From the NCBI RefSeq assembly GCF_010994755.1, contig NZ_WHSB02000008.1:124001-188000 (forward strand): 64,000 bases of DNA, given 5' to 3'. This DNA is from Shinella lacus (GTDB lineage Bacteria; Pseudomonadota; Alphaproteobacteria; Rhizobiales; Rhizobiaceae). Below, piece by piece: positions 1 through 64,000 of this stretch. Made by a program: the position numbers and the translations under genes. How positions within the stretch are numbered: the stretch's first letter is position 1; every line of letters begins with the position of its first letter. A model generated the notes under the pieces. It saw nothing but the letters and a program-made list of their open reading frames with translations, had not been told where the DNA came from and searched no databases.

Positions 1-315
1 CGGCAGGTCCAGCGGTATGCCCACCGTCTTCGCAAAATCATTGGCCGTGCCAAGCGGCAGCACGCCGAGCGGCAGCCCGGTATCGAGCAATCCCGGCGCC
101 GCACCATTGAGGCTGCCATCGCCGCCCCCGACGATCGCCATATCGACGCGCGCGGCGTGTTCGCGAATGGCATCCGCCGCCGAGACATCCGCCGTCGGCG
201 GCAGTTCGACATAGTCGATCTGCGCACGGCTCAGCAGGTCACGGACTTGAGGAAGGCTTTCTCTGCCACGGCGCGAATTCGGATTGACCAAAAGCAATGC
301 GGTCTTCGGTGTCAT
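1..315 (-). CDS. Diacylglycerol/lipid kinase family protein (N-terminal part only)
   Basis: The reverse strand reads from an ATG at 315 off the left edge of the window, giving the first 105 residues. It begins [19 protein letters not shown], carries the nucleotide-binding GGGDGSLNG motif and then [12 protein letters not shown]. These are hallmarks of the diacylglycerol-kinase catalytic domain (YegS/BmrU-type lipid kinases), which phosphorylate a lipid or sphingoid alcohol with ATP. Family members are about 300 residues, so roughly two thirds is missing. It is divergent from the sugar-transport operon that begins at 596. The family call is firm; the lipid substrate cannot be judged. Confidence 0.85.
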
Positions 316-465
316 GCGGTCGTTGTCTTTCGATGGCTCAGCCCGCCCAGATATGTGCAGTGCGACATCCGCATTCAACGATGCGTCCCCGGTATTTGCA
401 TCCTGCGATTTGACGAGCAGCGCGCCGGGGCTTTGCGTCAGACAATCACGCTCGTCATTTTACTG

Positions 466-494
466 TTGTAAAAATAAAAATACATCTGTATCAA
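466..494 (+). promoter_or_regulatory. Candidate sigma-70 promoter of the sugar ABC operon
   Basis: An A/T-rich island in an otherwise GC-rich gap contains TTGTAA (466-471) and TATCAA (489-494) with a 17-base spacer. It lies about 100 bases before the binding-protein gene at 596. Each hexamer matches consensus at four of six positions, so this is only a plausible promoter. The rest of the 316-595 gap shows nothing recognisable except a strong AGGGAGG ribosome site at 582-588. Confidence 0.35.
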
Positions 495-595
495 ATTCGC
501 CGTGGGCTTTGGGTTTTGGGAGAGAGCCCCCATGCAAAGCCCCTGTTCCATCATTCAGGCGGGAGGGATTTTCGCCTGCTCCAAGGGAGGTCATC

Positions 596-1543
596 ATGAA
601 GAAACTTGCCACGCTCCTGGCATGCGCCGCCGCGCTTGCCCTGCCGCTTTCCGTTTCGGCCCAGGACGCCGAGGGAACGACCAAGAAGGACAGCTACCGC
701 TTCGTCGTCGTGCCGAAGGTCGTTCATCCGTGGTTCGACAAGGTGAACGAGGGCGCGCAGGCCGCCGCGGCCGCGATCAAGGCGCAGACCGGTTCCAACG
801 TCGAGGTCATCTACTCGGCGCCGCAGTCCGCTGACGTCGTGCAGCAGAACCAGATCATCGACAGCGCGCTTGCGACCCAGCCCGATGGCCTGGCGCTCGA
901 CCTGCTCGATCCGTCCGGCAACCGCGCTTCGCTCGAAGAAGCGCAGAACCAGAAGATCCCGCTGGTGATCTTCGATTCGATCCCGCCGGAAGGCATGGCC
1001 ATCCCCTATATCGGCTCCGATTTCTGCGAGCAGGCCAAGATCGCGGCCCGCCGCCTTGTCGAGGTTCTCGGCGGTGAAGGCGAAGTCGCCATCATGCAGG
1101 GCGTGCCGACCGCGCCGAACCACTCGATCCGCGCCGAATGCCACCGTCAGGTCTTCGCAGAACATCCGGGCATCAAGGTCGTTGCCGAAGGCATCGACAA
1201 TGACAGCATCGAGACGGCGCAGCAGCAGGCGGCCGCCATCATGCAGGCGAACCCGAACCTCAAGGGCTGGGTCGCATCCGACGCCGCCGGCCCGATCGGC
1301 ATCGGCCAGGCGATCGTCGAAGCCGGCAAGCAGGGCCAGGTCACGCTCGTCGGTCTCGACAACCTGCCGGAAATGCTCGACATGATCCGCGACGGCGTGG
1401 CCGACAGCTCGTCCGCCTCGCAGCCGGAACTCCAGGGCTACTGGTCGGTCATGCTGCTCTGGGCGCAGGCGACGGGCGCCAAGGTGCCGGGTTACCTCGA
1501 CACCGGCAACGCCTTCCTTACCAAGGAAAATGTGGGCGGCTGA
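596..1543 (+). CDS. Ribose-type sugar ABC transporter, periplasmic binding protein
   Basis: The 315-residue product starts with a Sec signal peptide (MKKLATLLACAAALALPLSVSA, likely cut after Ala22) and continues as a periplasmic-binding-protein type 1 fold of the RbsB/Peripla_BP_4 family (VVPKVVHPWFDKVNEG near residue 40, a segment characteristic of this group). The ATG at 596 is preceded by AGGGAGG at 582-588; an upstream in-frame extension has no comparable ribosome site. It is the first gene of a set with an ATPase, a permease and a dihydroxyacetone-kinase-like enzyme, so it probably captures a small ketose or polyol. The exact ligand is not visible in the sequence. Confidence 0.9.
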   Translation: MKKLATLLACAAALALPLSVSAQDAEGTTKKDSYRFVVVPKVVHPWFDKVNEGAQAAAAAIKAQTGSNVEVIYSAPQSADVVQQNQIIDSALATQPDGLALDLLDPSGNRASLEEAQNQKIPLVIFDSIPPEGMAIPYIGSDFCEQAKIAARRLVEVLGGEGEVAIMQGVPTAPNHSIRAECHRQVFAEHPGIKVVAEGIDNDSIETAQQQAAAIMQANPNLKGWVASDAAGPIGIGQAIVEAGKQGQVTLVGLDNLPEMLDMIRDGVADSSSASQPELQGYWSVMLLWAQATGAKVPGYLDTGNAFLTKENVGG

Positions 1544-1623
1544 TCCGGCACGACCGGACTGACGCGAGGCGCGGGGCACTCCCTCCGCGCCTTTTCCATC
1601 TCATTCCTGTACGCAGGTGCCCC

Positions 1624-3123
1624 ATGGCTTATCTCGAAACCCGCGGCCTTGGCCGGGACTTTCCCGGCGTGACCGCCCTCGACGGGGTCGATCTGACGAT
1701 CGAACTCGGCCGCACGCACATTCTCGCCGGCGAGAACGGTGCGGGCAAATCCACCCTCGTGAAGATCCTGACCGGCACAGACCGGCCGTCCCGCGGCCAG
1801 GTGCTGATCGATGGCCGCGATCCGGCAGAGGATGCGAGCCTCTACAAGAACGTCGCCTATGTGCCGCAGGAGCTCAATCTCTTCCCGCAGATGAGCGTTG
1901 CGGAAAACCTCTTCATGCCGTTCGACAGGACGGGGCATGGCGGCCTCTTGGTCAATCGCAATGCGCTCGTCGAGGAAGCCAGGACCTATCTGGAACGCTT
2001 CGGCATCGAGGCCGATCCGCGCGACCTGGTCGCCAACATTTCCGTCTCCGACCAGCAGCTCTTGCAGATCGCCCGCGCCTGCACCAATGCCGCCATGAAG
2101 GTGCTTATCCTCGACGAGCCGACGTCGTCGCTAACGCGCGTCGAGGTGGACCGCGTCTTCAAGGTCATCCGCGGCCTGCTCGATCGCGACCACGCCATCG
2201 TCTTCATCAGCCACAAGATGGACGAGGTCTTCGCCATCGGCGACGACTACACGGTGCTGCGCAACGGCGAGAAGATCGAAAGCGGCCGGATCGCCGACAT
2301 TGCCGAGGCGGACCTGATCCGCGCCATGTCCGGCCGGGACCTTTCCTTCGACGAACATTTCCGCCCGAAAGGGCCGGTCACCGACACGATCATGCAGGTG
2401 CGCGGCCTTTCCGGCGCACGCTTCCACGATGTCGATTTCGAATTGCGGCGCGGCGAGATCCTCGGCTTTGCCGGGCTTGTCGGCGCCGGCCGTTCGGAGG
2501 TCATGCAGACCATCTTCGGCTTCCTGAAGGCCAAGGCCGGCAGCGTGACGGTCGACGGCAAGCCGTGGACGCTCAACGACACATCCGCCTCGGTCGACGG
2601 CGGCATGCTGTACCTCTCGGAAGAGCGCAAGCACCACGGCATCTTCCCACTGCTGTCGCTGCGCGAAAACATCGGCATCTCCATCCTCTCGCTGACGAAA
2701 GGTGCCTTCGGCATCAGCGGCGGGCGCGAGCGCGAGGCGGTGCAGAAGATCATCGACGACTACGGCATCCGCACATCAGGCATGGGCAAGCGCATCTCGC
2801 AGCTTTCCGGCGGCAACCAGCAGAAGGCCATCATCGGCCGGGCGATGGCGACGCGGCCGCGCGTGCTGATCTTCGACGAGCCTACCAAGGGCATCGATAT
2901 CCGCACCAAGACCGAGATTTACAGGATCATGAAGGGTCTGGCGGAGGAGGGCGTCGGCGTCATCCTCGTCTCATCCGAACTCGACGAACTCAAGAAATGC
3001 GCAAGCCGCATCGTGACCATGCATCACGGCCGCATCACCGGCGAGTTCGACACCACCAACACCAGCAACGAAACCCTCGTAGGCGCCATCTTCGGCACGG
3101 AGGCGAAAGCCCATGCAAACTAG
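1624..3123 (+). CDS. Ribose-type sugar ABC transporter, duplicated ATP-binding protein
   Basis: At 499 residues this is a typical RbsA/MglA-type protein with two fused nucleotide-binding domains. The first has an intact Walker A (GENGAGKST near residue 38), a relaxed signature (ISVSDQQLLQIARA) and Walker B LILDEPTSSL. The second has the degenerate P-loop usual for this class (GLVGAGRSE), a full signature LSGGNQQKAIIGRA and LIFDEPTKGID. It energises the permease encoded next, whose start overlaps its 3' end by 11 bases. It works with the binding protein encoded just upstream. Confidence 0.92.
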   Translation: MAYLETRGLGRDFPGVTALDGVDLTIELGRTHILAGENGAGKSTLVKILTGTDRPSRGQVLIDGRDPAEDASLYKNVAYVPQELNLFPQMSVAENLFMPFDRTGHGGLLVNRNALVEEARTYLERFGIEADPRDLVANISVSDQQLLQIARACTNAAMKVLILDEPTSSLTRVEVDRVFKVIRGLLDRDHAIVFISHKMDEVFAIGDDYTVLRNGEKIESGRIADIAEADLIRAMSGRDLSFDEHFRPKGPVTDTIMQVRGLSGARFHDVDFELRRGEILGFAGLVGAGRSEVMQTIFGFLKAKAGSVTVDGKPWTLNDTSASVDGGMLYLSEERKHHGIFPLLSLRENIGISILSLTKGAFGISGGREREAVQKIIDDYGIRTSGMGKRISQLSGGNQQKAIIGRAMATRPRVLIFDEPTKGIDIRTKTEIYRIMKGLAEEGVGVILVSSELDELKKCASRIVTMHHGRITGEFDTTNTSNETLVGAIFGTEAKAHAN

Positions 3124-4105
3124 TTCCACGCAAACCAGGCCCATACAGGCCAGGCCCTGGGCGATCCTGTCGCGCAGCCCGCTTGCCGGCGTCTTCGTCG
3201 CGCTCGCCGTGATCTTCACGCTCTCCGCGCTGATCTCGCCCTATTTCCTCACGCCCTACAATCTGTCGGTCATCGCGCGCGGGCTCGCCTTCGTCGGCCT
3301 GATCACCATTGCGCAATCCATGCTGATGGTGCTGGGCGAACTCGACCTGTCGCTCGGCGTGGTCGGCGGGCTCTGCGGCGTCATCTCCGGCATCCTCATG
3401 GTGCGGCTCGGCTTCGAGCCCTATTCGGCGATGCTGCTGGCGATCCTTCTCGGCGCCTGCCTCGGCCTCATCAACGGCCTGCTGGTGACGGTGCTGCGGC
3501 TGCATTCGCTGGTGCTCACCATCGGCACGGCCGGCATTTTCGGCGGCGCCAATCTGGTGCTGACCCGCGGCGTCGCGATCACCGGCATTCCAAAGGACGT
3601 GCACTATCTCGGCCGCGGCGACCTTCTCGGCGTTCCCGTGCCCTTCATCATCATGCTCGTGGCTTTGGCTGTCGCGACCTTCGTCATGCTGAAGACGCCC
3701 TTCGGCCGCTACATGTATGCGATCGGCAACAACCAGGCCGGCGCCCGCATGCTCGGCATCAAGGTCGACAAGGTGCGCCTTCTCGTCTTCACCGCCGCCG
3801 GGGCCATTGCCGCCCTTGCGGGCGTGCTGATGGTCGCGCGCCTCGGCACTGCCCAGCCATCGATCGGCGAGACCTGGGTCCTGGCGCCGATCGCCGCCTC
3901 CGTCATCGGCGGCGTCGCCACCACCGGCGGCATCGGCAGCCCGATCGGGGCGATCTTCGGAGCGGGCATCATCGCCATCATCGAGAACATCATCGTGCTC
4001 TTCGGCGTCTCGCCCTATTGGCAGGGCATCGTCTCGGGTGCGATCGTCGTGCTCGCCATTTCCTTCGACGCCGTTTCCCGCCGCTATCTCCGCCGTGACG
4101 CTTGA
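3113..4105 (+). CDS. Ribose-type sugar ABC transporter, permease
   Basis: This 330-residue hydrophobic protein of the BPD_transp_2 (RbsC) family has about eight to ten membrane segments. It also has the conserved cytoplasmic stretch GRYMYAIGNNQAGARMLGIK, which contacts the ATPase. The start codon lies inside the end of the ATPase gene, implying translational coupling. With only one permease gene in the operon, the membrane channel is presumably a homodimer, as in RbsC. Its substrate is inferred from neighbours to be a short ketose or sugar alcohol. Confidence 0.92.
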   Translation: MQTSSTQTRPIQARPWAILSRSPLAGVFVALAVIFTLSALISPYFLTPYNLSVIARGLAFVGLITIAQSMLMVLGELDLSLGVVGGLCGVISGILMVRLGFEPYSAMLLAILLGACLGLINGLLVTVLRLHSLVLTIGTAGIFGGANLVLTRGVAITGIPKDVHYLGRGDLLGVPVPFIIMLVALAVATFVMLKTPFGRYMYAIGNNQAGARMLGIKVDKVRLLVFTAAGAIAALAGVLMVARLGTAQPSIGETWVLAPIAASVIGGVATTGGIGSPIGAIFGAGIIAIIENIIVLFGVSPYWQGIVSGAIVVLAISFDAVSRRYLRRDA

Positions 4106-4142
4106 AGCCGACGGCCGCATCGATCTGACGAAAGAAAGCAGA

Positions 4143-5909
4143 ATGAACCAGGAAGTCAAAACGAAGAAGCTGATCAACGCGCCGGAAAACATCATCGCGG
4201 AGATGATCGAAGGCATGGTCGGCGCGCATCCGGACATGTTGCGCGTCGAGGGTGCGACGGGGCGGGCGGTCGTCGCCGTCGATGGCCCGCGCGATGGCAA
4301 GGTGGGCATCGTCGTGGGCGGCGGCTCGGGCCATGAGCCGGCCTTTGCCGGCTATGTCGGGCGCGGCCTTGCCGATGCCGCCGCCGTCGGCAACATCTTC
4401 GCGTCTCCCTCGCCGTCGCACATCGTCGAGGCGGCGCGCGCCGTCGACGGCGGCGTCGGCGTCGTCATGCTCTACGGCAACTATACGGGCGACGTGCTGA
4501 ACTTCACTATGGCGGCCGAGGAGCTGGAACAGGCCGGCATCGCCGTGCGCCATGTCGCGGTCGCCGACGATGTCGCCTCCGCCCCGATCGAGCGCAAATC
4601 CGAGCGCCGCGGCATTGCCGGCGATTTCTTCGTCTTCAAGGTGGCCGGTGCCGCCGCCGATCTCGGCGAGCCGCTGGCGCGCGTCGAGGCGCTGGCGCAG
4701 GCCGCCAATGACGCGACCCGCTCGATGGGCGTGGCGCTCAGCCCCTGCTCGCTGCCGCAGACCGGCAAGCCGAATTTCACCATCGGCGACGATGAGATGG
4801 AAATCGGCATGGGCCTGCATGGCGAGCCCGGCATCCGTCGCCAGAAACTCGCGCCGGTGGACGAGGTGAGCGACGAACTCGTGGAGGCGGTTCTGAAAGA
4901 GCTTGACCTCAAGGCGGGCGAGCGCGTCGCCGTTCTCGTCAACGGCCTCGGTGCCACGTCGCAGATCGAGCTCTACCTCATCTTCCGCCGCGTCAAGCAG
5001 CGGCTCGATGCCCTTGGCATCGAGATCCACGCCTCCTGGGTCGGCGAATATGCCACGTCGCTGGAAATGGCCGGCGCCTCGGTGACGCTGATGAAGCTGG
5101 ACGATACATTGCAGGCGCTGCTCGACCATCCCTGCCGCACGCCGGCCCTCGTCGTCGGCGCCTTCGAGAAGACCGACGACATCGCGATCCGCAGCCGCAA
5201 GGCGGTGAAGCTTGCCGAAAGCGGCGCCGCCCTGCAGGAAAAGCCCCGCGAGCTGCTGACCGAGGGCGACGTCACGCCGGCGATCTTCAAGACGATGATG
5301 CATGCCGTCGGCGACGAGATCATCGCAGAGAAGAACTGGCTTTCCGAACTCGACGGCGTGATCGGCGACGGCGACCATGGCGTGACGATGGAAATCGGCT
5401 GGAAGGCCGTGCAGCGCGCGCTGGAAGATACGCAGGACGACGAGACGATCGAAGGCATCTGCAAGCGCATGGCCAAGGCCTTCCTCGATGCCGTCGGCGC
5501 CTCCTCCGGCCCGCTCTACGCCACCGCGTTCCTGCGCGCCGGCACGGCCGTCAGCCACCGCCTCAACCTCGACGGCGCGGGCATGGCCGAATGGCTGAGT
5601 GCCGCCTGCCAGGGCATTCGCGACCGCGGCCGCGCCGAACAGGGCGACAAGACGATGATCGACGCCTGGGTGCCGGCGGTCGAGGCGGGCTTTCGTGTTG
5701 CCAAGGATGGCGGTTCCACGCTGGACGTGCTGGTTGCCGCGCGCGATGGCGGCGAGGCCGGCATGAAGGCGACGGCAGCGCTCGAATCCCGGCGCGGCCG
5801 CTCGGCGAAACTCGGCGAACGCTCCGTCGGCCATATCGACCCCGGTGCGGCCTCGACCTATGTGACGCTACGCGCCATGGCGGACGCGCTCCAGAAGGCG
5901 CTCGCCTGA
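4143..5909 (+). CDS. Dihydroxyacetone-kinase-type enzyme (DhaK-DhaL fusion, ATP-dependent)
   Basis: The 588-residue protein joins a DhaK domain (about 1-330) to a DhaL domain (about 370-588), the layout of ATP-dependent rather than PTS-dependent dihydroxyacetone kinases. The DhaK half shows GGGSGHEP with His64 and the HGEPGI motif, whose His226 corresponds to the histidine that binds the ketose covalently. The DhaL half shows GDGDHG (409-413), the aspartate cluster that holds Mg-ATP. The ATG at 4143 sits 37 bases after the permease stop with an AAGAAAG ribosome site. The likely reaction is phosphorylation of dihydroxyacetone or a longer ketose such as erythrulose. The transporter context favours an imported substrate. 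Confidence 0.88.
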   Translation: MNQEVKTKKLINAPENIIAEMIEGMVGAHPDMLRVEGATGRAVVAVDGPRDGKVGIVVGGGSGHEPAFAGYVGRGLADAAAVGNIFASPSPSHIVEAARAVDGGVGVVMLYGNYTGDVLNFTMAAEELEQAGIAVRHVAVADDVASAPIERKSERRGIAGDFFVFKVAGAAADLGEPLARVEALAQAANDATRSMGVALSPCSLPQTGKPNFTIGDDEMEIGMGLHGEPGIRRQKLAPVDEVSDELVEAVLKELDLKAGERVAVLVNGLGATSQIELYLIFRRVKQRLDALGIEIHASWVGEYATSLEMAGASVTLMKLDDTLQALLDHPCRTPALVVGAFEKTDDIAIRSRKAVKLAESGAALQEKPRELLTEGDVTPAIFKTMMHAVGDEIIAEKNWLSELDGVIGDGDHGVTMEIGWKAVQRALEDTQDDETIEGICKRMAKAFLDAVGASSGPLYATAFLRAGTAVSHRLNLDGAGMAEWLSAACQGIRDRGRAEQGDKTMIDAWVPAVEAGFRVAKDGGSTLDVLVAARDGGEAGMKATAALESRRGRSAKLGERSVGHIDPGAASTYVTLRAMADALQKALA

Positions 5910-5919
5910 TCCAGGACAG

Positions 5920-6894
5920 TCAACGCGGGCCTTGCAGCAAGGCCCGCGCGACACCCTCATTGGTGACGAGCCGGTTGACATAACCGGCGCGCAGGATCGC
6001 CCGGATGATCGGAATCTTGCGGATACCGCCGGACACCAGCACGGAAATCGGCTTGAGCTTCAGCTTGTCCGGCGGCAGCGCGATGATCGAGTCGTTGAGG
6101 AAATGATCGATCGCCTGGCCGCGCGCATCGAGAAACCACCCCATGAACTCGCCGACGGCGCCGCGCTTCAGCACCGTATCGAGATTGTCTTTCACCACAC
6201 GGATCTGGGTCAGCGACGTATCCTGCGCCAAGGCCCCGCAGGAGACGATGCCGATATCGGCAATCTCGGTGCGCGCCAGCACGTCCGTCAATTCGTCGTT
6301 GAGCAGCAGCGCATTGCGGCTTTCGGGATTGGCGCAGTAGATCGGCGCCGTCAGGTAGTGACATTCGACGCCGAGCGCGCGGGCAAAGGCCGTCGCGACC
6401 TCGAACGTGTTGGTGGCCGAGCCGCTGGTGACCCCGCCGGTGAGCCCCACGACCCAGCTTTCGGATTTCGGCCGGGCGCGCAGGCTGCGCACGGCAAAGC
6501 TCAGCGTGCGCCCGGAGCCGATGCCGACGCCCATGTCGCGCCCCTCGATCAGTTCGCTCGCCAGCGAACCGGCCGCCTCGCCGATGACGCGCTTCTGCTC
6601 CAGATAATCGTCGAGATCCGGCACCACCAGCGCATCGACCAGGCCGTAGCGGGCGGAGACCTTTTCGGCAAGCTCGATACAGTCTGTCAAAGGCAGGCTG
6701 ACATTGACCTGCACGCTGCCGGATTCCCGCACCTGGCCGATGATTTTGTTGACCTTCAGCCGCGTGATGTTCATGCGCTGGGCGATTTCCTGCTGGGTCT
6801 GCCCGCCGATGAAATAGAGCCAGGCGACGCGCGCGCGCTCCAGTTCCTCATCGAAATGTCCCCAGTCTTCGCCCACGCGCTGCACTCTCCCCAA
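5920..6894 (-). CDS. SorC/DeoR-family transcriptional regulator of the sugar operon
   Basis: The 324-residue protein has an N-terminal helix-turn-helix (QQEIAQRMNITRLKVNKIIG, about residues 33-52) and a C-terminal sugar-binding domain of the SorC type (GIGSGRTLSFAVRSL near residue 123). Such regulators sense a phosphorylated sugar. It is convergent with the kinase gene and separated from it by only ten bases. The natural hypothesis is that it represses or activates the importer-kinase operon and responds to the kinase product. Start choice is uncertain by a few residues because no strong ribosome site is obvious. Confidence 0.85.
   Translation of the reverse strand: MGRVQRVGEDWGHFDEELERARVAWLYFIGGQTQQEIAQRMNITRLKVNKIIGQVRESGSVQVNVSLPLTDCIELAEKVSARYGLVDALVVPDLDDYLEQKRVIGEAAGSLASELIEGRDMGVGIGSGRTLSFAVRSLRARPKSESWVVGLTGGVTSGSATNTFEVATAFARALGVECHYLTAPIYCANPESRNALLLNDELTDVLARTEIADIGIVSCGALAQDTSLTQIRVVKDNLDTVLKRGAVGEFMGWFLDARGQAIDHFLNDSIIALPPDKLKLKPISVLVSGGIRKIPIIRAILRAGYVNRLVTNEGVARALLQGPR
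5925..5947. terminator. Perfect hairpin between convergent genes (terminator candidate)
   Basis: Eleven-base arms GCGGGCCTTGC (5925-5935) and GCAAGGCCCGC (5937-5947) form a very strong stem. It lies 15 bases after the kinase stop and overlaps the last codons of the convergent regulator gene. No T-run follows on either side, so it may stall polymerase in both directions without being a classical Rho-independent terminator. Confidence 0.5.
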
Positions 6895-7056
6895 ATCGTT
6901 TCTTTCGATACGCCAACTGGTGGGCCATGGGCAACCGCGGATTGATTGGCGCTGAAGCGTGATATGTTCCGGCGAAGCGGGTTAATGACGCCCTGGATAT
7001 TGACTCCCTCTGCAACGCGCCCGAAACATTACTTTAGCGATCATGGGAGGCGAACG

Positions 7057-7470
7057 ATGGCTGACGAGCAGACCCCAGGCACCAATTCCGACGTTGCAGC
7101 GGCGATTGCCGGCGTGACCCCGCCGGCGGTCAAGAAGCAGCGCGCCCCGAGAGTGAAGAAGATGGCCGCGGAAGCCAAGGCAAAATCGTCGCCCTCCCAG
7201 CCGGCAAAGGTCTCCGATGCCCGCAAGAAGCGCACCGGCAATGGCGCCGAGGTGGCGCCCGCGGCCGAGCCCGTTGCCGCCAAGCGCCAGCGCAGCAATG
7301 CCGCCGCGAAAAAGCAGGCTGCCGTTGCCGTCAGCGCGCCTGCTTCGGCCGGTGACGAGATGGCCGAGCTTCTTCAGCTGGAAGAAGAGAACAAGCGGCT
7401 TCGCAAGATCTTGGCTGAAAAGCTTCGCGCAGAAAACGCCGACCTGCGAAAGAAGCTTGGTCTCGCCTGA
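7057..7470 (+). CDS. SyrB-like small regulator, Ala/Lys-rich
   Basis: The ATG at 7057 follows GGGAGGCG and gives 137 residues. The first 100 are low complexity, rich in Ala, Lys and Pro; the C-terminus is a regular heptad-like helix with LLQLEEENKRLRKI and ends AENADLRKKLGLA. That ending matches the rhizobial SyrB family, named for a repressor of syrM in Sinorhizobium meliloti, and is almost repeated in the gene at 8732-9181. Unlike that gene it lacks the predicted HTH-like middle segment. A nucleoid- or regulator-type role is inferred from the family only. Confidence 0.7.
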   Translation: MADEQTPGTNSDVAAAIAGVTPPAVKKQRAPRVKKMAAEAKAKSSPSQPAKVSDARKKRTGNGAEVAPAAEPVAAKRQRSNAAAKKQAAVAVSAPASAGDEMAELLQLEEENKRLRKILAEKLRAENADLRKKLGLA

Positions 7471-7611
7471 TCGGCGGGCACATTCGGGCCGTCAGACACG
7501 ATCGGCCCTAGCCATGACATCGTCGGTAGCGAAAATGCGCTGAGGCTCACGTCCCGAGTCGGATTGGCGCGTCATGTCCGTCGTGACGCGAATGCTCGAG
7601 GTTGAAGCACG

Positions 7612-8118
7612 ATGAAATCACCATGGAAGTTTATCGGGAACCTGATCTCGCGGGGCCGGCCGGCAGGCGCGGACAATGGCCAGGATGCGGAGCATGCCGA
7701 AGCACAGGCGCGCGCCGAGCCGGCGCAGGAAGACACGCTTCCCGTAACAGAGGTGCCGCCTGAGCCGCCCGCCGAGGATGTTTCCCCGATCCGTAAACCG
7801 GCCGAGGACGAGGCGAGGGCACCTGAGCGGTCTGCCCGCGCTCGTTCCAAGGCACGCACGGCGCCGAAACGGCACGAGGCCGTTAAAGAGGTTGCAACGC
7901 GCAGGAAGCGGGTTGGCCGGGCGAAGAAGGCTTCGATCGATACGGTAGACGCGCCCGACAACCAGGCAACAAGTGCCCCAAGCACGCAGGACCACTTCCA
8001 GACCGAGGTGGAAAATGTGGATGCGGATATCCAGCGGCTGAGGCGCCAGCTGGCGGATGTGCTAGTTTTACAGAATGCTCAGCTCAAGAAGATGCTGGAG
8101 CGATTTGGCGTTTCGTGA
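7612..8118 (+). CDS. Small Ala/Pro/Arg-rich protein with C-terminal coiled coil
   Basis: This protein has 168 residues, beginning MKSPWKFIGNLISRGRP. A long disordered-looking middle rich in Ala, Glu, Pro and Arg leads to a C-terminal helix (QRLRRQLADVLVLQNAQLKK) and the ending MLERFGVS. The ending resembles that of the next gene (MLERVGIRQ) and, more weakly, the SyrB-like tails on either side, so it is probably a diverged paralogue. I do not recognise a function. Its stop codon directly abuts the stop of the convergent gene at 8119. Confidence 0.6.
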   Translation: MKSPWKFIGNLISRGRPAGADNGQDAEHAEAQARAEPAQEDTLPVTEVPPEPPAEDVSPIRKPAEDEARAPERSARARSKARTAPKRHEAVKEVATRRKRVGRAKKASIDTVDAPDNQATSAPSTQDHFQTEVENVDADIQRLRRQLADVLVLQNAQLKKMLERFGVS

Positions 8119-8628
8119 TCACGCGGCAGTCTGGCGGATGCCCACCCGTTCGAGCATCTCGACAAGCTGCTTGCGCTCCGCTTCGAGCCGTTTGCGCAAT
8201 TCTGCCCTGAGCGTCCGATTGGCGTCTTCAAGCTCGATCAAAGCGTCATAGGTCGGGACAGCCGCTACCACCGGTTCCACCGCGGATGTCGCCGTCGGCG
8301 TCGCGCTTGAGGGTTTCGCTACGCTACGCTTGCGGGCCGGCTGCCGCTTTGCGACCTTTGGCAGAGCCGCTTCGACGGGCTCGGGCGTCGGGATGATCTC
8401 AGGCGCCTCGATGGGTGCAGGTGCTTCCGCGACCTCTTCGACCAAGGCCGGTTCAGCAGCCGGCGGTTCTGCCGCGATCGGCTGCTCCAAGAAAACACCC
8501 GGTGCCTCGATCTCGGCCTCGCGGGCAAGGGCCTTGAAGTCCGTGTCACCCCAGATAGACGATGCCTGGGCTTTTGACTGCCGGCGGCTGTTCTTTTTCA
8601 CGACGACAAAGCTGCGCTGCGATTTCAT
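8119..8628 (-). CDS. Small Ala/Pro-rich protein with MKSQR N-terminus and coiled-coil C-terminus
   Basis: Read from the ATG at 8628, the protein has 169 residues. The start was chosen because MKSQRSFVVVKKNSRRQ followed by SIWGDTDFKALAREAE looks like a conserved folded N-terminus; an in-frame ATG at 8688 would add 20 residues but has no ribosome site. The middle is Ala/Pro/Glu rich, and the C-terminus is a helix (ALIELEDANRTLRAELRKRL) ending VEMLERVGIRQTAA. It is related in layout to the SyrB-like neighbours. Function is unknown. Confidence 0.6.
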   Translation of the reverse strand: MKSQRSFVVVKKNSRRQSKAQASSIWGDTDFKALAREAEIEAPGVFLEQPIAAEPPAAEPALVEEVAEAPAPIEAPEIIPTPEPVEAALPKVAKRQPARKRSVAKPSSATPTATSAVEPVVAAVPTYDALIELEDANRTLRAELRKRLEAERKQLVEMLERVGIRQTAA

Positions 8629-8731
8629 GCGCGGGTAGACCTTTGGCTCAAAGTTTTGCCTCGCAGGTAACGAGGCTCGGCGTCGCATACATTAGTTGCG
8701 GCTACGATACAATCGATCGAAGGAATGGGGT

Positions 8732-9181
8732 TCAGGCCAGGCCGAGCTTCTTGCGCAACTCGCTGTTTTCGGTGCGCAGTTTTTCGGCCAGCAGGCCACG
8801 AAGGCGGATGTTTTCCGCTTCGAGCGCCAGCAGGTCCGCGAGGCCATCGTCCTGGGATGCGGTTGCGGCAGGTTTCGCGTCCGCCGTCGGCACAGCCCGC
8901 TTCCACTGGTAAAAAGTCTGGTCCGAAATGCCGGCGTCTGCGGCAGCCGCCTTCAACGTCGATCCCTCGCTCAGGCGGCGCTCGATTTGAGCGAGCTTTT
9001 CTGCCTTCTCGCTTTCGGAGTGCCGGCGCGACTTGGAGGGCGAGACAGCAGGCGTCACGACCGGAGCTGCCGCTTCCTTGCGCTTTGCCGGAGGCCGACG
9101 CTTCTTTGTCTCGGCAGGGACTGCGGCCGGGGTGGCCTCAACCGCTTGAGTGCTCGCATCGAGATTTGGTTCGTCTGCCAT
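8732..9181 (-). CDS. SyrB-like transcriptional regulator
   Basis: The 149-residue protein starts at the ATG ending at 9181, which has an upstream TTGGAG ribosome site; an in-frame ATG at 9235 would add 18 residues. It has a basic N-terminus (KKRRPPAKRKE), a central helix-turn-helix-like segment (TLKAAAADAGISDQTFYQWK, similar to transposase and SyrB HTHs) and a C-terminal coiled coil ending LRTENSELRKKLGLA. This is the full SyrB domain plan. SyrB proteins are known in rhizobia as negative regulators of symbiosis or exopolysaccharide regulators; the target here is unknown. Confidence 0.75.
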   Translation of the reverse strand: MADEPNLDASTQAVEATPAAVPAETKKRRPPAKRKEAAAPVVTPAVSPSKSRRHSESEKAEKLAQIERRLSEGSTLKAAAADAGISDQTFYQWKRAVPTADAKPAATASQDDGLADLLALEAENIRLRGLLAEKLRTENSELRKKLGLA

Positions 9182-9325
9182 CGTAAACTCCAACTGAACA
9201 AGGGCTTTTGTCATCTGTGCAGCCACGGGAGTCAAGCCAAAGGAAATGTAAGGGCGACAGGCCCGATAAGTTCCATAACAAGTCCTATGTGACTTTAGCG
9301 AATGGGCTGTCCGCGTTTGCGCCTT

Positions 9326-9724
9326 TCAAGGCGCCACCTGCTCCTGGCCGGCGGCGGACATGGCGGTGAGGAGTGCAGCGGCCTGGGGCAGCAGGTGGGG
9401 ATGCCGGTCGAAGCGGAAGAGGGTTTGTTGTGGGAGCCGGAGGGCCTCGGCGCCGGCTTCGGTGAGGTGGAGCGCGATGCCTTCGGGTGTGGCAGCGAGC
9501 GCGATGAGATCGCGGCTGTCGCAGGCGAGATCCTGGTCGGTGCGCGCGATATAAAGGAGGTCCTCGATCAGGGGCGGGATTTGGCCGCTGCGGGTGCGGC
9601 CACAGGCGAAATGCAGGATGTCGAGCGGGTTTTCGGGCGAGATGAAGCCGAGCGAGAGGACCAACAGGTCGTGCTGTTCGGTGAAGACCTCTTCGACCTC
9701 AAAGGTGCCGGATGATTGCGCCAT
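9326..9724 (-). CDS. Hypothetical protein, about 132 residues
   Basis: The reverse frame gives MAQSSGTFEVEEVFTEQHDL and continues through LDILHFACGRTRSGQIPPLI and LIALAATPEGIALHLTEAG. The composition is balanced, unlike the repetitive translations in the other frames, so I judge this strand to be the coding one. No family is recognised. It is divergent from the glutathione transferase at 9815 with about 90 bases between them. The start is the first ATG of the plausible reading and has a poor ribosome site, so the N-terminus is tentative. Confidence 0.55.
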   Translation of the reverse strand: MAQSSGTFEVEEVFTEQHDLLVLSLGFISPENPLDILHFACGRTRSGQIPPLIEDLLYIARTDQDLACDSRDLIALAATPEGIALHLTEAGAEALRLPQQTLFRFDRHPHLLPQAAALLTAMSAAGQEQVAP

Positions 9725-9814
9725 GGGGGCATCATGACCGGCGCCGGCAATGGCTTCAAGGCCATGCCCTCGCCTTTTGCGGAACCCGGGCGGGGCTGAT
9801 AGCATTTGGCCGGC

Positions 9815-10522
9815 ATGACCTATGAACTCTACTATTGGAGCGGCATTCAGGGCCGCGGGGAATATGTGCGGCTGGCGCTGGAGGCGGCGGGCGCGCCCTA
9901 TCGCGATGTCGCGCGCGAGGATGGCGACCGGGTGCTCTCTGCTTTTGGAAAGGGGATCGAGACACCCTCCTTCGCGCCGCCGTTCCTGAAGGATGGGGCG
10001 GTGGTCGTCGGCCAAGTGGCGGCGATCCTGCTCTATCTCGGCGACCGGCTGGAGCTCGCGCCGAAGGACGAGCGGCTGCGGCTGTGGACGCACCAGATCC
10101 AGCTCACCATCGCCGATTTCGTCGTGGAGGGGCACGACGTGCACCACCCGATCGGCGCCGGGCAATATTACGAGGACCAGAAGCCGGAGGCGCTGCGCCG
10201 GGCGGAGGAATTCCGTAACGAGCGCGTGCCAAAATTCCTCGATTGGTTCGAGACCATCCTGGAGCGCAACCCCGCCGGCCCCGACCACCTCGTCGGCGAT
10301 CGGCTGACTTATGCCGATCTCTCGCTTTTCCAGGTGATGAGCGGGCTTTCCTATGCCTTCCCGCGGTTGATGGAGCGGCTTTACGGCGACTATCCGAAGA
10401 TAGCCGCCGTCTCGGCCGCCGTGGCGAAACATCCCCCCATCGCCGCCTATCTGAAAAGCGACCGACGGCTCGCGCCGAACGAGGAAGACATCTTCCGCCA
10501 TTATCCGGAACTCGACCCGTAA
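9815..10522 (+). CDS. Glutathione S-transferase family protein
   Basis: This 235-residue protein starts MTYELYYWSGIQGRGEYVRL, an N-terminal thioredoxin-like half typical of sigma/alpha-like GSTs, and has a helical C-terminal half with DHLVGDRLTYADLSLFQV, the hydrophobic-staple region of the family. Such enzymes conjugate glutathione to electrophiles or reduce peroxides in the cytoplasm. An in-frame TTG nine bases upstream is less likely as start. It is convergent with the pirin gene, consistent with a shared role in handling electrophiles and quinones. Confidence 0.85.
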   Translation: MTYELYYWSGIQGRGEYVRLALEAAGAPYRDVAREDGDRVLSAFGKGIETPSFAPPFLKDGAVVVGQVAAILLYLGDRLELAPKDERLRLWTHQIQLTIADFVVEGHDVHHPIGAGQYYEDQKPEALRRAEEFRNERVPKFLDWFETILERNPAGPDHLVGDRLTYADLSLFQVMSGLSYAFPRLMERLYGDYPKIAAVSAAVAKHPPIAAYLKSDRRLAPNEEDIFRHYPELDP

Positions 10523-10541
10523 TCTCGGCCGCCAAACGGTT

Positions 10542-11495
10542 TCAGTGGCCGGTGGGCAGGGTCTCCGGGAAGGGGATGAACTCGGCCTTGTCGTCCGGCG
10601 GCAGGCGGAAGCGGCCGTGTTCGAAATCGCCCTTGCTCCAGGCTTCCCGCGCGGCTTCCAGCTTCTCCTTCGAGGAGGCGACGAAGTTCCAGGCGATGTA
10701 GCGCGGGCCGTTCATCGTTTCGCCGCCGAGCAGCATCAGGCGGGCACCCGCCTCGCCTGCCGTGACGGTGATGGGATCGCCGGGGCGAAACACCATCATC
10801 CGGCCGGCGAGAAATTCCTGGCCGGCGATCAGCACGGAGCCCTGCGTGACGTAGAGGCCGCGGTCCTCGTGGTTGTCGGGCAGCGGCAGCTTGGCGCCGG
10901 CTTCCAGCACGGCATCGGCATAGAACATTTCGGAGAAGGTTTTCACAGGCGCGCGCTCGCCCCAGGCATTGCCGAGGATGAGACGCACTTCCTTGCCCTC
11001 GCCGGTCAGGAACGGCAGGGCGTCGGCGCCCTGGTGTTCGAAGCTTGCGGGCTTGTCCTCGTCGGCTTCCGGCAGCGCGACCCAGGTCTGGATGCCGAAC
11101 AGCGAATGGCGTTTTGCGCGGGTCTCGGGGCTGGTGCGCTCGGAATGGGTGACGCCGTTCCCGGCGACCATCCAGTTCACCTCGCCCGGATAGATCATCT
11201 GGTTGGTGCCGAGGCTGTCGCGGTGCTGGAACTCGCCCTGGTAGAGATAGGTGACGGTGGCAAGGCCGATATGGGGATGCGGGCGCACGTCGATGCCGCC
11301 ATCGTGCAGGAATTCGGCCGGTCCCATCTGGTCGAAGAAGATGAAGGGGCCGACCATCTGGCGCTCCGGCGCCGGCAGCGCGCGGCGCACCTCGAAGCCG
11401 CCGAGATCGCGGGCGCGGGGCACGATCAGCATCTCGATGTCGTCGACCGTGCCGGCCTCGGGACATTGCGGTTCAATACCGGGCATCCAGCTCAT
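10542..11495 (-). CDS. Pirin family protein (cupin metalloprotein)
   Basis: The 317-residue double-cupin protein has the pirin metal site: His73 and His75 in HPHIGL, then His117 and Glu119 in GVTHSER. Pirins bind Fe or similar metals; some act as quercetin 2,3-dioxygenases and others as redox sensors. It is the last of three minus-strand genes (dioxygenase, esterase, pirin), separated by gaps of about 60-70 bases and probably co-transcribed. That setting suggests oxidation or sensing of aromatic or quinoid compounds. Confidence 0.88.
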   Translation of the reverse strand: MSWMPGIEPQCPEAGTVDDIEMLIVPRARDLGGFEVRRALPAPERQMVGPFIFFDQMGPAEFLHDGGIDVRPHPHIGLATVTYLYQGEFQHRDSLGTNQMIYPGEVNWMVAGNGVTHSERTSPETRAKRHSLFGIQTWVALPEADEDKPASFEHQGADALPFLTGEGKEVRLILGNAWGERAPVKTFSEMFYADAVLEAGAKLPLPDNHEDRGLYVTQGSVLIAGQEFLAGRMMVFRPGDPITVTAGEAGARLMLLGGETMNGPRYIAWNFVASSKEKLEAAREAWSKGDFEHGRFRLPPDDKAEFIPFPETLPTGH

Positions 11496-11564
11496 GGTTT
11501 TTTCTCCTCGTTGGATTGTCTTGAAGGCCGGCTCCGGGGCGGGAGCCGGCCGCTTTCGTCCACC

Positions 11565-12176
11565 TTATCCCTGATCGGCAAGGAAGGCAGCAATGGCGTC
11601 GATTTCCGGCTGGCGCACCTCGTGGCCGCCATCGTGCAGCGCGAGATCGACCGAAGCGCCCTCGCCTTCCAGATAGGCGGCGAGCTTCTCCGTCAGGGGC
11701 AGCGGGCAGATCGGATCGCGCCTGCCGGCGGTGATCAGGATCTTTCGCCCGGCAAGCGCTGCGTTCGGCGCCGGCGTCCAGGGGATCAGCGGATGCATCA
11801 GCACCGCCCGGTCGAACAGGTCCGGCGCCTCGAAAAGCACCGCGGCGAGGATGTTTGCGCCGTTGGAATAACCGAGGCCGTAGATCGGCGTCCCGGGGTT
11901 TTCCGTCTTATGCGCGCGGATGAAGTCCGCCATCTTCTTCGTGCGCAGTGCGAGGTCCGCCATGTCGTAGACCCCTTCCCCGGTGCGGCGGAAGAAGCGG
12001 TTTGCGCCATGTTCGGAAACGTCGCCGCGCGGCGAGACGATGCCGGCGGCGGGCAGGATCTGCTGCACGAGGCCGGTGAACTGGTGTTCGTCGCCGCCGG
12101 TGCCGTGGAAGGTGAAGACCAGCGGCGCGCCGGCTTCCGGCGTCCTGGCGAAATGATGGTAGGCGTCACGGGACAT
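11565..12176 (-). CDS. Alpha/beta hydrolase, phospholipase/carboxylesterase family (MhqD-like)
   Basis: This 203-residue hydrolase has HGTGGDEHQF as oxyanion segment, the nucleophile elbow GYSNGA (Ser104), Asp154 in GRRDPICP and His185 in GGHEV, which complete the triad. It belongs to the small esterase family that includes Bacillus MhqD, encoded near the MhqO dioxygenase and induced by hydroquinones. Here too it lies next to an MhqO-like dioxygenase gene. The substrate is unknown; cleavage of a ring-fission product or ester is plausible. Confidence 0.82.
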   Translation of the reverse strand: MSRDAYHHFARTPEAGAPLVFTFHGTGGDEHQFTGLVQQILPAAGIVSPRGDVSEHGANRFFRRTGEGVYDMADLALRTKKMADFIRAHKTENPGTPIYGLGYSNGANILAAVLFEAPDLFDRAVLMHPLIPWTPAPNAALAGRKILITAGRRDPICPLPLTEKLAAYLEGEGASVDLALHDGGHEVRQPEIDAIAAFLADQG

Positions 12177-12239
12177 GTGGGTCTCCCTGAAACAATGAGG
12201 AGGCCGCCGGCTGGGTGGCGCCGGCGGCGGGATCGCAAA

Positions 12240-13172
12240 TCAGTCGACGATCGGCGGCAGGATCTCTTCGATCTGCGCGCGCAGATGGTCGTGCTGGCGC
12301 GGCAGCTTCAGCGCCTGGCCGAGATGGGCGGTGTCTTCGTCGCGGTTGAAGCCCGGCTCGTTGGTCGCCACTTCGAACAGCACGCCACCCGGCGTGCGGA
12401 AGTAGATGGCCCAGAAATAGTCGCGGTCGATCACCGGGGTGACGTGGTAGCCGGTATCCATCAGCGCCTTGCGCACCTCCTCCTGTGCCGCGCGGTTTTC
12501 CACCGCGAAGGCGACGTGGTGCACGGAGCCGGCACCCTGGCGGGCGGACGGCGCGCCGGGCAGCACTTCGAGATCGATGACATCGGCGCCGTTGCCGTCC
12601 TTGACGGCATAGCGGGTCAGCGCGCCGCGGCGGTCGATTTCCTCATAGCCCATATATTTCAAGAGTTCGCCGGTGGCGCCGCCATCGCGCAGCCGCATGG
12701 TCACGCCGTGGAAACCGTGCACGCCGTCATCGGCCGGAACCGTGCCGCCCACGAAGGGCTTGCGCTTGTCGCCATCGACCTCGGTCAGCGCGAAGCCGTC
12801 GCCATCGGGGCCGAAGAAGCGCAGGCGCTTCTCGCCGAAGGCTTCGTCTTCCGCAAGACCGGTCAGGCCGGTGCCGGAAAAGCGCTCCTTCCAGTAGCCG
12901 AGCGAGCCCTTCGGCACGGAAAACACCGTCTCGGAGACTTCACCGGCGCCACGGTTGCCCTTGGCGATGTGCGGGAAGGGGAAATAGGTCATGACCGTGC
13001 CGGCCGAGCCGGTCTCGTCGCCGTAATAGAGATGGTAGACGTCGGGGGCATCGAAGTTGACGGTCTTCTTGACGCGGCGCAGGCCGAGCGTCTTGGTGAA
13101 AAAATCGTTGTTTTCCTGCGCGTCGGCCGCCATCGAGGTGACGTGGTGCAGGCCTTTGATCTGGGTAAGCAT
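12240..13172 (-). CDS. Ring-cleaving extradiol-type dioxygenase, glyoxalase fold (MhqO-like)
   Basis: The 310-residue protein contains repeated vicinal-oxygen-chelate modules: GLHHVTSMA at the N-terminus (His9/His10), GVHGFHGVTMRL in the middle, and GSVHHVAFAVE near residue 215 with Glu267 in GGVLFEVAT as the likely third metal ligand. This pattern matches the MhqO/LinE-like dioxygenases that open hydroquinone-type rings. It heads the minus-strand trio with the esterase and pirin genes and is divergent from two AraC-type regulators, which makes them candidate controllers. Confidence 0.85.
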   Translation of the reverse strand: MLTQIKGLHHVTSMAADAQENNDFFTKTLGLRRVKKTVNFDAPDVYHLYYGDETGSAGTVMTYFPFPHIAKGNRGAGEVSETVFSVPKGSLGYWKERFSGTGLTGLAEDEAFGEKRLRFFGPDGDGFALTEVDGDKRKPFVGGTVPADDGVHGFHGVTMRLRDGGATGELLKYMGYEEIDRRGALTRYAVKDGNGADVIDLEVLPGAPSARQGAGSVHHVAFAVENRAAQEEVRKALMDTGYHVTPVIDRDYFWAIYFRTPGGVLFEVATNEPGFNRDEDTAHLGQALKLPRQHDHLRAQIEEILPPIVD

Positions 13173-13270
13173 GGATTTGTCCTCGCTCTCGGTTCATTCG
13201 TTGAGCAAGAGATAACCTCCCTCGGCCTTCACCAGAAGATCCATAATATTGCATATATTGTTGACGTTTT

Positions 13271-13289
13271 CGCAATAGTGCCGATTGCG
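13271..13289. promoter_or_regulatory. Inverted repeat in the divergent promoter region
   Basis: CGCAAT (13271-13276) and ATTGCG (13284-13289) are perfect inverted arms with a seven-base spacer. They sit in the 163-base A/T-rich gap between the dioxygenase gene and the AraC-type genes. This is a reasonable operator candidate for one of the regulators, but there is no direct evidence of binding. Confidence 0.3.
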
Positions 13290-13335
13290 TTGCACGGTCG
13301 GGCGGCGTCGACTAAGGTCAAAACCATCCGCAGAC

Positions 13336-13956
13336 GTGGTTGAGAGATTGCCGTTGACGCTTCCCGACAAAGACCCGGCCCACAAAGACCTGACATGCGT
13401 GGGCCTCTATTTCGGCACGCCGGAAGCCCCCAGCCTCACCACGGTGCCGATCCGGGCCGCCGGCTTTTCCGTCACCAGCATCTGCAAGGAATTCGAGCCG
13501 GGCGGGGAAAACGACGTGCCCCTCCCCGCGGCCGACGCCTATTTCCTCATGCTCTATCTGGAGGATGCGGCGCACGCCGATATCCGCGCCGACGGATCGG
13601 CGACGCCGGTGCGCCACTACGAGCGCGGCTCGATCTGCCTGGTCGACCTCGCGGACGGCGCGCGCATCCGCCTCGCCAGCCGGCTGCGCGCGCTCGCCTT
13701 CGTTTTGCCCAAGGCGCTGTTCGACGAGGCGGCGGCGCTGTCGCCGGGTATGGCGAGCCGCCGGCTGGTCTGCCGGCGCGGCGAACCGGATTCCGTGCTC
13801 GGCAATCTCGGCACGGCGCTGCTGGCGCTGCTCGGCAGTCGCGCGGAGCCCTCGCCGCCCGCGCTGCTGCGCCATGTCGCGGTCGCTATCTGCGCCCATC
13901 TGCTGCACCAGTACGGCGAGAAATCCGCCGTCTGGGACCGCAAGCACCTGAATTGA
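13336..13956 (+). CDS. AraC sensor-domain-like protein without DNA-binding domain
   Basis: This protein of about 206 residues resembles the N-terminal effector part of AraC-type regulators (VGLYFGTPEAPSLTTVPI, then YERGSICLVDLADGARIRLA) and stops at the point where the helix-turn-helix half should begin. The complete AraC protein encoded 16 bases later aligns with it in plan. I prefer the GTG at 13336; TTG codons at 13285, 13348 and 13354 are alternatives, so the N-terminus is uncertain. It may be a remnant of a duplicated regulator or an accessory partner that modulates the full-length one. Confidence 0.6.
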   Translation: MVERLPLTLPDKDPAHKDLTCVGLYFGTPEAPSLTTVPIRAAGFSVTSICKEFEPGGENDVPLPAADAYFLMLYLEDAAHADIRADGSATPVRHYERGSICLVDLADGARIRLASRLRALAFVLPKALFDEAAALSPGMASRRLVCRRGEPDSVLGNLGTALLALLGSRAEPSPPALLRHVAVAICAHLLHQYGEKSAVWDRKHLN

Positions 13957-13972
13957 CGGGAGGGAGGCCGCG

Positions 13973-14851
13973 GTGAACGAAGCGTTTTTTGCAGATCCCG
14001 CCAAGGCGGCGGCACTCCCGCGCCGGGCGATCCTGCATGTCTCGCCGATGACCGTGACGCGCCTCAGCTCCGACCGCGACGACCTCGTGACGAGCCCGCC
14101 GAACCCGCGCGAGGAAGCCTTCAACATCATCACGCAGCTTGCCGATTTCCGCCTGCACCGGTTGTGGCGCGGCGCAGCTCTGGTCTTCGAGGGCGGCCAT
14201 CCGAAGGGCGCGCTTGCGATCACCGACCTGCGCGAGGAATGGCGCTGCCACCACCTCTCGCCCTTCGACAATGTGCGCTTCCAGATCCCGTTCTGGCATG
14301 TGCGGGCCTTTGCCGCCGAGATCGGCCGGCCGGAGCTTACGGGCTTCAAATGCCCGCCCGGCACGCTCGACCCGGTAATGCTGGGCCTCGCCCAGGCGCT
14401 GCTGCCGGCGCTGGAGCGGCCGCAGCAGGCAAGCCGGCTGTTCCTAGAACAGGTCGGGCTTGCCATCCTCACCCACCTGACGCAGGCCTATGGCGGCGTC
14501 TATTTCCCCGCCGAGCGCCGCGGCACGCTGGCGCCGTGGCAGGAGAAACGCGCGCTGGAATTCCTCGCCGCCCGCCTCGACGGCGGCTTTTCCATCGCGG
14601 AGCTGGCGGAAAGCTGCGAGCTGTCGCAGAGCTATTTCATCAAGGCCTTCAAGGCGAGCTTCGGCCGCACGCCGGCCCGCTGGCTCACCGAATACCGCGT
14701 CGCCTGCGCCAAGGACATGCTTCTGACCGACCTGCCGATCGCCGAGATCGCCATCAGCTGCGGCTTTGCCGACCAGAGCCACCTGACCAAGATCTTCTCC
14801 GCCGTCACCGGCGGCACCCCGGCCCGCTTCCGCCGCGACAGCCGCTCCTGA
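13973..14851 (+). CDS. AraC-family transcriptional regulator
   Basis: Starting from a GTG with a GGGAGGG ribosome site, the 292-residue protein has an N-terminal sensor region and a C-terminal double helix-turn-helix (FSIAELAESCELSQSYFIKA and the recognition segment ISCGFADQSHLTKIF), characteristic of the AraC/XylS family. It lies 16 bases after the sensor-only gene and 173 bases before the isochorismatase-fold gene. It probably controls that downstream operon, the divergent dioxygenase operon, or both. Confidence 0.88.
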   Translation: MNEAFFADPAKAAALPRRAILHVSPMTVTRLSSDRDDLVTSPPNPREEAFNIITQLADFRLHRLWRGAALVFEGGHPKGALAITDLREEWRCHHLSPFDNVRFQIPFWHVRAFAAEIGRPELTGFKCPPGTLDPVMLGLAQALLPALERPQQASRLFLEQVGLAILTHLTQAYGGVYFPAERRGTLAPWQEKRALEFLAARLDGGFSIAELAESCELSQSYFIKAFKASFGRTPARWLTEYRVACAKDMLLTDLPIAEIAISCGFADQSHLTKIFSAVTGGTPARFRRDSRS

Positions 14852-15024
14852 ATTTTTCGGATCGGCGCGACCGGGCCGCGCGCATGGTTGCGTGCATTTT
14901 CAACCTAGAAACCTGGCGGAATCTTCAAAAGACGAACATACCGGACAAGAACGGCGCGGGGCGCGGGGGCATAGTCGGGTCATTCCGGAACCCGCAACAC
15001 GCATCCTGCAAAGGGAGACCGTCC

Positions 15025-15681
15025 ATGACCCTGAATGCCACGCCCACCCCCGGCAGCCAGCTGATTTCGCCCAAGGACCACACGCTGATCATGATCGACT
15101 TCCAGTCGCAGATGTCCTTTGCGACCAAGTCGATCGACGCCGTGAACCTGCGCAACAACGCCGCCCTCGTCGCCCATGGCGCCAAGGGTTTCGGCGTTTC
15201 CACGATCCTCACGACGGTGGCGGAAAAGACCTTTTCCGGCCCGATGTTTACCGAGATCACCGAGGCCTTCCCCGGCCAGCCGCTGCTGGACCGCACCTCG
15301 ATGAACACCTGGGAGGATGCGGCCGTCATCGAGGAGGTGAACCGCATCGGCAAGAAGCGGCTGGTGCTGTGCGGCCTGTGGACCTCCGTCTGCATCGTCG
15401 GCCCATCGCTCTCGGCCCTCGACCAGGGCTTCGAGGTCTATGTCATCGCGGATGCCTGCGGCGACATTTCCACCGAAGCGCATGACCGCGCCATGGACCG
15501 CATGGTGCAGGCCGGCGTGCGCCCGATGACCTCGCTGCAATACCTGCTGGAGCTGCAACGCGACTGGGCGCGCGCCGAAAGCTACGAGCTGACGACGGGC
15601 ATCGCCAAGAAATTCGGCGGGGCGTATGGTCTCGGCATCATCTACGCCAAGACGATGTTCGGCGCCTCCGAGGCGCACTGA
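15025..15681 (+). CDS. Isochorismatase-fold cysteine hydrolase (YcaC-like)
   Basis: The ATG at 15025, preceded by AAGGGAG, gives 218 residues. The catalytic Asp25 lies in LIMIDFQSQ and the nucleophile Cys123 in LWTSVCIVG, as expected for the isochorismatase-like superfamily; overall it is closest to YcaC-type hydrolases of unknown substrate. It opens an operon-like run of same-strand genes (XapX, amidohydrolase, DoxX, MFS). A paralogue of similar length lies at 56272-56961. Confidence 0.85.
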   Translation: MTLNATPTPGSQLISPKDHTLIMIDFQSQMSFATKSIDAVNLRNNAALVAHGAKGFGVSTILTTVAEKTFSGPMFTEITEAFPGQPLLDRTSMNTWEDAAVIEEVNRIGKKRLVLCGLWTSVCIVGPSLSALDQGFEVYVIADACGDISTEAHDRAMDRMVQAGVRPMTSLQYLLELQRDWARAESYELTTGIAKKFGGAYGLGIIYAKTMFGASEAH

Positions 15682-15708
15682 GCCAAGCGCCTGCCCTATC
15701 CCGTTCCG

Positions 15709-15733
15709 CCTGCCCGCATCGCCTGCGGGCGGG
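15709..15733. other. Hairpin between the hydrolase and XapX genes
   Basis: Near-perfect arms CCTGCCCGCA and TGCGGGCGGG flank a five-base loop in the 82-base gap after the hydrolase stop. There is no T-run, so it may stabilise or attenuate the operon transcript rather than terminate it. Confidence 0.3.
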
Positions 15734-15763
15734 CACTCGATCCATGATGGAGGGAAGCCTGTG

Positions 15764-16027
15764 ATGAAAATCTATCTCCTCTCGCTCGGCGCCGGCCTGC
15801 TCGTGGGCGTGATCTACAGCCTGTTGAACGTGCGCTCGCCGGCCCCGCCGGTGGTGGCGCTGATCGGGCTGCTCGGCATTCTCGTCGGCGAACAGATCGT
15901 GCCGCTCGCCAAGTCGTTCTGGAACCGTGACCCGGCCGCGCACTCCTGGTTGCAACATCACGTCAAGCCGCATGTCTTCGGCGAAATGCCGAAGGGCGGA
16001 AAACCCACTGACAGGACACACGCCTGA
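15764..16027 (+). CDS. XapX domain protein, small membrane protein
   Basis: This 87-residue protein has two hydrophobic helices spanning the XapX (DUF1427) domain: MKIYLLSLGAGLLVGVIYSL and PPVVALIGLLGILVGEQIVP, the latter with the conserved GILVGEQ. The ATG at 15764 follows GGAGGGAA at 15750-15757. Its stop overlaps the ATG of the amidohydrolase gene (TGATG). XapX proteins often accompany isochorismatase and amidohydrolase genes, but their function is unknown. Confidence 0.82.
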   Translation: MKIYLLSLGAGLLVGVIYSLLNVRSPAPPVVALIGLLGILVGEQIVPLAKSFWNRDPAAHSWLQHHVKPHVFGEMPKGGKPTDRTHA

Positions 16028-17994
16028 TGCCGACCCGTCGTAAATTCCTCGGCGCGACCGCCGCCGCCCTCACGATGGGTAGCGCCGGCGCGCATGCCCA
16101 ACAGGAGACCCGTTCGATGACCGCCGATCTCATCCTTCGCAACGGCCGTTTCACCACCCTCGACCGCAGCAATCCGCAGGCGACCGCCGTGGCGATTGCC
16201 GACGGCACCTTCCTCGCCGTCGGCGACGAGCGCGAGGTGATGGCGCTGGCCGGGCCGGAAACGCGGGTGATCGACCTCAAGGGCCGCAGCGCCCTGCCGG
16301 GGCTCTGCGACAACCACACCCACGTCGTGCGCGGCGGGCTGAACTTCAACATGGAACTGCGCTGGGACGGCGTGCGCTCGCTCGCCGACGCGATGGACAT
16401 GCTGAAGCGCCAGGTGGCGATCACCCCGCCGCCGCAATGGGTGCGCGTCGTCGGCGGCTTCACCGAGCACCAATTTGCCGAAAAACGCCTGCCGACCATC
16501 GAGGAGATCAACGCCGTCGCGCCCGATACGCCGGTCTTCCTGCTGCATCTCTACGACCGCGCGCTCTTGAACGGCGCGGCCCTACGTGCCGTCGGCTACG
16601 GCAAGGACACGCCGAACCCGCCGGGCGGCGAGATCACCCGCGACGCCAACGGCAACCCGACCGGCCTGCTTCTGGCCAAGCCGAATGCCGGTATCCTCTA
16701 TTCGACGCTCGCCAAGGGACCGAAACTGCCCTTCGACTACCAGGTCAATTCCACCCGCCATTTCATGCGCGAGCTGAACCGGCTCGGCGTCACCTCCGTC
16801 ATCGATGCCGGCGGCGGTTTCCAGAACTATCCGGACGACTATGCCGTCATCCAGAAGCTCGCCGACGACAACCAGATGACCGTGCGGCTCGCCTACAACC
16901 TCTTCACGCAGAAGCCGAAGGAGGAAAAGCAGGACTTCCTCAACTGGACGAAGTCGGTCAAGTACAAGCAGGGCAACGATTATTTCCGCCACAACGGGGC
17001 CGGCGAAATGCTGGTCTTCTCCGCCGCAGACTTCGAGGATTTCCGCGAGCCGCGGCCGGACATGCCGCCGGAAATGGAGGGCGATCTCGAAGGCGTGGTG
17101 CGTATCCTCGCCGAAAACCGTTGGCCCTGGCGCCTGCACGCCACCTATGACGAAACGATTTCGCGGGCACTCGACGTGTTCGAGAAGGTCAACCGCGATA
17201 TTCCGCTTGAAGGCCTCAACTGGTTCTTCGACCACGCGGAAACCATTTCCGAACGCTCGATCGACCGCGTGGCGGCGCTCGGCGGCGGCATCGCCGTGCA
17301 GCACCGCATGGCCTATCAGGGCGAATATTTCGTCGAGCGCTACGGCAATGCCGCGGCCGAAGCCACGCCCCCCGTCGCGCGCATGCTGGAAAAGGGCATA
17401 AAAACCTCCGCCGGCACGGATGCCACCCGCGTCGCCTCCTACAATCCCTGGGTCTCGCTGTCCTGGATGGTGACCGGCAGGACGGTCGGCGGCCTGGCGC
17501 TCTATCCGCGCGCCAACTGCCTCGACCGCGAGACGGCGCTGCGCATGTGGACGGAAAACGTCACCTGGTTCTCCAACGAGGAGGGCAAAAAGGGCCGCAT
17601 CGAAAAGGGCCAGTTCGCCGACCTCATCGTGCCGGACAAGGACTTTTTCACCTGCGCCGAGGACGAAATCTCCTTCCTGACCTCCGAACTCACCATGGTC
17701 GGCGGGAAAATCGTCTATGGTGCCGGCGATTTCGCCGCGCTCGACGAAAACCCCGTGCCGCCGGCAATGCCCGACTGGTCGCCGGTGAAGACCTTCGGTG
17801 GTTACGCCGCCTGGGGCGAGCCGGAGGGCGCGGGCAAACGCTCGCTGCGGCGCACGGCGATCTCGACCTGCGGCTGCGCCAGTTCCTGCGGTGTGCATGG
17901 CCACGACCATGCCGGGGCCTGGACGTCGAAACTGCCGATCGGCGATCTCAAGGGCTTTTTTGGCGCGCTCGGCTGCGCCTGCTGGGCGGTATAG
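16027..17994 (+). CDS. Tat-exported amidohydrolase (YtcJ-like)
   Basis: The 655-residue metal-dependent hydrolase begins with a twin-arginine signal (TRRKFLGATAAALTMGSAG), so it is probably folded before export. The core is an amidohydrolase-3 type domain with the metal motif His97-x-His99 in LCDNHTHVV and the catalytic Asp465 in SAGTDATR. The C-terminal tail is unusual in having CGCASSCGVHGHDHAG and a final CACWAV, rich in Cys and His. The substrate (amide, ester or N-acyl compound) is not known. It is translationally coupled to XapX upstream. Confidence 0.82.
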   Translation: MPTRRKFLGATAAALTMGSAGAHAQQETRSMTADLILRNGRFTTLDRSNPQATAVAIADGTFLAVGDEREVMALAGPETRVIDLKGRSALPGLCDNHTHVVRGGLNFNMELRWDGVRSLADAMDMLKRQVAITPPPQWVRVVGGFTEHQFAEKRLPTIEEINAVAPDTPVFLLHLYDRALLNGAALRAVGYGKDTPNPPGGEITRDANGNPTGLLLAKPNAGILYSTLAKGPKLPFDYQVNSTRHFMRELNRLGVTSVIDAGGGFQNYPDDYAVIQKLADDNQMTVRLAYNLFTQKPKEEKQDFLNWTKSVKYKQGNDYFRHNGAGEMLVFSAADFEDFREPRPDMPPEMEGDLEGVVRILAENRWPWRLHATYDETISRALDVFEKVNRDIPLEGLNWFFDHAETISERSIDRVAALGGGIAVQHRMAYQGEYFVERYGNAAAEATPPVARMLEKGIKTSAGTDATRVASYNPWVSLSWMVTGRTVGGLALYPRANCLDRETALRMWTENVTWFSNEEGKKGRIEKGQFADLIVPDKDFFTCAEDEISFLTSELTMVGGKIVYGAGDFAALDENPVPPAMPDWSPVKTFGGYAAWGEPEGAGKRSLRRTAISTCGCASSCGVHGHDHAGAWTSKLPIGDLKGFFGALGCACWAV

Positions 17995-18002
17995 GAGTGA
18001 AT

Positions 18003-18458
18003 ATGCTGCAAACCATGGAACAGCGCGCGGCAAAGGTCTGCGCGCCCTTCATCATCAGCCATCCGGTGCGGCTTGTCGCTCTGCTCGGGCTCTGCGCCGC
18101 CTATATCCAGGGCAGCCTGATGAAGCTCTTCGATTTCAACAGCGCCATTGCCGAGATGGAACATTTCGGCCTGACGCCGGCCGCCCCCATCGCCGCCGCG
18201 GTCATCTTCTTCGAGCTCGCCTGCTCGGCCATGGTGCTGACCGGCTTCTGCCGCTGGATCGGCGCGCTGGCGCTCTCGGCCTTCACGCTGATGGCGACCT
18301 TCATCGCGCTGCGCTTCTGGGAAATGACGCCCGGCATGGAGCGCATGATGGCGACCAACGCCTTCTTCGAGCATCTCGGCCTGGCCGGCGCCTTCCTGCT
18401 CGTCGCCTGGTACGACCTGCACCGCTGGAAGACGGCACCCCGGGAGGACTGGACCTGA
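18003..18458 (+). CDS. DoxX family membrane protein
   Basis: The 151-residue protein has four predicted membrane helices and the DoxX pattern of a short first loop (YIQGSLMKLFDFNSAIAEM) followed by FFELACSAMVLTGFCRWIGA. DoxX-like proteins are associated with thiosulfate:quinone oxidoreductase or redox-stress systems, but most are uncharacterised. The gene starts eight bases after the amidohydrolase and its stop overlaps the MFS start (TGATG), so these genes form one transcript. Confidence 0.8.
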   Translation: MLQTMEQRAAKVCAPFIISHPVRLVALLGLCAAYIQGSLMKLFDFNSAIAEMEHFGLTPAAPIAAAVIFFELACSAMVLTGFCRWIGALALSAFTLMATFIALRFWEMTPGMERMMATNAFFEHLGLAGAFLLVAWYDLHRWKTAPREDWT

Positions 18459-20050
18459 TGGCCGCCGACACCGCCCGCCCGCCCGGCGCCTTCGCGCCCT
18501 TGCGCCAAAAAGTCTTCGCCGTGCTCTGGGTAGCGACGATCGTCGGCAATATCGGCACCTTCGTGCGCGATGTCGCCAGCTCCTGGCTGGTGACGGACCT
18601 TTCCGCCGCCCCCGCCGCCGTCGCCCTCATCCAGGCCGCCTCCACCTTCCCCATCTTCCTGCTGGCGATCCCCGCCGGCGTGCTTTCCGATATCCTCGAC
18701 CGGCGCAAATTTTTGATCGTCATCCAGCTCATCCTCGCCACCGCCAGCATTTCGCTGCTGACGCTGTCGGCGACCGGCCTGCAATCCATCACCTCGCTCG
18801 TCGCCTTCACCTTCATCGGCGGCATCGGCGCGGCACTGATGGCGCCCACCTGGCAGGCGATCGTGCCGGAACTCGTGACGAAGGCCGACGTAAAGGGCGC
18901 CATCGCGCTGAACTCGCTCGGCATCAACATTTCGCGCGCCATCGGCCCGGCCCTCGGCGGCGTGCTGCTCGCCACCTTTGGCGCGGCGGTCACGTATGGC
19001 GTGGACGTCATCAGCTACGTCTTCGTCATCGCCGCCCTCCTCTGGTGGCGGCGGCCGGCAAACAGCGAGGACGCGCTGTCGGAGCGCTTCTTCGGCGCCT
19101 TCCGCGCGGGCCTGCGTTATGCCAAGTCGAGCCGCGAGCTGCATGTCGTGCTGGTGCGCGCCGCCGTGTTCTTCGCCTTTTCCAGCGCGGTCTGGGCGCT
19201 GCTGCCATTGGTGGCGCGCAACCTGCTCGGCGGCACGGCCGGTTTCTATGGCGTGCTGCTCGGCGCGGTGGGTGCCGGCGCCATCGGCGGGGCCTTCCTG
19301 ATGCCGATGCTGCGCGCCCGCCTCGACGTCGACGGGCTGATGCTGCTCGCCGCCATCGCCGCCGCGGCCGTCATGGCGGGGCTGTCGCTGGCCCCGCCGC
19401 AATGGGTGGCGATCCTTCTGCTTCTGCTGCTCGGCGCCGGCTGGATCACCGCGCTCACGACGCTCAACGGTACGGCGCAATCCGTGCTGCCGAACTGGGT
19501 GCGCGGCCGCTCGCTTGCCATCTACCTCACCGTGTTCAACGGCGCGATGACGGCCGGCAGCCTCGCCTGGGGCACGATCGCCGAAGCGCTCGGCATTTCC
19601 GCCACGCTGCTGGTCGCCGCCGCAGGCCTCTTGGTCGTCGGCCTGGTCTTCCACCGGCTGAAGCTGCCGAAGGGCGAGGCGGACCTCGTGCCCTCCAACC
19701 ATTGGCCCGAGCCGCTGACCGCAGGCACGGTGGAAAACGACCGCGGCCCCGTTCTCATCACCGTCGAATACCGGGTGGACGCCGCCGACCGCGCGGCCTT
19801 CCTTGCCGCACTCGACACCTTCTCCTCGGAACGGCGGCGCGACGGCGCCTATGGCTGGGGCGTGACGGAGGACGCGGCCGACCCGGAGATCTTCCTCGAA
19901 TGGTTCTTCGTGGAATCCTGGGCCGAACACCTGCGCCAGCACCGCCGCATCTCGAAGGCCGATGCCGACCTGCAGGCGGAGGTGCGCAAGTTCCACAAGG
20001 GCGAAGACCCGCCGACCGTCCGCCACCTGCTCGCCGCCGACCGGCGCTGA
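18458..20050 (+). CDS. MFS exporter with C-terminal ABM-like domain
   Basis: The 530-residue protein has a transporter part (about 1-415) of the EntS-like MFS-3 family: ten to twelve helices and the loop GVLSDILDRRKF in place of the classical A-motif. The last 105 residues are soluble and start GPVLITVEYRVDAADRAAFL, with EIFLEWFFVESWAEHLRQ; this looks like a dimeric alpha-beta barrel of the antibiotic-biosynthesis-monooxygenase type. Such a fusion suggests export coupled to binding or modification of the substrate. It is coupled to DoxX by a TGATG overlap. Confidence 0.82.
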   Translation: MAADTARPPGAFAPLRQKVFAVLWVATIVGNIGTFVRDVASSWLVTDLSAAPAAVALIQAASTFPIFLLAIPAGVLSDILDRRKFLIVIQLILATASISLLTLSATGLQSITSLVAFTFIGGIGAALMAPTWQAIVPELVTKADVKGAIALNSLGINISRAIGPALGGVLLATFGAAVTYGVDVISYVFVIAALLWWRRPANSEDALSERFFGAFRAGLRYAKSSRELHVVLVRAAVFFAFSSAVWALLPLVARNLLGGTAGFYGVLLGAVGAGAIGGAFLMPMLRARLDVDGLMLLAAIAAAAVMAGLSLAPPQWVAILLLLLLGAGWITALTTLNGTAQSVLPNWVRGRSLAIYLTVFNGAMTAGSLAWGTIAEALGISATLLVAAAGLLVVGLVFHRLKLPKGEADLVPSNHWPEPLTAGTVENDRGPVLITVEYRVDAADRAAFLAALDTFSSERRRDGAYGWGVTEDAADPEIFLEWFFVESWAEHLRQHRRISKADADLQAEVRKFHKGEDPPTVRHLLAADRR

Positions 20051-20086
20051 CGACACGCCAAATCATCCCATCAAAGGAGGAGGTTC

Positions 20087-21037
20087 ATGACCGACTGGAG
20101 CACCCTATTGCCCATCACCCGGCGCCAGACACTGACCACCGCGGCCCTTGCCGGCGCGGCCACGCTGCTGCCCCGCCTTGCCTTTTCACAAACCCAACCC
20201 GAAGGAGCAGAGACCATGAGCACCATCACGACGAAGGACGGAACCCGGATTTTCTACAAGGATTGGGGCACGGGCCAGCCGATCCTGTTTTCGCATGGCT
20301 GGCCGCTTTCGGCGGATGCCTGGGATGCGCAGCTGCTGTTCTTCGGCCAGAACGGCTTTCGCGTCATCGCCCATGACCGGCGCGGCCACGGCCGGTCCGA
20401 CCAGCCCTGGAACGGCAACACTATGGACCAATATGCCGACGACCTCGCCGAGCTGATCGAAAAGCTCGACCTCAAGGATCTCGTCATGATCGGCCATTCC
20501 ACCGGCGGCGGCGAAGTCGCGCACTATATCGGCCGCCACGGCACGGCGCGCGTCGCCAAGGTGGTGCTGGTCGGCGCGGTGCCGCCCCTGATGCTGAAGA
20601 CCGAGGCCAACCCGGAAGGCACGCCATTGGAAGTGTTCGACAGCATCCGCCAGGGCACGGCGACCAACCGCTCGCAGTTCTTCAAGGACCTCACCCTCCC
20701 CTTCTACGGCTTCAACCGCGAGGGCGCCAAGGTCAACGAGGGTTTCCGCGAGAGCTTCTGGCTGCAGGGCATGGCAGGCTCCATCAAGGGCCACTATGAC
20801 TGCGTGCACGAATTCTCCGAGGTCGACTACACCGAAGACCTCAAGAAGATCGACCGCCCGACCCTCATCATCCATGGCGACGACGACCAGATCGTGCCTA
20901 TCGCGGCGTCGGCGGAAAAGTCGGCGAAGATCGTCAAGGATGCGACACTACTCGTGTACAAGGGTGGTGCGCATGGGCTGGCAGAAGTCCAGGCGGAAAA
21001 GTTCAATGCCGATGTGCTGGCGTTTGTGAAGGGGTGA
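20087..21037 (+). CDS. Tat-exported alpha/beta hydrolase (cofactor-free chloroperoxidase type)
   Basis: This 316-residue protein carries a twin-arginine-like leader ([19 protein letters not shown]) and a hydrolase close to non-heme chloroperoxidases: [11 protein letters not shown] oxyanion region, nucleophile in [21 protein letters not shown] aspartate and GGAHGLAEV histidine. These enzymes work as esterases and can form peracids. The leader suggests it works in the periplasm. An internal ATG at 20217 would give the leaderless form usual in the family. It closes the operon-like block and is followed by a palindromic repeat element. Confidence 0.82.
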
Positions 21038-21060
21038 TGTTGTGGGGTGCCGCCAAGGCA

Positions 21061-21213
21061 CCCCCCTCTGCCCTGCCGGGCATCTCCCCCTCAAGGGGGG
21101 AGATCGGCAAGAGGCAGGAATAGCACTCAAACTGCACCGTCAAAGATGAGCTAAACGGTGCCCCATCCAATCTCCCCCCTTGAGGGGGAGATGGCCGGCA
21201 GGCCAGAGGGGGG
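21061..21213. repeat. Palindromic repeat element, copy 1 (RIME-like)
   Basis: This 153-base element runs from CCCCCCTCTGCCCTGCCGGG to an end reading GGCCAGAGGGGGG. The two ends are inverted copies of about 45 bases, and each half contains its own hairpin (CTCCCC-TC-AAGGGGGGAG type). The centre is unrelated in sequence between copies. It fills the gap between the hydrolase and the LysR gene. The organisation resembles rhizobial intergenic mosaic elements; the family name is from memory. Confidence 0.8.
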
Positions 21214-21231
21214 AGCCACAACCGCTGCCCC

Positions 21232-22182
21232 TCAAAGCCCCCACACCACCGATTCCTCATGCCGCTTGATCAGGTGCTTGAGATTGTCGAAGCCGCGCTG
21301 CACATGGCGGGCGAAATGGTCGACGGCGGGCATGCGGGGGGCGTCGGCGCGTTTCAGGAGGCCGAGGGCGCGTTGGGGGTGGGGCACGTTGACCGGCAGC
21401 GCGGTGATCGATTTTTCGTTGCGTTGCGCAAAGACCACGCTGTGCGGCAGCACGGTCAGCGCGTCGCTGCCCTTCAGGAAGTTGACGACGCTCATGAGCG
21501 AGCCGCCGGTATAGCGGATGCGGATCTCGGTGGCACCGAAGGACAGCAGCATGCTGCGCAGGTCGGCGAGCAGCGGACTACCCGGCGGTGGCGCGACCCA
21601 AGGGTAATCGAGCAGGTGCATCGGCTGCGGGCGGCGCTTCAAAAGCAGCGGATGCGTGACGCGGCAGGCGACGACGTTGCGGCCGGGCAGGATCTCGTGG
21701 AATTCCAGCCCCGAGCCCTCGTCGAGAATATCGATGGGGCAGATGGCGAGGTCAATCTGGTCGGCCTTCAAGGCGGCACGCAGGTCGGGAAAATAACCGT
21801 AGCTCTGGTCGACGCGCACATCCGGGTGCTGGTTCTGGAATTCGGCGACCATGCCGGCGATCAGTGCATCCATGAAAAAGGGCGTGCCGCCGATGCGCAC
21901 CGTGCCGCCCTTGCCGACGCGAAAACTCTCGATCGTATCGGAGGCCTTGCGCGAGGCGGCGAGCATGACCTGGCCGTGATCGGCGAGCGCGCGGCCGAGC
22001 GGCGTCGGCTGGAGCGGCCGTTTTCCCTTGAGAAACAGCGGTTCGCCAAGGCGTTTTTCCAGCATCGACAGGGTGCGCGAGACGGCCGGCTGCGCCATGC
22101 CGAGCAGCGCCGCGCCCTCGGTGACGCCGCCCGTCTTGACGACGGCGGCAAGCTGGATCAGGTGACGCTCGTCTATCTTCAT
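21232..22182 (-). CDS. LysR-family regulator of the hydroxyquinol cluster
   Basis: The 316-residue protein has the N-terminal winged HTH of LysR regulators (GVTEGAALLGMAQPAVSRTL) and a periplasmic-binding-like effector domain (GTVRIGGTPFFMDALIAG onward). It is divergent from the hydroxyquinol dioxygenase gene with 85 bases between starts. A perfect palindrome overlaps its own start codon. By analogy with aromatic-degradation regulators it probably activates the pathway in response to an intermediate and represses itself. Confidence 0.88.
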   Translation of the reverse strand: MKIDERHLIQLAAVVKTGGVTEGAALLGMAQPAVSRTLSMLEKRLGEPLFLKGKRPLQPTPLGRALADHGQVMLAASRKASDTIESFRVGKGGTVRIGGTPFFMDALIAGMVAEFQNQHPDVRVDQSYGYFPDLRAALKADQIDLAICPIDILDEGSGLEFHEILPGRNVVACRVTHPLLLKRRPQPMHLLDYPWVAPPPGSPLLADLRSMLLSFGATEIRIRYTGGSLMSVVNFLKGSDALTVLPHSVVFAQRNEKSITALPVNVPHPQRALGLLKRADAPRMPAVDHFARHVQRGFDNLKHLIKRHEESVVWGL

Positions 22183-22195
22183 AACGATCCGTTAT
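22181..22195. promoter_or_regulatory. Palindromic LysR operator candidate
   Basis: ATAACG (22181-22186) and CGTTAT (22190-22195) are perfect six-base inverted arms with the spacer ATC. The site overlaps the ATG of the LysR gene (22180-22182) and lies about 70 bases before the dioxygenase start, a position suited to autoregulation. The remaining gap to 22267 holds a TTGGAGGA ribosome site for the dioxygenase. Confidence 0.5.
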
Positions 22196-22267
22196 ATTAT
22201 CCCGGCACAAAATCATCAATGCCGCGTCCGACCTTTGCTAGATTTCCCTCAGCTTGGAGGAGAAAGC

Positions 22268-23134
22268 ATGCCGGGACCGATGGTTTCCCCTGTCGATACC
22301 TTGACCGCGTCGGACGCTTTTGCGCGCCGGATCGCTGCTGCCGGCGACGGCAGGCTGCGCCAGGCGCTGAGCGCGACCGTGACACACCTCCACGCGCTGA
22401 TTGCCGAACTGAAGCCGACGCCCGCCGAATGGCGCAGCCTCATCGCCTTTCTCACCGAGGTCGGCCATGCGGCAGACGACCGCCGCCAGGAATGGGTGCT
22501 GCTCTCCGATCTGCTGGGCGCCTCGGCGCTGGTCGAGGAGGTCAACACGCGCCGCCCGAAGCTTGCGACGCCCAACACCGTGCGCGGACCCTTCTTCCGC
22601 GCCGATGCGCCGGAACGCCCACTTGGCAGCGACATCTCGCTCGACGGTATCGGCGAAGGGCTTGCCGTTTCCGCCCGCGTGCAGGATCTCGACGGCGCGC
22701 CGATATCCGGTGCCGAGGTCATCACCTGGCAGGCCAACGCCGCCGGCCTCTACGAGAACCAGCAGCCGGATCTCCAGCCGGAATTCAACCTGCGCGGCCT
22801 GTTTCGCAGCGATGCCGAGGGCCGGTTCCATTACCGCACCATTCGCCCGGCGGGCTATGGCGTGCCGGATGACGGCCCGGTCGGCACGCTGTTGCGCAAG
22901 GCCGGCCTGCCGCTTCGCCGCCCCGCGCACCTGCATTTCATGATCAAGGCGGCCGGCTTCGAGACGATCGTCACCCATCTCTATGATGCCAGCGACCCGC
23001 AGCTCGACGCGGATGCGCTGTTCGGCGTCAAGCCGGAGCTGATCTGCCGCTTCGAGCGCGCGGCCGACAAACCGTGTTTCCGGCTCGACTACACCTTCGT
23101 CATGGCGCGATCGAAACAGGGAGCATCGGCGTGA
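22268..23134 (+). CDS. Hydroxyquinol 1,2-dioxygenase (first copy)
   Basis: The 288-residue intradiol dioxygenase opens hydroxyquinol to maleylacetate. All four Fe(III) ligands are visible: Tyr162 (GLYENQQ), Tyr197 (RPAGYGVPDDGPVG), and His221 and His223 (RPAHLHF). The last three positions match those I recall for the Nocardioides enzyme, whose first tyrosine ligand is Tyr164. The N-terminal helical linker domain with RQEWVLLSDLLGASALVEEV is typical of the dimeric family. The start follows GGAGGA. The stop overlaps the GTG of the maleylacetate reductase gene. Confidence 0.9.
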   Translation: MPGPMVSPVDTLTASDAFARRIAAAGDGRLRQALSATVTHLHALIAELKPTPAEWRSLIAFLTEVGHAADDRRQEWVLLSDLLGASALVEEVNTRRPKLATPNTVRGPFFRADAPERPLGSDISLDGIGEGLAVSARVQDLDGAPISGAEVITWQANAAGLYENQQPDLQPEFNLRGLFRSDAEGRFHYRTIRPAGYGVPDDGPVGTLLRKAGLPLRRPAHLHFMIKAAGFETIVTHLYDASDPQLDADALFGVKPELICRFERAADKPCFRLDYTFVMARSKQGASA

Positions 23135-24192
23135 CCCGCGACTTCGTCTATTCCACCAGCCCGTCCCATATCGTCTTCGGCGCCGGCAAGCTCGACACCG
23201 TCGGCGACTGGCTCGACCGGATCGGCTGCCGCCGCGCCCTCGTGCTCTCCACGCCGCACCAGAAGGCCGATGCCGAAAGGCTGGCGGAAACGCTCGGATC
23301 CCGCGCAGTCGGGGTCTTCGCCGGTGCCGTGATGCACACGCCTATCGACGTGACGGAGACGGCCATGGACGTTGTGCACCAGACGGGCGCGGACTGCGTC
23401 GTCTCGCTCGGCGGCGGTTCGACGACCGGGCTCGGCAAGGCGATCGCCTATCGCACCGACCTGCCGCAGATCGTCATCCCGACGACCTATGCCGGCTCGG
23501 AGGTAACGCCGATCCTCGGCCAGACGGAGGCCGGCCGCAAGACGACGGTGCGCGCCGCCAGCATCCTGCCGGAAGTGGTGATCTACGATCCGGCGCTGAC
23601 GCTTGGCCTGCCGGTCGCCATGAGCGTCACCAGTGGGCTCAACGCCATGGCGCATGCCGTGGAGGCGCTCTATGCCGAGGACCGCAACCCCGTTTCCTCG
23701 CTGATGGCGATCGAGGGTCTGCGCGCCTTCCGCGAGAGCCTGCCGCAGCTCGTCGCCCAGCCCAGCGACGCCGAAGCGCGGGCGGAGGCGCTCTATGGTG
23801 CCTGGCTCTGCGGCACGGTGCTCGGCACGGTCGGCATGGCGCTGCACCACAAGATCTGCCACACGCTCGGCGGCACGTTCGATACGCCGCATGCCGATAC
23901 GCATGCGATCATGCTGCCGCATACCGCGGCCTTCAACGCCGTCGCCGTGCCCGAATTGCTCGCCCCCGTGGCAAAGATGTTCGGCGGTTCGGTCGGCGGC
24001 GGGCTGTGGGATTTCGCAAGAGCCGCCGGGGCGCCGCTGGCGCTGAAGGACCTCGGCCTTTCCGAAGCCGATCTCGACCGCGCCGCCGAGATCGCCACGC
24101 AAAGCCCTTACCGCAACCCGCGCGCCATCGACCGTCCGTCGATCCGCGCGCTGTTGCAGGATGCCTGGGAGGGCAGACGGCCGGCCAATTGA
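23131..24192 (+). CDS. Maleylacetate reductase
   Basis: The 353-residue product, starting at a GTG within the preceding stop (GTGA), belongs to the iron-type alcohol dehydrogenase fold. It shows GGGSTTGLGKAIA for NAD(P)H binding, PTTYAGSEVTPILGQ and HHKICHTLGGTFDTPHADTH, the signature of maleylacetate reductases. It converts maleylacetate to 3-oxoadipate, the step after ring cleavage by the dioxygenase encoded just upstream. The two genes together channel hydroxyquinol towards the beta-ketoadipate pathway. Confidence 0.92.
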   Translation: MTRDFVYSTSPSHIVFGAGKLDTVGDWLDRIGCRRALVLSTPHQKADAERLAETLGSRAVGVFAGAVMHTPIDVTETAMDVVHQTGADCVVSLGGGSTTGLGKAIAYRTDLPQIVIPTTYAGSEVTPILGQTEAGRKTTVRAASILPEVVIYDPALTLGLPVAMSVTSGLNAMAHAVEALYAEDRNPVSSLMAIEGLRAFRESLPQLVAQPSDAEARAEALYGAWLCGTVLGTVGMALHHKICHTLGGTFDTPHADTHAIMLPHTAAFNAVAVPELLAPVAKMFGGSVGGGLWDFARAAGAPLALKDLGLSEADLDRAAEIATQSPYRNPRAIDRPSIRALLQDAWEGRRPAN

Positions 24193-24231
24193 CGTCACCC
24201 TTCGGGAGGAAGGGTTTTGGGAGGAAGAACC

Positions 24232-25512
24232 ATGCTGACGAGACGCGAACTTCTGAAGACCACGGCGGCCGGAAGCGCCGTTGCCCTGACATCGGGCTTT
24301 CCGATGCCGGCGATCGCGCAGAATGCGGCGATCAAGCTCGGCTATGTCAGCCCGCAGACCGGGCCGCTCGCCGCCTTCGGCGAGGCCGACAGCTTCGTCA
24401 TCGACGCCTTCCTGATGGCGGCGAAAGCCAAGGGGCTGAACTACGAGATCATCGTCAAGGACAGCCAGTCGAACCCCAACCGCGCGGCGGAAGTGGCCAA
24501 GCAGCTGATCGTCGACGACGAGGTCAACCTGATGCTCGTCGCCTCGACGCCGGAGACGACCAATCCGGTGGCGACGACGGCGGAAGCCGAGGGCATGCCG
24601 TGCATTTCCACCGTCGCCCCCTGGCAGCCCTGGTTCATCGGGCAGCAGGGCAATCCCGGCGATCCGGCCTCGTGGAAACCCTTCGACTATGCCTTCCACT
24701 TCTTCTGGGGGCTGGAGGACGTCATCGCCGTCTTCACCAATATGTGGGCGCAGGTGGAGACCAATAAAAAGGTCGGCGGCCTCTTCCCGAACGATGGCGA
24801 CGGCAATGCCTGGGGCGACAAGGTCGTCGGCTTCCCGCCGGTGCTGGAGAAGATGGGTTATTCGCTGAACGATCCCGGCCGCTACCAGAACATGACCGAC
24901 GATTTTTCCGCGCAGATCAATGCCTTCAAGGCCGGTCAGTGCGAGATCATCACCGGCGTCGTCATCCCGCCGGATTTCACCACCTTCTGGAACCAGGCCA
25001 AGCAGCAGGGTTTCGTGCCCAAGGTCGCCTCGATCGGCAAGGCGCTGCTCTTCCCGCAGGCGGTGGAGGCGCTGGGCAATGCCGGGCACAACCTCTCGTC
25101 GGAGGTCTGGTGGTCGCCCAGCCATCCGTTCAAGTCGTCGCTGACCGGCGAGACCTCGGCCGAGGTCGCGGCCGCCTTCACCAAGACGACCGGCCGGCCC
25201 TGGACGCAGCCGATCGGCTTTGCCCATGCGCTGTTCGAGCTGGCGGTCGACGCACTCACCCGCGCCGAGGACCCGACGGATGGCGATGCGGTGGCCGCTG
25301 CCATTGCCGCGACACGGCTCGACACGCTGGTCGGCCCGATCGCCTGGGACGGCAAGGGCCTGCCGCCCTTTGCGGCTAAGAACATCGCCAAGACGCCGCT
25401 CGTCGGCGGCCAGTGGCGGCTGAAGGACGGCGGCGGCTACGATCTCGTCATCACCGACAACAAGACGGCGCCGAACATTCCGACCGGCGGCACCATGGAA
25501 GCGATCGCCTGA
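24232..25512 (+). CDS. ABC transporter substrate-binding protein, branched-chain/aromatic type
   Basis: The 426-residue protein has a twin-arginine leader (LTRRELLKTTAAGSAVALTS) and a Peripla_BP_6-type domain that begins IKLGYVSPQTGPLAAFGEAD. An ATG at 24217 is in frame, but the one at 24232 follows GGAGGAAGAACC. In this family the ligand may be an amino acid, amide or aromatic acid. Its position inside the hydroxyquinol operon suggests an aromatic precursor such as a dihydroxybenzoate. Confidence 0.87.
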   Translation: MLTRRELLKTTAAGSAVALTSGFPMPAIAQNAAIKLGYVSPQTGPLAAFGEADSFVIDAFLMAAKAKGLNYEIIVKDSQSNPNRAAEVAKQLIVDDEVNLMLVASTPETTNPVATTAEAEGMPCISTVAPWQPWFIGQQGNPGDPASWKPFDYAFHFFWGLEDVIAVFTNMWAQVETNKKVGGLFPNDGDGNAWGDKVVGFPPVLEKMGYSLNDPGRYQNMTDDFSAQINAFKAGQCEIITGVVIPPDFTTFWNQAKQQGFVPKVASIGKALLFPQAVEALGNAGHNLSSEVWWSPSHPFKSSLTGETSAEVAAAFTKTTGRPWTQPIGFAHALFELAVDALTRAEDPTDGDAVAAAIAATRLDTLVGPIAWDGKGLPPFAAKNIAKTPLVGGQWRLKDGGGYDLVITDNKTAPNIPTGGTMEAIA

Positions 25513-25524
25513 AGGATCAAAACC

Positions 25525-26244
25525 ATGTCCCTGTTGCAGCTCGACAGCGTCTCCAAGCGGTTCGGTGCCCTCACGGTCGCCGATGCGATCAGCCTCACCG
25601 TGGAAAACGGTGAGGCGCTCGGCATCATCGGCCCGAACGGTGCCGGCAAGTCGACGCTGTTCAACCTGATCACCGGCACGATCGCGCCCGACAGCGGCGC
25701 GATCCGCTTTGCCGGGGCCGACGTCACGCGCACGCCGCCGATGGCGCGCTGTCTTTCCGGCATGGGGCGCACCTTCCAGATCCCGCAGCCCTTCGAGAAG
25801 CTGACTGTCTTCGAAAACCTGCTGGTCGCCGGCAGTTTCGGCGCAAGGCGCAGCGAGGCGGACGCCTATGACCACTGCGCCGAAATCCTCGTCGAGACGG
25901 GGCTGATCGACAAGGCCAACGTGCCGGCGGGCGGGCTCAGCCTGTTGCAGCGAAAACGCCTTGAACTTGCCCGCGCACTGGCCACCGAGCCGCGCCTGCT
26001 GCTGCTCGACGAGATTGCCGGCGGGCTGACGGAGGGCGAATGCCAGGCGCTCGTCGCCACCATCCGCGCCATCCACGCCAAGGGCGTCGCCGTCATCTGG
26101 ATCGAGCATGTGCTGCACGCATTGACCTCGGTCGTCGAACGCCTGCTCGTGCTGCATTTCGGCCGGGTGATCGGCATCGGCGCGCCGGCCGAGATCATGG
26201 CCTCGCGCGACGTGCAGGAAATCTACCTGGGGATCGAGATATGA
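25525..26244 (+). CDS. ABC transporter ATP-binding protein (LivG-like)
   Basis: This 239-residue ATPase has Walker A GPNGAGKSTLFN, Walker B LLLLDEIAGGLT and the LivG-type middle (MGRTFQIPQPFEKLTVFEN). The signature reads LSLLQRKRLELARAL, less standard than the LSGGQ of its partner. It pairs with the ATPase encoded directly after, whose ATG overlaps its stop (ATGA). Together they power the two permeases of the importer. Confidence 0.9.
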   Translation: MSLLQLDSVSKRFGALTVADAISLTVENGEALGIIGPNGAGKSTLFNLITGTIAPDSGAIRFAGADVTRTPPMARCLSGMGRTFQIPQPFEKLTVFENLLVAGSFGARRSEADAYDHCAEILVETGLIDKANVPAGGLSLLQRKRLELARALATEPRLLLLDEIAGGLTEGECQALVATIRAIHAKGVAVIWIEHVLHALTSVVERLLVLHFGRVIGIGAPAEIMASRDVQEIYLGIEI

Positions 26245-26960
26245 CGGCGCTTCTCGAAACGAAGGGCCTCAAGGCCTTCTACGGCGATTTCCAGGCGCTG
26301 TTCGGCGTCGATATCACCGTGGCCGAGGGCGAGACCATCGCCATCATCGGCGCCAACGGGGCCGGCAAGACGACGCTGATGCGGGCGCTGTCCGGCGTGC
26401 TCACAAACGCGCCCGACAGCGTGTTCTGCCGCGGTGAGGCCGTGGGTGCTCTCGCCGCCCCGGACATTCTCGCCCGCGGCATCGCCATGGTGTCGGAGGG
26501 GCGGCGGCTGTTTCCCTCACTGACGGTGGAGGAAAACCTCATGATCGGCGCCTATGGCAAGCGGCGCGGTGCCTGGACGCTTGCGACCGTCTATGATCTC
26601 TTCCCCATCCTCAAGGAGCGCCGCGCCAACCCGGCTACTGCGCTGTCCGGCGGCCAGCAGCAGATGGTGGCGATCGGCCGGGCGCTGATGGCAAACCCGG
26701 ACGTATTGCTCTGCGACGAGATCAGCCTCGGCCTTGCTCCCGTCGTTGTGCGCGACATCTATGCCGCCTTCCCGCGCATCCGCGAAAGCGGCGCCGCCAT
26801 CGTCATCGTCGAGCAGGATATCGGCCAGGCGCTGAAGGTGGCGAACCGCGTCTATTGCATGATGGAGGGGCGCATCACGCTTTCCGGCCGGCCGGAGGCG
26901 CTGAGCCGCGCGGCAATCCACGCAGCCTATTTCGGAGCGCAAAGCCATGACCATTCTTGA
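26241..26960 (+). CDS. ABC transporter ATP-binding protein (LivF-like)
   Basis: The protein has 239 residues, with Walker A GANGAGKTTLMR, Q-loop region GIAMVSEGRRLFPSLTVEEN, signature ALSGGQQQMVAIGRALM and Walker B LLCDEISLGLAP. This is the smaller LivF-type ATPase that forms a heterodimer with the LivG-like protein. The start ATG lies in the stop of the previous gene, and its own end overlaps the following permease start by 14 bases. Confidence 0.9.
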   Translation: MTALLETKGLKAFYGDFQALFGVDITVAEGETIAIIGANGAGKTTLMRALSGVLTNAPDSVFCRGEAVGALAAPDILARGIAMVSEGRRLFPSLTVEENLMIGAYGKRRGAWTLATVYDLFPILKERRANPATALSGGQQQMVAIGRALMANPDVLLCDEISLGLAPVVVRDIYAAFPRIRESGAAIVIVEQDIGQALKVANRVYCMMEGRITLSGRPEALSRAAIHAAYFGAQSHDHS

Positions 26961-27810
26961 TACGATCGTGCAGGGCGTGCTGCTCGGCGGGCTTTACGCG
27001 CTGTTTGCCGCCGGCCTCAGCCTGGTCTTCGGCATCATGCGGCTGGTCAACCTCGCCCATGGCGACCTCATCGTGCTCGCCGCCTTCCTCATCCTCGTCC
27101 TGGTGAACGGGCTCGGCCTCAACCCCTTCCTCGCCGTGCTGATCGTCATGCCGCTGATGTTCATCGCAGGCTATGCATTGCAGGCAGTGCTTTTGAACCG
27201 GACGCTGGGCAAGGACGTGCTGCCGCCGCTGCTCGTGACTTTCGGCCTGTCGATCGTGCTGCAGAACGCCCTGCTGGAAGGTTTTTCCGCCGATAGCCGC
27301 CGCATCTCCGCCGGCGCGCTCGAAACGGCCTCCATCAACCTCGGGGCCGTTACCATCGGCCTGATGCCGCTGATGGCCTTCCTCTCGGCGGTCGCCGTCA
27401 TCGTCGGGCTGAACCTCCTGATCTACCGCACCGCGCTCGGCCGCGCCTTCCGCGCCACCTCCGACGATCCGGTGACGGCGGGCCTGATGGGCATCCGTCC
27501 GCGGCAGGTTTTTGCCGTGGCGACCGGGCTTGCCATGGCGGTGGTGGCGATCGCCGCGCTCTATCTCGGCACGCGCGCCAATTTCGACCCGACCGCCGGG
27601 CCGGCGCGGCTGATCTATGCCTTCGAGGCAGTGATCATCGGCGGCCTCGGCTCGCTCTGGGGCACGCTGGCCGGCGGCGTCATCCTCGGCGTGGCGCAGA
27701 CGCTGGGCGCCGCCGTCAATCCGGAATGGCAGATCCTCTCCGGCCACCTCGCCTTCCTCGCCGTTCTCCTGATCCGGCCGCGCGGCCTCTTCCCGCGCGC
27801 CGTCGACTGA
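26947..27810 (+). CDS. ABC transporter permease (LivH-like)
   Basis: This 287-residue hydrophobic protein of the BPD_transp_2 family starts TILDTIVQGVLLGGLYALFA and includes GIMRLVNLAHGDLIVLAAFL, the conserved N-terminal region of LivH. About eight membrane segments are visible, with a cytoplasmic ATPase-contact loop around TALGRAFRATSDDPVTAGLM. It forms the channel with the LivM-like subunit encoded nine bases downstream. Confidence 0.9.
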   Translation: MTILDTIVQGVLLGGLYALFAAGLSLVFGIMRLVNLAHGDLIVLAAFLILVLVNGLGLNPFLAVLIVMPLMFIAGYALQAVLLNRTLGKDVLPPLLVTFGLSIVLQNALLEGFSADSRRISAGALETASINLGAVTIGLMPLMAFLSAVAVIVGLNLLIYRTALGRAFRATSDDPVTAGLMGIRPRQVFAVATGLAMAVVAIAALYLGTRANFDPTAGPARLIYAFEAVIIGGLGSLWGTLAGGVILGVAQTLGAAVNPEWQILSGHLAFLAVLLIRPRGLFPRAVD

Positions 27811-27819
27811 GGTATCCCG

Positions 27820-28902
27820 ATGACCATCGCCATCCCCTCCCTCAAGGTCGAAACCCGCACCAGGGCCTCCTCGGTCTCGCGGCTCATAGCGCTCGCCGTG
27901 CTGGCGCTCGGCCTTGCCGCGCCCTTCCTCGTCTCGCGCGGCGCGGTGCAGGACCTGTTCTTCATCCTCACCATGCTGGTTCTCGCGCAGAGCTGGAACC
28001 TCTTGGCGGGTTATGCGGGCCTCATCTCCGTCGGCCAGCAGGTTTTCGTCGGTTTTGGCGCCTATGCGATGTTCGGCGCGGTCATCCTCTTCGGCATCGA
28101 TCCCATCCCGGCGATCCTGATTGCCGGGGTGCTCTCCGCACTGCTCGCCATACCCACCGCCTTCTTCACCTTCCGCCTCTACGGCCCCTATTTCGCCATC
28201 GGCACCTGGGTCGTGGCGGAGGTGGTGCGGCTGCTGCTTGCGCAGTGGAAAACGCTCGGCGGCGGCACGGGCACCTCGCTGCCGCGCGAGGCGGTGCGCG
28301 ACATGGCAGGCGTCGGGCTGCTGCGCGATCTCTTCGGCATGAAACCGGCGCAAGCGAGCGACGCGATCACCTACTGGCTGGCGCTCATCCTCGCCGCCGC
28401 CACCATCGGCTTCATCTACCGTCTTTTGCGCAGCAAGCAGGGGCTCGGCCTTGCCGCCGTGCGCGACAACGAGCAGGCGGCGCGCGCCGTCGGCGTCGAT
28501 GCGCGGCGCATGAAGGCGATGGTCTACCTCGCCACCGCCTTCATGACGGGGCTCGCGGGCGCGCTGATCTATGTGCAGAAGGCCCGTATCTCGCCGGATG
28601 CCGCCTTCTCCGTCACCGACTGGACGGCCTATGTCATCTTCATCGTCGTCATCGGCGGCATCGGCACCATCGAGGGGCCGATCCTCGGCGTCATCCTGTT
28701 CTTTCTGTTGCAGAACCTGCTCGCCGACTACGGCTCCTGGTATCTGCTGATGCTCGGCCTTGCCGGCATCCTCACCATGCTTTTCGCGCCGCGCGGCCTC
28801 TGGGGCGCCTTCTCCGACCGCACCGGCATCCAGCTCTTTCCGGTCCGCCGCACACTCGTCGGCGGCCCGTCTGTCCATCAGGGAGGATCATCACATGGCT
28901 GA
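27820..28902 (+). CDS. ABC transporter permease (LivM-like)
   Basis: The 360-residue permease has the LivM core SWNLLAGYAGLISVGQQVFV and the coupling loop KQGLGLAAVRDNEQAARAVG, with about nine hydrophobic helices. The last eight bases overlap the start of the flavin hydroxylase gene, tying transport and catabolism into one transcript. Substrate specificity is set by the binding protein and is inferred to be an aromatic acid or phenol. Confidence 0.9.
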   Translation: MTIAIPSLKVETRTRASSVSRLIALAVLALGLAAPFLVSRGAVQDLFFILTMLVLAQSWNLLAGYAGLISVGQQVFVGFGAYAMFGAVILFGIDPIPAILIAGVLSALLAIPTAFFTFRLYGPYFAIGTWVVAEVVRLLLAQWKTLGGGTGTSLPREAVRDMAGVGLLRDLFGMKPAQASDAITYWLALILAAATIGFIYRLLRSKQGLGLAAVRDNEQAARAVGVDARRMKAMVYLATAFMTGLAGALIYVQKARISPDAAFSVTDWTAYVIFIVVIGGIGTIEGPILGVILFFLLQNLLADYGSWYLLMLGLAGILTMLFAPRGLWGAFSDRTGIQLFPVRRTLVGGPSVHQGGSSHG

Positions 28903-30649
28903 CATCACCACGGACGTGCTCATCATCGGCACCGGCCCCGCCGGCTCCGCCACCGCGGCGCTGCTTTCGAGCTACGGCGTCGAGAACATGGTGATCAACC
29001 GCTACCGCTGGCTCGCCAACACGCCGCGCGCCCACATCACCAACCAGCGCACCATGGAAGTGCTGCGCGACCTCGGCCGCGAGGTGGAGGACGAGGCCTA
29101 TATGTACGCCGCCGAGCAGGACCTGATGGGCGAGAACGTCTTCTGCACCGCGCTTGCCGGCGAGGAAATCGGCCGCATGAAGAGCTGGGGCAAACATCCC
29201 GTCTCGCGCGCCGAACACCAGCTCTCCTCGCCGAGCCACATGAACGACCTGCCGCAGACCTTCATGGAGCCGCTGCTGTTCAAGACCGCCTGTTCGCGCG
29301 GCACGCAGGCGCGCATGTCCACGGAGTATGTCAGCCACGAACAGGATGCCGACGGCGTCACCACCACCTGTCTCGACCGGCTGACCGGCAAGACGCTGAC
29401 CGTGCGCTCGAAATATCTCGTCGGCGCGGATGGCGGCAATTCCAAGGTCGCCGAACATGCGGGGCTCTCCTTCGAGGGCCGCATGGGCGTCGCCGGCTCG
29501 ATGAACATCCTCTTCGAGGCCGCCCTGTCGCGCTACGTCGCGCACCGTCCCTCGGTGCTCTACTGGGTCTTGCAGCCGGGCGCCGATGTCGGCGGCATCG
29601 GCATGGGGCTGGTGCGCATGGTGCGGCCCTGGCACGAATGGCTGATCGTCTGGGGTTACGACATCAACCAGCCGGCCCCATCGGTGGACGAGGCGCATGC
29701 GAAAAAGGTGGTGCGCGATCTCGTCGGCGTCGCCGATCTCGACGTGACGATCAAGTCGGTCTCCACCTGGACCGTCAACAACATGTATGCGACCACCCTT
29801 TCGAACGGCCGCGTCTTCTGCATGGGCGACGCCATCCACCGCCATCCGCCGTCGAACGGGCTCGGCTCCAACACCTCGATCCAGGATGCCTTCAACCTCG
29901 CCTGGAAGCTCGCCTTCGTGCTGAAGGGCCAGGCGGGCGAAGGGCTGCTCGACAGCTACCAGGCCGAGCGCGCGCCGATCGCCAAGCAGATCGTTACCCG
30001 CGCCAACAGGTCGATCGAGGAATTCGGCCCGATCTTCAAGGCGCTCGGCCTGCTCGATTCCATCGACCCGGTGAAGATGCAGCAGAACATGGATGCCCGC
30101 TGCAACAACACGCCGGCCGCCGAAGAACAGCGCGCCGCCATCCGCACGGCGATCGCCGCGAAAGTCTATGAATTCGACGCCCATGGCGTGGAGATGAACC
30201 AGCGCTACCGCTCGGTTGCCGTGGTGAGCGACGGCGAGCCCGAGCCCGCCTTCGAAAAGGACCCGGAGCTGCATTTCCAGCAGACCACCTGGCCCGGCGC
30301 CCGTCTGCCGCATGCCTGGGTGTTCGCCGAGGATGGCAGGAAGGTCTCGACGCTGGACCTCGCCGGCCACGGCCGCTTCACCGTGCTGACCGGCATTGGC
30401 GGGCAGGGCTGGATCGAGGCGGCGAAGGTGGTCGGCCGCGAGCTAGGCATCGAGATTGCGGCGCATGCCATCGGCCCGCGCCAGAACTGGCAGGATTTCA
30501 CCGGCGACTGGGCCAATCTGCGCGAGGTGCGCGACGGCGGCGTCGTGCTGGTGCGCCCGGACCACCATGTCTGCTGGCGGCAGGCGGATGGCGCTGGCGA
30601 TCCCGTTGCGGAGCTTCGCCGGGTCATGACCGCCGTTCTGGGAAAGTGA
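28895..30649 (+). CDS. Class A flavin aromatic hydroxylase (TfdB-like phenol/resorcinol hydroxylase)
   Basis: This 584-residue FAD monooxygenase shows GTGPAGSATAALL for the FAD ADP moiety, the DG motif LVGADGGNSKVAEHAG and the GD motif FCMGDAIHRHPPSNGLG. A thioredoxin-like C-terminal domain follows from about residue 430. This layout fits phenol-hydroxylase-type enzymes such as TfdB, which use NAD(P)H and oxygen to add an ortho hydroxyl. Placed with hydroxyquinol dioxygenases, it probably turns resorcinol or a related substituted phenol into hydroxyquinol. Confidence 0.85.
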   Translation: MADITTDVLIIGTGPAGSATAALLSSYGVENMVINRYRWLANTPRAHITNQRTMEVLRDLGREVEDEAYMYAAEQDLMGENVFCTALAGEEIGRMKSWGKHPVSRAEHQLSSPSHMNDLPQTFMEPLLFKTACSRGTQARMSTEYVSHEQDADGVTTTCLDRLTGKTLTVRSKYLVGADGGNSKVAEHAGLSFEGRMGVAGSMNILFEAALSRYVAHRPSVLYWVLQPGADVGGIGMGLVRMVRPWHEWLIVWGYDINQPAPSVDEAHAKKVVRDLVGVADLDVTIKSVSTWTVNNMYATTLSNGRVFCMGDAIHRHPPSNGLGSNTSIQDAFNLAWKLAFVLKGQAGEGLLDSYQAERAPIAKQIVTRANRSIEEFGPIFKALGLLDSIDPVKMQQNMDARCNNTPAAEEQRAAIRTAIAAKVYEFDAHGVEMNQRYRSVAVVSDGEPEPAFEKDPELHFQQTTWPGARLPHAWVFAEDGRKVSTLDLAGHGRFTVLTGIGGQGWIEAAKVVGRELGIEIAAHAIGPRQNWQDFTGDWANLREVRDGGVVLVRPDHHVCWRQADGAGDPVAELRRVMTAVLGK

Positions 30650-30657
30650 GGCGCGCG

Positions 30658-31548
30658 ATGCAAGAGCATGAAAAGGGTTTCTTCACGGAAGAGAATTCCG
30701 TGGAAGTCGTCGCCGGCCGCAACCGCAATGCCAAGGACGCGCGGCTGAAGGCCATCATGGAGGTGGTGACGCGCAAGCTGCACGAGGCGGTGAAGGAGAT
30801 CGAGCCGACGCAGGAGGAGTGGATGGAAGCGATCCTCTTCCTCACCCGCACCGGCCAGATGTGCAACGAATGGCGGCAGGAGTTCATCCTGCTCTCCGAC
30901 ACGCTCGGCGTCTCGATGCTGGTCGACGCCATCAACAATCGCAAGCCTTCCGGCGCCTCGGAAAGCACCGTGCTCGGGCCGTTCCATGTGCAGGACGCGC
31001 CGGAACTGCCGATGGGCGCCAACATCTGCCTCGACCAAAAGGGCGAGGACATGGTGATCTCCGGCCGCATCAGCGACACCGCCGGCCGACCGATCGAAGG
31101 CGCGGTGCTGGATGTCTGGCAGGCCAACGACGAGGGCTTTTATGACGTCCAGCAGCTCGGCATCCAGCCGGAATTCAACCTGCGCGGCGTTTTCCGCACG
31201 GGGGCGGACGGACGCTACTGGTTCCGCGCCGTCAAGCCGAAATATTACCCGATCCCGCATGACGGCCCGGTCGGCCAGATGCTGAACCACCTCGGCCGGC
31301 ATCCGTACCGCCCCGCGCACCTGCACTTCATCCTCAAGGCCGATGGCTTCGAGACGCTGATCACCCACATTTTTGATCCGCACGATCCCTATATCGAATC
31401 CGATGCGGTCTTCGGCGTGAAGCAGAGCCTGCTCGCTGATTTTCGCCTTGTCGACGATGCGGCGCGGGCGACGGGGTACGAGTTCGAGGGGTCGTTCTGG
31501 GAGGTGGAGTATGATTTTGTGCTGGCGGGCAAGGGCGAGGCGGCTTGA
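30658..31548 (+). CDS. Hydroxyquinol 1,2-dioxygenase (second copy)
   Basis: This second intradiol dioxygenase, of 296 residues, keeps the same iron ligands at the same positions as the copy at 22268: Tyr162 (EGFYDVQQ), Tyr197 (KYYPIPHDGPVG), His221 and His223 (RPAHLHF). The ATG at 30658 was chosen over a GTG at 30646 because GTGAGG lies just upstream. It immediately follows the hydroxylase that would make its substrate. The two copies differ throughout their N-terminal domains, so they may prefer different catechols or be produced under different conditions. Confidence 0.88.
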   Translation: MQEHEKGFFTEENSVEVVAGRNRNAKDARLKAIMEVVTRKLHEAVKEIEPTQEEWMEAILFLTRTGQMCNEWRQEFILLSDTLGVSMLVDAINNRKPSGASESTVLGPFHVQDAPELPMGANICLDQKGEDMVISGRISDTAGRPIEGAVLDVWQANDEGFYDVQQLGIQPEFNLRGVFRTGADGRYWFRAVKPKYYPIPHDGPVGQMLNHLGRHPYRPAHLHFILKADGFETLITHIFDPHDPYIESDAVFGVKQSLLADFRLVDDAARATGYEFEGSFWEVEYDFVLAGKGEAA

Positions 31549-31567
31549 GCGGCGTGGGCGTTTGACA

Positions 31568-31720
31568 CCCCCCTCTGCCCTGCCGGGCATCTCCCCCACA
31601 AGGAGGGAGATTGGCTGGGCGCGCGGGCATCTCTTCATCTGCAACGTAGCGATAGGCGGGACATAGCCGCGATTCAATCTCCCCCCTTGTGGGGGAGATG
31701 TCCGGCAGGACAGAGGGGGG
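31568..31720. repeat. Palindromic repeat element, copy 2 (RIME-like)
   Basis: This 153-base copy has the same ends as copy 1 (CCCCCCTCTGCCCTGCCGGG and GGCAGGACAGAGGGGGG). The inner hairpins read CCCCCACAAGGAGGG and CCCCCCTTGTGGGGG, a co-varying change from CTCAAG to CACAAG and CTTGTG. It lies between the convergent dioxygenase and epimerase genes and may end both transcripts. Confidence 0.8.
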
Positions 31721-31743
31721 TGCCTAAGGCGCCCCTGTCAGCC

Positions 31744-32754
31744 TCACCCCCGCCACTCCCGATACCACTCCACGAACGCCGCAATGCCCTCCTCCAGCTC
31801 CACGCTCGGCGTAAACCCGGTGAGGCTGTGCAACAGATCGGTCGAGGCGAAGGTGCGGGGGACGTCGCCTTGTTGCATGGGCATGTAGTTGCGCGTGGCG
31901 GGGCGGCCGAGGGCTTTTTCGATCGTTTCGATGAAGGCCATCAGTTCCACCGGGTGGCCGCCGCCGATATTGACCACGCGGAAGGGCGCCTGCGCCGAGA
32001 GCGTATCGAAGAGGCCGGGCGTCGTGATGCGGCTTGCCTCCACCGGCACGACGTTGGCAAGGCGGACGATCGCCTCGACGAGGTCGTCGATATAGGTGAA
32101 GTCGCGGCTCATATTGCCCTGGCCGTAGACGTCGATCGCGCGGTCGCTGAGGATGGCGTCGGCGAACTTGATCGGCGCCATGTCCGGCCGGCCCCAGGGG
32201 CCGTAGACCGTGAAGAAGCGGAAGGCCGTCGTCGGCACCTTGTACAGATGGGCGTAGGAATGCGCCATCAGCTCCATGGATTTCTTCGAGGCCGCATAGA
32301 GCGTCATCGGCTCGTCGGCGCGGTCGCCCTCGGCAAAGGGGATTTTTTCGTTGGCGCCGTAGATCGAGGAGGTCGAGGCGAGCAGCAGGTGGCGCGGCTG
32401 GAGCGCTTTTGCCAATTCCAGCACATTCCACGAGCCGACGAGGTTGGAATTCACATAGGCGCCGGGATTTTCCAGGCTGTAGCGCACGCCCGCCTGCGCG
32501 GCGAGGTGGATGATCACGTCCGGCCTTTCGAGGGCGGCGGCCGCCTCCAGTGCCGAGCGGTCCTCCAGCATGCCGGTCACTTGGCGGAAGCCGTCACGGG
32601 GCGTGAGCAGCGCGAGGCGCGCCTCCTTCAGGCGCACGTCGTAATAGGGCGTCATGCCGTCGAAGCCCGTCACCGAATGGCCGTCGTCGAGCAGGCGCCG
32701 CGCGAGGTGGAACCCGATGAAACCCGCGGTGCCCGTGACGAGGAAATGCGTCAT
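31744..32754 (-). CDS. lpsL: UDP-glucuronate 4-epimerase
   Basis: The 336-residue short-chain dehydrogenase/epimerase has the NAD-binding [14 protein letters not shown], the catalytic Ser-Ser in ASTSSIYG and YAASKKSME (Tyr-x-x-x-Lys). It also has [12 protein letters not shown], characteristic of enzymes that interconvert UDP-glucuronate and UDP-galacturonate. It overlaps the UDP-glucose dehydrogenase gene by four bases and follows it in transcription. The same rkpK-lpsL order is known in Sinorhizobium meliloti, where the products supply uronic acids for LPS and capsule. Confidence 0.88.
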
Positions 32755-34094
32755 TGCGCCGCCTCGGCGATCGGTACGACCATGGGCGACGTGCCGCGGC
32801 CGATGCCGACATAGGCGAAGCCATGGCGCTTGACCTCGTCCGGCTTGTAGACATTGCGGAGATCAACGACGAGCGGCCTGCCCATGCTGGTCCTCAGCCG
32901 CTGGAAATCCAGCGCGCGGAACTGGTTCCATTCGGTGACGATGACCAGCGCGTCGGCGCCCTCGGCAATGTCGTAGGGCGAGGTGCCGTAGGAAATATTG
33001 TCGAGCATGGCGCGGGACGCCTCCATGCCTTCCGGATCATAGGCGAAAACCTTCGCGCCGCCGTCCTGCAAAGCCTGGATGATCGAGATCGACGGCGCGT
33101 CGCGCATGTCGTCGGTCTCCGGCTTGAAGGTGAGGCCGAGCACGGCGATCTTCTTGCCGCGCACGTCGCCGTTCAGCGCAGAGATGACCTTGCGGGCCAT
33201 GGCGCGCTTGCGCGTGTCGTTGATGGCGATGGTCGTTTCGATGAGGCGCACGGGGCTGTCATTGTCCTGCGCCGTCTTCACCAGCGCCAGCGCGTCCTTG
33301 GGAAAACACGAGCCGCCATAGCCCGGGCCGGCATGCAGGAATTTGCCGCCGATGCGCCCGTCGAGGCCGATGCCGCGGGAAATCTCCTGAACGTCGGCGC
33401 CGACCTTTTCGCAGAGGTCGGCGATCTCGTTGATGAAGGTGATCTTCATCGCCAGGAAGGCGTTGGCGGCATATTTGGTGAGTTCGGAGGTGCGTCGGCT
33501 GGTGAAGAGCAGTGGCGACTGGTTGAGGTAGAGCGGCCGGTAAACCTCTGTCATCACGTCGCGGGCGCGCTCGTCCTCGATGCCGACGACGATTCGGTCC
33601 GGCCGCTTGAAATCGCTGATCGCGGCCCCCTCGCGCAAGAATTCCGGATTGGAAACGACGGCGACATCGGCGTCGGGCCGGGTTTCGCGCATGATGCGCT
33701 CCACCTCGTCGCCGGTGCCGACAGGCACGGTCGATTTGGTGACGACGACGGTGAAACCCTTGACAGATTGGGCGATTTCACGGGCGGCAGCGTAGACATA
33801 GGAAAGGTCCGCATGGCCATCGCCGCGGCGCGACGGCGTGCCGACCGCGATGAAGACGACATCGGCATCGCCGACCGCGCCGGCAAATTCCGTGGTGAAG
33901 GAGAGCCGCCCTGCCTTGACGTTCTCGGCCACCAGCGCATCGAGCCCCGGCTCGAAGATCGGGATCTCGCCGCGGTTCAGCGCCTCGATCTTCGCTTCCG
34001 CCTTGTCGATGCACACGACGGTATGGCCGAAATCCGCAAAACAGGCGCCGGATACCAGCCCCACATAACCGGAACCAATCATCGCGATCTTCAT
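32751..34094 (-). CDS. rkpK: UDP-glucose 6-dehydrogenase
   Basis: The 447-residue enzyme oxidises UDP-glucose to UDP-glucuronate with two NAD. It shows [20 protein letters not shown] at the N-terminus, the catalytic Cys in [14 protein letters not shown], and [18 protein letters not shown] in the C-terminal domain. The ATG at 34094 has GGAG nine bases upstream; a five-residue longer form is possible. It is co-transcribed with the epimerase. The symbol follows the S. meliloti rkpK-lpsL arrangement. Confidence 0.9.
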
Positions 34095-34240
34095 GCTGGT
34101 CTTCTCCAAACGGGACTCTGTGGCGGCTGTGCTACCCGCCGATCGTCACAGATAGAATACAATGCCGGGCAAAGCACGGAACGATGTCGGCTTCAAGCGG
34201 AATGCGGGCGGTATGTGGTGACGGGCGGTGCGCGTTGCCA

Positions 34241-34393
34241 CCCCCCTCTGGCCTGCCGGGCATCTCCCCCTCAAGGGGGGAGATTGGATGGAGCACCGGC
34301 TCGCCCCATCTTTGGCGTTTCAATTTGAGCAAGATTCCTGCCACTTGCCGATCTCCCCCCTTGAGGGGGAGATGGACGGCAGGCCAGAGGGGG
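34241..34393. repeat. Palindromic repeat element, copy 3 (RIME-like)
   Basis: This 153-base copy lies in the 308-base gap (34095-34402) upstream of rkpK and downstream of a glycosyltransferase gene on the same strand. Its right end has one G fewer than the others. In the rest of the gap I see no further feature; the rkpK promoter must lie between about 34095 and 34240 but no clear hexamers stand out. Confidence 0.8.
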
Positions 34394-34402
34394 ATGCTGC
34401 CC

Positions 34403-35365
34403 CTACCAGGACTTCCAAGCCAACAGCAGCCCGCCATCCCCCGCCTCCGCCGCCCTGCACGCCGTCTCCACGTCCGAAAACGGCGCCCCCCGCGGCAGTT
34501 CCGCGGCGATGATCGCCGCGTCCGCCAGCGTCAGCGAGCCGCCGCGGGCGATGACGGTGAAGAGGAGCGGGCCGGTCGACCACCAGGCGGGGGCGTCCGG
34601 CATGCTCTCGATGGCCTTGGGCAGGGCGTCGTTGAGGCGCAGGATGATCGGGTGGTGCGCTGGCGCGGCGAGGAAGGAATTGGCGAGCAGCAGGCTGCCG
34701 CGGCCGGTCTGGCGCGGCACGGCCTCGGCCATGGCGATGAGGCCGGTCATCGGCAGGATATCGTGGAAGCCGATATCGGTGCGGGCCGGATACCAGTCGC
34801 AATCGAGATAGATGCCGCCCTCCTGCTCCAGGAGCAGATAGCGCGCGACATCCACCGCGCCCGGATAATCGCCCTGTTCCAGCATCGCCCGGAAGGCGGC
34901 GTTCTCGAAGACGCCGGCGGTTTCGAGATCCTTTTCGCGCCAGAGGAAATGGCCGTAGCCATGGGTCTTGGCATGGCGCGCCCAGGCCTCGGTCGAGGGC
35001 GGAATGGGGCCGTCGCCGATCCACACCTGGTGGATGATCGGCGGGATCGACGTGCGGTTGGCCTCGGCGATCGCGCGGCGCTCGGTGGAGGTGAAGGCGG
35101 CGAAGGGCGCGAGTACCGCCGGATCGGGCACGAGATGATACTGGTAGCCGATGCGTTTCAGCGGGTCGCGCTCGGCCTTGGCGAGCTTCAGGAAGGCCGA
35201 ATGCAGGCGGCGCGGCAGGCCGAGCGCGGTCTGAGGCCCGAGCGCGGAACGCTCCGGATCGCGCCCCACGGCCTCCAGCACCGCGCGCGCCGCATCAAAA
35301 GCGCCGGCATCGCGCTGTGCGGCGGCTTTTTCGAGTTCCGCGTTCAATCGTTGCTTGGCTGACAT
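34403..35365 (-). CDS. Glycosyltransferase with DXD sugar-binding region (GT32-like)
   Basis: The 320-residue protein shows [16 protein letters not shown] near residue 108, then [20 protein letters not shown] with the metal-binding DCD (DXD) motif, both typical of Gly_transf_sug / GT32-type enzymes (GT-A fold). The ATG at 35365 is preferred over a TTG one codon upstream. These enzymes transfer a hexose from a nucleotide sugar in LPS or capsule assembly. Location near rkpK-lpsL supports a surface-glycan role; acceptor and sugar are unknown. Confidence 0.8.
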
Positions 35366-35397
35366 CAATCTGTCCTAAGGAGGCGCCGGTGCACGGC

Positions 35398-35415
35398 AAT
35401 ATGGACTGTCATATT
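35398..35415. promoter_or_regulatory. Inverted repeat in divergent intergenic region
   Basis: Perfect arms AATATG (35398-35403) and CATATT (35410-35415) with a six-base spacer lie 33 bases from the glycosyltransferase start. They are in the 188-base gap shared with the oligopeptide-type importer operon. This could be an operator for either side. Nothing else in the gap is distinctive apart from an A-rich stretch near 35470. Confidence 0.3.
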
Positions 35416-35553
35416 CGGTCCGCGCCCGAGCAACGACAACCCCAAACCTGCCGTAAAGTAAGGCGTGGACAGAAAAAAATACGCGCGCTAGTGTCAAGGC
35501 GGGGAACAAGAAAAAGCCGTATGGATAAATATCCGACAGGCGAGAAAGTACAT

Positions 35554-37463
<1,910 letters not shown>

Positions 37464-37467
<4 letters not shown>

Positions 37468-39365
37468 TCACGCGCCGCGCCACACTCGGCCTCTTGGCCG
37501 CCGCCTTCCTCCCCGGTCTCGCCCGGGCGGGCGGTGGCGAATCCAAGTACCTGAAAGATAAGGTCGACGCCGGCGAACTGCCGCCGGTCGCCGAGCGCCT
37601 GCCGAAGGTGCCGCGCGTCGTCAACACGGCGGCGCTTGGCGGGGAGCCTGGCGTGCAGGGCGGCAGCGTGCGCATGCTGATCGGCGGCCAGCGCGACGTG
37701 CGGCTGATGCCGATCAACAGCTATTCGCGCCTCGTCGGCTATGACCGCGACCTGAAGCTCCAGGCCGATATCCTCGAAAGCTACACGGTGGAGGAAGAGC
37801 GCATCTTCACCTTCCGCCTGCGCGAGGGCCACAGATGGTCGAGCGGCGATCCCTTCACGGCGGAGGATTTCCGCTATTGCTGGGAAGACGTCATTCTCAA
37901 CCGCGAGCTCCTCAAGGGCGGCCCGCCGACGGACCTTCTCGTCGAGGGCAAGCCGCCGATCTTCTCGGTGATCGACGACGTGACCGTGCGCTACGCCTGG
38001 GAAAAGCCGATCCCGGATTTCCTGCCCAAGCTCGCCTCGCCCATCCCGCTGGTGCTGGCGCTGCCGGCGGCCTACATGCGGCAGTTCCACAAGAAGTTCC
38101 AGGCGGCCGACGTGCTGGAAAAGCACATCATAAAACAGCGCGTCGACGACTGGCGTGGGCTGCACATCAAGATGTCGCGCCAGACCCGGCCGGAAAATCC
38201 CGACCTGCCGACGCTCGAAGCCTGGCGCCCGCGCACCGCGCCGCCGGCCGAACAGTTCATCTTCGAGCGCAACCCCTTCTTCCACCGGATCGACGAGAAC
38301 GGCACGCAACTGCCCTATGTCGACAAGGTGGTGATGAACGTCTCCTCGCCCGACCTCATTTCCGCCAAGACCGCGACGGGGGAGAGCGATCTCCAGGTCG
38401 CCAATCTCGACTTCGCCGACTATACGCTCCTGAAGAATGCCGAGACGATCTATCCGATCAATGTGCTCCTGTGGAAGCGCACGCTCGGCTCGCGTGTCGC
38501 ACTTGTCCCCAATCTCAACTGCGGCGACGAGGGCTGGCGCAAGGTGCTGCGCGACGTGCGCGTGCGCCGCGCCATGTCGCTGGCGCTGAACCGCACGGAA
38601 ATCAACAAGGCGGTGTTCTACGGCCTCGGCCAGGAGAGTGCCAACACGGTGCTGCCGGAAAGCCCGCTGTTCAAGCCGGAATATGCCAAGGCCTGGGCCG
38701 CCTTCGACCCCGACCAGGCCAACCGCCTGCTCGACGAGGCCGGCCTCGACAAGCGCGACGACGAGGGCCTGCGCCTGCTGCCGGACGGCCGCTCCGCCCA
38801 TATCGTCGTGGAAAGTGCCGGCGAAAGCACGCTGGAAACGGACGTGCTGGAACTGATCACCGATCATTTCCGCCTGGTCGGCCTCGGGCTCTTCGTGCGC
38901 ACCTCGCAGCGCGATATCTTCCGCAGCCGCGCTATCGGCGGCGAGATCGTCATGTCCGTCTGGTACGGGCTCGACAATGGCGTGCCGACGCCGGAAATGT
39001 CGCCGCTCGAACTCGCGCCGACCGCCGACGACCAGCTCCAGTGGCCGGTCTGGGGCATGTATTACGCGACCGTCAAGACCAAGGGCGAGCCGCCCGACAT
39101 GCCCGAGGTGCAATATCTCGTCGACAAGCTCACCGCCTGGGAGATGACGACGACCGAGGCGGAGCGCGAGACGATCTGGCACGACATGCTGAAACACCAT
39201 GCCGAACAGGTCTTCACCATCGGCACGGTCAACGGCATTTCCCAGCCGATCGTGCGCTCGCGCCGCCTGCGCAACATCCCCGCCAAGGCCCTCTGCGGCT
39301 TCCAACCCACCGCCTTCCTCGGCGTCTACATGCCGGATACGTTCTGGTATGAGGAGAGTGCGTGA
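37464..39365 (+). CDS. Oligopeptide-type ABC importer, substrate-binding protein
   Basis: This 633-residue SBP_bac_5 protein is longer than the usual 520-550. It starts at a GTG (GTGA overlap) with a leader [20 protein letters not shown] that carries a twin-arginine pair. The body shows [20 protein letters not shown], the conserved segment of the family, and [20 protein letters not shown]. Extra length and divergence make a peptide ligand uncertain. Set among glycan genes, it could bind an oligosaccharide or a cell-wall fragment. Confidence 0.85.
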
Positions 39366-39391
39366 TGTTGTGGAGCCCTTCACGCGCCATA

Positions 39392-39545
39392 CCCCCCTCT
39401 GCCCTGCCGGGCATCTCCCCCTCAAGGGGGGAGATCGGCAAGGGGCTGGCCCTTCACTTGAAACGCCGGCCTTTGAAATTGGCGAAGCGGTACTCCATCC
39501 AATCTCCCCCCTTGAGGGGGAGATGGCCGGCAGGCCAGAGGGGGG
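39392..39545. repeat. Palindromic repeat element, copy 4 (RIME-like), inside an operon
   Basis: This 154-base copy lies between the binding-protein and permease genes of one importer. It is flanked on both sides by TA (TA before CCCCCC, GGGGGG before TA). Its paired hairpins could weaken or punctuate the transcript so that the binding protein is made in excess over the permeases. Confidence 0.8.
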
Positions 39546-39579
39546 TATTCGCCCAATACCACGCTGAAAGGCCCACCCG

Positions 39580-40578
39580 ATGATCCGCTACATCCTCGGG
39601 CGCATCGCCGTCATGGTGCCGACCCTGCTTCTCATTTCGATGCTGGTCTTCGTCATCATCGAGCTGCCGCCGGGCGATTATTTCGAGAGCTACATTTCGG
39701 AACTGCGCGCCATGGGCGAGGCGACCGACATGGCGGAGATCGAGGAGCTGCGCGAGCGCTACGGCTTCGACAAGCCGCCGGTGCTGCGCTACGTGCACTG
39801 GGTCGGCGGAATGCTGGTCGGCGATTTCGGCTATTCCTTCGAATATCGCCTGCCGGTCTCCGACGTGGTGGGCGACCGGCTGTGGCTGACGGTGCTGGTT
39901 TCCTTCGTCACCATCATCTTCACCTGGCTGATCGCCTTCCCGATCGGCATCTATTCCGCCACCCACCAGTATAGCTGGGGCGACTATGGCCTGACCTTCG
40001 CCGGCCTCATCGGCATCGCCGTGCCGAACTTCATGCTGGCGCTCGTCGTGATGTATTTCGCCAATATCTGGTTCGGCGTGTCGATCGGCGGCCTGATGGA
40101 CCGTGAATATATGGGCGCGGCGATGAGTTGGGAGAAATTCCGCTCCATCCTGTCGCATATCTGGATCCCGGTCATCATCATCGGCACGGCGGGCACCGCC
40201 GGCATGGTGCGGCGCCTGCGCGCCAACCTGCTCGACGAACTCAACAAGCAATATGTCGTCACCGCCCGCTCCAAGGGCCTGCATCCGATGCGGGTTCTCT
40301 TGAAATATCCGCTGCGCATGTCGCTCAACTTCTTCATCTCCGACATCGGCTCCATCCTGCCCTCGATCATTTCCGGCGCGGAGGTCACGGCCATCGTGCT
40401 GTCGCTGGAAACGACCGGCCCCATGCTGATCAAGGCGCTCCAGACCCAGGACATGTATCTTGCCGGCTCTTTCCTGATGTTCCTCGCATTCCTGACGGTC
40501 GTCGGCGTGCTGGTGTCCGATATCGCGCTCGCGATCCTCGACCCGCGCATCCGGCTTGGCGGAGGCAGCCGCAAGTGA
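39580..40578 (+). CDS. Oligopeptide-type ABC importer, permease 1 (DppB-like)
   Basis: The 332-residue protein begins MIRYILGRIAVMVPTLLLIS, the DppB/OppB hallmark, and has about six membrane helices. The coupling loop is LDELNKQYVVTARSKGLHPM (EAA-type motif) near residue 215. The stop overlaps the GTG of the second permease gene. It is separated from the binding-protein gene by the inserted repeat element but clearly belongs to the same importer. Confidence 0.88.
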   Translation: MIRYILGRIAVMVPTLLLISMLVFVIIELPPGDYFESYISELRAMGEATDMAEIEELRERYGFDKPPVLRYVHWVGGMLVGDFGYSFEYRLPVSDVVGDRLWLTVLVSFVTIIFTWLIAFPIGIYSATHQYSWGDYGLTFAGLIGIAVPNFMLALVVMYFANIWFGVSIGGLMDREYMGAAMSWEKFRSILSHIWIPVIIIGTAGTAGMVRRLRANLLDELNKQYVVTARSKGLHPMRVLLKYPLRMSLNFFISDIGSILPSIISGAEVTAIVLSLETTGPMLIKALQTQDMYLAGSFLMFLAFLTVVGVLVSDIALAILDPRIRLGGGSRK

Positions 40579-41750
40579 AGACGCCGCTTCCTGAACCCGG
40601 CGCGCCGCTCGGCCATTACGTCTCCGACGCGCCCTTCGATCCCTATGCCGCGGAGCGCAAGGTCGAGGAGCTGAAGGTCATCGCCCAGGCCTCGCAGTTC
40701 CAGCTCATGTGGTGGCAGTTCCGCCGCCACAGGATGGCGCTCGCCTCCGGCATCTTCCTCATCGCCGTCTACCTGATGATCGCGATCAGCGAGTTCCTGT
40801 CGCCCTACAATCTGCACACCCGCAACATCGACTTCATCTATTCGCCGCCGCAGACGCTGCGCTTCATGCATGAGGGCTCGTTCGTCGGGCCGTTCGTCTA
40901 CGGCCAGACGATGAGGCTCGACATGGACACGCTGCAGCGCGTCTATACCGACGACAGGACCGATGTTCAGAAGCTGCGCTTCTTCTGCCGCGGCGACAGC
41001 TACAGGTTCTGGGGCCTGTTCCAGTCGGACGTGCACCTCGTCTGCCCGGCCAAGGACGGCGAATTCTTCTTCCTCGGCACGGACCGGCTCGGGCGGGACA
41101 TGCTGTCGCGCATCCTCTATGGCGCGCGCATCTCGCTCACCATCGGCGCGCTCGGCGTCATGATGAGCTTCGTGCTCGGCATCGTCATCGGCGGCCTTGC
41201 CGGCTATCACGGCGGCATTTTCGACCTCATCGTGCAGCGTGTCATCGAGGTGTTGCAATCGATCCCCAGCATTCCGCTGTGGATGGCGCTCGCCGCGATC
41301 ATTCCGGTCACCTGGAGCCCTATTCTCGTCTATGTCGGCATTACCATCATCCTCGGCATGCTGGACTGGACCGGACTTGCGCGCGCCGTGCGCTCGAAAC
41401 TTCTTGCCTTGCGCGAGGAAGATTATGTATTGGCGGCCCAGGTCATGGGCGCAGGCAGCGCCCGCATCATCCGCCGCCATCTCGTGCCCGGCTTCATGTC
41501 CCATCTGATTGCCAGCGCAACGCTGACCATTCCGGGCATGATCCTCGGCGAGACGGCATTGAGTTTTCTCGGGCTGGGCCTTCGGCCGCCCATCACAAGC
41601 TGGGGCATTCTTCTGACAGAGGCTCGCAGCATCAACATCATCGCCCTTTATCCGTGGCTGCTTTTTCCGGTAGTACCTGTCGTTTTGGTCATTCTTGCTT
41701 TCAATTTCCTCGGCGATGGACTGCGCGATGCGGCTGACCCCTACAAGTGA
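40575..41750 (+). CDS. Oligopeptide-type ABC importer, permease 2 (DppC-like, long periplasmic loop)
   Basis: This 391-residue permease starts at a GTG. After the first helix (about 48-70) there is an unusually long extracytoplasmic stretch of around 100 residues before FLGTDRLGRDMLSRILYGAR, the conserved DppC start of the channel domain. The coupling loop is REEDYVLAAQVMGAGSARII. Long loops of this kind occur in YejE-type permeases, so the importer may be YejABEF-like. The operon seems to end here; the next gene starts 70 bases later. Confidence 0.87.
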   Translation: MKTPLPEPGAPLGHYVSDAPFDPYAAERKVEELKVIAQASQFQLMWWQFRRHRMALASGIFLIAVYLMIAISEFLSPYNLHTRNIDFIYSPPQTLRFMHEGSFVGPFVYGQTMRLDMDTLQRVYTDDRTDVQKLRFFCRGDSYRFWGLFQSDVHLVCPAKDGEFFFLGTDRLGRDMLSRILYGARISLTIGALGVMMSFVLGIVIGGLAGYHGGIFDLIVQRVIEVLQSIPSIPLWMALAAIIPVTWSPILVYVGITIILGMLDWTGLARAVRSKLLALREEDYVLAAQVMGAGSARIIRRHLVPGFMSHLIASATLTIPGMILGETALSFLGLGLRPPITSWGILLTEARSINIIALYPWLLFPVVPVVLVILAFNFLGDGLRDAADPYK

Positions 41751-41820
41751 GATCGTTGGGACGACCAATGCACAAGAGCTTTTCGACGGCGATCCCGGCG
41801 CGAGCCTGGAGGCTTTTCCC

Positions 41821-43020
41821 GTGAGCCGGAGTTTCGAACACGCCCGCATCCTCATGTACAGCCATGACACGTTCGGTCTCGGCCACCTGCGCCGGTGCCG
41901 CACGATTGCGCATGCGCTGGTCGAGGAATATCGCGGCCTCAACGTGCTGATCATCTCGGGCGCCACCATCGCCGGCGCCTTCGATTACCGCGCCCGCGTC
42001 GATTTCGTGAAGATCCCGAGCGTCATCAAGCTGCGCAACGGCGAATATACCTCGCTGGAGCGCCATATCGACCTCGAAGACACGCTGACCATGCGCCGCT
42101 CGATCATCCGCCACACGGCGGAGACCTTCCGGCCGGACATCTTCATCATCGACAAGGAGCCGATGGGGCTTTCCGGCGAGGTGGAGGAGACGCTCGCCTA
42201 CCTGAAGGGCCGCGGCACGCGGCTGATTCTGGGTCTTCGCGAAGTGATGGACGCGCCGCACCTGCTCGAAGCCGAGTGGAAGCGCAAGGACGTCATGCAC
42301 AAGATCGAGAAGTTCTACGACGACATCTGGGTCTATGGCCCGCCGGATTTCTACGATCCGCTGATCGGCCTCGACGTGCCCGACGGTGTGCGCGAAAAGC
42401 TGAAATTCGTGGGCTTCCTGCACCGCAACGCGCTGCAGATGGACCGCGCCCAGTACCAGCCGACCGGCGACTATATTCTGGTCACCACCGGCGGCGGCGG
42501 CGACGGGGCGGATCTCGTGCAGGACGTCATCCGCGCCTACCAGCACGATCCCGACCTGACCCACAGGGCGCTGATCGTGCTCGGCCCCTACATGCCGCAG
42601 GGCGAGCGCACCAAGCTCACCCAGGAGGCCGCGAAGATCCCCTATATAGAGGTGATCGAGTTTGATTCGCGCATGGAGGACCTGGTCGCGGGTGCGCAGG
42701 GCGTGGTGGCGATGGGCGGCTACAACACCTATTGCGAGATCCTCTCCTTCGACAAGCCGGCGCTGATCGTGCCGCGCGTGCAGCCGCGCGAGGAACAGCT
42801 CATCCGCGCCACCCGCGCGGCCGAGCTCGGCCTCATCGACATGCTGCTGCCGGAGGAATCGAGCGATCCGGTCCGCCTTGCCGCAGCCCTGAAGGCGCTG
42901 CCGAAGCGCCCGCCGCCGTCGAGCGGCCATCCGGGCCTCCGGCTGGAGGGCCTGCGCCACATTGCCCGCATCGTCGGCGACGAGCTGTCGTCGCGCGAAC
43001 TGATCCCGTCCGGCGAGTGA
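41821..43020 (+). CDS. Glycosyltransferase, GT28/MurG-like (first of three)
   Basis: Reading from GTG at 41821 with GGAGG eight bases upstream gives 399 residues. An ATG at 41728 would overlap the permease gene and has no ribosome site. The N-terminus ARILMYSHDTFGLGHLRRC is a GT-B donor-lobe start, and the C-terminal lobe has GVVAMGGYNTYCEILSF followed by PRVQPREEQLIRA, the nucleotide-sugar-binding region of MurG-like enzymes. It shares its plan with the protein encoded at 44495. It probably adds a sugar in a surface polysaccharide or glycolipid. Confidence 0.8.
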   Translation: MSRSFEHARILMYSHDTFGLGHLRRCRTIAHALVEEYRGLNVLIISGATIAGAFDYRARVDFVKIPSVIKLRNGEYTSLERHIDLEDTLTMRRSIIRHTAETFRPDIFIIDKEPMGLSGEVEETLAYLKGRGTRLILGLREVMDAPHLLEAEWKRKDVMHKIEKFYDDIWVYGPPDFYDPLIGLDVPDGVREKLKFVGFLHRNALQMDRAQYQPTGDYILVTTGGGGDGADLVQDVIRAYQHDPDLTHRALIVLGPYMPQGERTKLTQEAAKIPYIEVIEFDSRMEDLVAGAQGVVAMGGYNTYCEILSFDKPALIVPRVQPREEQLIRATRAAELGLIDMLLPEESSDPVRLAAALKALPKRPPPSSGHPGLRLEGLRHIARIVGDELSSRELIPSGE

Positions 43021-44498
43021 GAGGCGAGACCGCGTTGGCGCCCCCGCACAAGATCGTCGTGCTGCTGAAGGGCTATCCGCGCCTGTCGGAAACCTTCATC
43101 GCGCAGGAACTGCTCGGGCTGGAGCGGGCCGGGCTCGACCTCGTGCTCGTGTCGCTGCGCCACCCGACGGATCGCAAGCGCCACCCCGTGCACGACGAGA
43201 TCAGGGCGCCGGTCTTCTACCTGCCGGAATACCTGCACCAGGAGCCCATCCGCGTGCTGCGCGGCCTGTTGCGGAGTTTTCGCCTGCCCGGTTTCGGCGC
43301 GGCCCTGCGGCAGTTCCTGAAGGACTTGCCGCGCGATTTCAGCCGCAACCGCTTCCGCCGCTTCGGCCAGGCGGCGGTGCTCGTCGGCGAATGGCCGGAG
43401 GGCGCCGGCTGGCTGCACGCGCATTTCATCCACACCCCCGCCTCCGTCGCCAATTATGCCAGCAAGATGCTCGGCATCCCCTGGACCGTCTCGGCGCATG
43501 CCAAGGACATCTGGACCTCGCAGGACTGGGAACTCGCCGAAAAGCTCGCGACGGCGCACTGGGCCGTGACCTGCACCAAGACGGGGCACGCGCATCTGCA
43601 AACGCTTGCCGGAGCGAATGGCGACCGGGTGCATCTGAGCTACCACGGCCTCGATCTGGATCGCTTTCCGCCGGTTGATGCGGGAGTACACCCCCCTCTG
43701 TCCTGCCGGACATCTCCCCCTCAAGGGGGGAGATCGGCTGGCGGTGAGGACGGTGCTCAAACGGCGGCCTCCGAGATGGGCGAGACGCTGCTCCATCCAA
43801 TCTCCCCCCTTGAGGGGGAGATGTCCGGCAGGACAGAGGGGGGTGACGCTCACCCGGTGCACGACGCTTGCGGCTGCACACCCGCCGCAAGCAACCCCCG
43901 CCCACCCCGCGACGGCTCCGACCCGCAGAACCCCGTCACCATCATCAGCGTCGGGCGCGCGGTGCCGAAGAAGGGCTATGACGTGCTGCTGCGGGCGCTG
44001 GCCCGCCTCCCCGCCGACCTCCACTGGCGCTTCGTCCATGCCGGCGACGGCGGCGAGCGGGCGATGTTGCAGAGGTTGGCCGAAGAGCTGGGCATAACGG
44101 AAAAGCTCAGCTGGCTCGGCGCGATGGACCAGAAGGACGTGCTCGCCGGCTACCGCGAGGCCGATATTTTCGCGCTCGCCTGCCGCATCACCGCCGATGG
44201 CGACCGCGATGGCCTGCCGAACGTGCTGGTGGAGGCCGCAAGCCAGCGGCTCACCTGCGTTGCAACCGATATTTCCGGCATTCCCGAACTGTTCGAGAAC
44301 GATGTCAACGGCCTGCTGGTGCCCTCGGAAGACCCGGAGGCGCTCGCCGCAGCCCTCGAACGCGCGATCCGCGACCCGGCCCTGCGCGACCGGCTCGGCC
44401 GGGCCGCAGAAGCCAAGGTGCGCGCGAGCTTCGACCACCACACCAGCATCGCCCAGCTCAAATCCCTGTTCGAAACCGCAGCGCGGGAGACCGCATGA
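43017..44498 (+). CDS. Glycosyltransferase GT4 (WcaL-like) carrying an in-frame palindromic element
   Basis: This 493-residue GT-B enzyme is coupled to its neighbours by GTGA at the start and ATGA at the end; a TTG at 43035 is an alternative start. The donor-binding lobe begins at VTIISVGRAVPKKGYDVLLR and contains GLPNVLVEAASQRLTCVATD with the catalytic-type Glu. Between the two lobes, residues about 225-276 are encoded by a complete copy of the palindromic repeat, read as PPLSCRTSPPQGG to HPISPLEGEMSGRTEGG. Without this insert the length would be usual. The frame stays open throughout, so the protein may be functional with an extra linker loop. Confidence 0.8.
   Translation: MRGETALAPPHKIVVLLKGYPRLSETFIAQELLGLERAGLDLVLVSLRHPTDRKRHPVHDEIRAPVFYLPEYLHQEPIRVLRGLLRSFRLPGFGAALRQFLKDLPRDFSRNRFRRFGQAAVLVGEWPEGAGWLHAHFIHTPASVANYASKMLGIPWTVSAHAKDIWTSQDWELAEKLATAHWAVTCTKTGHAHLQTLAGANGDRVHLSYHGLDLDRFPPVDAGVHPPLSCRTSPPQGGRSAGGEDGAQTAASEMGETLLHPISPLEGEMSGRTEGGDAHPVHDACGCTPAASNPRPPRDGSDPQNPVTIISVGRAVPKKGYDVLLRALARLPADLHWRFVHAGDGGERAMLQRLAEELGITEKLSWLGAMDQKDVLAGYREADIFALACRITADGDRDGLPNVLVEAASQRLTCVATDISGIPELFENDVNGLLVPSEDPEALAAALERAIRDPALRDRLGRAAEAKVRASFDHHTSIAQLKSLFETAARETA
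43691..43843. repeat. Palindromic repeat element, copy 5, inside a coding region
   Basis: This 153-base copy has both inverted ends intact, inserted in the glycosyltransferase gene between its two lobes. Because 153 is divisible by three and this orientation is free of stops, the reading frame continues, adding 51 residues. Its ends (TGTCCTGCCGGACATC and GATGTCCGGCAGGACA) are perfectly matched to each other, unlike copies with TGCCCTG/GGCC mismatches, so it may be recent. Confidence 0.82.
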
Positions 44499-45646
44499 GC
44501 AGTCCCCGCGTCCTCTTCTATGTGCAGCACCTGCTCGGCATCGGCCATCTGGCCCGCGCCAGCCGCATCGTGCGCGCACTTGGCGCCAACGGTTTCGCCG
44601 TGACGCTGGTGACCGGCGGCATGCCGGTCGATGGCTTTCCCGGCCCCGGCATCGACCATGTCGCGCTGCCGGCGATCGCCGTCGGTGACGGCGGTTTTGC
44701 AGCCCTCGTCGACGAGACCGGCAAGGTCGTCGACGAGGCCTTCAAGGCCGATCGGCGCGACCGGCTGCTCGCCGCCTACCATGCCTGCCGGCCCGACATC
44801 GTCATCATCGAGGCCTTCCCCTTCGGCCGCCGCCAGGTGCGCTTCGAGCTGCTGCCGCTGATCGACGCGATCGAGGCGAGCACGCCGCGCCCGCTGCTGA
44901 TGACCTCGCTGCGCGATATCCTGCAGGAGCGCGCCAAGCCCGGCCGCGACGAGGAGACCATCGACCTCGTGCGCCGCCATTTCGACCGCGTGCTGGTGCA
45001 TGGCGATCCGGGTTTCGTGCGGCTGGAGGATACCTTTCCGCTGGCCGATGCGATTGCCGATCGCGTCGTCTATACCGGCCTCGTCGGCGCAGGCCCGTCA
45101 ACGCCTGCGGCCGAGCGCTACGATATCGTCGTCTCCGCCGGCGGCGGCGCGGTCGGCGCGGGGCTGGTCGAGGCCGCCCTCCAGGCGTCGCAACGCCTTG
45201 CCGGCAGCGGCCGCTGGCTGGTCATCACCGGCCCGAACCTGCCGCAGGCCGATTTCGACCGGTTTGCCGCGCAGGCGGGGGAGACTGTCGACCTCGTGCG
45301 CTTCCGTACCGATTTCCGCAGCCTGCTCGCCGCCGCGCGCCTCTCGGTCTCGCAGGCCGGCTACAACACGGTCTGCGATGTGCTGGAGGCCGGTTGCGGC
45401 GCGGTGCTGGTGCCCTTCGCGTCCGGCGGCGAGACGGAGCAGACGGCGCGTGCCGAGCGCCTGGAGCGACTCGGCCGGGCGGTCGTCGTGGCGGAGCATG
45501 AGCTTTCTGCGGAAACGATGGCAGGCGCAATTTCCCGCGCGCTTTGCGCCGAAACAGAGAAAAATGTGCCCGATTTGCAACTGGATGGCGCCAATCGTAC
45601 CGCGAATATCCTGAGGGACCTTCTAAAAGGCCACACGGCTTCCTAG
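44495..45646 (+). CDS. Glycosyltransferase, GT28/MurG-like (third of three)
   Basis: The 383-residue protein starts in the preceding stop (ATGA). It begins SPRVLFYVQHLLGIGHLARA, very like the start of the protein encoded at 41821, and has LSVSQAGYNTVCDVLEAGCG in the C-terminal lobe, the donor-binding region of GT-B enzymes. The three glycosyltransferase genes are tightly packed and probably build one oligosaccharide. The donor sugars cannot be read from the sequence. Confidence 0.8.
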   Translation: MSSPRVLFYVQHLLGIGHLARASRIVRALGANGFAVTLVTGGMPVDGFPGPGIDHVALPAIAVGDGGFAALVDETGKVVDEAFKADRRDRLLAAYHACRPDIVIIEAFPFGRRQVRFELLPLIDAIEASTPRPLLMTSLRDILQERAKPGRDEETIDLVRRHFDRVLVHGDPGFVRLEDTFPLADAIADRVVYTGLVGAGPSTPAAERYDIVVSAGGGAVGAGLVEAALQASQRLAGSGRWLVITGPNLPQADFDRFAAQAGETVDLVRFRTDFRSLLAAARLSVSQAGYNTVCDVLEAGCGAVLVPFASGGETEQTARAERLERLGRAVVVAEHELSAETMAGAISRALCAETEKNVPDLQLDGANRTANILRDLLKGHTAS

Positions 45647-45669
45647 CTCTTGCGGTATTGCCGCTGTCT

Positions 45670-45675
45670 TATAAT
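45670..45675 (+). promoter_or_regulatory. Possible -10 element before the ABC exporter gene
   Basis: A perfect TATAAT lies 43 bases upstream of the start codon in the 71-base gap. The best upstream partner is CTTGCG around 45649, which resembles the alphaproteobacterial -35 CTTGAC but with short spacing of 15. It may allow separate expression of the exporter gene. Confidence 0.3.
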
Positions 45676-45717
45676 CTTCATACGGACAGCCGCCGTTCAC
45701 GCGCATAGAAGTCTCCC

Positions 45718-48435
45718 ATGGAAAAAAGTCTCGCCCGATATATTTGGGACCACACCCGGCCGCAGCAGCTCTTCATCCTGCTGATCGTCGCCCTGTCCAT
45801 GATCCCTTATTATCTCGCCTTCGACCTGCCCAAGCAGATCGTCAACGGCCCGATCCAGGGAAGCGGCTTCGACCAGCCGGGCGATACCGAGCTGTTCATG
45901 CCGATCAGCTTCGACATACCGTTCTGGGGGCATGTCGAGCTTTATGGCGGCCTGCCGCTGGAGCGCATGCCGTCGCTGCTCGCGCTCAGCCTGACGTTCC
46001 TCGTGCTCGTCATCATCAACGGCCTGTTCAAATATTACATCAACACATACAAGGGCCGCCTCGGCGAGCGGCTCCTGCGCCGCATCCGCTATGAGCTGGT
46101 GGACCGCATCCTCCGGTTCCCGCCGAAATATTTCAAACACGTCAAGGCCGGCGAAGTCTCCTCCATGGTCAAGGACGAGGTGGAACCGCTCGGCGGCTTC
46201 ACCGCGGATGCCTTCGTGCAGCCGGCCCTTCTCGGCGGCCAGGCGCTGACGGCGCTGATCTTCATCTTCATCCAGCATTTCTGGCTGGGTTTCATCGCCT
46301 TTGCCATGGCGATGATCCAGGTCGGCATCATCCCGCGCATGCGCCGCCGGCTGATCGAGCTTGGCCGCGAGCGCCAGATCACCGCCCGCCAGCTTGCCGG
46401 CCGCGTCGCCGAGATCGTCGACGGCATCGGCACGATCCACGCCTACGACACCTCCAACTACGAGCGCGCCGACATCGCCGCGCGCCTCGGCCACATCTTC
46501 CGCATCCGCTACGACATCTACCAGTGGAAGTTCCTGGTCAAATTCCTCAACAACTTCCTCGCCCAGCTCACCCCCTTCCTGTTCTATTGCATCGGCGGCT
46601 ACCTCACGATCGTCGGCAAGCTCGACGTCGGCCAGTTGGTGGCGGTCATCAACGCCTACAAGGAGCTGCCCGGCCCGCTGAAGGAACTGATCGACTGGGA
46701 GCTGGTGCGCCAGGACGTGCAGGTGAAATACGAGCAGGTCGTCGAGCAGTTCGATGCCGACAACCTGATCGAGCCGGAAATCCAGGCCCTCAACGCGGCG
46801 AACGGCACCATGCTGAACCATCCGCTCAGCGCCACCAACCTGGTGCTGGAGGACGATATCGGCGGGCGCGTGCTGGAGCACGTCTCGGTCAAGATATCGC
46901 CCGGCGAAACCGTCGCCATCATCGGCACGGCGGCGAGCGGCGGCGACAGGCTGGCCGAAGCGCTCGGCCGCATCATCTGGCCCGCCGGCGGCAAGGTGAC
47001 GGCCGGCGACGACGACCTGTATGCGCTGCCGGAATCCGTGACGGGCCGCCGCATCTCCTATGCCTCGCCCGATGCCTATTTCTTCCATGGCAGCCTGGAG
47101 GACAACCTGCTCTACGGCGTCAAGCATGCGCCCGTTGAGCCCGCCGCCTACAAGGGCGCGGCCTCCGACCAGCGCAAATGGGACGTGCTGGAAGCGCAGC
47201 GCTCCGGCAATCCGGATTTCGACCTCAAGGGCAACTGGATCGACCTGGAGACGCTGCATGCCAATGGCTCGGCCGGGCTGTTCGGCTCGATGATGGCGGT
47301 GCTCGATATCGTGGAACTGTCCGACGACGTGCTGCAGCTCGCGCTGCACTCGACGCTGCCGGCCGATGCCGAGGTGGCACCCGCCGTCGCCGCCGAGATC
47401 GTCGCCTTGCGCCGGGACCTGCGCGAAGAGCTCAACCGCCGCGACATGAACAACCTCGTCATCCCCTTCGAGGAGGACGCCTACAACACAGAGGCGCCGG
47501 TCGCCGAAAACCTGTTCTTCGGCATGATGCCGGACCCGAAGGCCTCGACCCGGGCGATCGTCAAGACGTCGTATTTCCGCAATATCATGCGCGAAAGCGG
47601 GCTCGGCGACGCGCTGTTCAAGATGGGCCAGGGCATTGCCGAAAGCACGGTCGAACTCTTCAAGGACTTGCCGCCCGACCATCCGTTCTTCGAGCAGCTG
47701 ACCTATATGCGGGGCGACGAGATCCCGACCTATCAACACCTGCTCCAGCGCCTGCGACACAATGCCACGCCGAGCGACGAGGACCGCATCGCGCTCATCC
47801 GCCTCTCGTTCTTCTATGTCGAGCCGCGGCACCGCTTCGGCGTGCTCGACGAGGCGCTGATGCGCAAGATCGTAGAAGTGCGCCACCAGTTCCATGCAAA
47901 CCTGCCGCCGGAACTTCAGGGCTATATTGAACGTTACGACCCGAATGCTTATCTGACGTCAGGAACGCTGGTCGACAATATCGTCTTCGGCAAGCTTAAC
48001 CATCGTTATAGCGATGCTGTTCCGAAGTTGAGGGAGATCGGCGGAGACCTGCTCAGGAAAAGGCCCGAGCTTTACCGCGCGCTGATGGCGCTGGGGCTCG
48101 AGTCGAATGTCGGGGCAGGCGGACGGCGGTTGAACAACTTGCAGCGGCTGAAGCTCAGCCTGGCACGCGCACTCATCCGCCGGTCGGATTATTACATCTT
48201 CAACCGGCCGCTCTCGGGGTTGGACCACCACCTCCAGGAGCACATCGTGGAGGCAGCACTTGCGTTCCTGGCCAAGAGCGGTGATAATCCGGCTGTTGTC
48301 TGGGTTTTGTCAAATACCCCGCTTGCAAAACACTTTAAAAGAGTGCTTGCTTTTGATGGCGGAACATTGGTGGAAGACGGAGCCTACGACACGATTGTCG
48401 AAAGCGGTACGGTATACAAGCAACTGATAGCATGA
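45718..48435 (+). CDS. ABC-exporter-like protein with degenerate, enlarged nucleotide-binding domain
   Basis: The 905-residue protein has an N-terminal exporter-type membrane domain (about 1-310; KGRLGERLLRRIRYELVDRI is classical for this fold) and a divergent ATPase domain from about 375. The P-loop reads GTAASGGD (403-410), lacking the Lys and Ser/Thr; the signature is LNNLQ (805-809) instead of LSGGQ; Walker B is YYIFNRP (825-831) with Asp replaced by Asn and Glu by Arg; the switch His is missing (VLSNTP). P-loop and signature lie 400 residues apart instead of about 100-130. Three segments, SLEDNLLYG (459-467), PVAENLFFG (594-602) and TLVDNIVFG (750-758), each resemble the stretch after the Q-loop. 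It probably acts as a non-hydrolysing or regulatory transporter for a glycan. Confidence 0.8.
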   Translation: MEKSLARYIWDHTRPQQLFILLIVALSMIPYYLAFDLPKQIVNGPIQGSGFDQPGDTELFMPISFDIPFWGHVELYGGLPLERMPSLLALSLTFLVLVIINGLFKYYINTYKGRLGERLLRRIRYELVDRILRFPPKYFKHVKAGEVSSMVKDEVEPLGGFTADAFVQPALLGGQALTALIFIFIQHFWLGFIAFAMAMIQVGIIPRMRRRLIELGRERQITARQLAGRVAEIVDGIGTIHAYDTSNYERADIAARLGHIFRIRYDIYQWKFLVKFLNNFLAQLTPFLFYCIGGYLTIVGKLDVGQLVAVINAYKELPGPLKELIDWELVRQDVQVKYEQVVEQFDADNLIEPEIQALNAANGTMLNHPLSATNLVLEDDIGGRVLEHVSVKISPGETVAIIGTAASGGDRLAEALGRIIWPAGGKVTAGDDDLYALPESVTGRRISYASPDAYFFHGSLEDNLLYGVKHAPVEPAAYKGAASDQRKWDVLEAQRSGNPDFDLKGNWIDLETLHANGSAGLFGSMMAVLDIVELSDDVLQLALHSTLPADAEVAPAVAAEIVALRRDLREELNRRDMNNLVIPFEEDAYNTEAPVAENLFFGMMPDPKASTRAIVKTSYFRNIMRESGLGDALFKMGQGIAESTVELFKDLPPDHPFFEQLTYMRGDEIPTYQHLLQRLRHNATPSDEDRIALIRLSFFYVEPRHRFGVLDEALMRKIVEVRHQFHANLPPELQGYIERYDPNAYLTSGTLVDNIVFGKLNHRYSDAVPKLREIGGDLLRKRPELYRALMALGLESNVGAGGRRLNNLQRLKLSLARALIRRSDYYIFNRPLSGLDHHLQEHIVEAALAFLAKSGDNPAVVWVLSNTPLAKHFKRVLAFDGGTLVEDGAYDTIVESGTVYKQLIA

Positions 48436-48481
48436 CTGGTGAGAATTGATCGAGTAGCCGAAATCGAGGCGGTTGACTATT

Positions 48482-48901
48482 ATGATCCTGAACGACGAAG
48501 TACAGATGCTACGACGGGTTCCGCTCTTCTCGGGGATTGATGCGGCAAAGCTCAAGCTGCTCGCATTTGCCTCCAACCGCGTCTGCTACCGTGAAGGCCA
48601 AGAACTCTTCCATCAGGGCGACGAAGGCGATGCTGCCTATGTCGTGCTGTCGGGCGTCGTCGACGTTTACAAGGCAGGCCCTTCCGGAGACGAGAAAATT
48701 GCCTCCGCCGGCTGCTGTTCGGTCGTTGGCGAAATCGCCATCCTCTGCGGCACGGCGCGCAATGCCACGGTGAAGGCCTCAACGGCCGTCGAGGCCCTGC
48801 GCATCAGCAAGGACTGCTTCCTGAAGGTCCTCTCGACCTGCCCGCGCAGCATGGCCGAAACCATGCGTGTGGTCGGCCAGCGGCTTGCCCACAGCCACTG
48901 A
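48482..48901 (+). CDS. Stand-alone cyclic-nucleotide-binding domain protein
   Basis: This 139-residue protein is a single CNMP/Crp-type beta barrel: LRRVPLFSGIDAAKLKLLAF, then LFHQGDEGDAAYVVLSGVVD and the phosphate-binding cassette VVGEIAILCGTARNATVKAS with its conserved Arg. There is no DNA-binding helix-turn-helix. The ATG at 48482 is preferred to a TTG at 48473. Lying 46 bases after the degenerate exporter gene, it may confer control by cAMP, cGMP or another cyclic nucleotide on that protein. Confidence 0.82.
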   Translation: MILNDEVQMLRRVPLFSGIDAAKLKLLAFASNRVCYREGQELFHQGDEGDAAYVVLSGVVDVYKAGPSGDEKIASAGCCSVVGEIAILCGTARNATVKASTAVEALRISKDCFLKVLSTCPRSMAETMRVVGQRLAHSH

Positions 48902-48946
48902 AGGCGTCTTCAGCGCTTCCTCTACCGACGACAACCTGTCCGGTGT

Positions 48947-48966
48947 CGCCCGCTTTTCGGCGGGCG
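48947..48966 (+). terminator. Rho-independent-like terminator after the cNMP gene
   Basis: Arms CGCCCGC (48947-48953) and GCGGGCG (48960-48966) with loop TTTTCG are followed by TTTGCGTTT. This ends the glycosyltransferase-exporter transcript 46 bases after the last stop. The remaining gap up to 49083 shows no further feature. Confidence 0.6.
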
Positions 48967-49083
48967 TTTGCGTTTCCAGTAGTCTTGCCGATCGACTGCA
49001 TTCGTTCGCGAATCCGCCTGTTTGCGTGGCGAAGAAATGCCGGTGAAATGCGGCGGAAACAAGGGGATAAGGTTAACGCCAGC

Positions 49084-49824
49084 TCATATTTCCGTGAGCA
49101 GATCGTCAACGCCGAACCAGCCGCAATCGGCTGTCCCAGCGGTCGCCTCGAAGACCAGCGCCATCACATCCCACGCTGCTTGATCATGCACCAGATGATG
49201 GGTGAGGAGCCCGATCGGCCCCTCCTGCGCCTGTGAGACCCGCACCAGATCGGCGATCACCGCCTCCACTTCCCGCCCGCCGCGCGTGCCGCGCCAGTCG
49301 ATGATGTCGACATGGGTGTTCAGCATCTGAAGCGGCGCCGGCTTTTCCGGGCCGAAGACCGAGAGCGCCCGAAAGCCGATGCCCGGCAGGCCGGCGACGA
49401 CGGACGGGGCGATGCGGTTCCACGGCGGCACGAGCATCGGCGCGAATCGGCCGGCATGCAGGGCGGACAGTTTTCCAAACCCCTCGCCCAGTTCGCGAAG
49501 AACCTCTTGCGCCGGCCGATGGTCGCCCAGTTCCTGGTTCTTCTCGTGCGCTCCCGCATAACTTTTGTGCGCCCAGCCATGCACCGCCACTGAGACGCGG
49601 CTTTCGCCCGCAAGGCGATCGGCCAGCGCCTGCCCGGTGAACGCCGGAATGGTGGCGAGCAGCACCGGCACGTCATGCGCGGCCGTCAGCGTTAGCAGCC
49701 GGTCGAGCGGGGCAGTCGGCTCGATGGCATCGTCGTCGCGCAGCCACAGGCGCAACGGCTTGCCGCTATCGGCCCGGCGGGCGATTTCGTCCAGCAGGGG
49801 TTTTGCGATTGCGGGCAGCGTCAT
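49084..49824 (-). CDS. Polysaccharide deacetylase family protein
   Basis: The 246-residue NodB-fold protein has metal-binding aspartates in [11 protein letters not shown], the His pair motif [11 protein letters not shown], the PPWNRIAP loop and the C-terminal His in LLTHHLVHD. These match the carbohydrate esterase 4-like deacetylases that remove N-acetyl groups from glycans. The start (ATGA) overlaps the stop of the glycosyltransferase gene at 49821-50918, so they are expressed together. No signal peptide is seen, so it acts in the cytoplasm, perhaps on a lipid-linked sugar. Confidence 0.82.
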
Positions 49825-50918
49825 CTCTTCTCTCCGAGGGATTGGCGCAGGATGGCATCGAGCGCCGTTGCGGCGGCCGGCAGGGAATGCTCCGCGACAA
49901 CACGGGCGCGCGCATTTTTCGCCATGCGGCTGCGCTCCGCCGCATCGCCAAGCAGGGCCGCAATCGCCGCCGCATAGGCGGCGGCATCGCCCGGTTCGGT
50001 CAACAGGCCCGTTTCGCCGTGTTCGACGACCTCCGGCACCCCCGCCGTCGCGAAGGCGACGACCGGCAGCCCCGCGGCCTGCGCCTCCAGATAGGCAAGT
50101 CCATAGGCCTCGCCGCAGCCCGGCCAGACATAGAGCGCGCCCTTCGACAGGATATCCGCCACCTCCGCGCGCTCCCTCTGCCCCAGCCAGTCGATCCGCC
50201 CTTCCCCAAACCCGGCAAAGAGCGCTTGCACCTCCGCGCGCAAAGGCCCATCGCCCACCACGGAAAGGTGCCAGGGCACGTCTGCGATCCGGCTCAGGCC
50301 TTCCGCGAGCGCGCGAAAACTCGCCAGCTTGTCGCCAGCGCGCATCATGGCGACCGTGACGAGGTGGTGAGGCTCCGGCTGCGCTGCCTGCGCGGTGAAA
50401 AGCCCCTCGTCGATGAAGGGTTTCAAGGCGGCGATCGCCGCATCCGGGGCGGCATCCGTAAGGCCCGCGCGGTCGCGGGCGGTGAGGCCGATATTGACGG
50501 CCGCGCCGCGCACCGTTTGCAGTACGCCGGCCTGCATCTCGCGCCAGATGCCGAGGTTGCGGCGCGGGGAATAGGAGGCCTCGGCCGTCACATAGGCGAG
50601 CCCGAACGTCTGGCAGACCGCGGGTCCGATCAGGTCCGGCGCCTTGTAATAGGGATGGTAGCAGAACCACAGGTCCGGCGCGCCCTGCCCCCGCCATAGC
50701 GCCGAAAGCCGGGCGATCTCCGCCTCGGCCTCCGCCTTGAGCCGCGCATAACCGGCCTCGTGGGCACTATCGCCGAGGAAGGCGCGCAGCCCGGAGGCGA
50801 GCGTCACCTCATGTCGGGCGCGCTTCAGGCATTCGACGATCTGGCGCGCCATCAGCCGGTCCCCCGAGGGAACCGCATGTTCCGGCGACTTCAGCGGGGC
50901 GTAGAATGCGATCTTCAT
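49821..50918 (-). CDS. Glycosyltransferase family 4 protein
   Basis: The 365-residue GT-B enzyme starts [20 protein letters not shown] at the ATG at 50918; in-frame extension to 51095 looks non-coding. The C-terminal lobe contains [20 protein letters not shown] with the GT4 E-x7-E type region. It forms a two-gene unit with the deacetylase, an arrangement similar to lipid-A or glycolipid glycosylation followed by deacetylation. It is divergent from the nucleotide-sugar dehydrogenase gene at 51022. Confidence 0.82.
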
Positions 50919-51021
50919 GGACTCGTTGCGCTGGTTTCGGCGGTGGATGGGCGAGACTTGACAGGCCGGCCAAACTCTCCCATCTGAACACGCCGGTCTT
51001 GTATATGTGCGCGGAGTGCCG

Positions 51022-52365
51022 ATGCCAACAGCCTTGCCTTCCCACGAGACGCTGCTTGCGCGCATCCAATCCCGCGAGGCGCGCATCGGCATCATCGGCC
51101 TCGGTTATGTCGGCCTGCCGCTCGCCATCACCGTCGCGCGCGCCGGTTTTTCCGTGCTCGGCTTCGATATCGACCCCGGCAAGATCGTCGCGATCGACGC
51201 CGGAAGAAGCTATATCGAGGCCGTTTCCAGCGAGATCCTCGCCGAGGAACACCGCGCCGGCCGCTTTGCCGCCACGAGCGATTTCGGCCGGCTCGGCGAT
51301 TGCGACGTCATCGCCATCTGCGTGCCGACGCCGCTCACCCGCCACCGCGATCCCGACATGAGTTTCGTCGAAAAAACCTGCCGCGACATCGCGCGCACGC
51401 TGCGCCCCGGCCAGCTCATCGTGCTGGAATCGACCACCTATCCCGGTACCACCGACGGCCTCGTGCGCCGCACGCTGGAGGCCGGCGGGCTGAAATCGGG
51501 CCATGATTTCTTCCTGGGCTTCTCGCCGGAGCGCGAGGACCCCGGCAACCGACAGTTCCAGACCTCGACCATCCCGAAGGTCGTCGCCGGCGATGGCGCG
51601 GAGGCGCAGGCGCTGGTCGTTGCCTTCTACGGCGCGGTGGTGAAGACCGTCGTGCCGGTCTCCTCCACCGCCACGGCGGAGGCAGTGAAGCTCACGGAAA
51701 ACGTCTTCCGCGCCGTCAACATCGCGCTGGTGAACGAGCTCAAGGTGATCTACGAGGCCATGGGCGTCGACATCTGGGAGGTGATCGACGCGGCAAGCTC
51801 TAAACCCTTTGGCTACATGCCCTTCTATCCCGGCCCCGGCCTCGGCGGCCATTGCATCCCGATCGATCCCTTCTACCTCACCTGGGCATCGCGCGCCTAT
51901 GAACTGCCGACCCGTTTCATAGAGCTTGCCGGCGAGATCAACTCCGCCATGCCGCGCCATGTGGTGGAAAAGCTCGCCGAAGCGCTCGACCGGCGGCAGG
52001 GCAAGGCGCTGAGCCGCTCGAAGGTGCTGGTGATCGGCCTCGCCTACAAGAAGAACGTGCCGGATATCCGAGAAAGCCCCTCGCTGAAGCTGATCGAGCT
52101 GATCGAGGAGCGCGGCGGTTCGGCGAGCTACTATGACCCGCATGTGCCGGAAATCCCGCCGACCCGCGAATATGGCGCCTTCAAGGGCCGGCCCTCGGTC
52201 GCCTGGAGCGAGGCGGAAATCCGCGCCTTCGACGCCGTGCTGATCGCCACCGACCATGACGGTGTGGACTATGCGGCACTCGCCGACTGGAGCACGCTCA
52301 TCGTCGACACCCGCAACGTCTTCGCCCGGCGCGGCATTGCCGCCGACACGATCATCAAGGCCTGA
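51022..52365 (+). CDS. Nucleotide-sugar 6-dehydrogenase (WbpA/WecC/TuaD-type)
   Basis: The 447-residue dehydrogenase has [38 protein letters not shown], and the catalytic Cys in [18 protein letters not shown]. The GGHC-IP signature separates it from the GGSCFPKD type of rkpK and points to UDP-N-acetylhexosamine or similar UDP-sugar oxidation to the uronic acid. The ATG at 51022 has GGAG upstream; a GTG at 51007 is possible. With methyltransferase and metallophosphoesterase genes following at five- and four-base gaps, it belongs to a glycan-building unit. Confidence 0.87.
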
Positions 52366-52370
52366 CATCC

Positions 52371-52856
52371 ATGAGCCGTCTGGAAAGTTTTATCCGCCGC
52401 ATGTCCGCCCAGCGCGACGTCATCGATCATGTGCGCGATAGCCTGCCGCTGCCCGCCACCGGCGCCATCCTGGAAATCGGCCTCGGCAACGGCCGCACTT
52501 TCGATCACCTGCGCGAAAAATTCCCCGGCCGGCGCATCGTCGCCTTCGACCGCGCCTTTGGCGCGCATACATCCTCCGCGCCGCCGGCCGAAGACCTGGT
52601 GCTCGGCGAGATCGCCGAGACGGCGAAGGCCTTTGCCGGCACGGGCGCGGCCCTCGTCCATGCCGATATCGGCACCGGCTACGAGGACAAGGACGCCATC
52701 ACGCTGACCTGGCTGCCCGGCATCGTCGCGCAGGCGCTCGGCACGGGCGGCATCGCCGTCAGCGGCCTCCCGCTCGATCATGCGGCCCTCGAACCGCTGC
52801 CGCTGCCCGCAACGGTCGATAACGACCGCTACTTCCTCTACCGCAGAAGGCCGTAA
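52371..52856 (+). CDS. SAM-dependent methyltransferase
   Basis: This 161-residue class I methyltransferase has motif I as ILEIGLGNGRTFDHLREKFP and a later strand ALVHADIGTGYEDKD. It is short for the family, with little beyond the SAM-binding fold. The gene lies between nucleotide-sugar dehydrogenase and metallophosphoesterase genes. The product may methylate a sugar or glycolipid of the same pathway, but the acceptor cannot be judged from the sequence. Confidence 0.78.
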   Translation: MSRLESFIRRMSAQRDVIDHVRDSLPLPATGAILEIGLGNGRTFDHLREKFPGRRIVAFDRAFGAHTSSAPPAEDLVLGEIAETAKAFAGTGAALVHADIGTGYEDKDAITLTWLPGIVAQALGTGGIAVSGLPLDHAALEPLPLPATVDNDRYFLYRRRP

Positions 52857-52860
52857 CGCC

Positions 52861-54498
52861 ATGCCGGCCGTCGCCGTCATCGCGGATGCCCATTTCCACG
52901 ACATCGAGGGCGACTACGATTTCGCCGGCATTACGCTCGCCGGCCGCAAGCTGACGGTGCGCAACTGGGCCGATACCGCCGGCTCGACCCGCGTGTTCAA
53001 CGAGAGTTTCGCCGCCCTGCCCGCCGCGCTCGACCGCATCGTCGCGCGCGGCATCCGCCATGTCGTGCTGCTCGGCGATTATAGCGACGACGGCCAGCGC
53101 GAGACGGTGGCAAGCCTCGTGCGGCTGCTGGAAAACTACCGCGCCCGCCACGGCCTCGCCTTCTATGCCACGCCCGGCAACCACGACGTCTTCGGCCCGC
53201 TCGGCAAGCATCGCGACACCCGCTATGTCGATGCCACGGGCGGCACGACGCTGGTGACCAGCGATGCCGAAAAGGCCGCCGACGATCCCGGCAACCCGGT
53301 CGTCACGCCAAAAATGTATTGCGAGGGTATTCCGGCAGGCCTCATGCCGATGCGCGATTTCGGCTATTTCCGCCGCCCGGAATATCTCCATTGGGAAACG
53401 CCCTTCGGCGAGAGCGACGACACGGCCGCGCGCGAACACGACCTCTTTTCCGCCGACGGAAAGACCATGCGCCGGCTGATGGACGCCTCCTATCTGGCCG
53501 AGCCGGAGGCGGGCCTCTGGCTGCTGATGATCGACGCCAATGTCTTCGAGCCGCGCAATGGCGGGCGCGATATCTCCCGGAAAAAGGCCTTCATCGACAG
53601 TTCGGACGCCGGCTGGAACGCGCTTTTGCGGGTCAAACCCTATCTCATCGACTGGATCGCCGACGTCGCGGCGCGCGCCGAGCGTGAGGGCAAGCAGCTG
53701 CTCGCCTTCTCGCATTATCCGGCGGTCGATCCGTTCGAGGACGATGCGCAAACCGAGCGCCGGCTGTTCGGCGAGACCAACGTGGCGAAACGCACGCCGC
53801 GTCCCCTTGTGGCGGAGACGCTCGACAAGGCCGGCCTGCGGCTGCATTTCAGCGGCCACCTGCATGTCGAGGCCCGTACCCGCCTCGCTGGCCTCACCAA
53901 TATCGCCGTGCCCTCGCTCGTCGCCTTCCCGGCCGGCTTCGTCGTCGTGCATGCGGAAGGTGAGGCACCGATGGTGGAGAGCGTGTCGCTCGCCGAAGAG
54001 CCGCTCGATGCCGATCTCCTCGCGCTCTACCGCGCCGAACACGCCCGCGCCGGCATCGCGCCGGACCCGGCGATGGCAGCGCCAGACTACGGCACCTTCC
54101 TCCACCGCCATATGCGCCCGCTGGTGCTGGAGCGCTTCCTGCCGAAGGAATGGCCGCCGGAAATGGCGGCGCAGGCGCGGCGCATGACGCTGTGGGATCT
54201 CGGCCTGCTGATGGCAGGCACGGCGCTGGAGGCGAAGGCGGCGGAATCCGGTGTTGATGCCCCCTGGATGCAGGCTCGCCCGCTGCTGGATCTCGTGGTC
54301 GACTGGTACTCCCTGCGGCAGTCGCCAGCCCAGGCGCCCACCTACATTCCGCCCGAAAACCTGCACGCCTACCGCTTTCTCGCCAAGGCCTATGGCGACA
54401 GGCAGGCCGACCCGCACACCCCGCGCGGCTTCTTCGCGCTCTTCCTCGGCGTGCTTGCGACCAGTCTGGAGCGTATGGTGCAAAGCCTGCCGGCTTGA
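52861..54498 (+). CDS. Calcineurin-like metallophosphoesterase
   Basis: The 545-residue protein shows the full dimetal set: Asp8-x-His10 in VIADAHFHD, LLGDYSDDGQ, PGNHDVFGP, SHYPAVD and the C-terminal GHLHVEA. An additional 200 residues after the catalytic domain have no recognised family. There is no signal peptide. It could be a cyclic-nucleotide or nucleotide-sugar phosphodiesterase, or could release a phosphate from a lipid carrier. It is the last gene of the unit starting at 51022. Confidence 0.82.
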   Translation: MPAVAVIADAHFHDIEGDYDFAGITLAGRKLTVRNWADTAGSTRVFNESFAALPAALDRIVARGIRHVVLLGDYSDDGQRETVASLVRLLENYRARHGLAFYATPGNHDVFGPLGKHRDTRYVDATGGTTLVTSDAEKAADDPGNPVVTPKMYCEGIPAGLMPMRDFGYFRRPEYLHWETPFGESDDTAAREHDLFSADGKTMRRLMDASYLAEPEAGLWLLMIDANVFEPRNGGRDISRKKAFIDSSDAGWNALLRVKPYLIDWIADVAARAEREGKQLLAFSHYPAVDPFEDDAQTERRLFGETNVAKRTPRPLVAETLDKAGLRLHFSGHLHVEARTRLAGLTNIAVPSLVAFPAGFVVVHAEGEAPMVESVSLAEEPLDADLLALYRAEHARAGIAPDPAMAAPDYGTFLHRHMRPLVLERFLPKEWPPEMAAQARRMTLWDLGLLMAGTALEAKAAESGVDAPWMQARPLLDLVVDWYSLRQSPAQAPTYIPPENLHAYRFLAKAYGDRQADPHTPRGFFALFLGVLATSLERMVQSLPA

Positions 54499-54512
54499 CG
54501 CGCCCGCGGTTG

Positions 54513-54533
54513 GCATATACAAACTGCATATAC
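54513..54533. promoter_or_regulatory. Tandem GCATATAC repeat before the toxin-antitoxin genes
   Basis: GCATATAC occurs at 54513-54520 and 54526-54533, 13 bases apart, just upstream of the antitoxin gene. A possible -35 TTGACG (54495-54500) is 17 bases before TACAAA (54518-54523). VapB antitoxins autoregulate, so this is a natural operator candidate. Confidence 0.35.
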
Positions 54534-54548
54534 ATGGGAGCCGACGCC

Positions 54549-54821
54549 ATGCCCATCCGATCACCCTCGTCAAAGCCCAAAGAGGCCAAGTTGTTTCGCA
54601 ACAACCGCAGCCAGGCGGTGCGGATTCCCGTGGAATTCGAGTTGCCGGGGGATCGCGTGTTGATTCGTCGCGAGGGCATGAAGCTCATCATCGAGCCCGT
54701 CACCGGGCCGGCCAACATCGTGGAACTGCTGGCCCAGTGGAAGAAGGAAGCGCCGCTCGGGCCGGAGGACCAATTCCCGGATATCGAGGATATGCCCGCA
54801 AAGCCCGAGAATATCTTTTGA
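54549..54821 (+). CDS. vapB: VapB-type antitoxin (AbrB/MazE-like)
   Basis: This 90-residue protein has an N-terminal swapped-hairpin AbrB fold (AKLFRNNRSQAVRIPVEFEL, then DRVLIRREGMKLIIEPVT) that binds operator DNA, and an acidic C-terminal tail that would block the toxin. The ATG at 54549 is preferred to an in-frame ATG at 54534. It is translated directly before the PIN-domain gene. VagC/VapB assignment is secure by structure and neighbour. Confidence 0.85.
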   Translation: MPIRSPSSKPKEAKLFRNNRSQAVRIPVEFELPGDRVLIRREGMKLIIEPVTGPANIVELLAQWKKEAPLGPEDQFPDIEDMPAKPENIF

Positions 54822-54829
54822 GCGGCTAT

Positions 54830-55222
54830 ATGCTCGACACCAACATCATCAGCGACATCATCCGCAACCCGTTCGGGCCGGCGGCGCGGCGCATCGAGGA
54901 GGTCGGGCCTCGGGACATCTGCACCAGCATCGTCGTCGCGGCCGAACTGCGCTACGGTTGCGCGAAGAAGGGTTCGGCCAGGCTGCTCGAAAAGGTCGAG
55001 GGCGTGCTCGGGACGATTCCGGTTCTGCCGCTAGATGTGCCGGTCGATGCAGGATATGGCGCCATTCGTGCGGAACTGGAGATGGCCGGGCAGATTATCG
55101 GTCTCAACGATTTGCTGATCGCCGCCCACGCCCAGGCGCTCAATCTGACATTGGTGACGGACAACACACGCGAATTCAGCCGCATCCGGGGCCTGGATGT
55201 GGAAAACTGGCTGGCAAGATAG
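54830..55222 (+). CDS. vapC: VapC-type PIN-domain ribonuclease toxin
   Basis: This 130-residue PIN protein has all four acidic positions: Asp3 (MLDTNIISDI), Glu39 (VAAELRYG), Asp94 (GLNDLLIAAHA) and Asp111 (LVTDNTREF). VapC toxins cut RNA, often initiator or other tRNA. An alternative TTG at 54818 overlaps the antitoxin stop and would add four residues. The pair forms a complete type II toxin-antitoxin system. Confidence 0.87.
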   Translation: MLDTNIISDIIRNPFGPAARRIEEVGPRDICTSIVVAAELRYGCAKKGSARLLEKVEGVLGTIPVLPLDVPVDAGYGAIRAELEMAGQIIGLNDLLIAAHAQALNLTLVTDNTREFSRIRGLDVENWLAR

Positions 55223-55243
55223 CCGGCACCGTGCCCCGCCTTC

Positions 55244-56143
55244 CTATTGCAGCGCGTCCATGAGGGCCGGGACGCGCTCCTCGAAATATTTCGAGAAAGT
55301 GGCGATGCGGGGTGGCAGGGCCTGGTAGGGCGGGTAGTAGAGGGTCAGCCAGAGGTCGGGCGGCGACCATTGCGGGAAGACGTGCACCAGCCGGCCGGTT
55401 GCCAGGTGCTCGGCGATGTGAAAATGCGGCAGCAGCGCCACGCCCGCCCCTTCCGCCGCCATGTCGGCGAGCAGGTCGCCATTGTTGGCGCTGAAGGCGC
55501 GGCCGGCGGAGATTTCCACGCTGGCGCTGCCGTCCGTCAACAGCCAGGCCTCGCGCCGGCTCTCGCCGTTATAGGCGAGGCATGCATCGGGCGTCAGTTC
55601 ACCCGGATGCGCCATGCCCGCGAACCGGCTGCCGGGGGCGGCGACCAGCACGCGGCGGATCAGGCAGACCTTGCGCCAGATGGTGAACTTGTCGGAGGGG
55701 GCGGCCGAGATGCGGATGGCGAGGTCGAAATCCTGGTCGAGGATGTTGACGAAACCGTCGGCCAACGAAATCTCGAAATTGATCTTCGGGTAGAGCGTGC
55801 GAAAACCCGAGAGCACGCCTGGCAGCGCGGTCTTGCCGAACCAGGTCGGCGCGCTGATCCGAAGCCGCCCCTGGTCCGCCTTGTTGGCGTTGATCACGTC
55901 CTTGCGCGCCGTCTCCAGCGCCTGCATGGCCGGTTGGACCTGGGCGGCGAAGATCGCGCCGTCCGTCGTCAGCGACACCTGCCGCGTCGTGCGCACGAAA
56001 AGCTGGATGCCGAGGTCTTCTTCGAGTGCCGCAATCGCCCGCGTGATCGCGGCGGGCGCCATGTCGAGTTCGCGCGCCACCTGGGCGAAGTTGCGCTTTT
56101 CGGCGGCGAGGAGGAAGATGCGCAGGGCCTTGGTGTCGTTCAT
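55244..56143 (-). CDS. LysR-family transcriptional regulator
   Basis: The 299-residue protein has the LysR HTH (NFAQVARELDMAPAAITRAI) and an effector domain from about residue 90 (QGRLRISAPTWFGKTALPGV). It is divergent from the isochorismatase-fold gene at 56272, with a long palindrome in the 128-base gap. It very likely regulates that gene. The effector is unknown. Confidence 0.88.
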   Translation of the reverse strand: MNDTKALRIFLLAAEKRNFAQVARELDMAPAAITRAIAALEEDLGIQLFVRTTRQVSLTTDGAIFAAQVQPAMQALETARKDVINANKADQGRLRISAPTWFGKTALPGVLSGFRTLYPKINFEISLADGFVNILDQDFDLAIRISAAPSDKFTIWRKVCLIRRVLVAAPGSRFAGMAHPGELTPDACLAYNGESRREAWLLTDGSASVEISAGRAFSANNGDLLADMAAEGAGVALLPHFHIAEHLATGRLVHVFPQWSPPDLWLTLYYPPYQALPPRIATFSKYFEERVPALMDALQ

Positions 56144-56172
56144 CTCGATTATTCCATAAATCGCAATTCAAT

Positions 56173-56194
56173 CGGAATTATTATTGTAATTCCG
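56173..56194. promoter_or_regulatory. Palindromic LysR operator candidate (8-base arms)
   Basis: CGGAATTA (56173-56180) and TAATTCCG (56187-56194) are perfect inverted arms around TTATTG. They are located between the divergent LysR and isochorismatase-fold genes, 78 bases from the latter. A second, weaker AATTC-type motif is found just before it at 56165-56170. Confidence 0.5.
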
Positions 56195-56271
56195 CGGGGC
56201 AATCAACTCCGGTAGCTTCATCTCCATAGACAGCGGCGCCACGGCGCACCAACCCGAGAGAGGAGAACACC

Positions 56272-56961
56272 ATGTCCGGCAAACTCGAAGTCCTGACCCC
56301 GAAGAACAGCCAGCTCATCTTCATCGACCAGCAGCCGCAGATGGCCTTCGGCGTGCAGTCGATCGACCGCCAGACGCTGACGAACAATGTCGTCGGCCTT
56401 GCCAAGGCGGGCAGGATCTTCGACATTCCGACCACCATCACCACGGTCGAGACCGGCTCGTTCTCCGGCCACACCTATCCCGAATTGCTCGCCGTCTTCC
56501 CGGAAAACGACATTCTCGAACGCACCTCGATGAACTCCTGGGATGACCAGAACGTGCGCGACGCGCTGGCGAAGAACGCTGCGAACGGCCGCAAGAAGAT
56601 CGTCGTCTCCGGCCTCTGGACGGAAGTCTGCAACACCACCTTCGCGCTGTCGGCCATGCATGACACCGACTACGAGATCTACATGGTGGCGGATGCCTCC
56701 GGCGGCACGTCGGTCGACGCCCACAAATATGCCATGGACCGCATGGTGCAGGCCGGCGTCGTGCCGGTGACCTGGCAGCAGGTGCTGCTGGAATGGCAGC
56801 GCGACTGGGCGCACAAGGAGACCTACGACGCCGTCACCGCGCTGGTGAAGGAACATTCCGGCGCCTATGGCATGGGCATCGATTATGCCGTGACCATGGT
56901 CCATAAGGGTGAGGAGCGCGTGCACCACGGCAAGCGCATCGGCCCGAACCCGGCGAAATAA
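56272..56961 (+). CDS. Isochorismatase-fold cysteine hydrolase (YcaC-like), second copy
   Basis: This 229-residue protein has catalytic Asp19 (LIFIDQQPQMAFG) and Cys120 (GLWTEVCNTTFAL). It is a clear paralogue of the protein encoded at 15025: the RTSMN-W motif after the substrate loop and the MDRMVQAGV helix are shared. It is controlled by the divergent LysR gene, and a strong terminator follows. Substrate unknown; YcaC-like enzymes are often induced by xenobiotics. Confidence 0.87.
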   Translation: MSGKLEVLTPKNSQLIFIDQQPQMAFGVQSIDRQTLTNNVVGLAKAGRIFDIPTTITTVETGSFSGHTYPELLAVFPENDILERTSMNSWDDQNVRDALAKNAANGRKKIVVSGLWTEVCNTTFALSAMHDTDYEIYMVADASGGTSVDAHKYAMDRMVQAGVVPVTWQQVLLEWQRDWAHKETYDAVTALVKEHSGAYGMGIDYAVTMVHKGEERVHHGKRIGPNPAK

Positions 56962-56980
56962 GCCTCCCGAATGCAACGAA

Positions 56981-57008
56981 GCGACCGGTTCCGCGAGGGG
57001 CCGGTCGC
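56981..57008 (+). terminator. Terminator after the second isochorismatase-fold gene
   Basis: Arms GCGACCGG (56981-56988) and CCGGTCGC (57001-57008) enclose a 12-base loop and are followed by TGCGTTTT. It lies 19 bases after the stop. The rest of the gap up to 57152 shows nothing definite. Confidence 0.6.
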
Positions 57009-57152
57009 TGCGTTTTCGGAGACCGCTTTAGCCGCGACCTAATCAGCGCTGAAGCAAACGCTCATGTCGAGCATTTCCGGCGTGCTTTACACCTGTGGTC
57101 ATGCATCAGCCGCGCGGGCTGAACACCCTGGTAAAGCGAAGAGGACGCCGGC

Positions 57153-58397
57153 ATGTCAGTGGAAAAAGTGGATACGCTCGTCATCGGCGCCGGCCAGGCC
57201 GGGGTGGCGATGAGCGAGCATCTCAGCAAACGCGGCGTCCCCCATCTCGTGCTTGAGAAGAACCGCATCGCCGAAAGCTGGCGCACCGCGCGCTGGGATT
57301 CGCTGGTGGCGAACGGCCCCGTCTGGCACGACCGTTTTCCCGGCATGAGTTTCGACGACTACCAGCCGGATGAATTCGCCCCGAAGGAAAAGGTCGCCGA
57401 CTATTTCGTCGCCTATGCCGAACAGATCAAGGCGCCGATCCGCTGTGGCGTCGAGGTGAAATCGGTCGTCAAGGACGGCGACGTTTTTCGCGTGGAGACC
57501 TCCGAGGGTGCAATCGAGGCGCGGAACGTCGTCGCCGCCACCGGCGCCTTCCAGCGGCCGATCATCCCCACCGTCGTGCCGGCGGAAACGGGCATCGTGC
57601 AGATCCATTCGCATGCCTATCGCAACCCCGCGCAGCTTCCCGAGGGCGCGGTGCTGGTGGTTGGCGCCGGTTCTTCCGGCACGCAGATCGCCGACGAACT
57701 GCTGCGCTCCGGCAAGTCCGTCTATCTCTCCATCGGCCCGCATGACCGGCCGCCGCGGCGCTATCGCGGCAAGGATTTCGTCTGGTGGCTGGGCGCGCTC
57801 GGCATCTGGGACCTGAAGGTGCCCGCCCCCAACACCGAACATGTGACGATCGCCGTTTCCGGCGCCTATGGCGGCAACACCGTCGATTTCCGCCGCCTTG
57901 CCGCGCGCGGCATGACGCTGCTCGGCCGGGCGGAGACATTCGAGGACGGCAAGCTGCATTTTGCCCCCGACCTTGCAAAGAACATCGCGCTCGGCGACGC
58001 CAATTATCTCTCGCTACTCGACCAGGCCGACGCCTATGCCAAACAGCAGGGCCTCGACCTGCCGGAAGAGCCGGACGCCCGCAGGATGGAGCCGGACCCC
58101 GCTTGCGTGACCGAGCCGATCCTGACGCTCGATCTCAAGGCCGCCGGCATCACCGCGATCATCTGGGCGACCGGCTATGCGCAGGATTTCGGCTGGGCGA
58201 AACTCGACGCCTTCGACGAGAAGGGTCGGCCGGTGCACGAACGCGGCGTTTCCCGGGTGCCGGGCCTCTATTTCGTCGGCCTGCCCTGGCTGTCGCGCCG
58301 CGCCTCCTCCTTCATCTGGGGCTGCTGGCACGATGCGGATTATCTCGCGGGCTACATCGCCGAAGGGCAATCGAGCCGCTCCAGCAAGAGCGCCTGA
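57153..58397 (+). CDS. FAD-dependent monooxygenase-like oxidoreductase (CzcO/FMO type)
   Basis: The 414-residue protein has two dinucleotide-binding motifs, VIGAGQAGVAMSEHL at the N-terminus for FAD and VLVVGAGSSGTQIADELLRS near residue 168 for NADPH. Between them is the stretch IVQIHSHAYRNP, which resembles the flavin-monooxygenase fingerprint, and near the end IIWATGYAQDFGW. Family members oxidise soft nucleophiles or ketones. The gene stands alone between the terminator and the LysR gene at 58586. Confidence 0.82.
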   Translation: MSVEKVDTLVIGAGQAGVAMSEHLSKRGVPHLVLEKNRIAESWRTARWDSLVANGPVWHDRFPGMSFDDYQPDEFAPKEKVADYFVAYAEQIKAPIRCGVEVKSVVKDGDVFRVETSEGAIEARNVVAATGAFQRPIIPTVVPAETGIVQIHSHAYRNPAQLPEGAVLVVGAGSSGTQIADELLRSGKSVYLSIGPHDRPPRRYRGKDFVWWLGALGIWDLKVPAPNTEHVTIAVSGAYGGNTVDFRRLAARGMTLLGRAETFEDGKLHFAPDLAKNIALGDANYLSLLDQADAYAKQQGLDLPEEPDARRMEPDPACVTEPILTLDLKAAGITAIIWATGYAQDFGWAKLDAFDEKGRPVHERGVSRVPGLYFVGLPWLSRRASSFIWGCWHDADYLAGYIAEGQSSRSSKSA

Positions 58398-58585
58398 CGG
58401 CCCTCCCTATCGAGCTGCGTTCCGGGCCGCCGGGGCGCGGCGTGCCGCAAGCAGGAAGCGAGTTGACCATGATCCGCAACCCAGATCCACGCGAGGTCCC
58501 TGCCTTTCCATCCTCCTGCAGCGATGCCGCCCTTTCCCCGCGCATGAATCTGTTCCTTAATTGGCGGCTCAACAAGGATACGGAC

Positions 58586-59545
58586 ATGGTTTTGCGCTTC
58601 ACGCTTCGGCAACTGGAATATCTCGTCGCGGTCGGGGAGTACGGCTCGGTCACGGAAGCCGCCGAGCGGGTGAACGTGTCCGCGCCCTCCGTCTCCGCCG
58701 CGATCTCCCAGCTCGAACGGGAATTCGGCATCACGCTCTTCGTGCGCCGCCATGCGCATGGTCTGTCGCTGACGCAGGCCGGGCGCATCTTCGTGGAGCA
58801 GGCCCGCCAGATTCTCGGCGAGGCGGCGAAACTCAACGCGCTCTCCAACGAGCTGACCGGGCAGATCCGCGGGCCGCTGCATGTCGCCTGCCTCGTCACC
58901 TTCGCGCAGGCCGTCATTCCCTCGCTGCGCCGCGCCTTTTCCGATATTTATCCGGATGTCGATTTCTTCCAGTACGAGCGCGACCATGCCCGCATCCTCG
59001 AAGGCCTGCGCATGGCGCGCTTTGACATCGCGCTCTCCTACGATCTCGACATTCCCGCCGACATGGAGTTTCACGAACTCGCCGTGCTGCCGCCCTATGC
59101 CGTGCTGCACGAGGAGCATCCGCTGGCAGGACGCGCTGACGTGACGGTGGAGGATCTGGCCCCCCACCCGATGATCCTGCTCGACCTGCCCTATAGCTCG
59201 GCCTATTTCCTCTCGCTCTTCCGCGAGGCGGGGCTGACGCCGCATATCGTCGAGCGCACGCGCGACATGTCGGTGATGCGGGCGATGGTCGCCAACCGTT
59301 TCGGCTATTCCATCGCCAATATAAGGCCCGTCTCCACCTATGCGCTGGATGGCGGCAAACTCTCCTTCGTCTCGCTCAACGGCAACCTGCGGCCCATGCG
59401 CATGGGCATCATCGCCATGCGCGGCGCAAGCCCGCCGCTGACCGTGCGGCGCTTCATCGATTTCTGCGGCGAAAAGATCCTCGGCATGGGCATGGACCTG
59501 CCGGTTTCCGCCGGCGACACCCCGGAACAGAAAGGCATTTCATGA
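58586..59545 (+). CDS. LysR-family regulator of the amine-oxidation cluster
   Basis: This 319-residue LysR protein has the HTH GSVTEAAERVNVSAPSVSAA and an effector domain beginning GPLHVACLVTFAQAVI. The ATG at 58586 follows AAGGA seven bases upstream. Its stop overlaps the start of the aldehyde dehydrogenase gene (ATGA), unusual for a LysR gene and implying joint expression with the enzyme. Confidence 0.87.
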   Translation: MVLRFTLRQLEYLVAVGEYGSVTEAAERVNVSAPSVSAAISQLEREFGITLFVRRHAHGLSLTQAGRIFVEQARQILGEAAKLNALSNELTGQIRGPLHVACLVTFAQAVIPSLRRAFSDIYPDVDFFQYERDHARILEGLRMARFDIALSYDLDIPADMEFHELAVLPPYAVLHEEHPLAGRADVTVEDLAPHPMILLDLPYSSAYFLSLFREAGLTPHIVERTRDMSVMRAMVANRFGYSIANIRPVSTYALDGGKLSFVSLNGNLRPMRMGIIAMRGASPPLTVRRFIDFCGEKILGMGMDLPVSAGDTPEQKGIS

Positions 59546-61020
59546 CCACGACCGATTGGCGCAGCCGCGCCGCGAGCCTCAAATTTCGCAACGGCCTCTA
59601 TATCGACGGCGGCTTTCGGGATGCCGCGAAGGGCGGGCGCTTCGAGACCGTGAACCCGGCGAACGCGCAGGTGCTGACCGCCGTCGCGCGCGGCACGGCC
59701 GAGGATATCGACGCCGCCGTCGCCTCGGCACGACGCGCCTTCAACGATGGCCGCTGGTCGGGAAAATCGCCGGCCGAGCGCAAGGAGGTGCTGCTGCGGC
59801 TTGCCGCCCTCATCCGCGAGAACGTGCCGGAACTGGCGCTGCTCGACACGCTCGACATGGGCAAGCCGATCAGCGACAGCACGACGATCGATGCGCCCGG
59901 CTCCGCCCATTTCTTCCAGTGGCATGCCGAAGCGATCGACAAGCTCTATGACGAGATCGCGCCGACCGGGCGCGGCGACCTTGCGCTGATCCGCCGCGTG
60001 CCGCTCGGCGTCATCGGCGCCGTTGTGCCGTGGAATTTCCCGCTCGACATGGCGACCTGGAAGCTGGCGCCGGCGCTCGCCACCGGCGATTCCGTCGTGC
60101 TGAAGCCGGCCGAACAGTCGCCGCTTTCCGCCCTAATGCTGGCGGAACTGGCCTCCGAGGCGGGCCTGCCGGATGGCGTGCTGAACGTCGTGCCCGGTTT
60201 CGGCGAGGATGCCGGCCGCGCGCTCGGCCTGCACCCGGATGTCGATGCGCTGGTCTTCACCGGCTCGACCAAGGTCGGAAAACTCTTCATGACCTATGCG
60301 GGGGCGAGCAACATGAAGCAGGTCTGGCTGGAGACCGGCGGCAAATCGCCGAACCTGATCTTCGCCGATGCCGATCTCGACAAGGCGGCCGAGATGGCGG
60401 CCTTCGGCATCCTGTTCAATTCGGGCGAGGTCTGCTCCGCGAACTCCCGCCTGCTGGTGCACCGCTCCGTGCAGGAGGAATTCACGCAAAAGCTGATCGC
60501 CGCCACCGCCGCCTGGCCGCTCGGCGACCCGCTGGACCCGGCAACCCGCATGGGGCCGCTGGTGGAAAAGACCCATGCCGACCGCGTCGCCGGCTATATC
60601 GACATCGGCCGCACGGAAGCCCGCCTTGCCCATGGCGGCGAGCGCGAGACGCGCGACGGCTCGGACTGCTATATCCAGCCGACCATCTTTAACGACGTGC
60701 CCGCCGACGCCCGCATCGCGCGGGAGGAAATCTTCGGCCCCGTGCTCGCCATCACGCCCTTCGACCAGGACGAGGAGGCACTGCGCATCGCCAATGACAG
60801 CGAATACGGCCTCGCCGCCTCCGTCTGGACGAAGGACCTGTCGCGGGCGCTCTCCGTGTCCGACCGGCTGAATGCCGGCACGGTCTCGGTCAACACCGTC
60901 GATGCCCTCTCCGCCATGACGCCGTTCGGCGGCATGAAACAGTCCGGTTTCGGCCGCGACCTCTCGCTGCACAGCTTTGACAAGTATTGCGCGCTCAAAA
61001 CTGTGTGGGTCAAATACTAG
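59542..61020 (+). CDS. Aldehyde dehydrogenase (PuuC/aminoaldehyde type)
   Basis: The 492-residue NAD-dependent dehydrogenase has PWNFPLDMATWKLAPALATG, Glu264 in WLETGGKSP and nucleophile Cys298 in GEVCSANSR. Closest subtypes act on gamma-aminobutyraldehyde-like substrates. Set before an amine dehydrogenase gene, it probably oxidises the aldehyde that the dehydrogenase releases, such as imidazole acetaldehyde. It is coupled to the LysR gene by a four-base overlap. Confidence 0.87.
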   Translation: MTTTDWRSRAASLKFRNGLYIDGGFRDAAKGGRFETVNPANAQVLTAVARGTAEDIDAAVASARRAFNDGRWSGKSPAERKEVLLRLAALIRENVPELALLDTLDMGKPISDSTTIDAPGSAHFFQWHAEAIDKLYDEIAPTGRGDLALIRRVPLGVIGAVVPWNFPLDMATWKLAPALATGDSVVLKPAEQSPLSALMLAELASEAGLPDGVLNVVPGFGEDAGRALGLHPDVDALVFTGSTKVGKLFMTYAGASNMKQVWLETGGKSPNLIFADADLDKAAEMAAFGILFNSGEVCSANSRLLVHRSVQEEFTQKLIAATAAWPLGDPLDPATRMGPLVEKTHADRVAGYIDIGRTEARLAHGGERETRDGSDCYIQPTIFNDVPADARIAREEIFGPVLAITPFDQDEEALRIANDSEYGLAASVWTKDLSRALSVSDRLNAGTVSVNTVDALSAMTPFGGMKQSGFGRDLSLHSFDKYCALKTVWVKY

Positions 61021-61155
61021 GCACCTGCCCGCCCCGCGGCGCGGCCCTGCCTATGGCGTGAGCATATGAGGCAATGGTTCCCGAAAGCGCGGTAAGATGC
61101 GATCGAGAGCCGGCATCGACCTCGCCGCAACGACTTGAAAAGACGAGAGAATTTT

Positions 61156-61206
61156 CCGGCCGTCTTTGCGCGGCCGGTCCTTCGCGCCAGGATTGAAATC
61201 TGGCGC
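61156..61206. other. Two adjacent hairpins in the gap before the amine dehydrogenase gene
   Basis: The first stem is CCGGCCG (61156-61162) with CGGCCGG (61171-61177); the second is GCGCCAG (61184-61190) with CTGGCGC (61200-61206). Neither has a T-run. They may terminate the aldehyde dehydrogenase transcript or shape the leader of the next gene. Confidence 0.4.
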
Positions 61207-61224
61207 ATCCACACGGAAGCCCTT

Positions 61225-61243
61225 GATTAGTCTGAACCTAATC
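61225..61243. promoter_or_regulatory. Inverted repeat upstream of the amine dehydrogenase gene
   Basis: Arms GATTAG (61225-61230) and CTAATC (61238-61243) with a seven-base spacer lie 77 bases before the start codon. A LysR-type operator is possible, given the LysR gene in the same cluster. Confidence 0.35.
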
Positions 61244-61319
61244 CCTGTTTCCGGAACGCGTCATTTACCAAGACCCCTTCGCCCAATCCAATAGGCCCTG
61301 TAAAACCCCGAGGACTGCC

Positions 61320-63401
61320 ATGCGCGACGCCAAATACGATATCCTGTTCGAACCTCTCGCGATCGGCCCGCATGTCGCGAAGAACCGGTTCTACCAGGTG
61401 CCGCATTGCAATGGCGGCGGCTACCGCGATCCCTCCGCTGCCGCCGCCATGCGCGGCGTCAAGTCGGAAGGCGGCTGGGGCGTCATCTTCACCGAGCAGA
61501 CCGAGATGCACCACACCTCGGAAATCACGCCCTTCATCGAATTACGCCTGTGGGAGGACAAGGACATTCCGGGCCTTCGCCGCATGTCCGACGCCATGAA
61601 GGTGCACGGCGCGCTCGCCGGCATCCAGCTCGCCTATTCCGGTATCAACGGCCCGAACTTTTATACCAAGGAAGTGCCGCTCGCCCCCTCCGCGCTGCCG
61701 ATCCGCACCTTCACCAACGACCCGGTGCAGGCCCGCGCGCTGGACAGGACCGATATCCGCGACCTGCGCCGCTGGTTCGTCAATGCAGCGAAACGTTCCA
61801 AGATCGCGGGCTTCGACCTGATCTGTCTTTACGGCGCGCACGGCTTCGGCATCTTCCAGCACTTCCTGTCGCGCGCCACCAACCAGCGCACCGATGAATA
61901 CGGCGGCAGCCTCGAAAACCGCTCGCGCTTCGCCCGCGAGGTGGTGGCCGATATCCGCGACGCGGTCGGCGATACGACGGCGATCACCATGCGCGTCAGC
62001 CTCGACGAGACGATCGGCGAACTCGGTTTCTCCAATGCCGAGGTGCGCGAATTCGTCGAGATGAACGCCGACCTGCCGGACCTCTGGGACCTCGCGCATG
62101 GCGCCTGGGAAGACTGTTCCGGCCCCTCGCGCTTCAAGGAGGAGGGCGCGCAGGAAATCCTGGTCAAGGGCATCCGCGAACTCTCGACCCGCCCCGTCGT
62201 CGGCGTCGGCCGCTTCACCTCGCCGGACGTGATGGCGCGCATGATCCGCCAGGGCATTCTGGATTTCATCGGCTGCGCCCGCCCCTCCATCGCCGATCCC
62301 TTCCTGCCGAGGAAGATCGAGGAAGGCCGCATCGAGGACATCCGCGAGTGCATCGGCTGCAACATGTGCATCACCGGCGACATGACCATGTCGATCAGCC
62401 GCTGCACCCAGAACCCCACCTTCATGGAGGAGTGGCGGAAGGGCTGGCATCCGGAGCGCATGAACGAGAAGGGCGAGAGCCAGACCGTGCTCGTCGTCGG
62501 CGCCGGCCCCGCCGGGCTGGAGGCCACCCGCGCGCTGGCGCTGCGCGGCTATGACGTGACACTCGCCGAAGCCTCCACGACGCTCGGCGGTCGTGTTGCC
62601 CGCGAGCGCCTGCTGCCCGGCCTCTCCGCCTGGGGCCGCGTCGTCGATTACCGCCAGTACCAGATTTCCCAGCGCACCAATGTCGAGACCTATTTCGACA
62701 GCCGGCTCACCGCCGAGGACGTTCTCGCCTTCGGCTTCGAACATGTCGCCATCGCCACCGGCTCGCACTGGCGCCGCGACGGCGTCGCCCGCCAGCATGT
62801 CGTGCCCATGCCGATCGATGCCGCGATGACGATCTGGACGCCGGACGACATCATGGGCAAGGTCCACCCGGAAAACCTCGCGGGAAAAACCGTCGTAGTC
62901 TATGATGACGACCACTATTACATGGGCGGCGTGATGGCCGAGGTGATGGCCAAGGCCGGCGCGACCGTCATCCTCGTGACGCCCTCCGCCTATGTCTCCG
63001 ACTGGACGCGCAACACGCTGGAACAGGGCGCCATCCATGTGCGCCTCGACGATCTCGGCGTCGACATCCGCCTCAACCGCGGCGTCACCGCGATCCGCGC
63101 CGGCCAGGTCGAGACGAACTGCACCTATACCGGCCGCCGCAAGGCCATCGCCTGCGACGCCGTCCTCATGGTCGCCTCGCGGCTTTCGGAAGATGCGCTC
63201 TACAACGATCTTCTCGCCCGCCAAGGCGACTGGGCGGATGCCGGCATCAAGAGCGTAAAGATCATCGGCGATGCCGCGGCGCCCGCGCCCATCGCCTGGG
63301 CGACCTATGCCGGCCATCGTTATGCGCGCGAACTTGACACGCCCGATATCGGCGATGCCCTGCCCTTCCGCCGTGAAGTCACCCAACTCGAACCGGCATG
63401 A
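61320..63401 (+). CDS. Histamine-dehydrogenase-like Fe-S flavoprotein (TMADH family)
   Basis: The 693-residue protein has an old-yellow-enzyme barrel (1-340), four Cys for a 4Fe-4S cluster (344, 347, 350, 362) and a C-terminal ADP-binding reductase-like part ([20 protein letters not shown]). Cys30 in YQVPHC is the covalent FMN site. In trimethylamine dehydrogenase three aromatic residues (Tyr60, Trp264, Trp355) hold the methylated amine; here the aligned positions are Gln60, Trp263 and Asp354, the set I recall for histamine dehydrogenase. It would oxidise a primary amine to an aldehyde and ammonia, passing electrons to an ETF. It lies between an aldehyde dehydrogenase gene and a polyamine-type importer gene. 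Confidence 0.82.
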
Positions 63402-63411
63402 GGAACGGGTC

Positions 63412-64000
63412 ATGAGCAAGGCCATCGAAGTGAAATCGGTTTCGAAAAGTTTCGGGACCTATCAGGCGCTGAATTCCGTCAGCTTCGACATTGGCGGCAA
63501 CGAATTCTTCACGATGCTCGGCCCCTCCGGCTGCGGCAAGACCACGCTTCTGCGCATGCTGGCCGGCTTCGAGAGCCCGAACAGCGGCTCGATCCTGCTC
63601 AATGGCCGGGAGGTCGTCGACATCCCGCCGCACAAGCGCCGCGTCAACACGGTGTTCCAGAGCTACGCGCTCTTCCCGCACATGACGCTGGAGCAGAACG
63701 TCGCCTACGGCCTGGAAAACCTCGGCTGGGACAAGGCGCGCATCAGGAACCGCGTCGGCGAGATGCTGGAGCGCGTACACATGACGTCGATGGCGAAGCG
63801 CAAGCCCGCCCAGCTTTCCGGCGGCCAGCGCCAGCGCATCGCGCTTGCCCGCGCCTTGGCGCCCGAGCCGGAAGTGCTGCTGCTCGACGAACCGCTTTCC
63901 GCCCTCGACCTGAAGCTCCGCCAGGCGATGCGCGACGAGCTGCGCACCCTGCAACGCGACACCGGCATCACCTTCGTCTTCGTCACGCACGACCAGGAAG
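63412..64000 (+). CDS. Polyamine-type ABC transporter ATP-binding protein (truncated by window end)
   Basis: The first 196 residues are visible, with Walker [17 protein letters not shown]-loop [15 protein letters not shown], signature [16 protein letters not shown] and Walker [16 protein letters not shown], followed by FVFVTHDQE. This is the PotA/PotG group of spermidine/putrescine-type importers. The gene starts 11 bases after the amine dehydrogenase gene, so it probably imports that enzyme's substrate. The C-terminal regulatory domain and partner genes lie beyond the window. Confidence 0.88.

Follow-up and report, generated by a model that had tools for sequence, protein, structure and literature searches.

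An ABC-exporter-like protein of Shinella lacus carries an ATPase domain (NBD) in which every catalytic motif is degenerate, and the loss of these motifs at sequence level, common to a clade of 81 proteins, gives good support to its classification as a pseudo-ATPase. The gene lies in a stretch of 64,000 nucleotides, henceforth termed the window, to which all coordinates refer. With moderate confidence, we read its product as a membrane protein that takes part in a glycan pathway without hydrolysing ATP and is linked to a cyclic-nucleotide sensor. The gene and its parts are laid out as follows:

45718..48435, + strand: predicted pseudo-ATPase ABC exporter-like protein, 905 aa; membrane half at residues ~1-345, degenerate NBD with insert at ~364-905
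45718..46752, + strand: transmembrane domain (TMD), residues 1-345 (PF00664 and predicted model)
46924..46947, + strand: degenerate Walker A GTAASGGD, residues 403-410
47089..47118, + strand: repeat copy 1 GSLEDNLLYG, residues 458-467, at the canonical post-Q-loop position
47128..47928, + strand: NBD insert between the Q-loop region and the signature, ~residues 471-737
47494..47523, + strand: repeat copy 2 APVAENLFFG, residues 593-602
47962..47991, + strand: repeat copy 3 GTLVDNIVFG, residues 749-758, leading into the degenerate signature
48130..48144, + strand: degenerate signature LNNLQ, residues 805-809
48199..48210, + strand: degenerate Walker B FNRP, residues 828-831 (Asn829 in 81/81 close-clade members)
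48304..48315, + strand: VLSN where the H-loop is expected, residues 863-866

The protein matches the transmembrane family PF00664 (E 2.2e-25, residues 87-311), while its match to the ABC ATPase family falls just under the curated cut-off (24.8 vs 25 bits). PCAT1 is the best sequence match in the PDB (E 3.8e-26). The best NCBIfam match is MsbA (TIGR02203), yet identity with this lipid A exporter was rejected, the score of 142.4 bits being far short of the equivalog cut-off of 602. An antisense ORF of 732 amino acids overlaps the gene; GC content by codon position (0.645/0.374/0.843), conservation and dN/dS identify the plus frame as the real one. The 905-codon frame is intact with normal codon-position GC; a model-generated note made earlier from the sequence alone had described the frame as intact and its codon use as normal. 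The nearest relatives, among the best 80 of 108 confirmed stretches, are four Shinella proteins with 87-88% identity, and the TMD shares 13-18% identity with six canonical exporters.

To follow the motifs across homologues, we used a close set comprising the window protein and the best 80 of the 108 confirmed stretches, a choice biased towards near relatives. Its members come from Rhizobiaceae, Rhodobacteraceae and five records titled Granulosicoccus or Granulosicoccaceae, and are near full length except for one (L092), which lacks the first 89 residues and begins near a contig end. Six canonical exporters of the same genome, aligned as controls, carry K, S/T, Q, D, E and H at the motif columns. 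At the Walker A Lys position, the 81 close members have Ala (59), Gly (21) or Ser (1), none has Ser or Thr at the adjoining Ser/Thr position, and the P-loop is shorter by one or two residues in 19 of them. The Walker B Asp is replaced by Asn throughout (81/81), the catalytic Glu position is occupied by Arg (51, including the window protein), Lys (21), Glu (6) or Gln (3), and the switch His is found in none, the residue there being Ser (65), Ala (10), Thr (3), Ile (2) or Gly (1). The altered P-loop, signature and Walker B and the missing switch His, all described in the earlier note, were found at the positions it gave, and the conservation comparison it had proposed shows the loss to be common to all 81 members. 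The Q-loop Gln, absent from its list of losses, is also gone (Pro451 in the window protein) and is retained in 2/81. Canonical motifs elsewhere in the same protein had been named beforehand as evidence that would speak against degeneration; the patterns GxxxxGK[ST], LSGG[QE] and hhhhDE gave zero matches in the window protein and in every other close-clade member, and the prediction survives.

The same domain is considerably enlarged. P-loop and signature are separated by 402 residues, compared with 104-109 in the six canonical exporters of the same genome, in agreement with the distance of about 400 estimated before. Three recurring segments had also been reported, at 459, 594 and 750; they are present, with starts at 458, 593 and 749. 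The internal duplication proposed for the region after the Q-loop is borne out by profile-profile comparison, in which the three units (U1 to U3) are homologous (E values of 6e-15 for U2-U3, 2e-7 for U1-U3 and 8e-7 for U1-U2), with ~65 aligned columns in the best pair. U1/U2 and U2/U3 have a few end residues in common that the aligned ranges do not use, and the remaining segment pairs gave E >= 0.0066, apart from U1-N and T2-T3, which match through residues common to both segments by construction. The repeat Asn residues 463, 598 and 754 are each conserved in 81/81 close members and in 94/96, 96/96 and 96/96 members, respectively, of a second, more distant set.

In the predicted model of the window protein (pLDDT 83.2, pTM 0.76), all 239 residues of the ComA NBD superpose on the modelled NBD at an rmsd of 2.2, and by this model the domain retains the whole ABC-ATPase fold. 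Predicted on its own (pLDDT 87.7), the insert is large and helical; neither a confident structural match for this separately folded insert nor a solved relative by sequence search was found. The earlier proposal of a pseudo-ATPase transporter or scaffold gains support from this combination of an ABC-ATPase fold in the model with a Walker A Lys and switch His found in 0/81 close members.

Homologues at E <= 1e-40 occur in 97/289 genomes drawn from the class Alphaproteobacteria, the own genome counted, and in 27/398 drawn from the phylum, all 27 belonging to the same class or nearer. The distant set, comprising 96 distinct proteins after duplicate removal (from 108), shows a graded picture. Its Walker A retains Lys in 60 and Arg in 31 members, but the Ser/Thr position is acidic (Asp or Glu) in 72 and has Ser or Thr in 7; Lys is paired with Ser/Thr in 5/177 sequences. 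The Walker B Asp position has mainly Asn (48), Ser (21) or Asp (16), the catalytic Glu is retained in 51/96 and the switch His in 33/96. A single distant member (L185) has all five tested residues canonical (K-T, D-E and H). In a tree built without the motif columns, the 81 close members are monophyletic (support 1.0), and their clade sits inside a broader group of partly degenerate proteins; low support at several deeper nodes means that the sequence of motif losses is not fixed. The plain reading of these alignments would be that the family was already compromised before its Rhizobiaceae-Rhodobacteraceae branch lost the last catalytic residues. L185 may represent either a relic of the older state or a reversal to it, and some members may accordingly have kept or recovered ATPase activity.

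This gradient bears on the possibility that the protein is a nucleotide-binding, non-hydrolysing switch, in which ATP binding at an altered site gates the membrane half. An NBD fold that is intact in the model would suit such a switch, as would the Walker A Lys or Arg in 91/96 and the Walker B Glu in 51/96 distant members. The close clade fits it poorly, with Ala, Gly or Ser at the Lys position of all 81 members and a shortened P-loop in 19, and we consider a binding switch unlikely. Weak nucleotide binding by the degenerate P-loop could nevertheless occur, and residual binding is possible above all in the distant members.

Alternatively, the protein could be the degenerate half of a heterodimer whose canonical half-exporter partner supplies a consensus ATPase site. 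In an exporter pair, the Walker A and the signature of each half belong to different composite sites; as both motifs are lost here, a partner could complete neither site. Such pairing has precedent, as exporters with one degenerate site are described as common in PMC7756269. The own genome encodes at least 6 canonical half-exporter-type proteins that might serve as partners, and a canonical exporter ORF lies near the pseudo-ABC gene in five loci (L038, L042, L045, L051 and L122). However, no canonical full-length exporter ORF was found in the flanks of the other 77/81 close loci and the other distant loci, these flanks being at most 6 kb long for close loci and only ~1.4 kb for many of the distant ones. 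A partner may be encoded elsewhere, and we give a heterodimeric arrangement a low probability.

The neighbouring genes may point to a different partner. Neighbourhood gene calls are simple ORF choices with no gene finder behind them:

35317 to ~41750, same strand as the pseudo-ABC gene: oligopeptide-type ABC uptake system, upstream of three glycosyltransferases
41695..43020, + strand: second Glyco_tran_28_C glycosyltransferase (ORF as called; PF04101, E 9.3e-8)
42732..44498, + strand: GT4-type glycosyltransferase (ORF as called, with the real start probably further downstream; PF00534, E 9.9e-36)
44495..45646, + strand: glycosyltransferase with Glyco_tran_28_C domain, directly upstream on the same strand (PF04101, E 1.4e-15)
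48473..48901, + strand: stand-alone cyclic-nucleotide-binding-domain protein (PF00027, E 3.1e-21; TTG start as called)
48947..48966, + strand: terminator-like hairpin after the cyclic-nucleotide-binding gene (weak)

The cyclic-nucleotide-binding gene begins 37 nt past the stop codon of the pseudo-ABC gene, and an inner ATG is its likely start. The hairpin behind it constitutes weak evidence, since 4 such sites occur in the scanned stretch compared with a shuffle mean of 3.4. A cyclic-nucleotide-binding gene is present in 75/81 close loci, in 74/81 as the next gene on the same strand, and in 59/69 distant loci, 56 of them with the gene within 900 nt on the same strand; the fetched stretch contains none in 6/81 close and 10/69 distant loci. 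Distant context counts cover the 69/96 loci flanked by 3 kb or more on each side. Among the 75 close homologues of the cyclic-nucleotide protein, 65 have Glu at position 87 and 70 have Arg at position 96, both present in the window protein's neighbour; the phosphate- and ribose-binding residues of cyclic-nucleotide domains are largely retained in these proteins.

Glycosyltransferases of two clusters occur anywhere in the flanks of 72/81 close loci, but within three called genes upstream in only 24/81, i.e., they are not adjacent in Agrobacterium-type and related loci. Among the distant loci, Glyco_tran_28-type and GT4-type glycosyltransferases are each found in 48/69, and 21/69 have no glycosyltransferase match. 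These two figures, 24/81 near and 21/69 without a match, make the glycan link weaker than the cyclic-nucleotide link. The Glyco_tran_28-type gene upstream lies on the opposite strand in 45/69 distant loci and on the same strand in 0/69, whereas it is co-directional in the window. A Methyltransf_17-type methyltransferase accompanies 30/69 distant loci, and 25/69 encode a member of a protein cluster for which Pfam offers no more than a sub-threshold match to DUF2334, a deacetylase-like type. Downstream of the pseudo-ABC gene, a cyclase with a 2Fe-2S domain is encoded in 20 loci, mostly of Agrobacterium type, and an MBL-fold protein in 23; cyclase and phosphodiesterase neighbours characterize a minority of loci.

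Relatives of the membrane domain exist that have no ATPase domain. A search of plasmid records with the window protein returned short homologues in marine Rhodobacterales, among them a 434-aa protein of Phaeobacter inhibens that matches PF00664 only. Three further TMD-only homologues have 404-425 aa, and no ATPase family was matched in the two of them that were scanned. The membrane domains of these proteins share a mean identity of 38-39% with the family, compared with 14-16% with canonical exporters. In a TMD tree of 17/81 close and 95/96 distant members, 4 TMD-only proteins and the 6 canonical exporters as root, the family and the TMD-only proteins are grouped (support 0.90), with the six canonical controls outside. 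The reverse search with the Phaeobacter protein yielded 350 records, of which 227 belong to Rhizobium or Sinorhizobium, and records compared by coordinates (e.g., H112 and H116) fall in the gene of the pseudo-ATPase exporter family. No LSGG-type ATPase ORF was found in the fetched stretch around three of the TMD-only genes; near the fourth, the only such ORF lies ~8 kb off, beside genes annotated as iron ABC transporter. Since this membrane-domain lineage exists without an ATPase domain, it is easier to believe that the pseudo-ATPase form, too, could function without ATP hydrolysis.

Selection has maintained the full-length protein. Against the four Shinella homologues, dN/dS (Nei-Gojobori count) is 0.14-0.19 overall, which upholds the earlier view that the degeneration is not simple decay. 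By part, the values are 0.09-0.10 for the C-terminal NBD, 0.10-0.20 for the N-terminal NBD and 0.20-0.32 for the insert, and for two pairs at greater distance the overall values are 0.18 (L015) and 0.31 (L017). Across the 81 close members, the membrane helices are the most conserved part, with a mean majority-residue share of 0.80-0.93 per TM helix, compared with 0.57-0.68 in the NBD and insert; the periplasmic loop at residues 47-82 is enlarged and poorly conserved (0.56).

This distribution of conservation is not what one would expect of a scaffold without transport, anchoring glycosyltransferases and the cyclic-nucleotide sensor to the membrane, and the TMD-only relatives lack the supposed scaffold part altogether. 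Although glycosyltransferase genes near 48/69 distant loci and a large helical insert for which sequence searches gave no solved relative are compatible with it, we regard a pure scaffold as distinctly improbable. A decaying pseudogene or sequencing artefact, for which one could cite the degeneration of every motif at once, the truncated L092 near its contig end and an in-frame stop in the distant L188, is already contradicted by the selection and conservation data (a long open frame spans the protein in the other 80/81 close members, dN/dS is well under 1 and codon-position GC is normal) and has virtually no probability.

We favour a membrane protein that serves a glycan pathway independently of ATP hydrolysis and has a link to cyclic-nucleotide sensing. 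For its oligomeric state, partner, ligand, substrate and energy source, we infer the following scheme. The product would be an ABC-exporter-fold membrane protein, probably a homodimer, whose ATPase domain has turned into a pseudo-ATPase. The transmembrane half would be the working part and, where glycosyltransferases adjoin, would handle a glycan or glycolipid made by them. The dead NBD might act as an ATP-hydrolysis-independent docking or gating platform, enlarged by two extra copies of a unit whose usual place in exporters is close to the interface between NBD and membrane. By gene position, the product of the adjacent downstream gene, the cyclic-nucleotide-binding protein, is its likeliest partner, and a cyclic nucleotide, cAMP being the likeliest, would switch the membrane half in place of ATP hydrolysis. 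The membrane half may either transport, passively or on a proton gradient, or only organise enzymes. A more specific version, which we put forward tentatively and consider unlikely, is that a cyclic-nucleotide signal has replaced ATP hydrolysis and that the protein is a flippase or channel, gated by a ligand, for a surface glycan. Its dead NBD, with the helical unit in three copies, would sense the dedicated cyclic-nucleotide-binding protein, and its membrane domain also exists without an NBD.

The usual explanation for a degenerate ATP site in an exporter is an asymmetric pair, of which it forms one half. A family of deep conservation that appears to have lost both halves of every composite site, with its graded series from near-canonical to fully dead members and its NBD-less cousins, would offer a direct test of what an ABC membrane domain can do in the absence of ATP hydrolysis and of how coupling was lost. 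Public records annotate the proteins as "ABC transporter ATP-binding protein", "ATP-binding cassette domain-containing protein" or "ABC transporter transmembrane domain-containing protein"; the first label, carried by many records, is misleading for the window's clade. No publication on the family was found among the matches listed in the open-licence literature.

With MsbA-type and PCAT1-type exporters, the window protein has the PF00664 family and the NBD fold in common, but it lacks their catalytic motifs and has ~300 extra NBD residues. In exporters with one degenerate site, a partner or second half ensures that one consensus site remains. The degenerate ATP-site residues of the window protein are reminiscent of TM287/288, TmrAB, TAP and MRP1, exporters of this type (PMC7756269). 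Unlike TM287/288-type exporters, it has lost both Walker A and signature, and a canonical exporter ORF lies near 5 loci only. SbmA/BacA-like transporters (SLiPT) have an ABC-exporter-like membrane domain that works without an ATPase, SbmA being proton-driven and TMD-only (PMC13316013); they resemble the NBD-less cousins, a likeness of domain make-up only, whereas the window protein differs from SbmA in retaining an entire dead NBD. S. meliloti MsbA2, an ABC exporter encoded beside glycosyltransferases on pSymB (PMC12239276 and PMC3687685), was considered as a family member and rejected. On the pSymB record CP140883.1, where the identification of msbA2 follows the published gene order, the acyltransferase-GT-GT-ABC order encodes a separate canonical protein of ~600 aa with the P-loop GRSGAGKT, and the pseudo-ATPase family is represented by another gene. 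Lastly, CFTR (ABCC7), a channel, and SUR (ABCC9), a regulator, have turned the ABC-exporter fold to non-pumping roles in a lineage separate from that of the window protein. In PMC7756269, both are described as binding ATP at both sites.

A single member of the pseudo-ABC family, encoded at homologue locus L185, carries canonical residues at all five tested motif positions (Lys and Thr of Walker A, Asp and catalytic Glu of Walker B, and the switch His). These residues would represent either a relic or a reversal, and L185 offers a natural control. Relatives consisting of the transmembrane domain (TMD) only and lacking the ATPase domain were found at four further loci, and copper-protein and cytochrome c genes surround the Phaeobacter representative.

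Family member L185 and the TMD-only relatives of the family (coordinates within each fetched stretch)
L185, 5655-8351, minus strand: member with canonical motif residues
L234, 11773-13077, plus strand: TMD-only relative, Phaeobacter
L250, 4543-5817, minus strand: TMD-only relative
L251, 4516-5727, plus strand: TMD-only relative
L252, 4432-5697, plus strand: TMD-only relative

Long members of about 1,000-1,130 aa occur at L122-L124, L131, L134, L135 and L138, whose fetched stretches contain no match to glycosyltransferases or to the cyclic-nucleotide-binding-domain (cNMP) gene. The same holds for L125, also long, in a stretch with hardly any downstream flank. These long members may form a functionally different branch.

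Shinella granuli encodes, besides a close orthologue (L014), a second, diverged copy (L092, 51% identical) close to a contig end. In another homologue, L188, the reading frame is split by an in-frame TAG, and glycosyltransferase and cNMP genes still adjoin it.

In Agrobacterium-type loci, two genes follow downstream of the cNMP gene, exemplified by L017:
9376-12200: MBL-fold phosphodiesterase-like gene, then a cyclase with a 2Fe-2S (Fer2) domain
The L017 cyclase has a nearly full-length, 36% identical match on another contig of the window's own genome.

Directly upstream of the glycosyltransferase genes that precede the pseudo-ABC gene lies an uptake system comprising one protein with two ATPase domains, an SBP_bac_5 protein and two permeases:
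window 35317-41750: oligopeptide-type ABC uptake system
The records of Rhizobium TAL182, S. meliloti ml46 and Azospirillum B510 show a comparable gene set in the vicinity of their pseudo-ABC gene.
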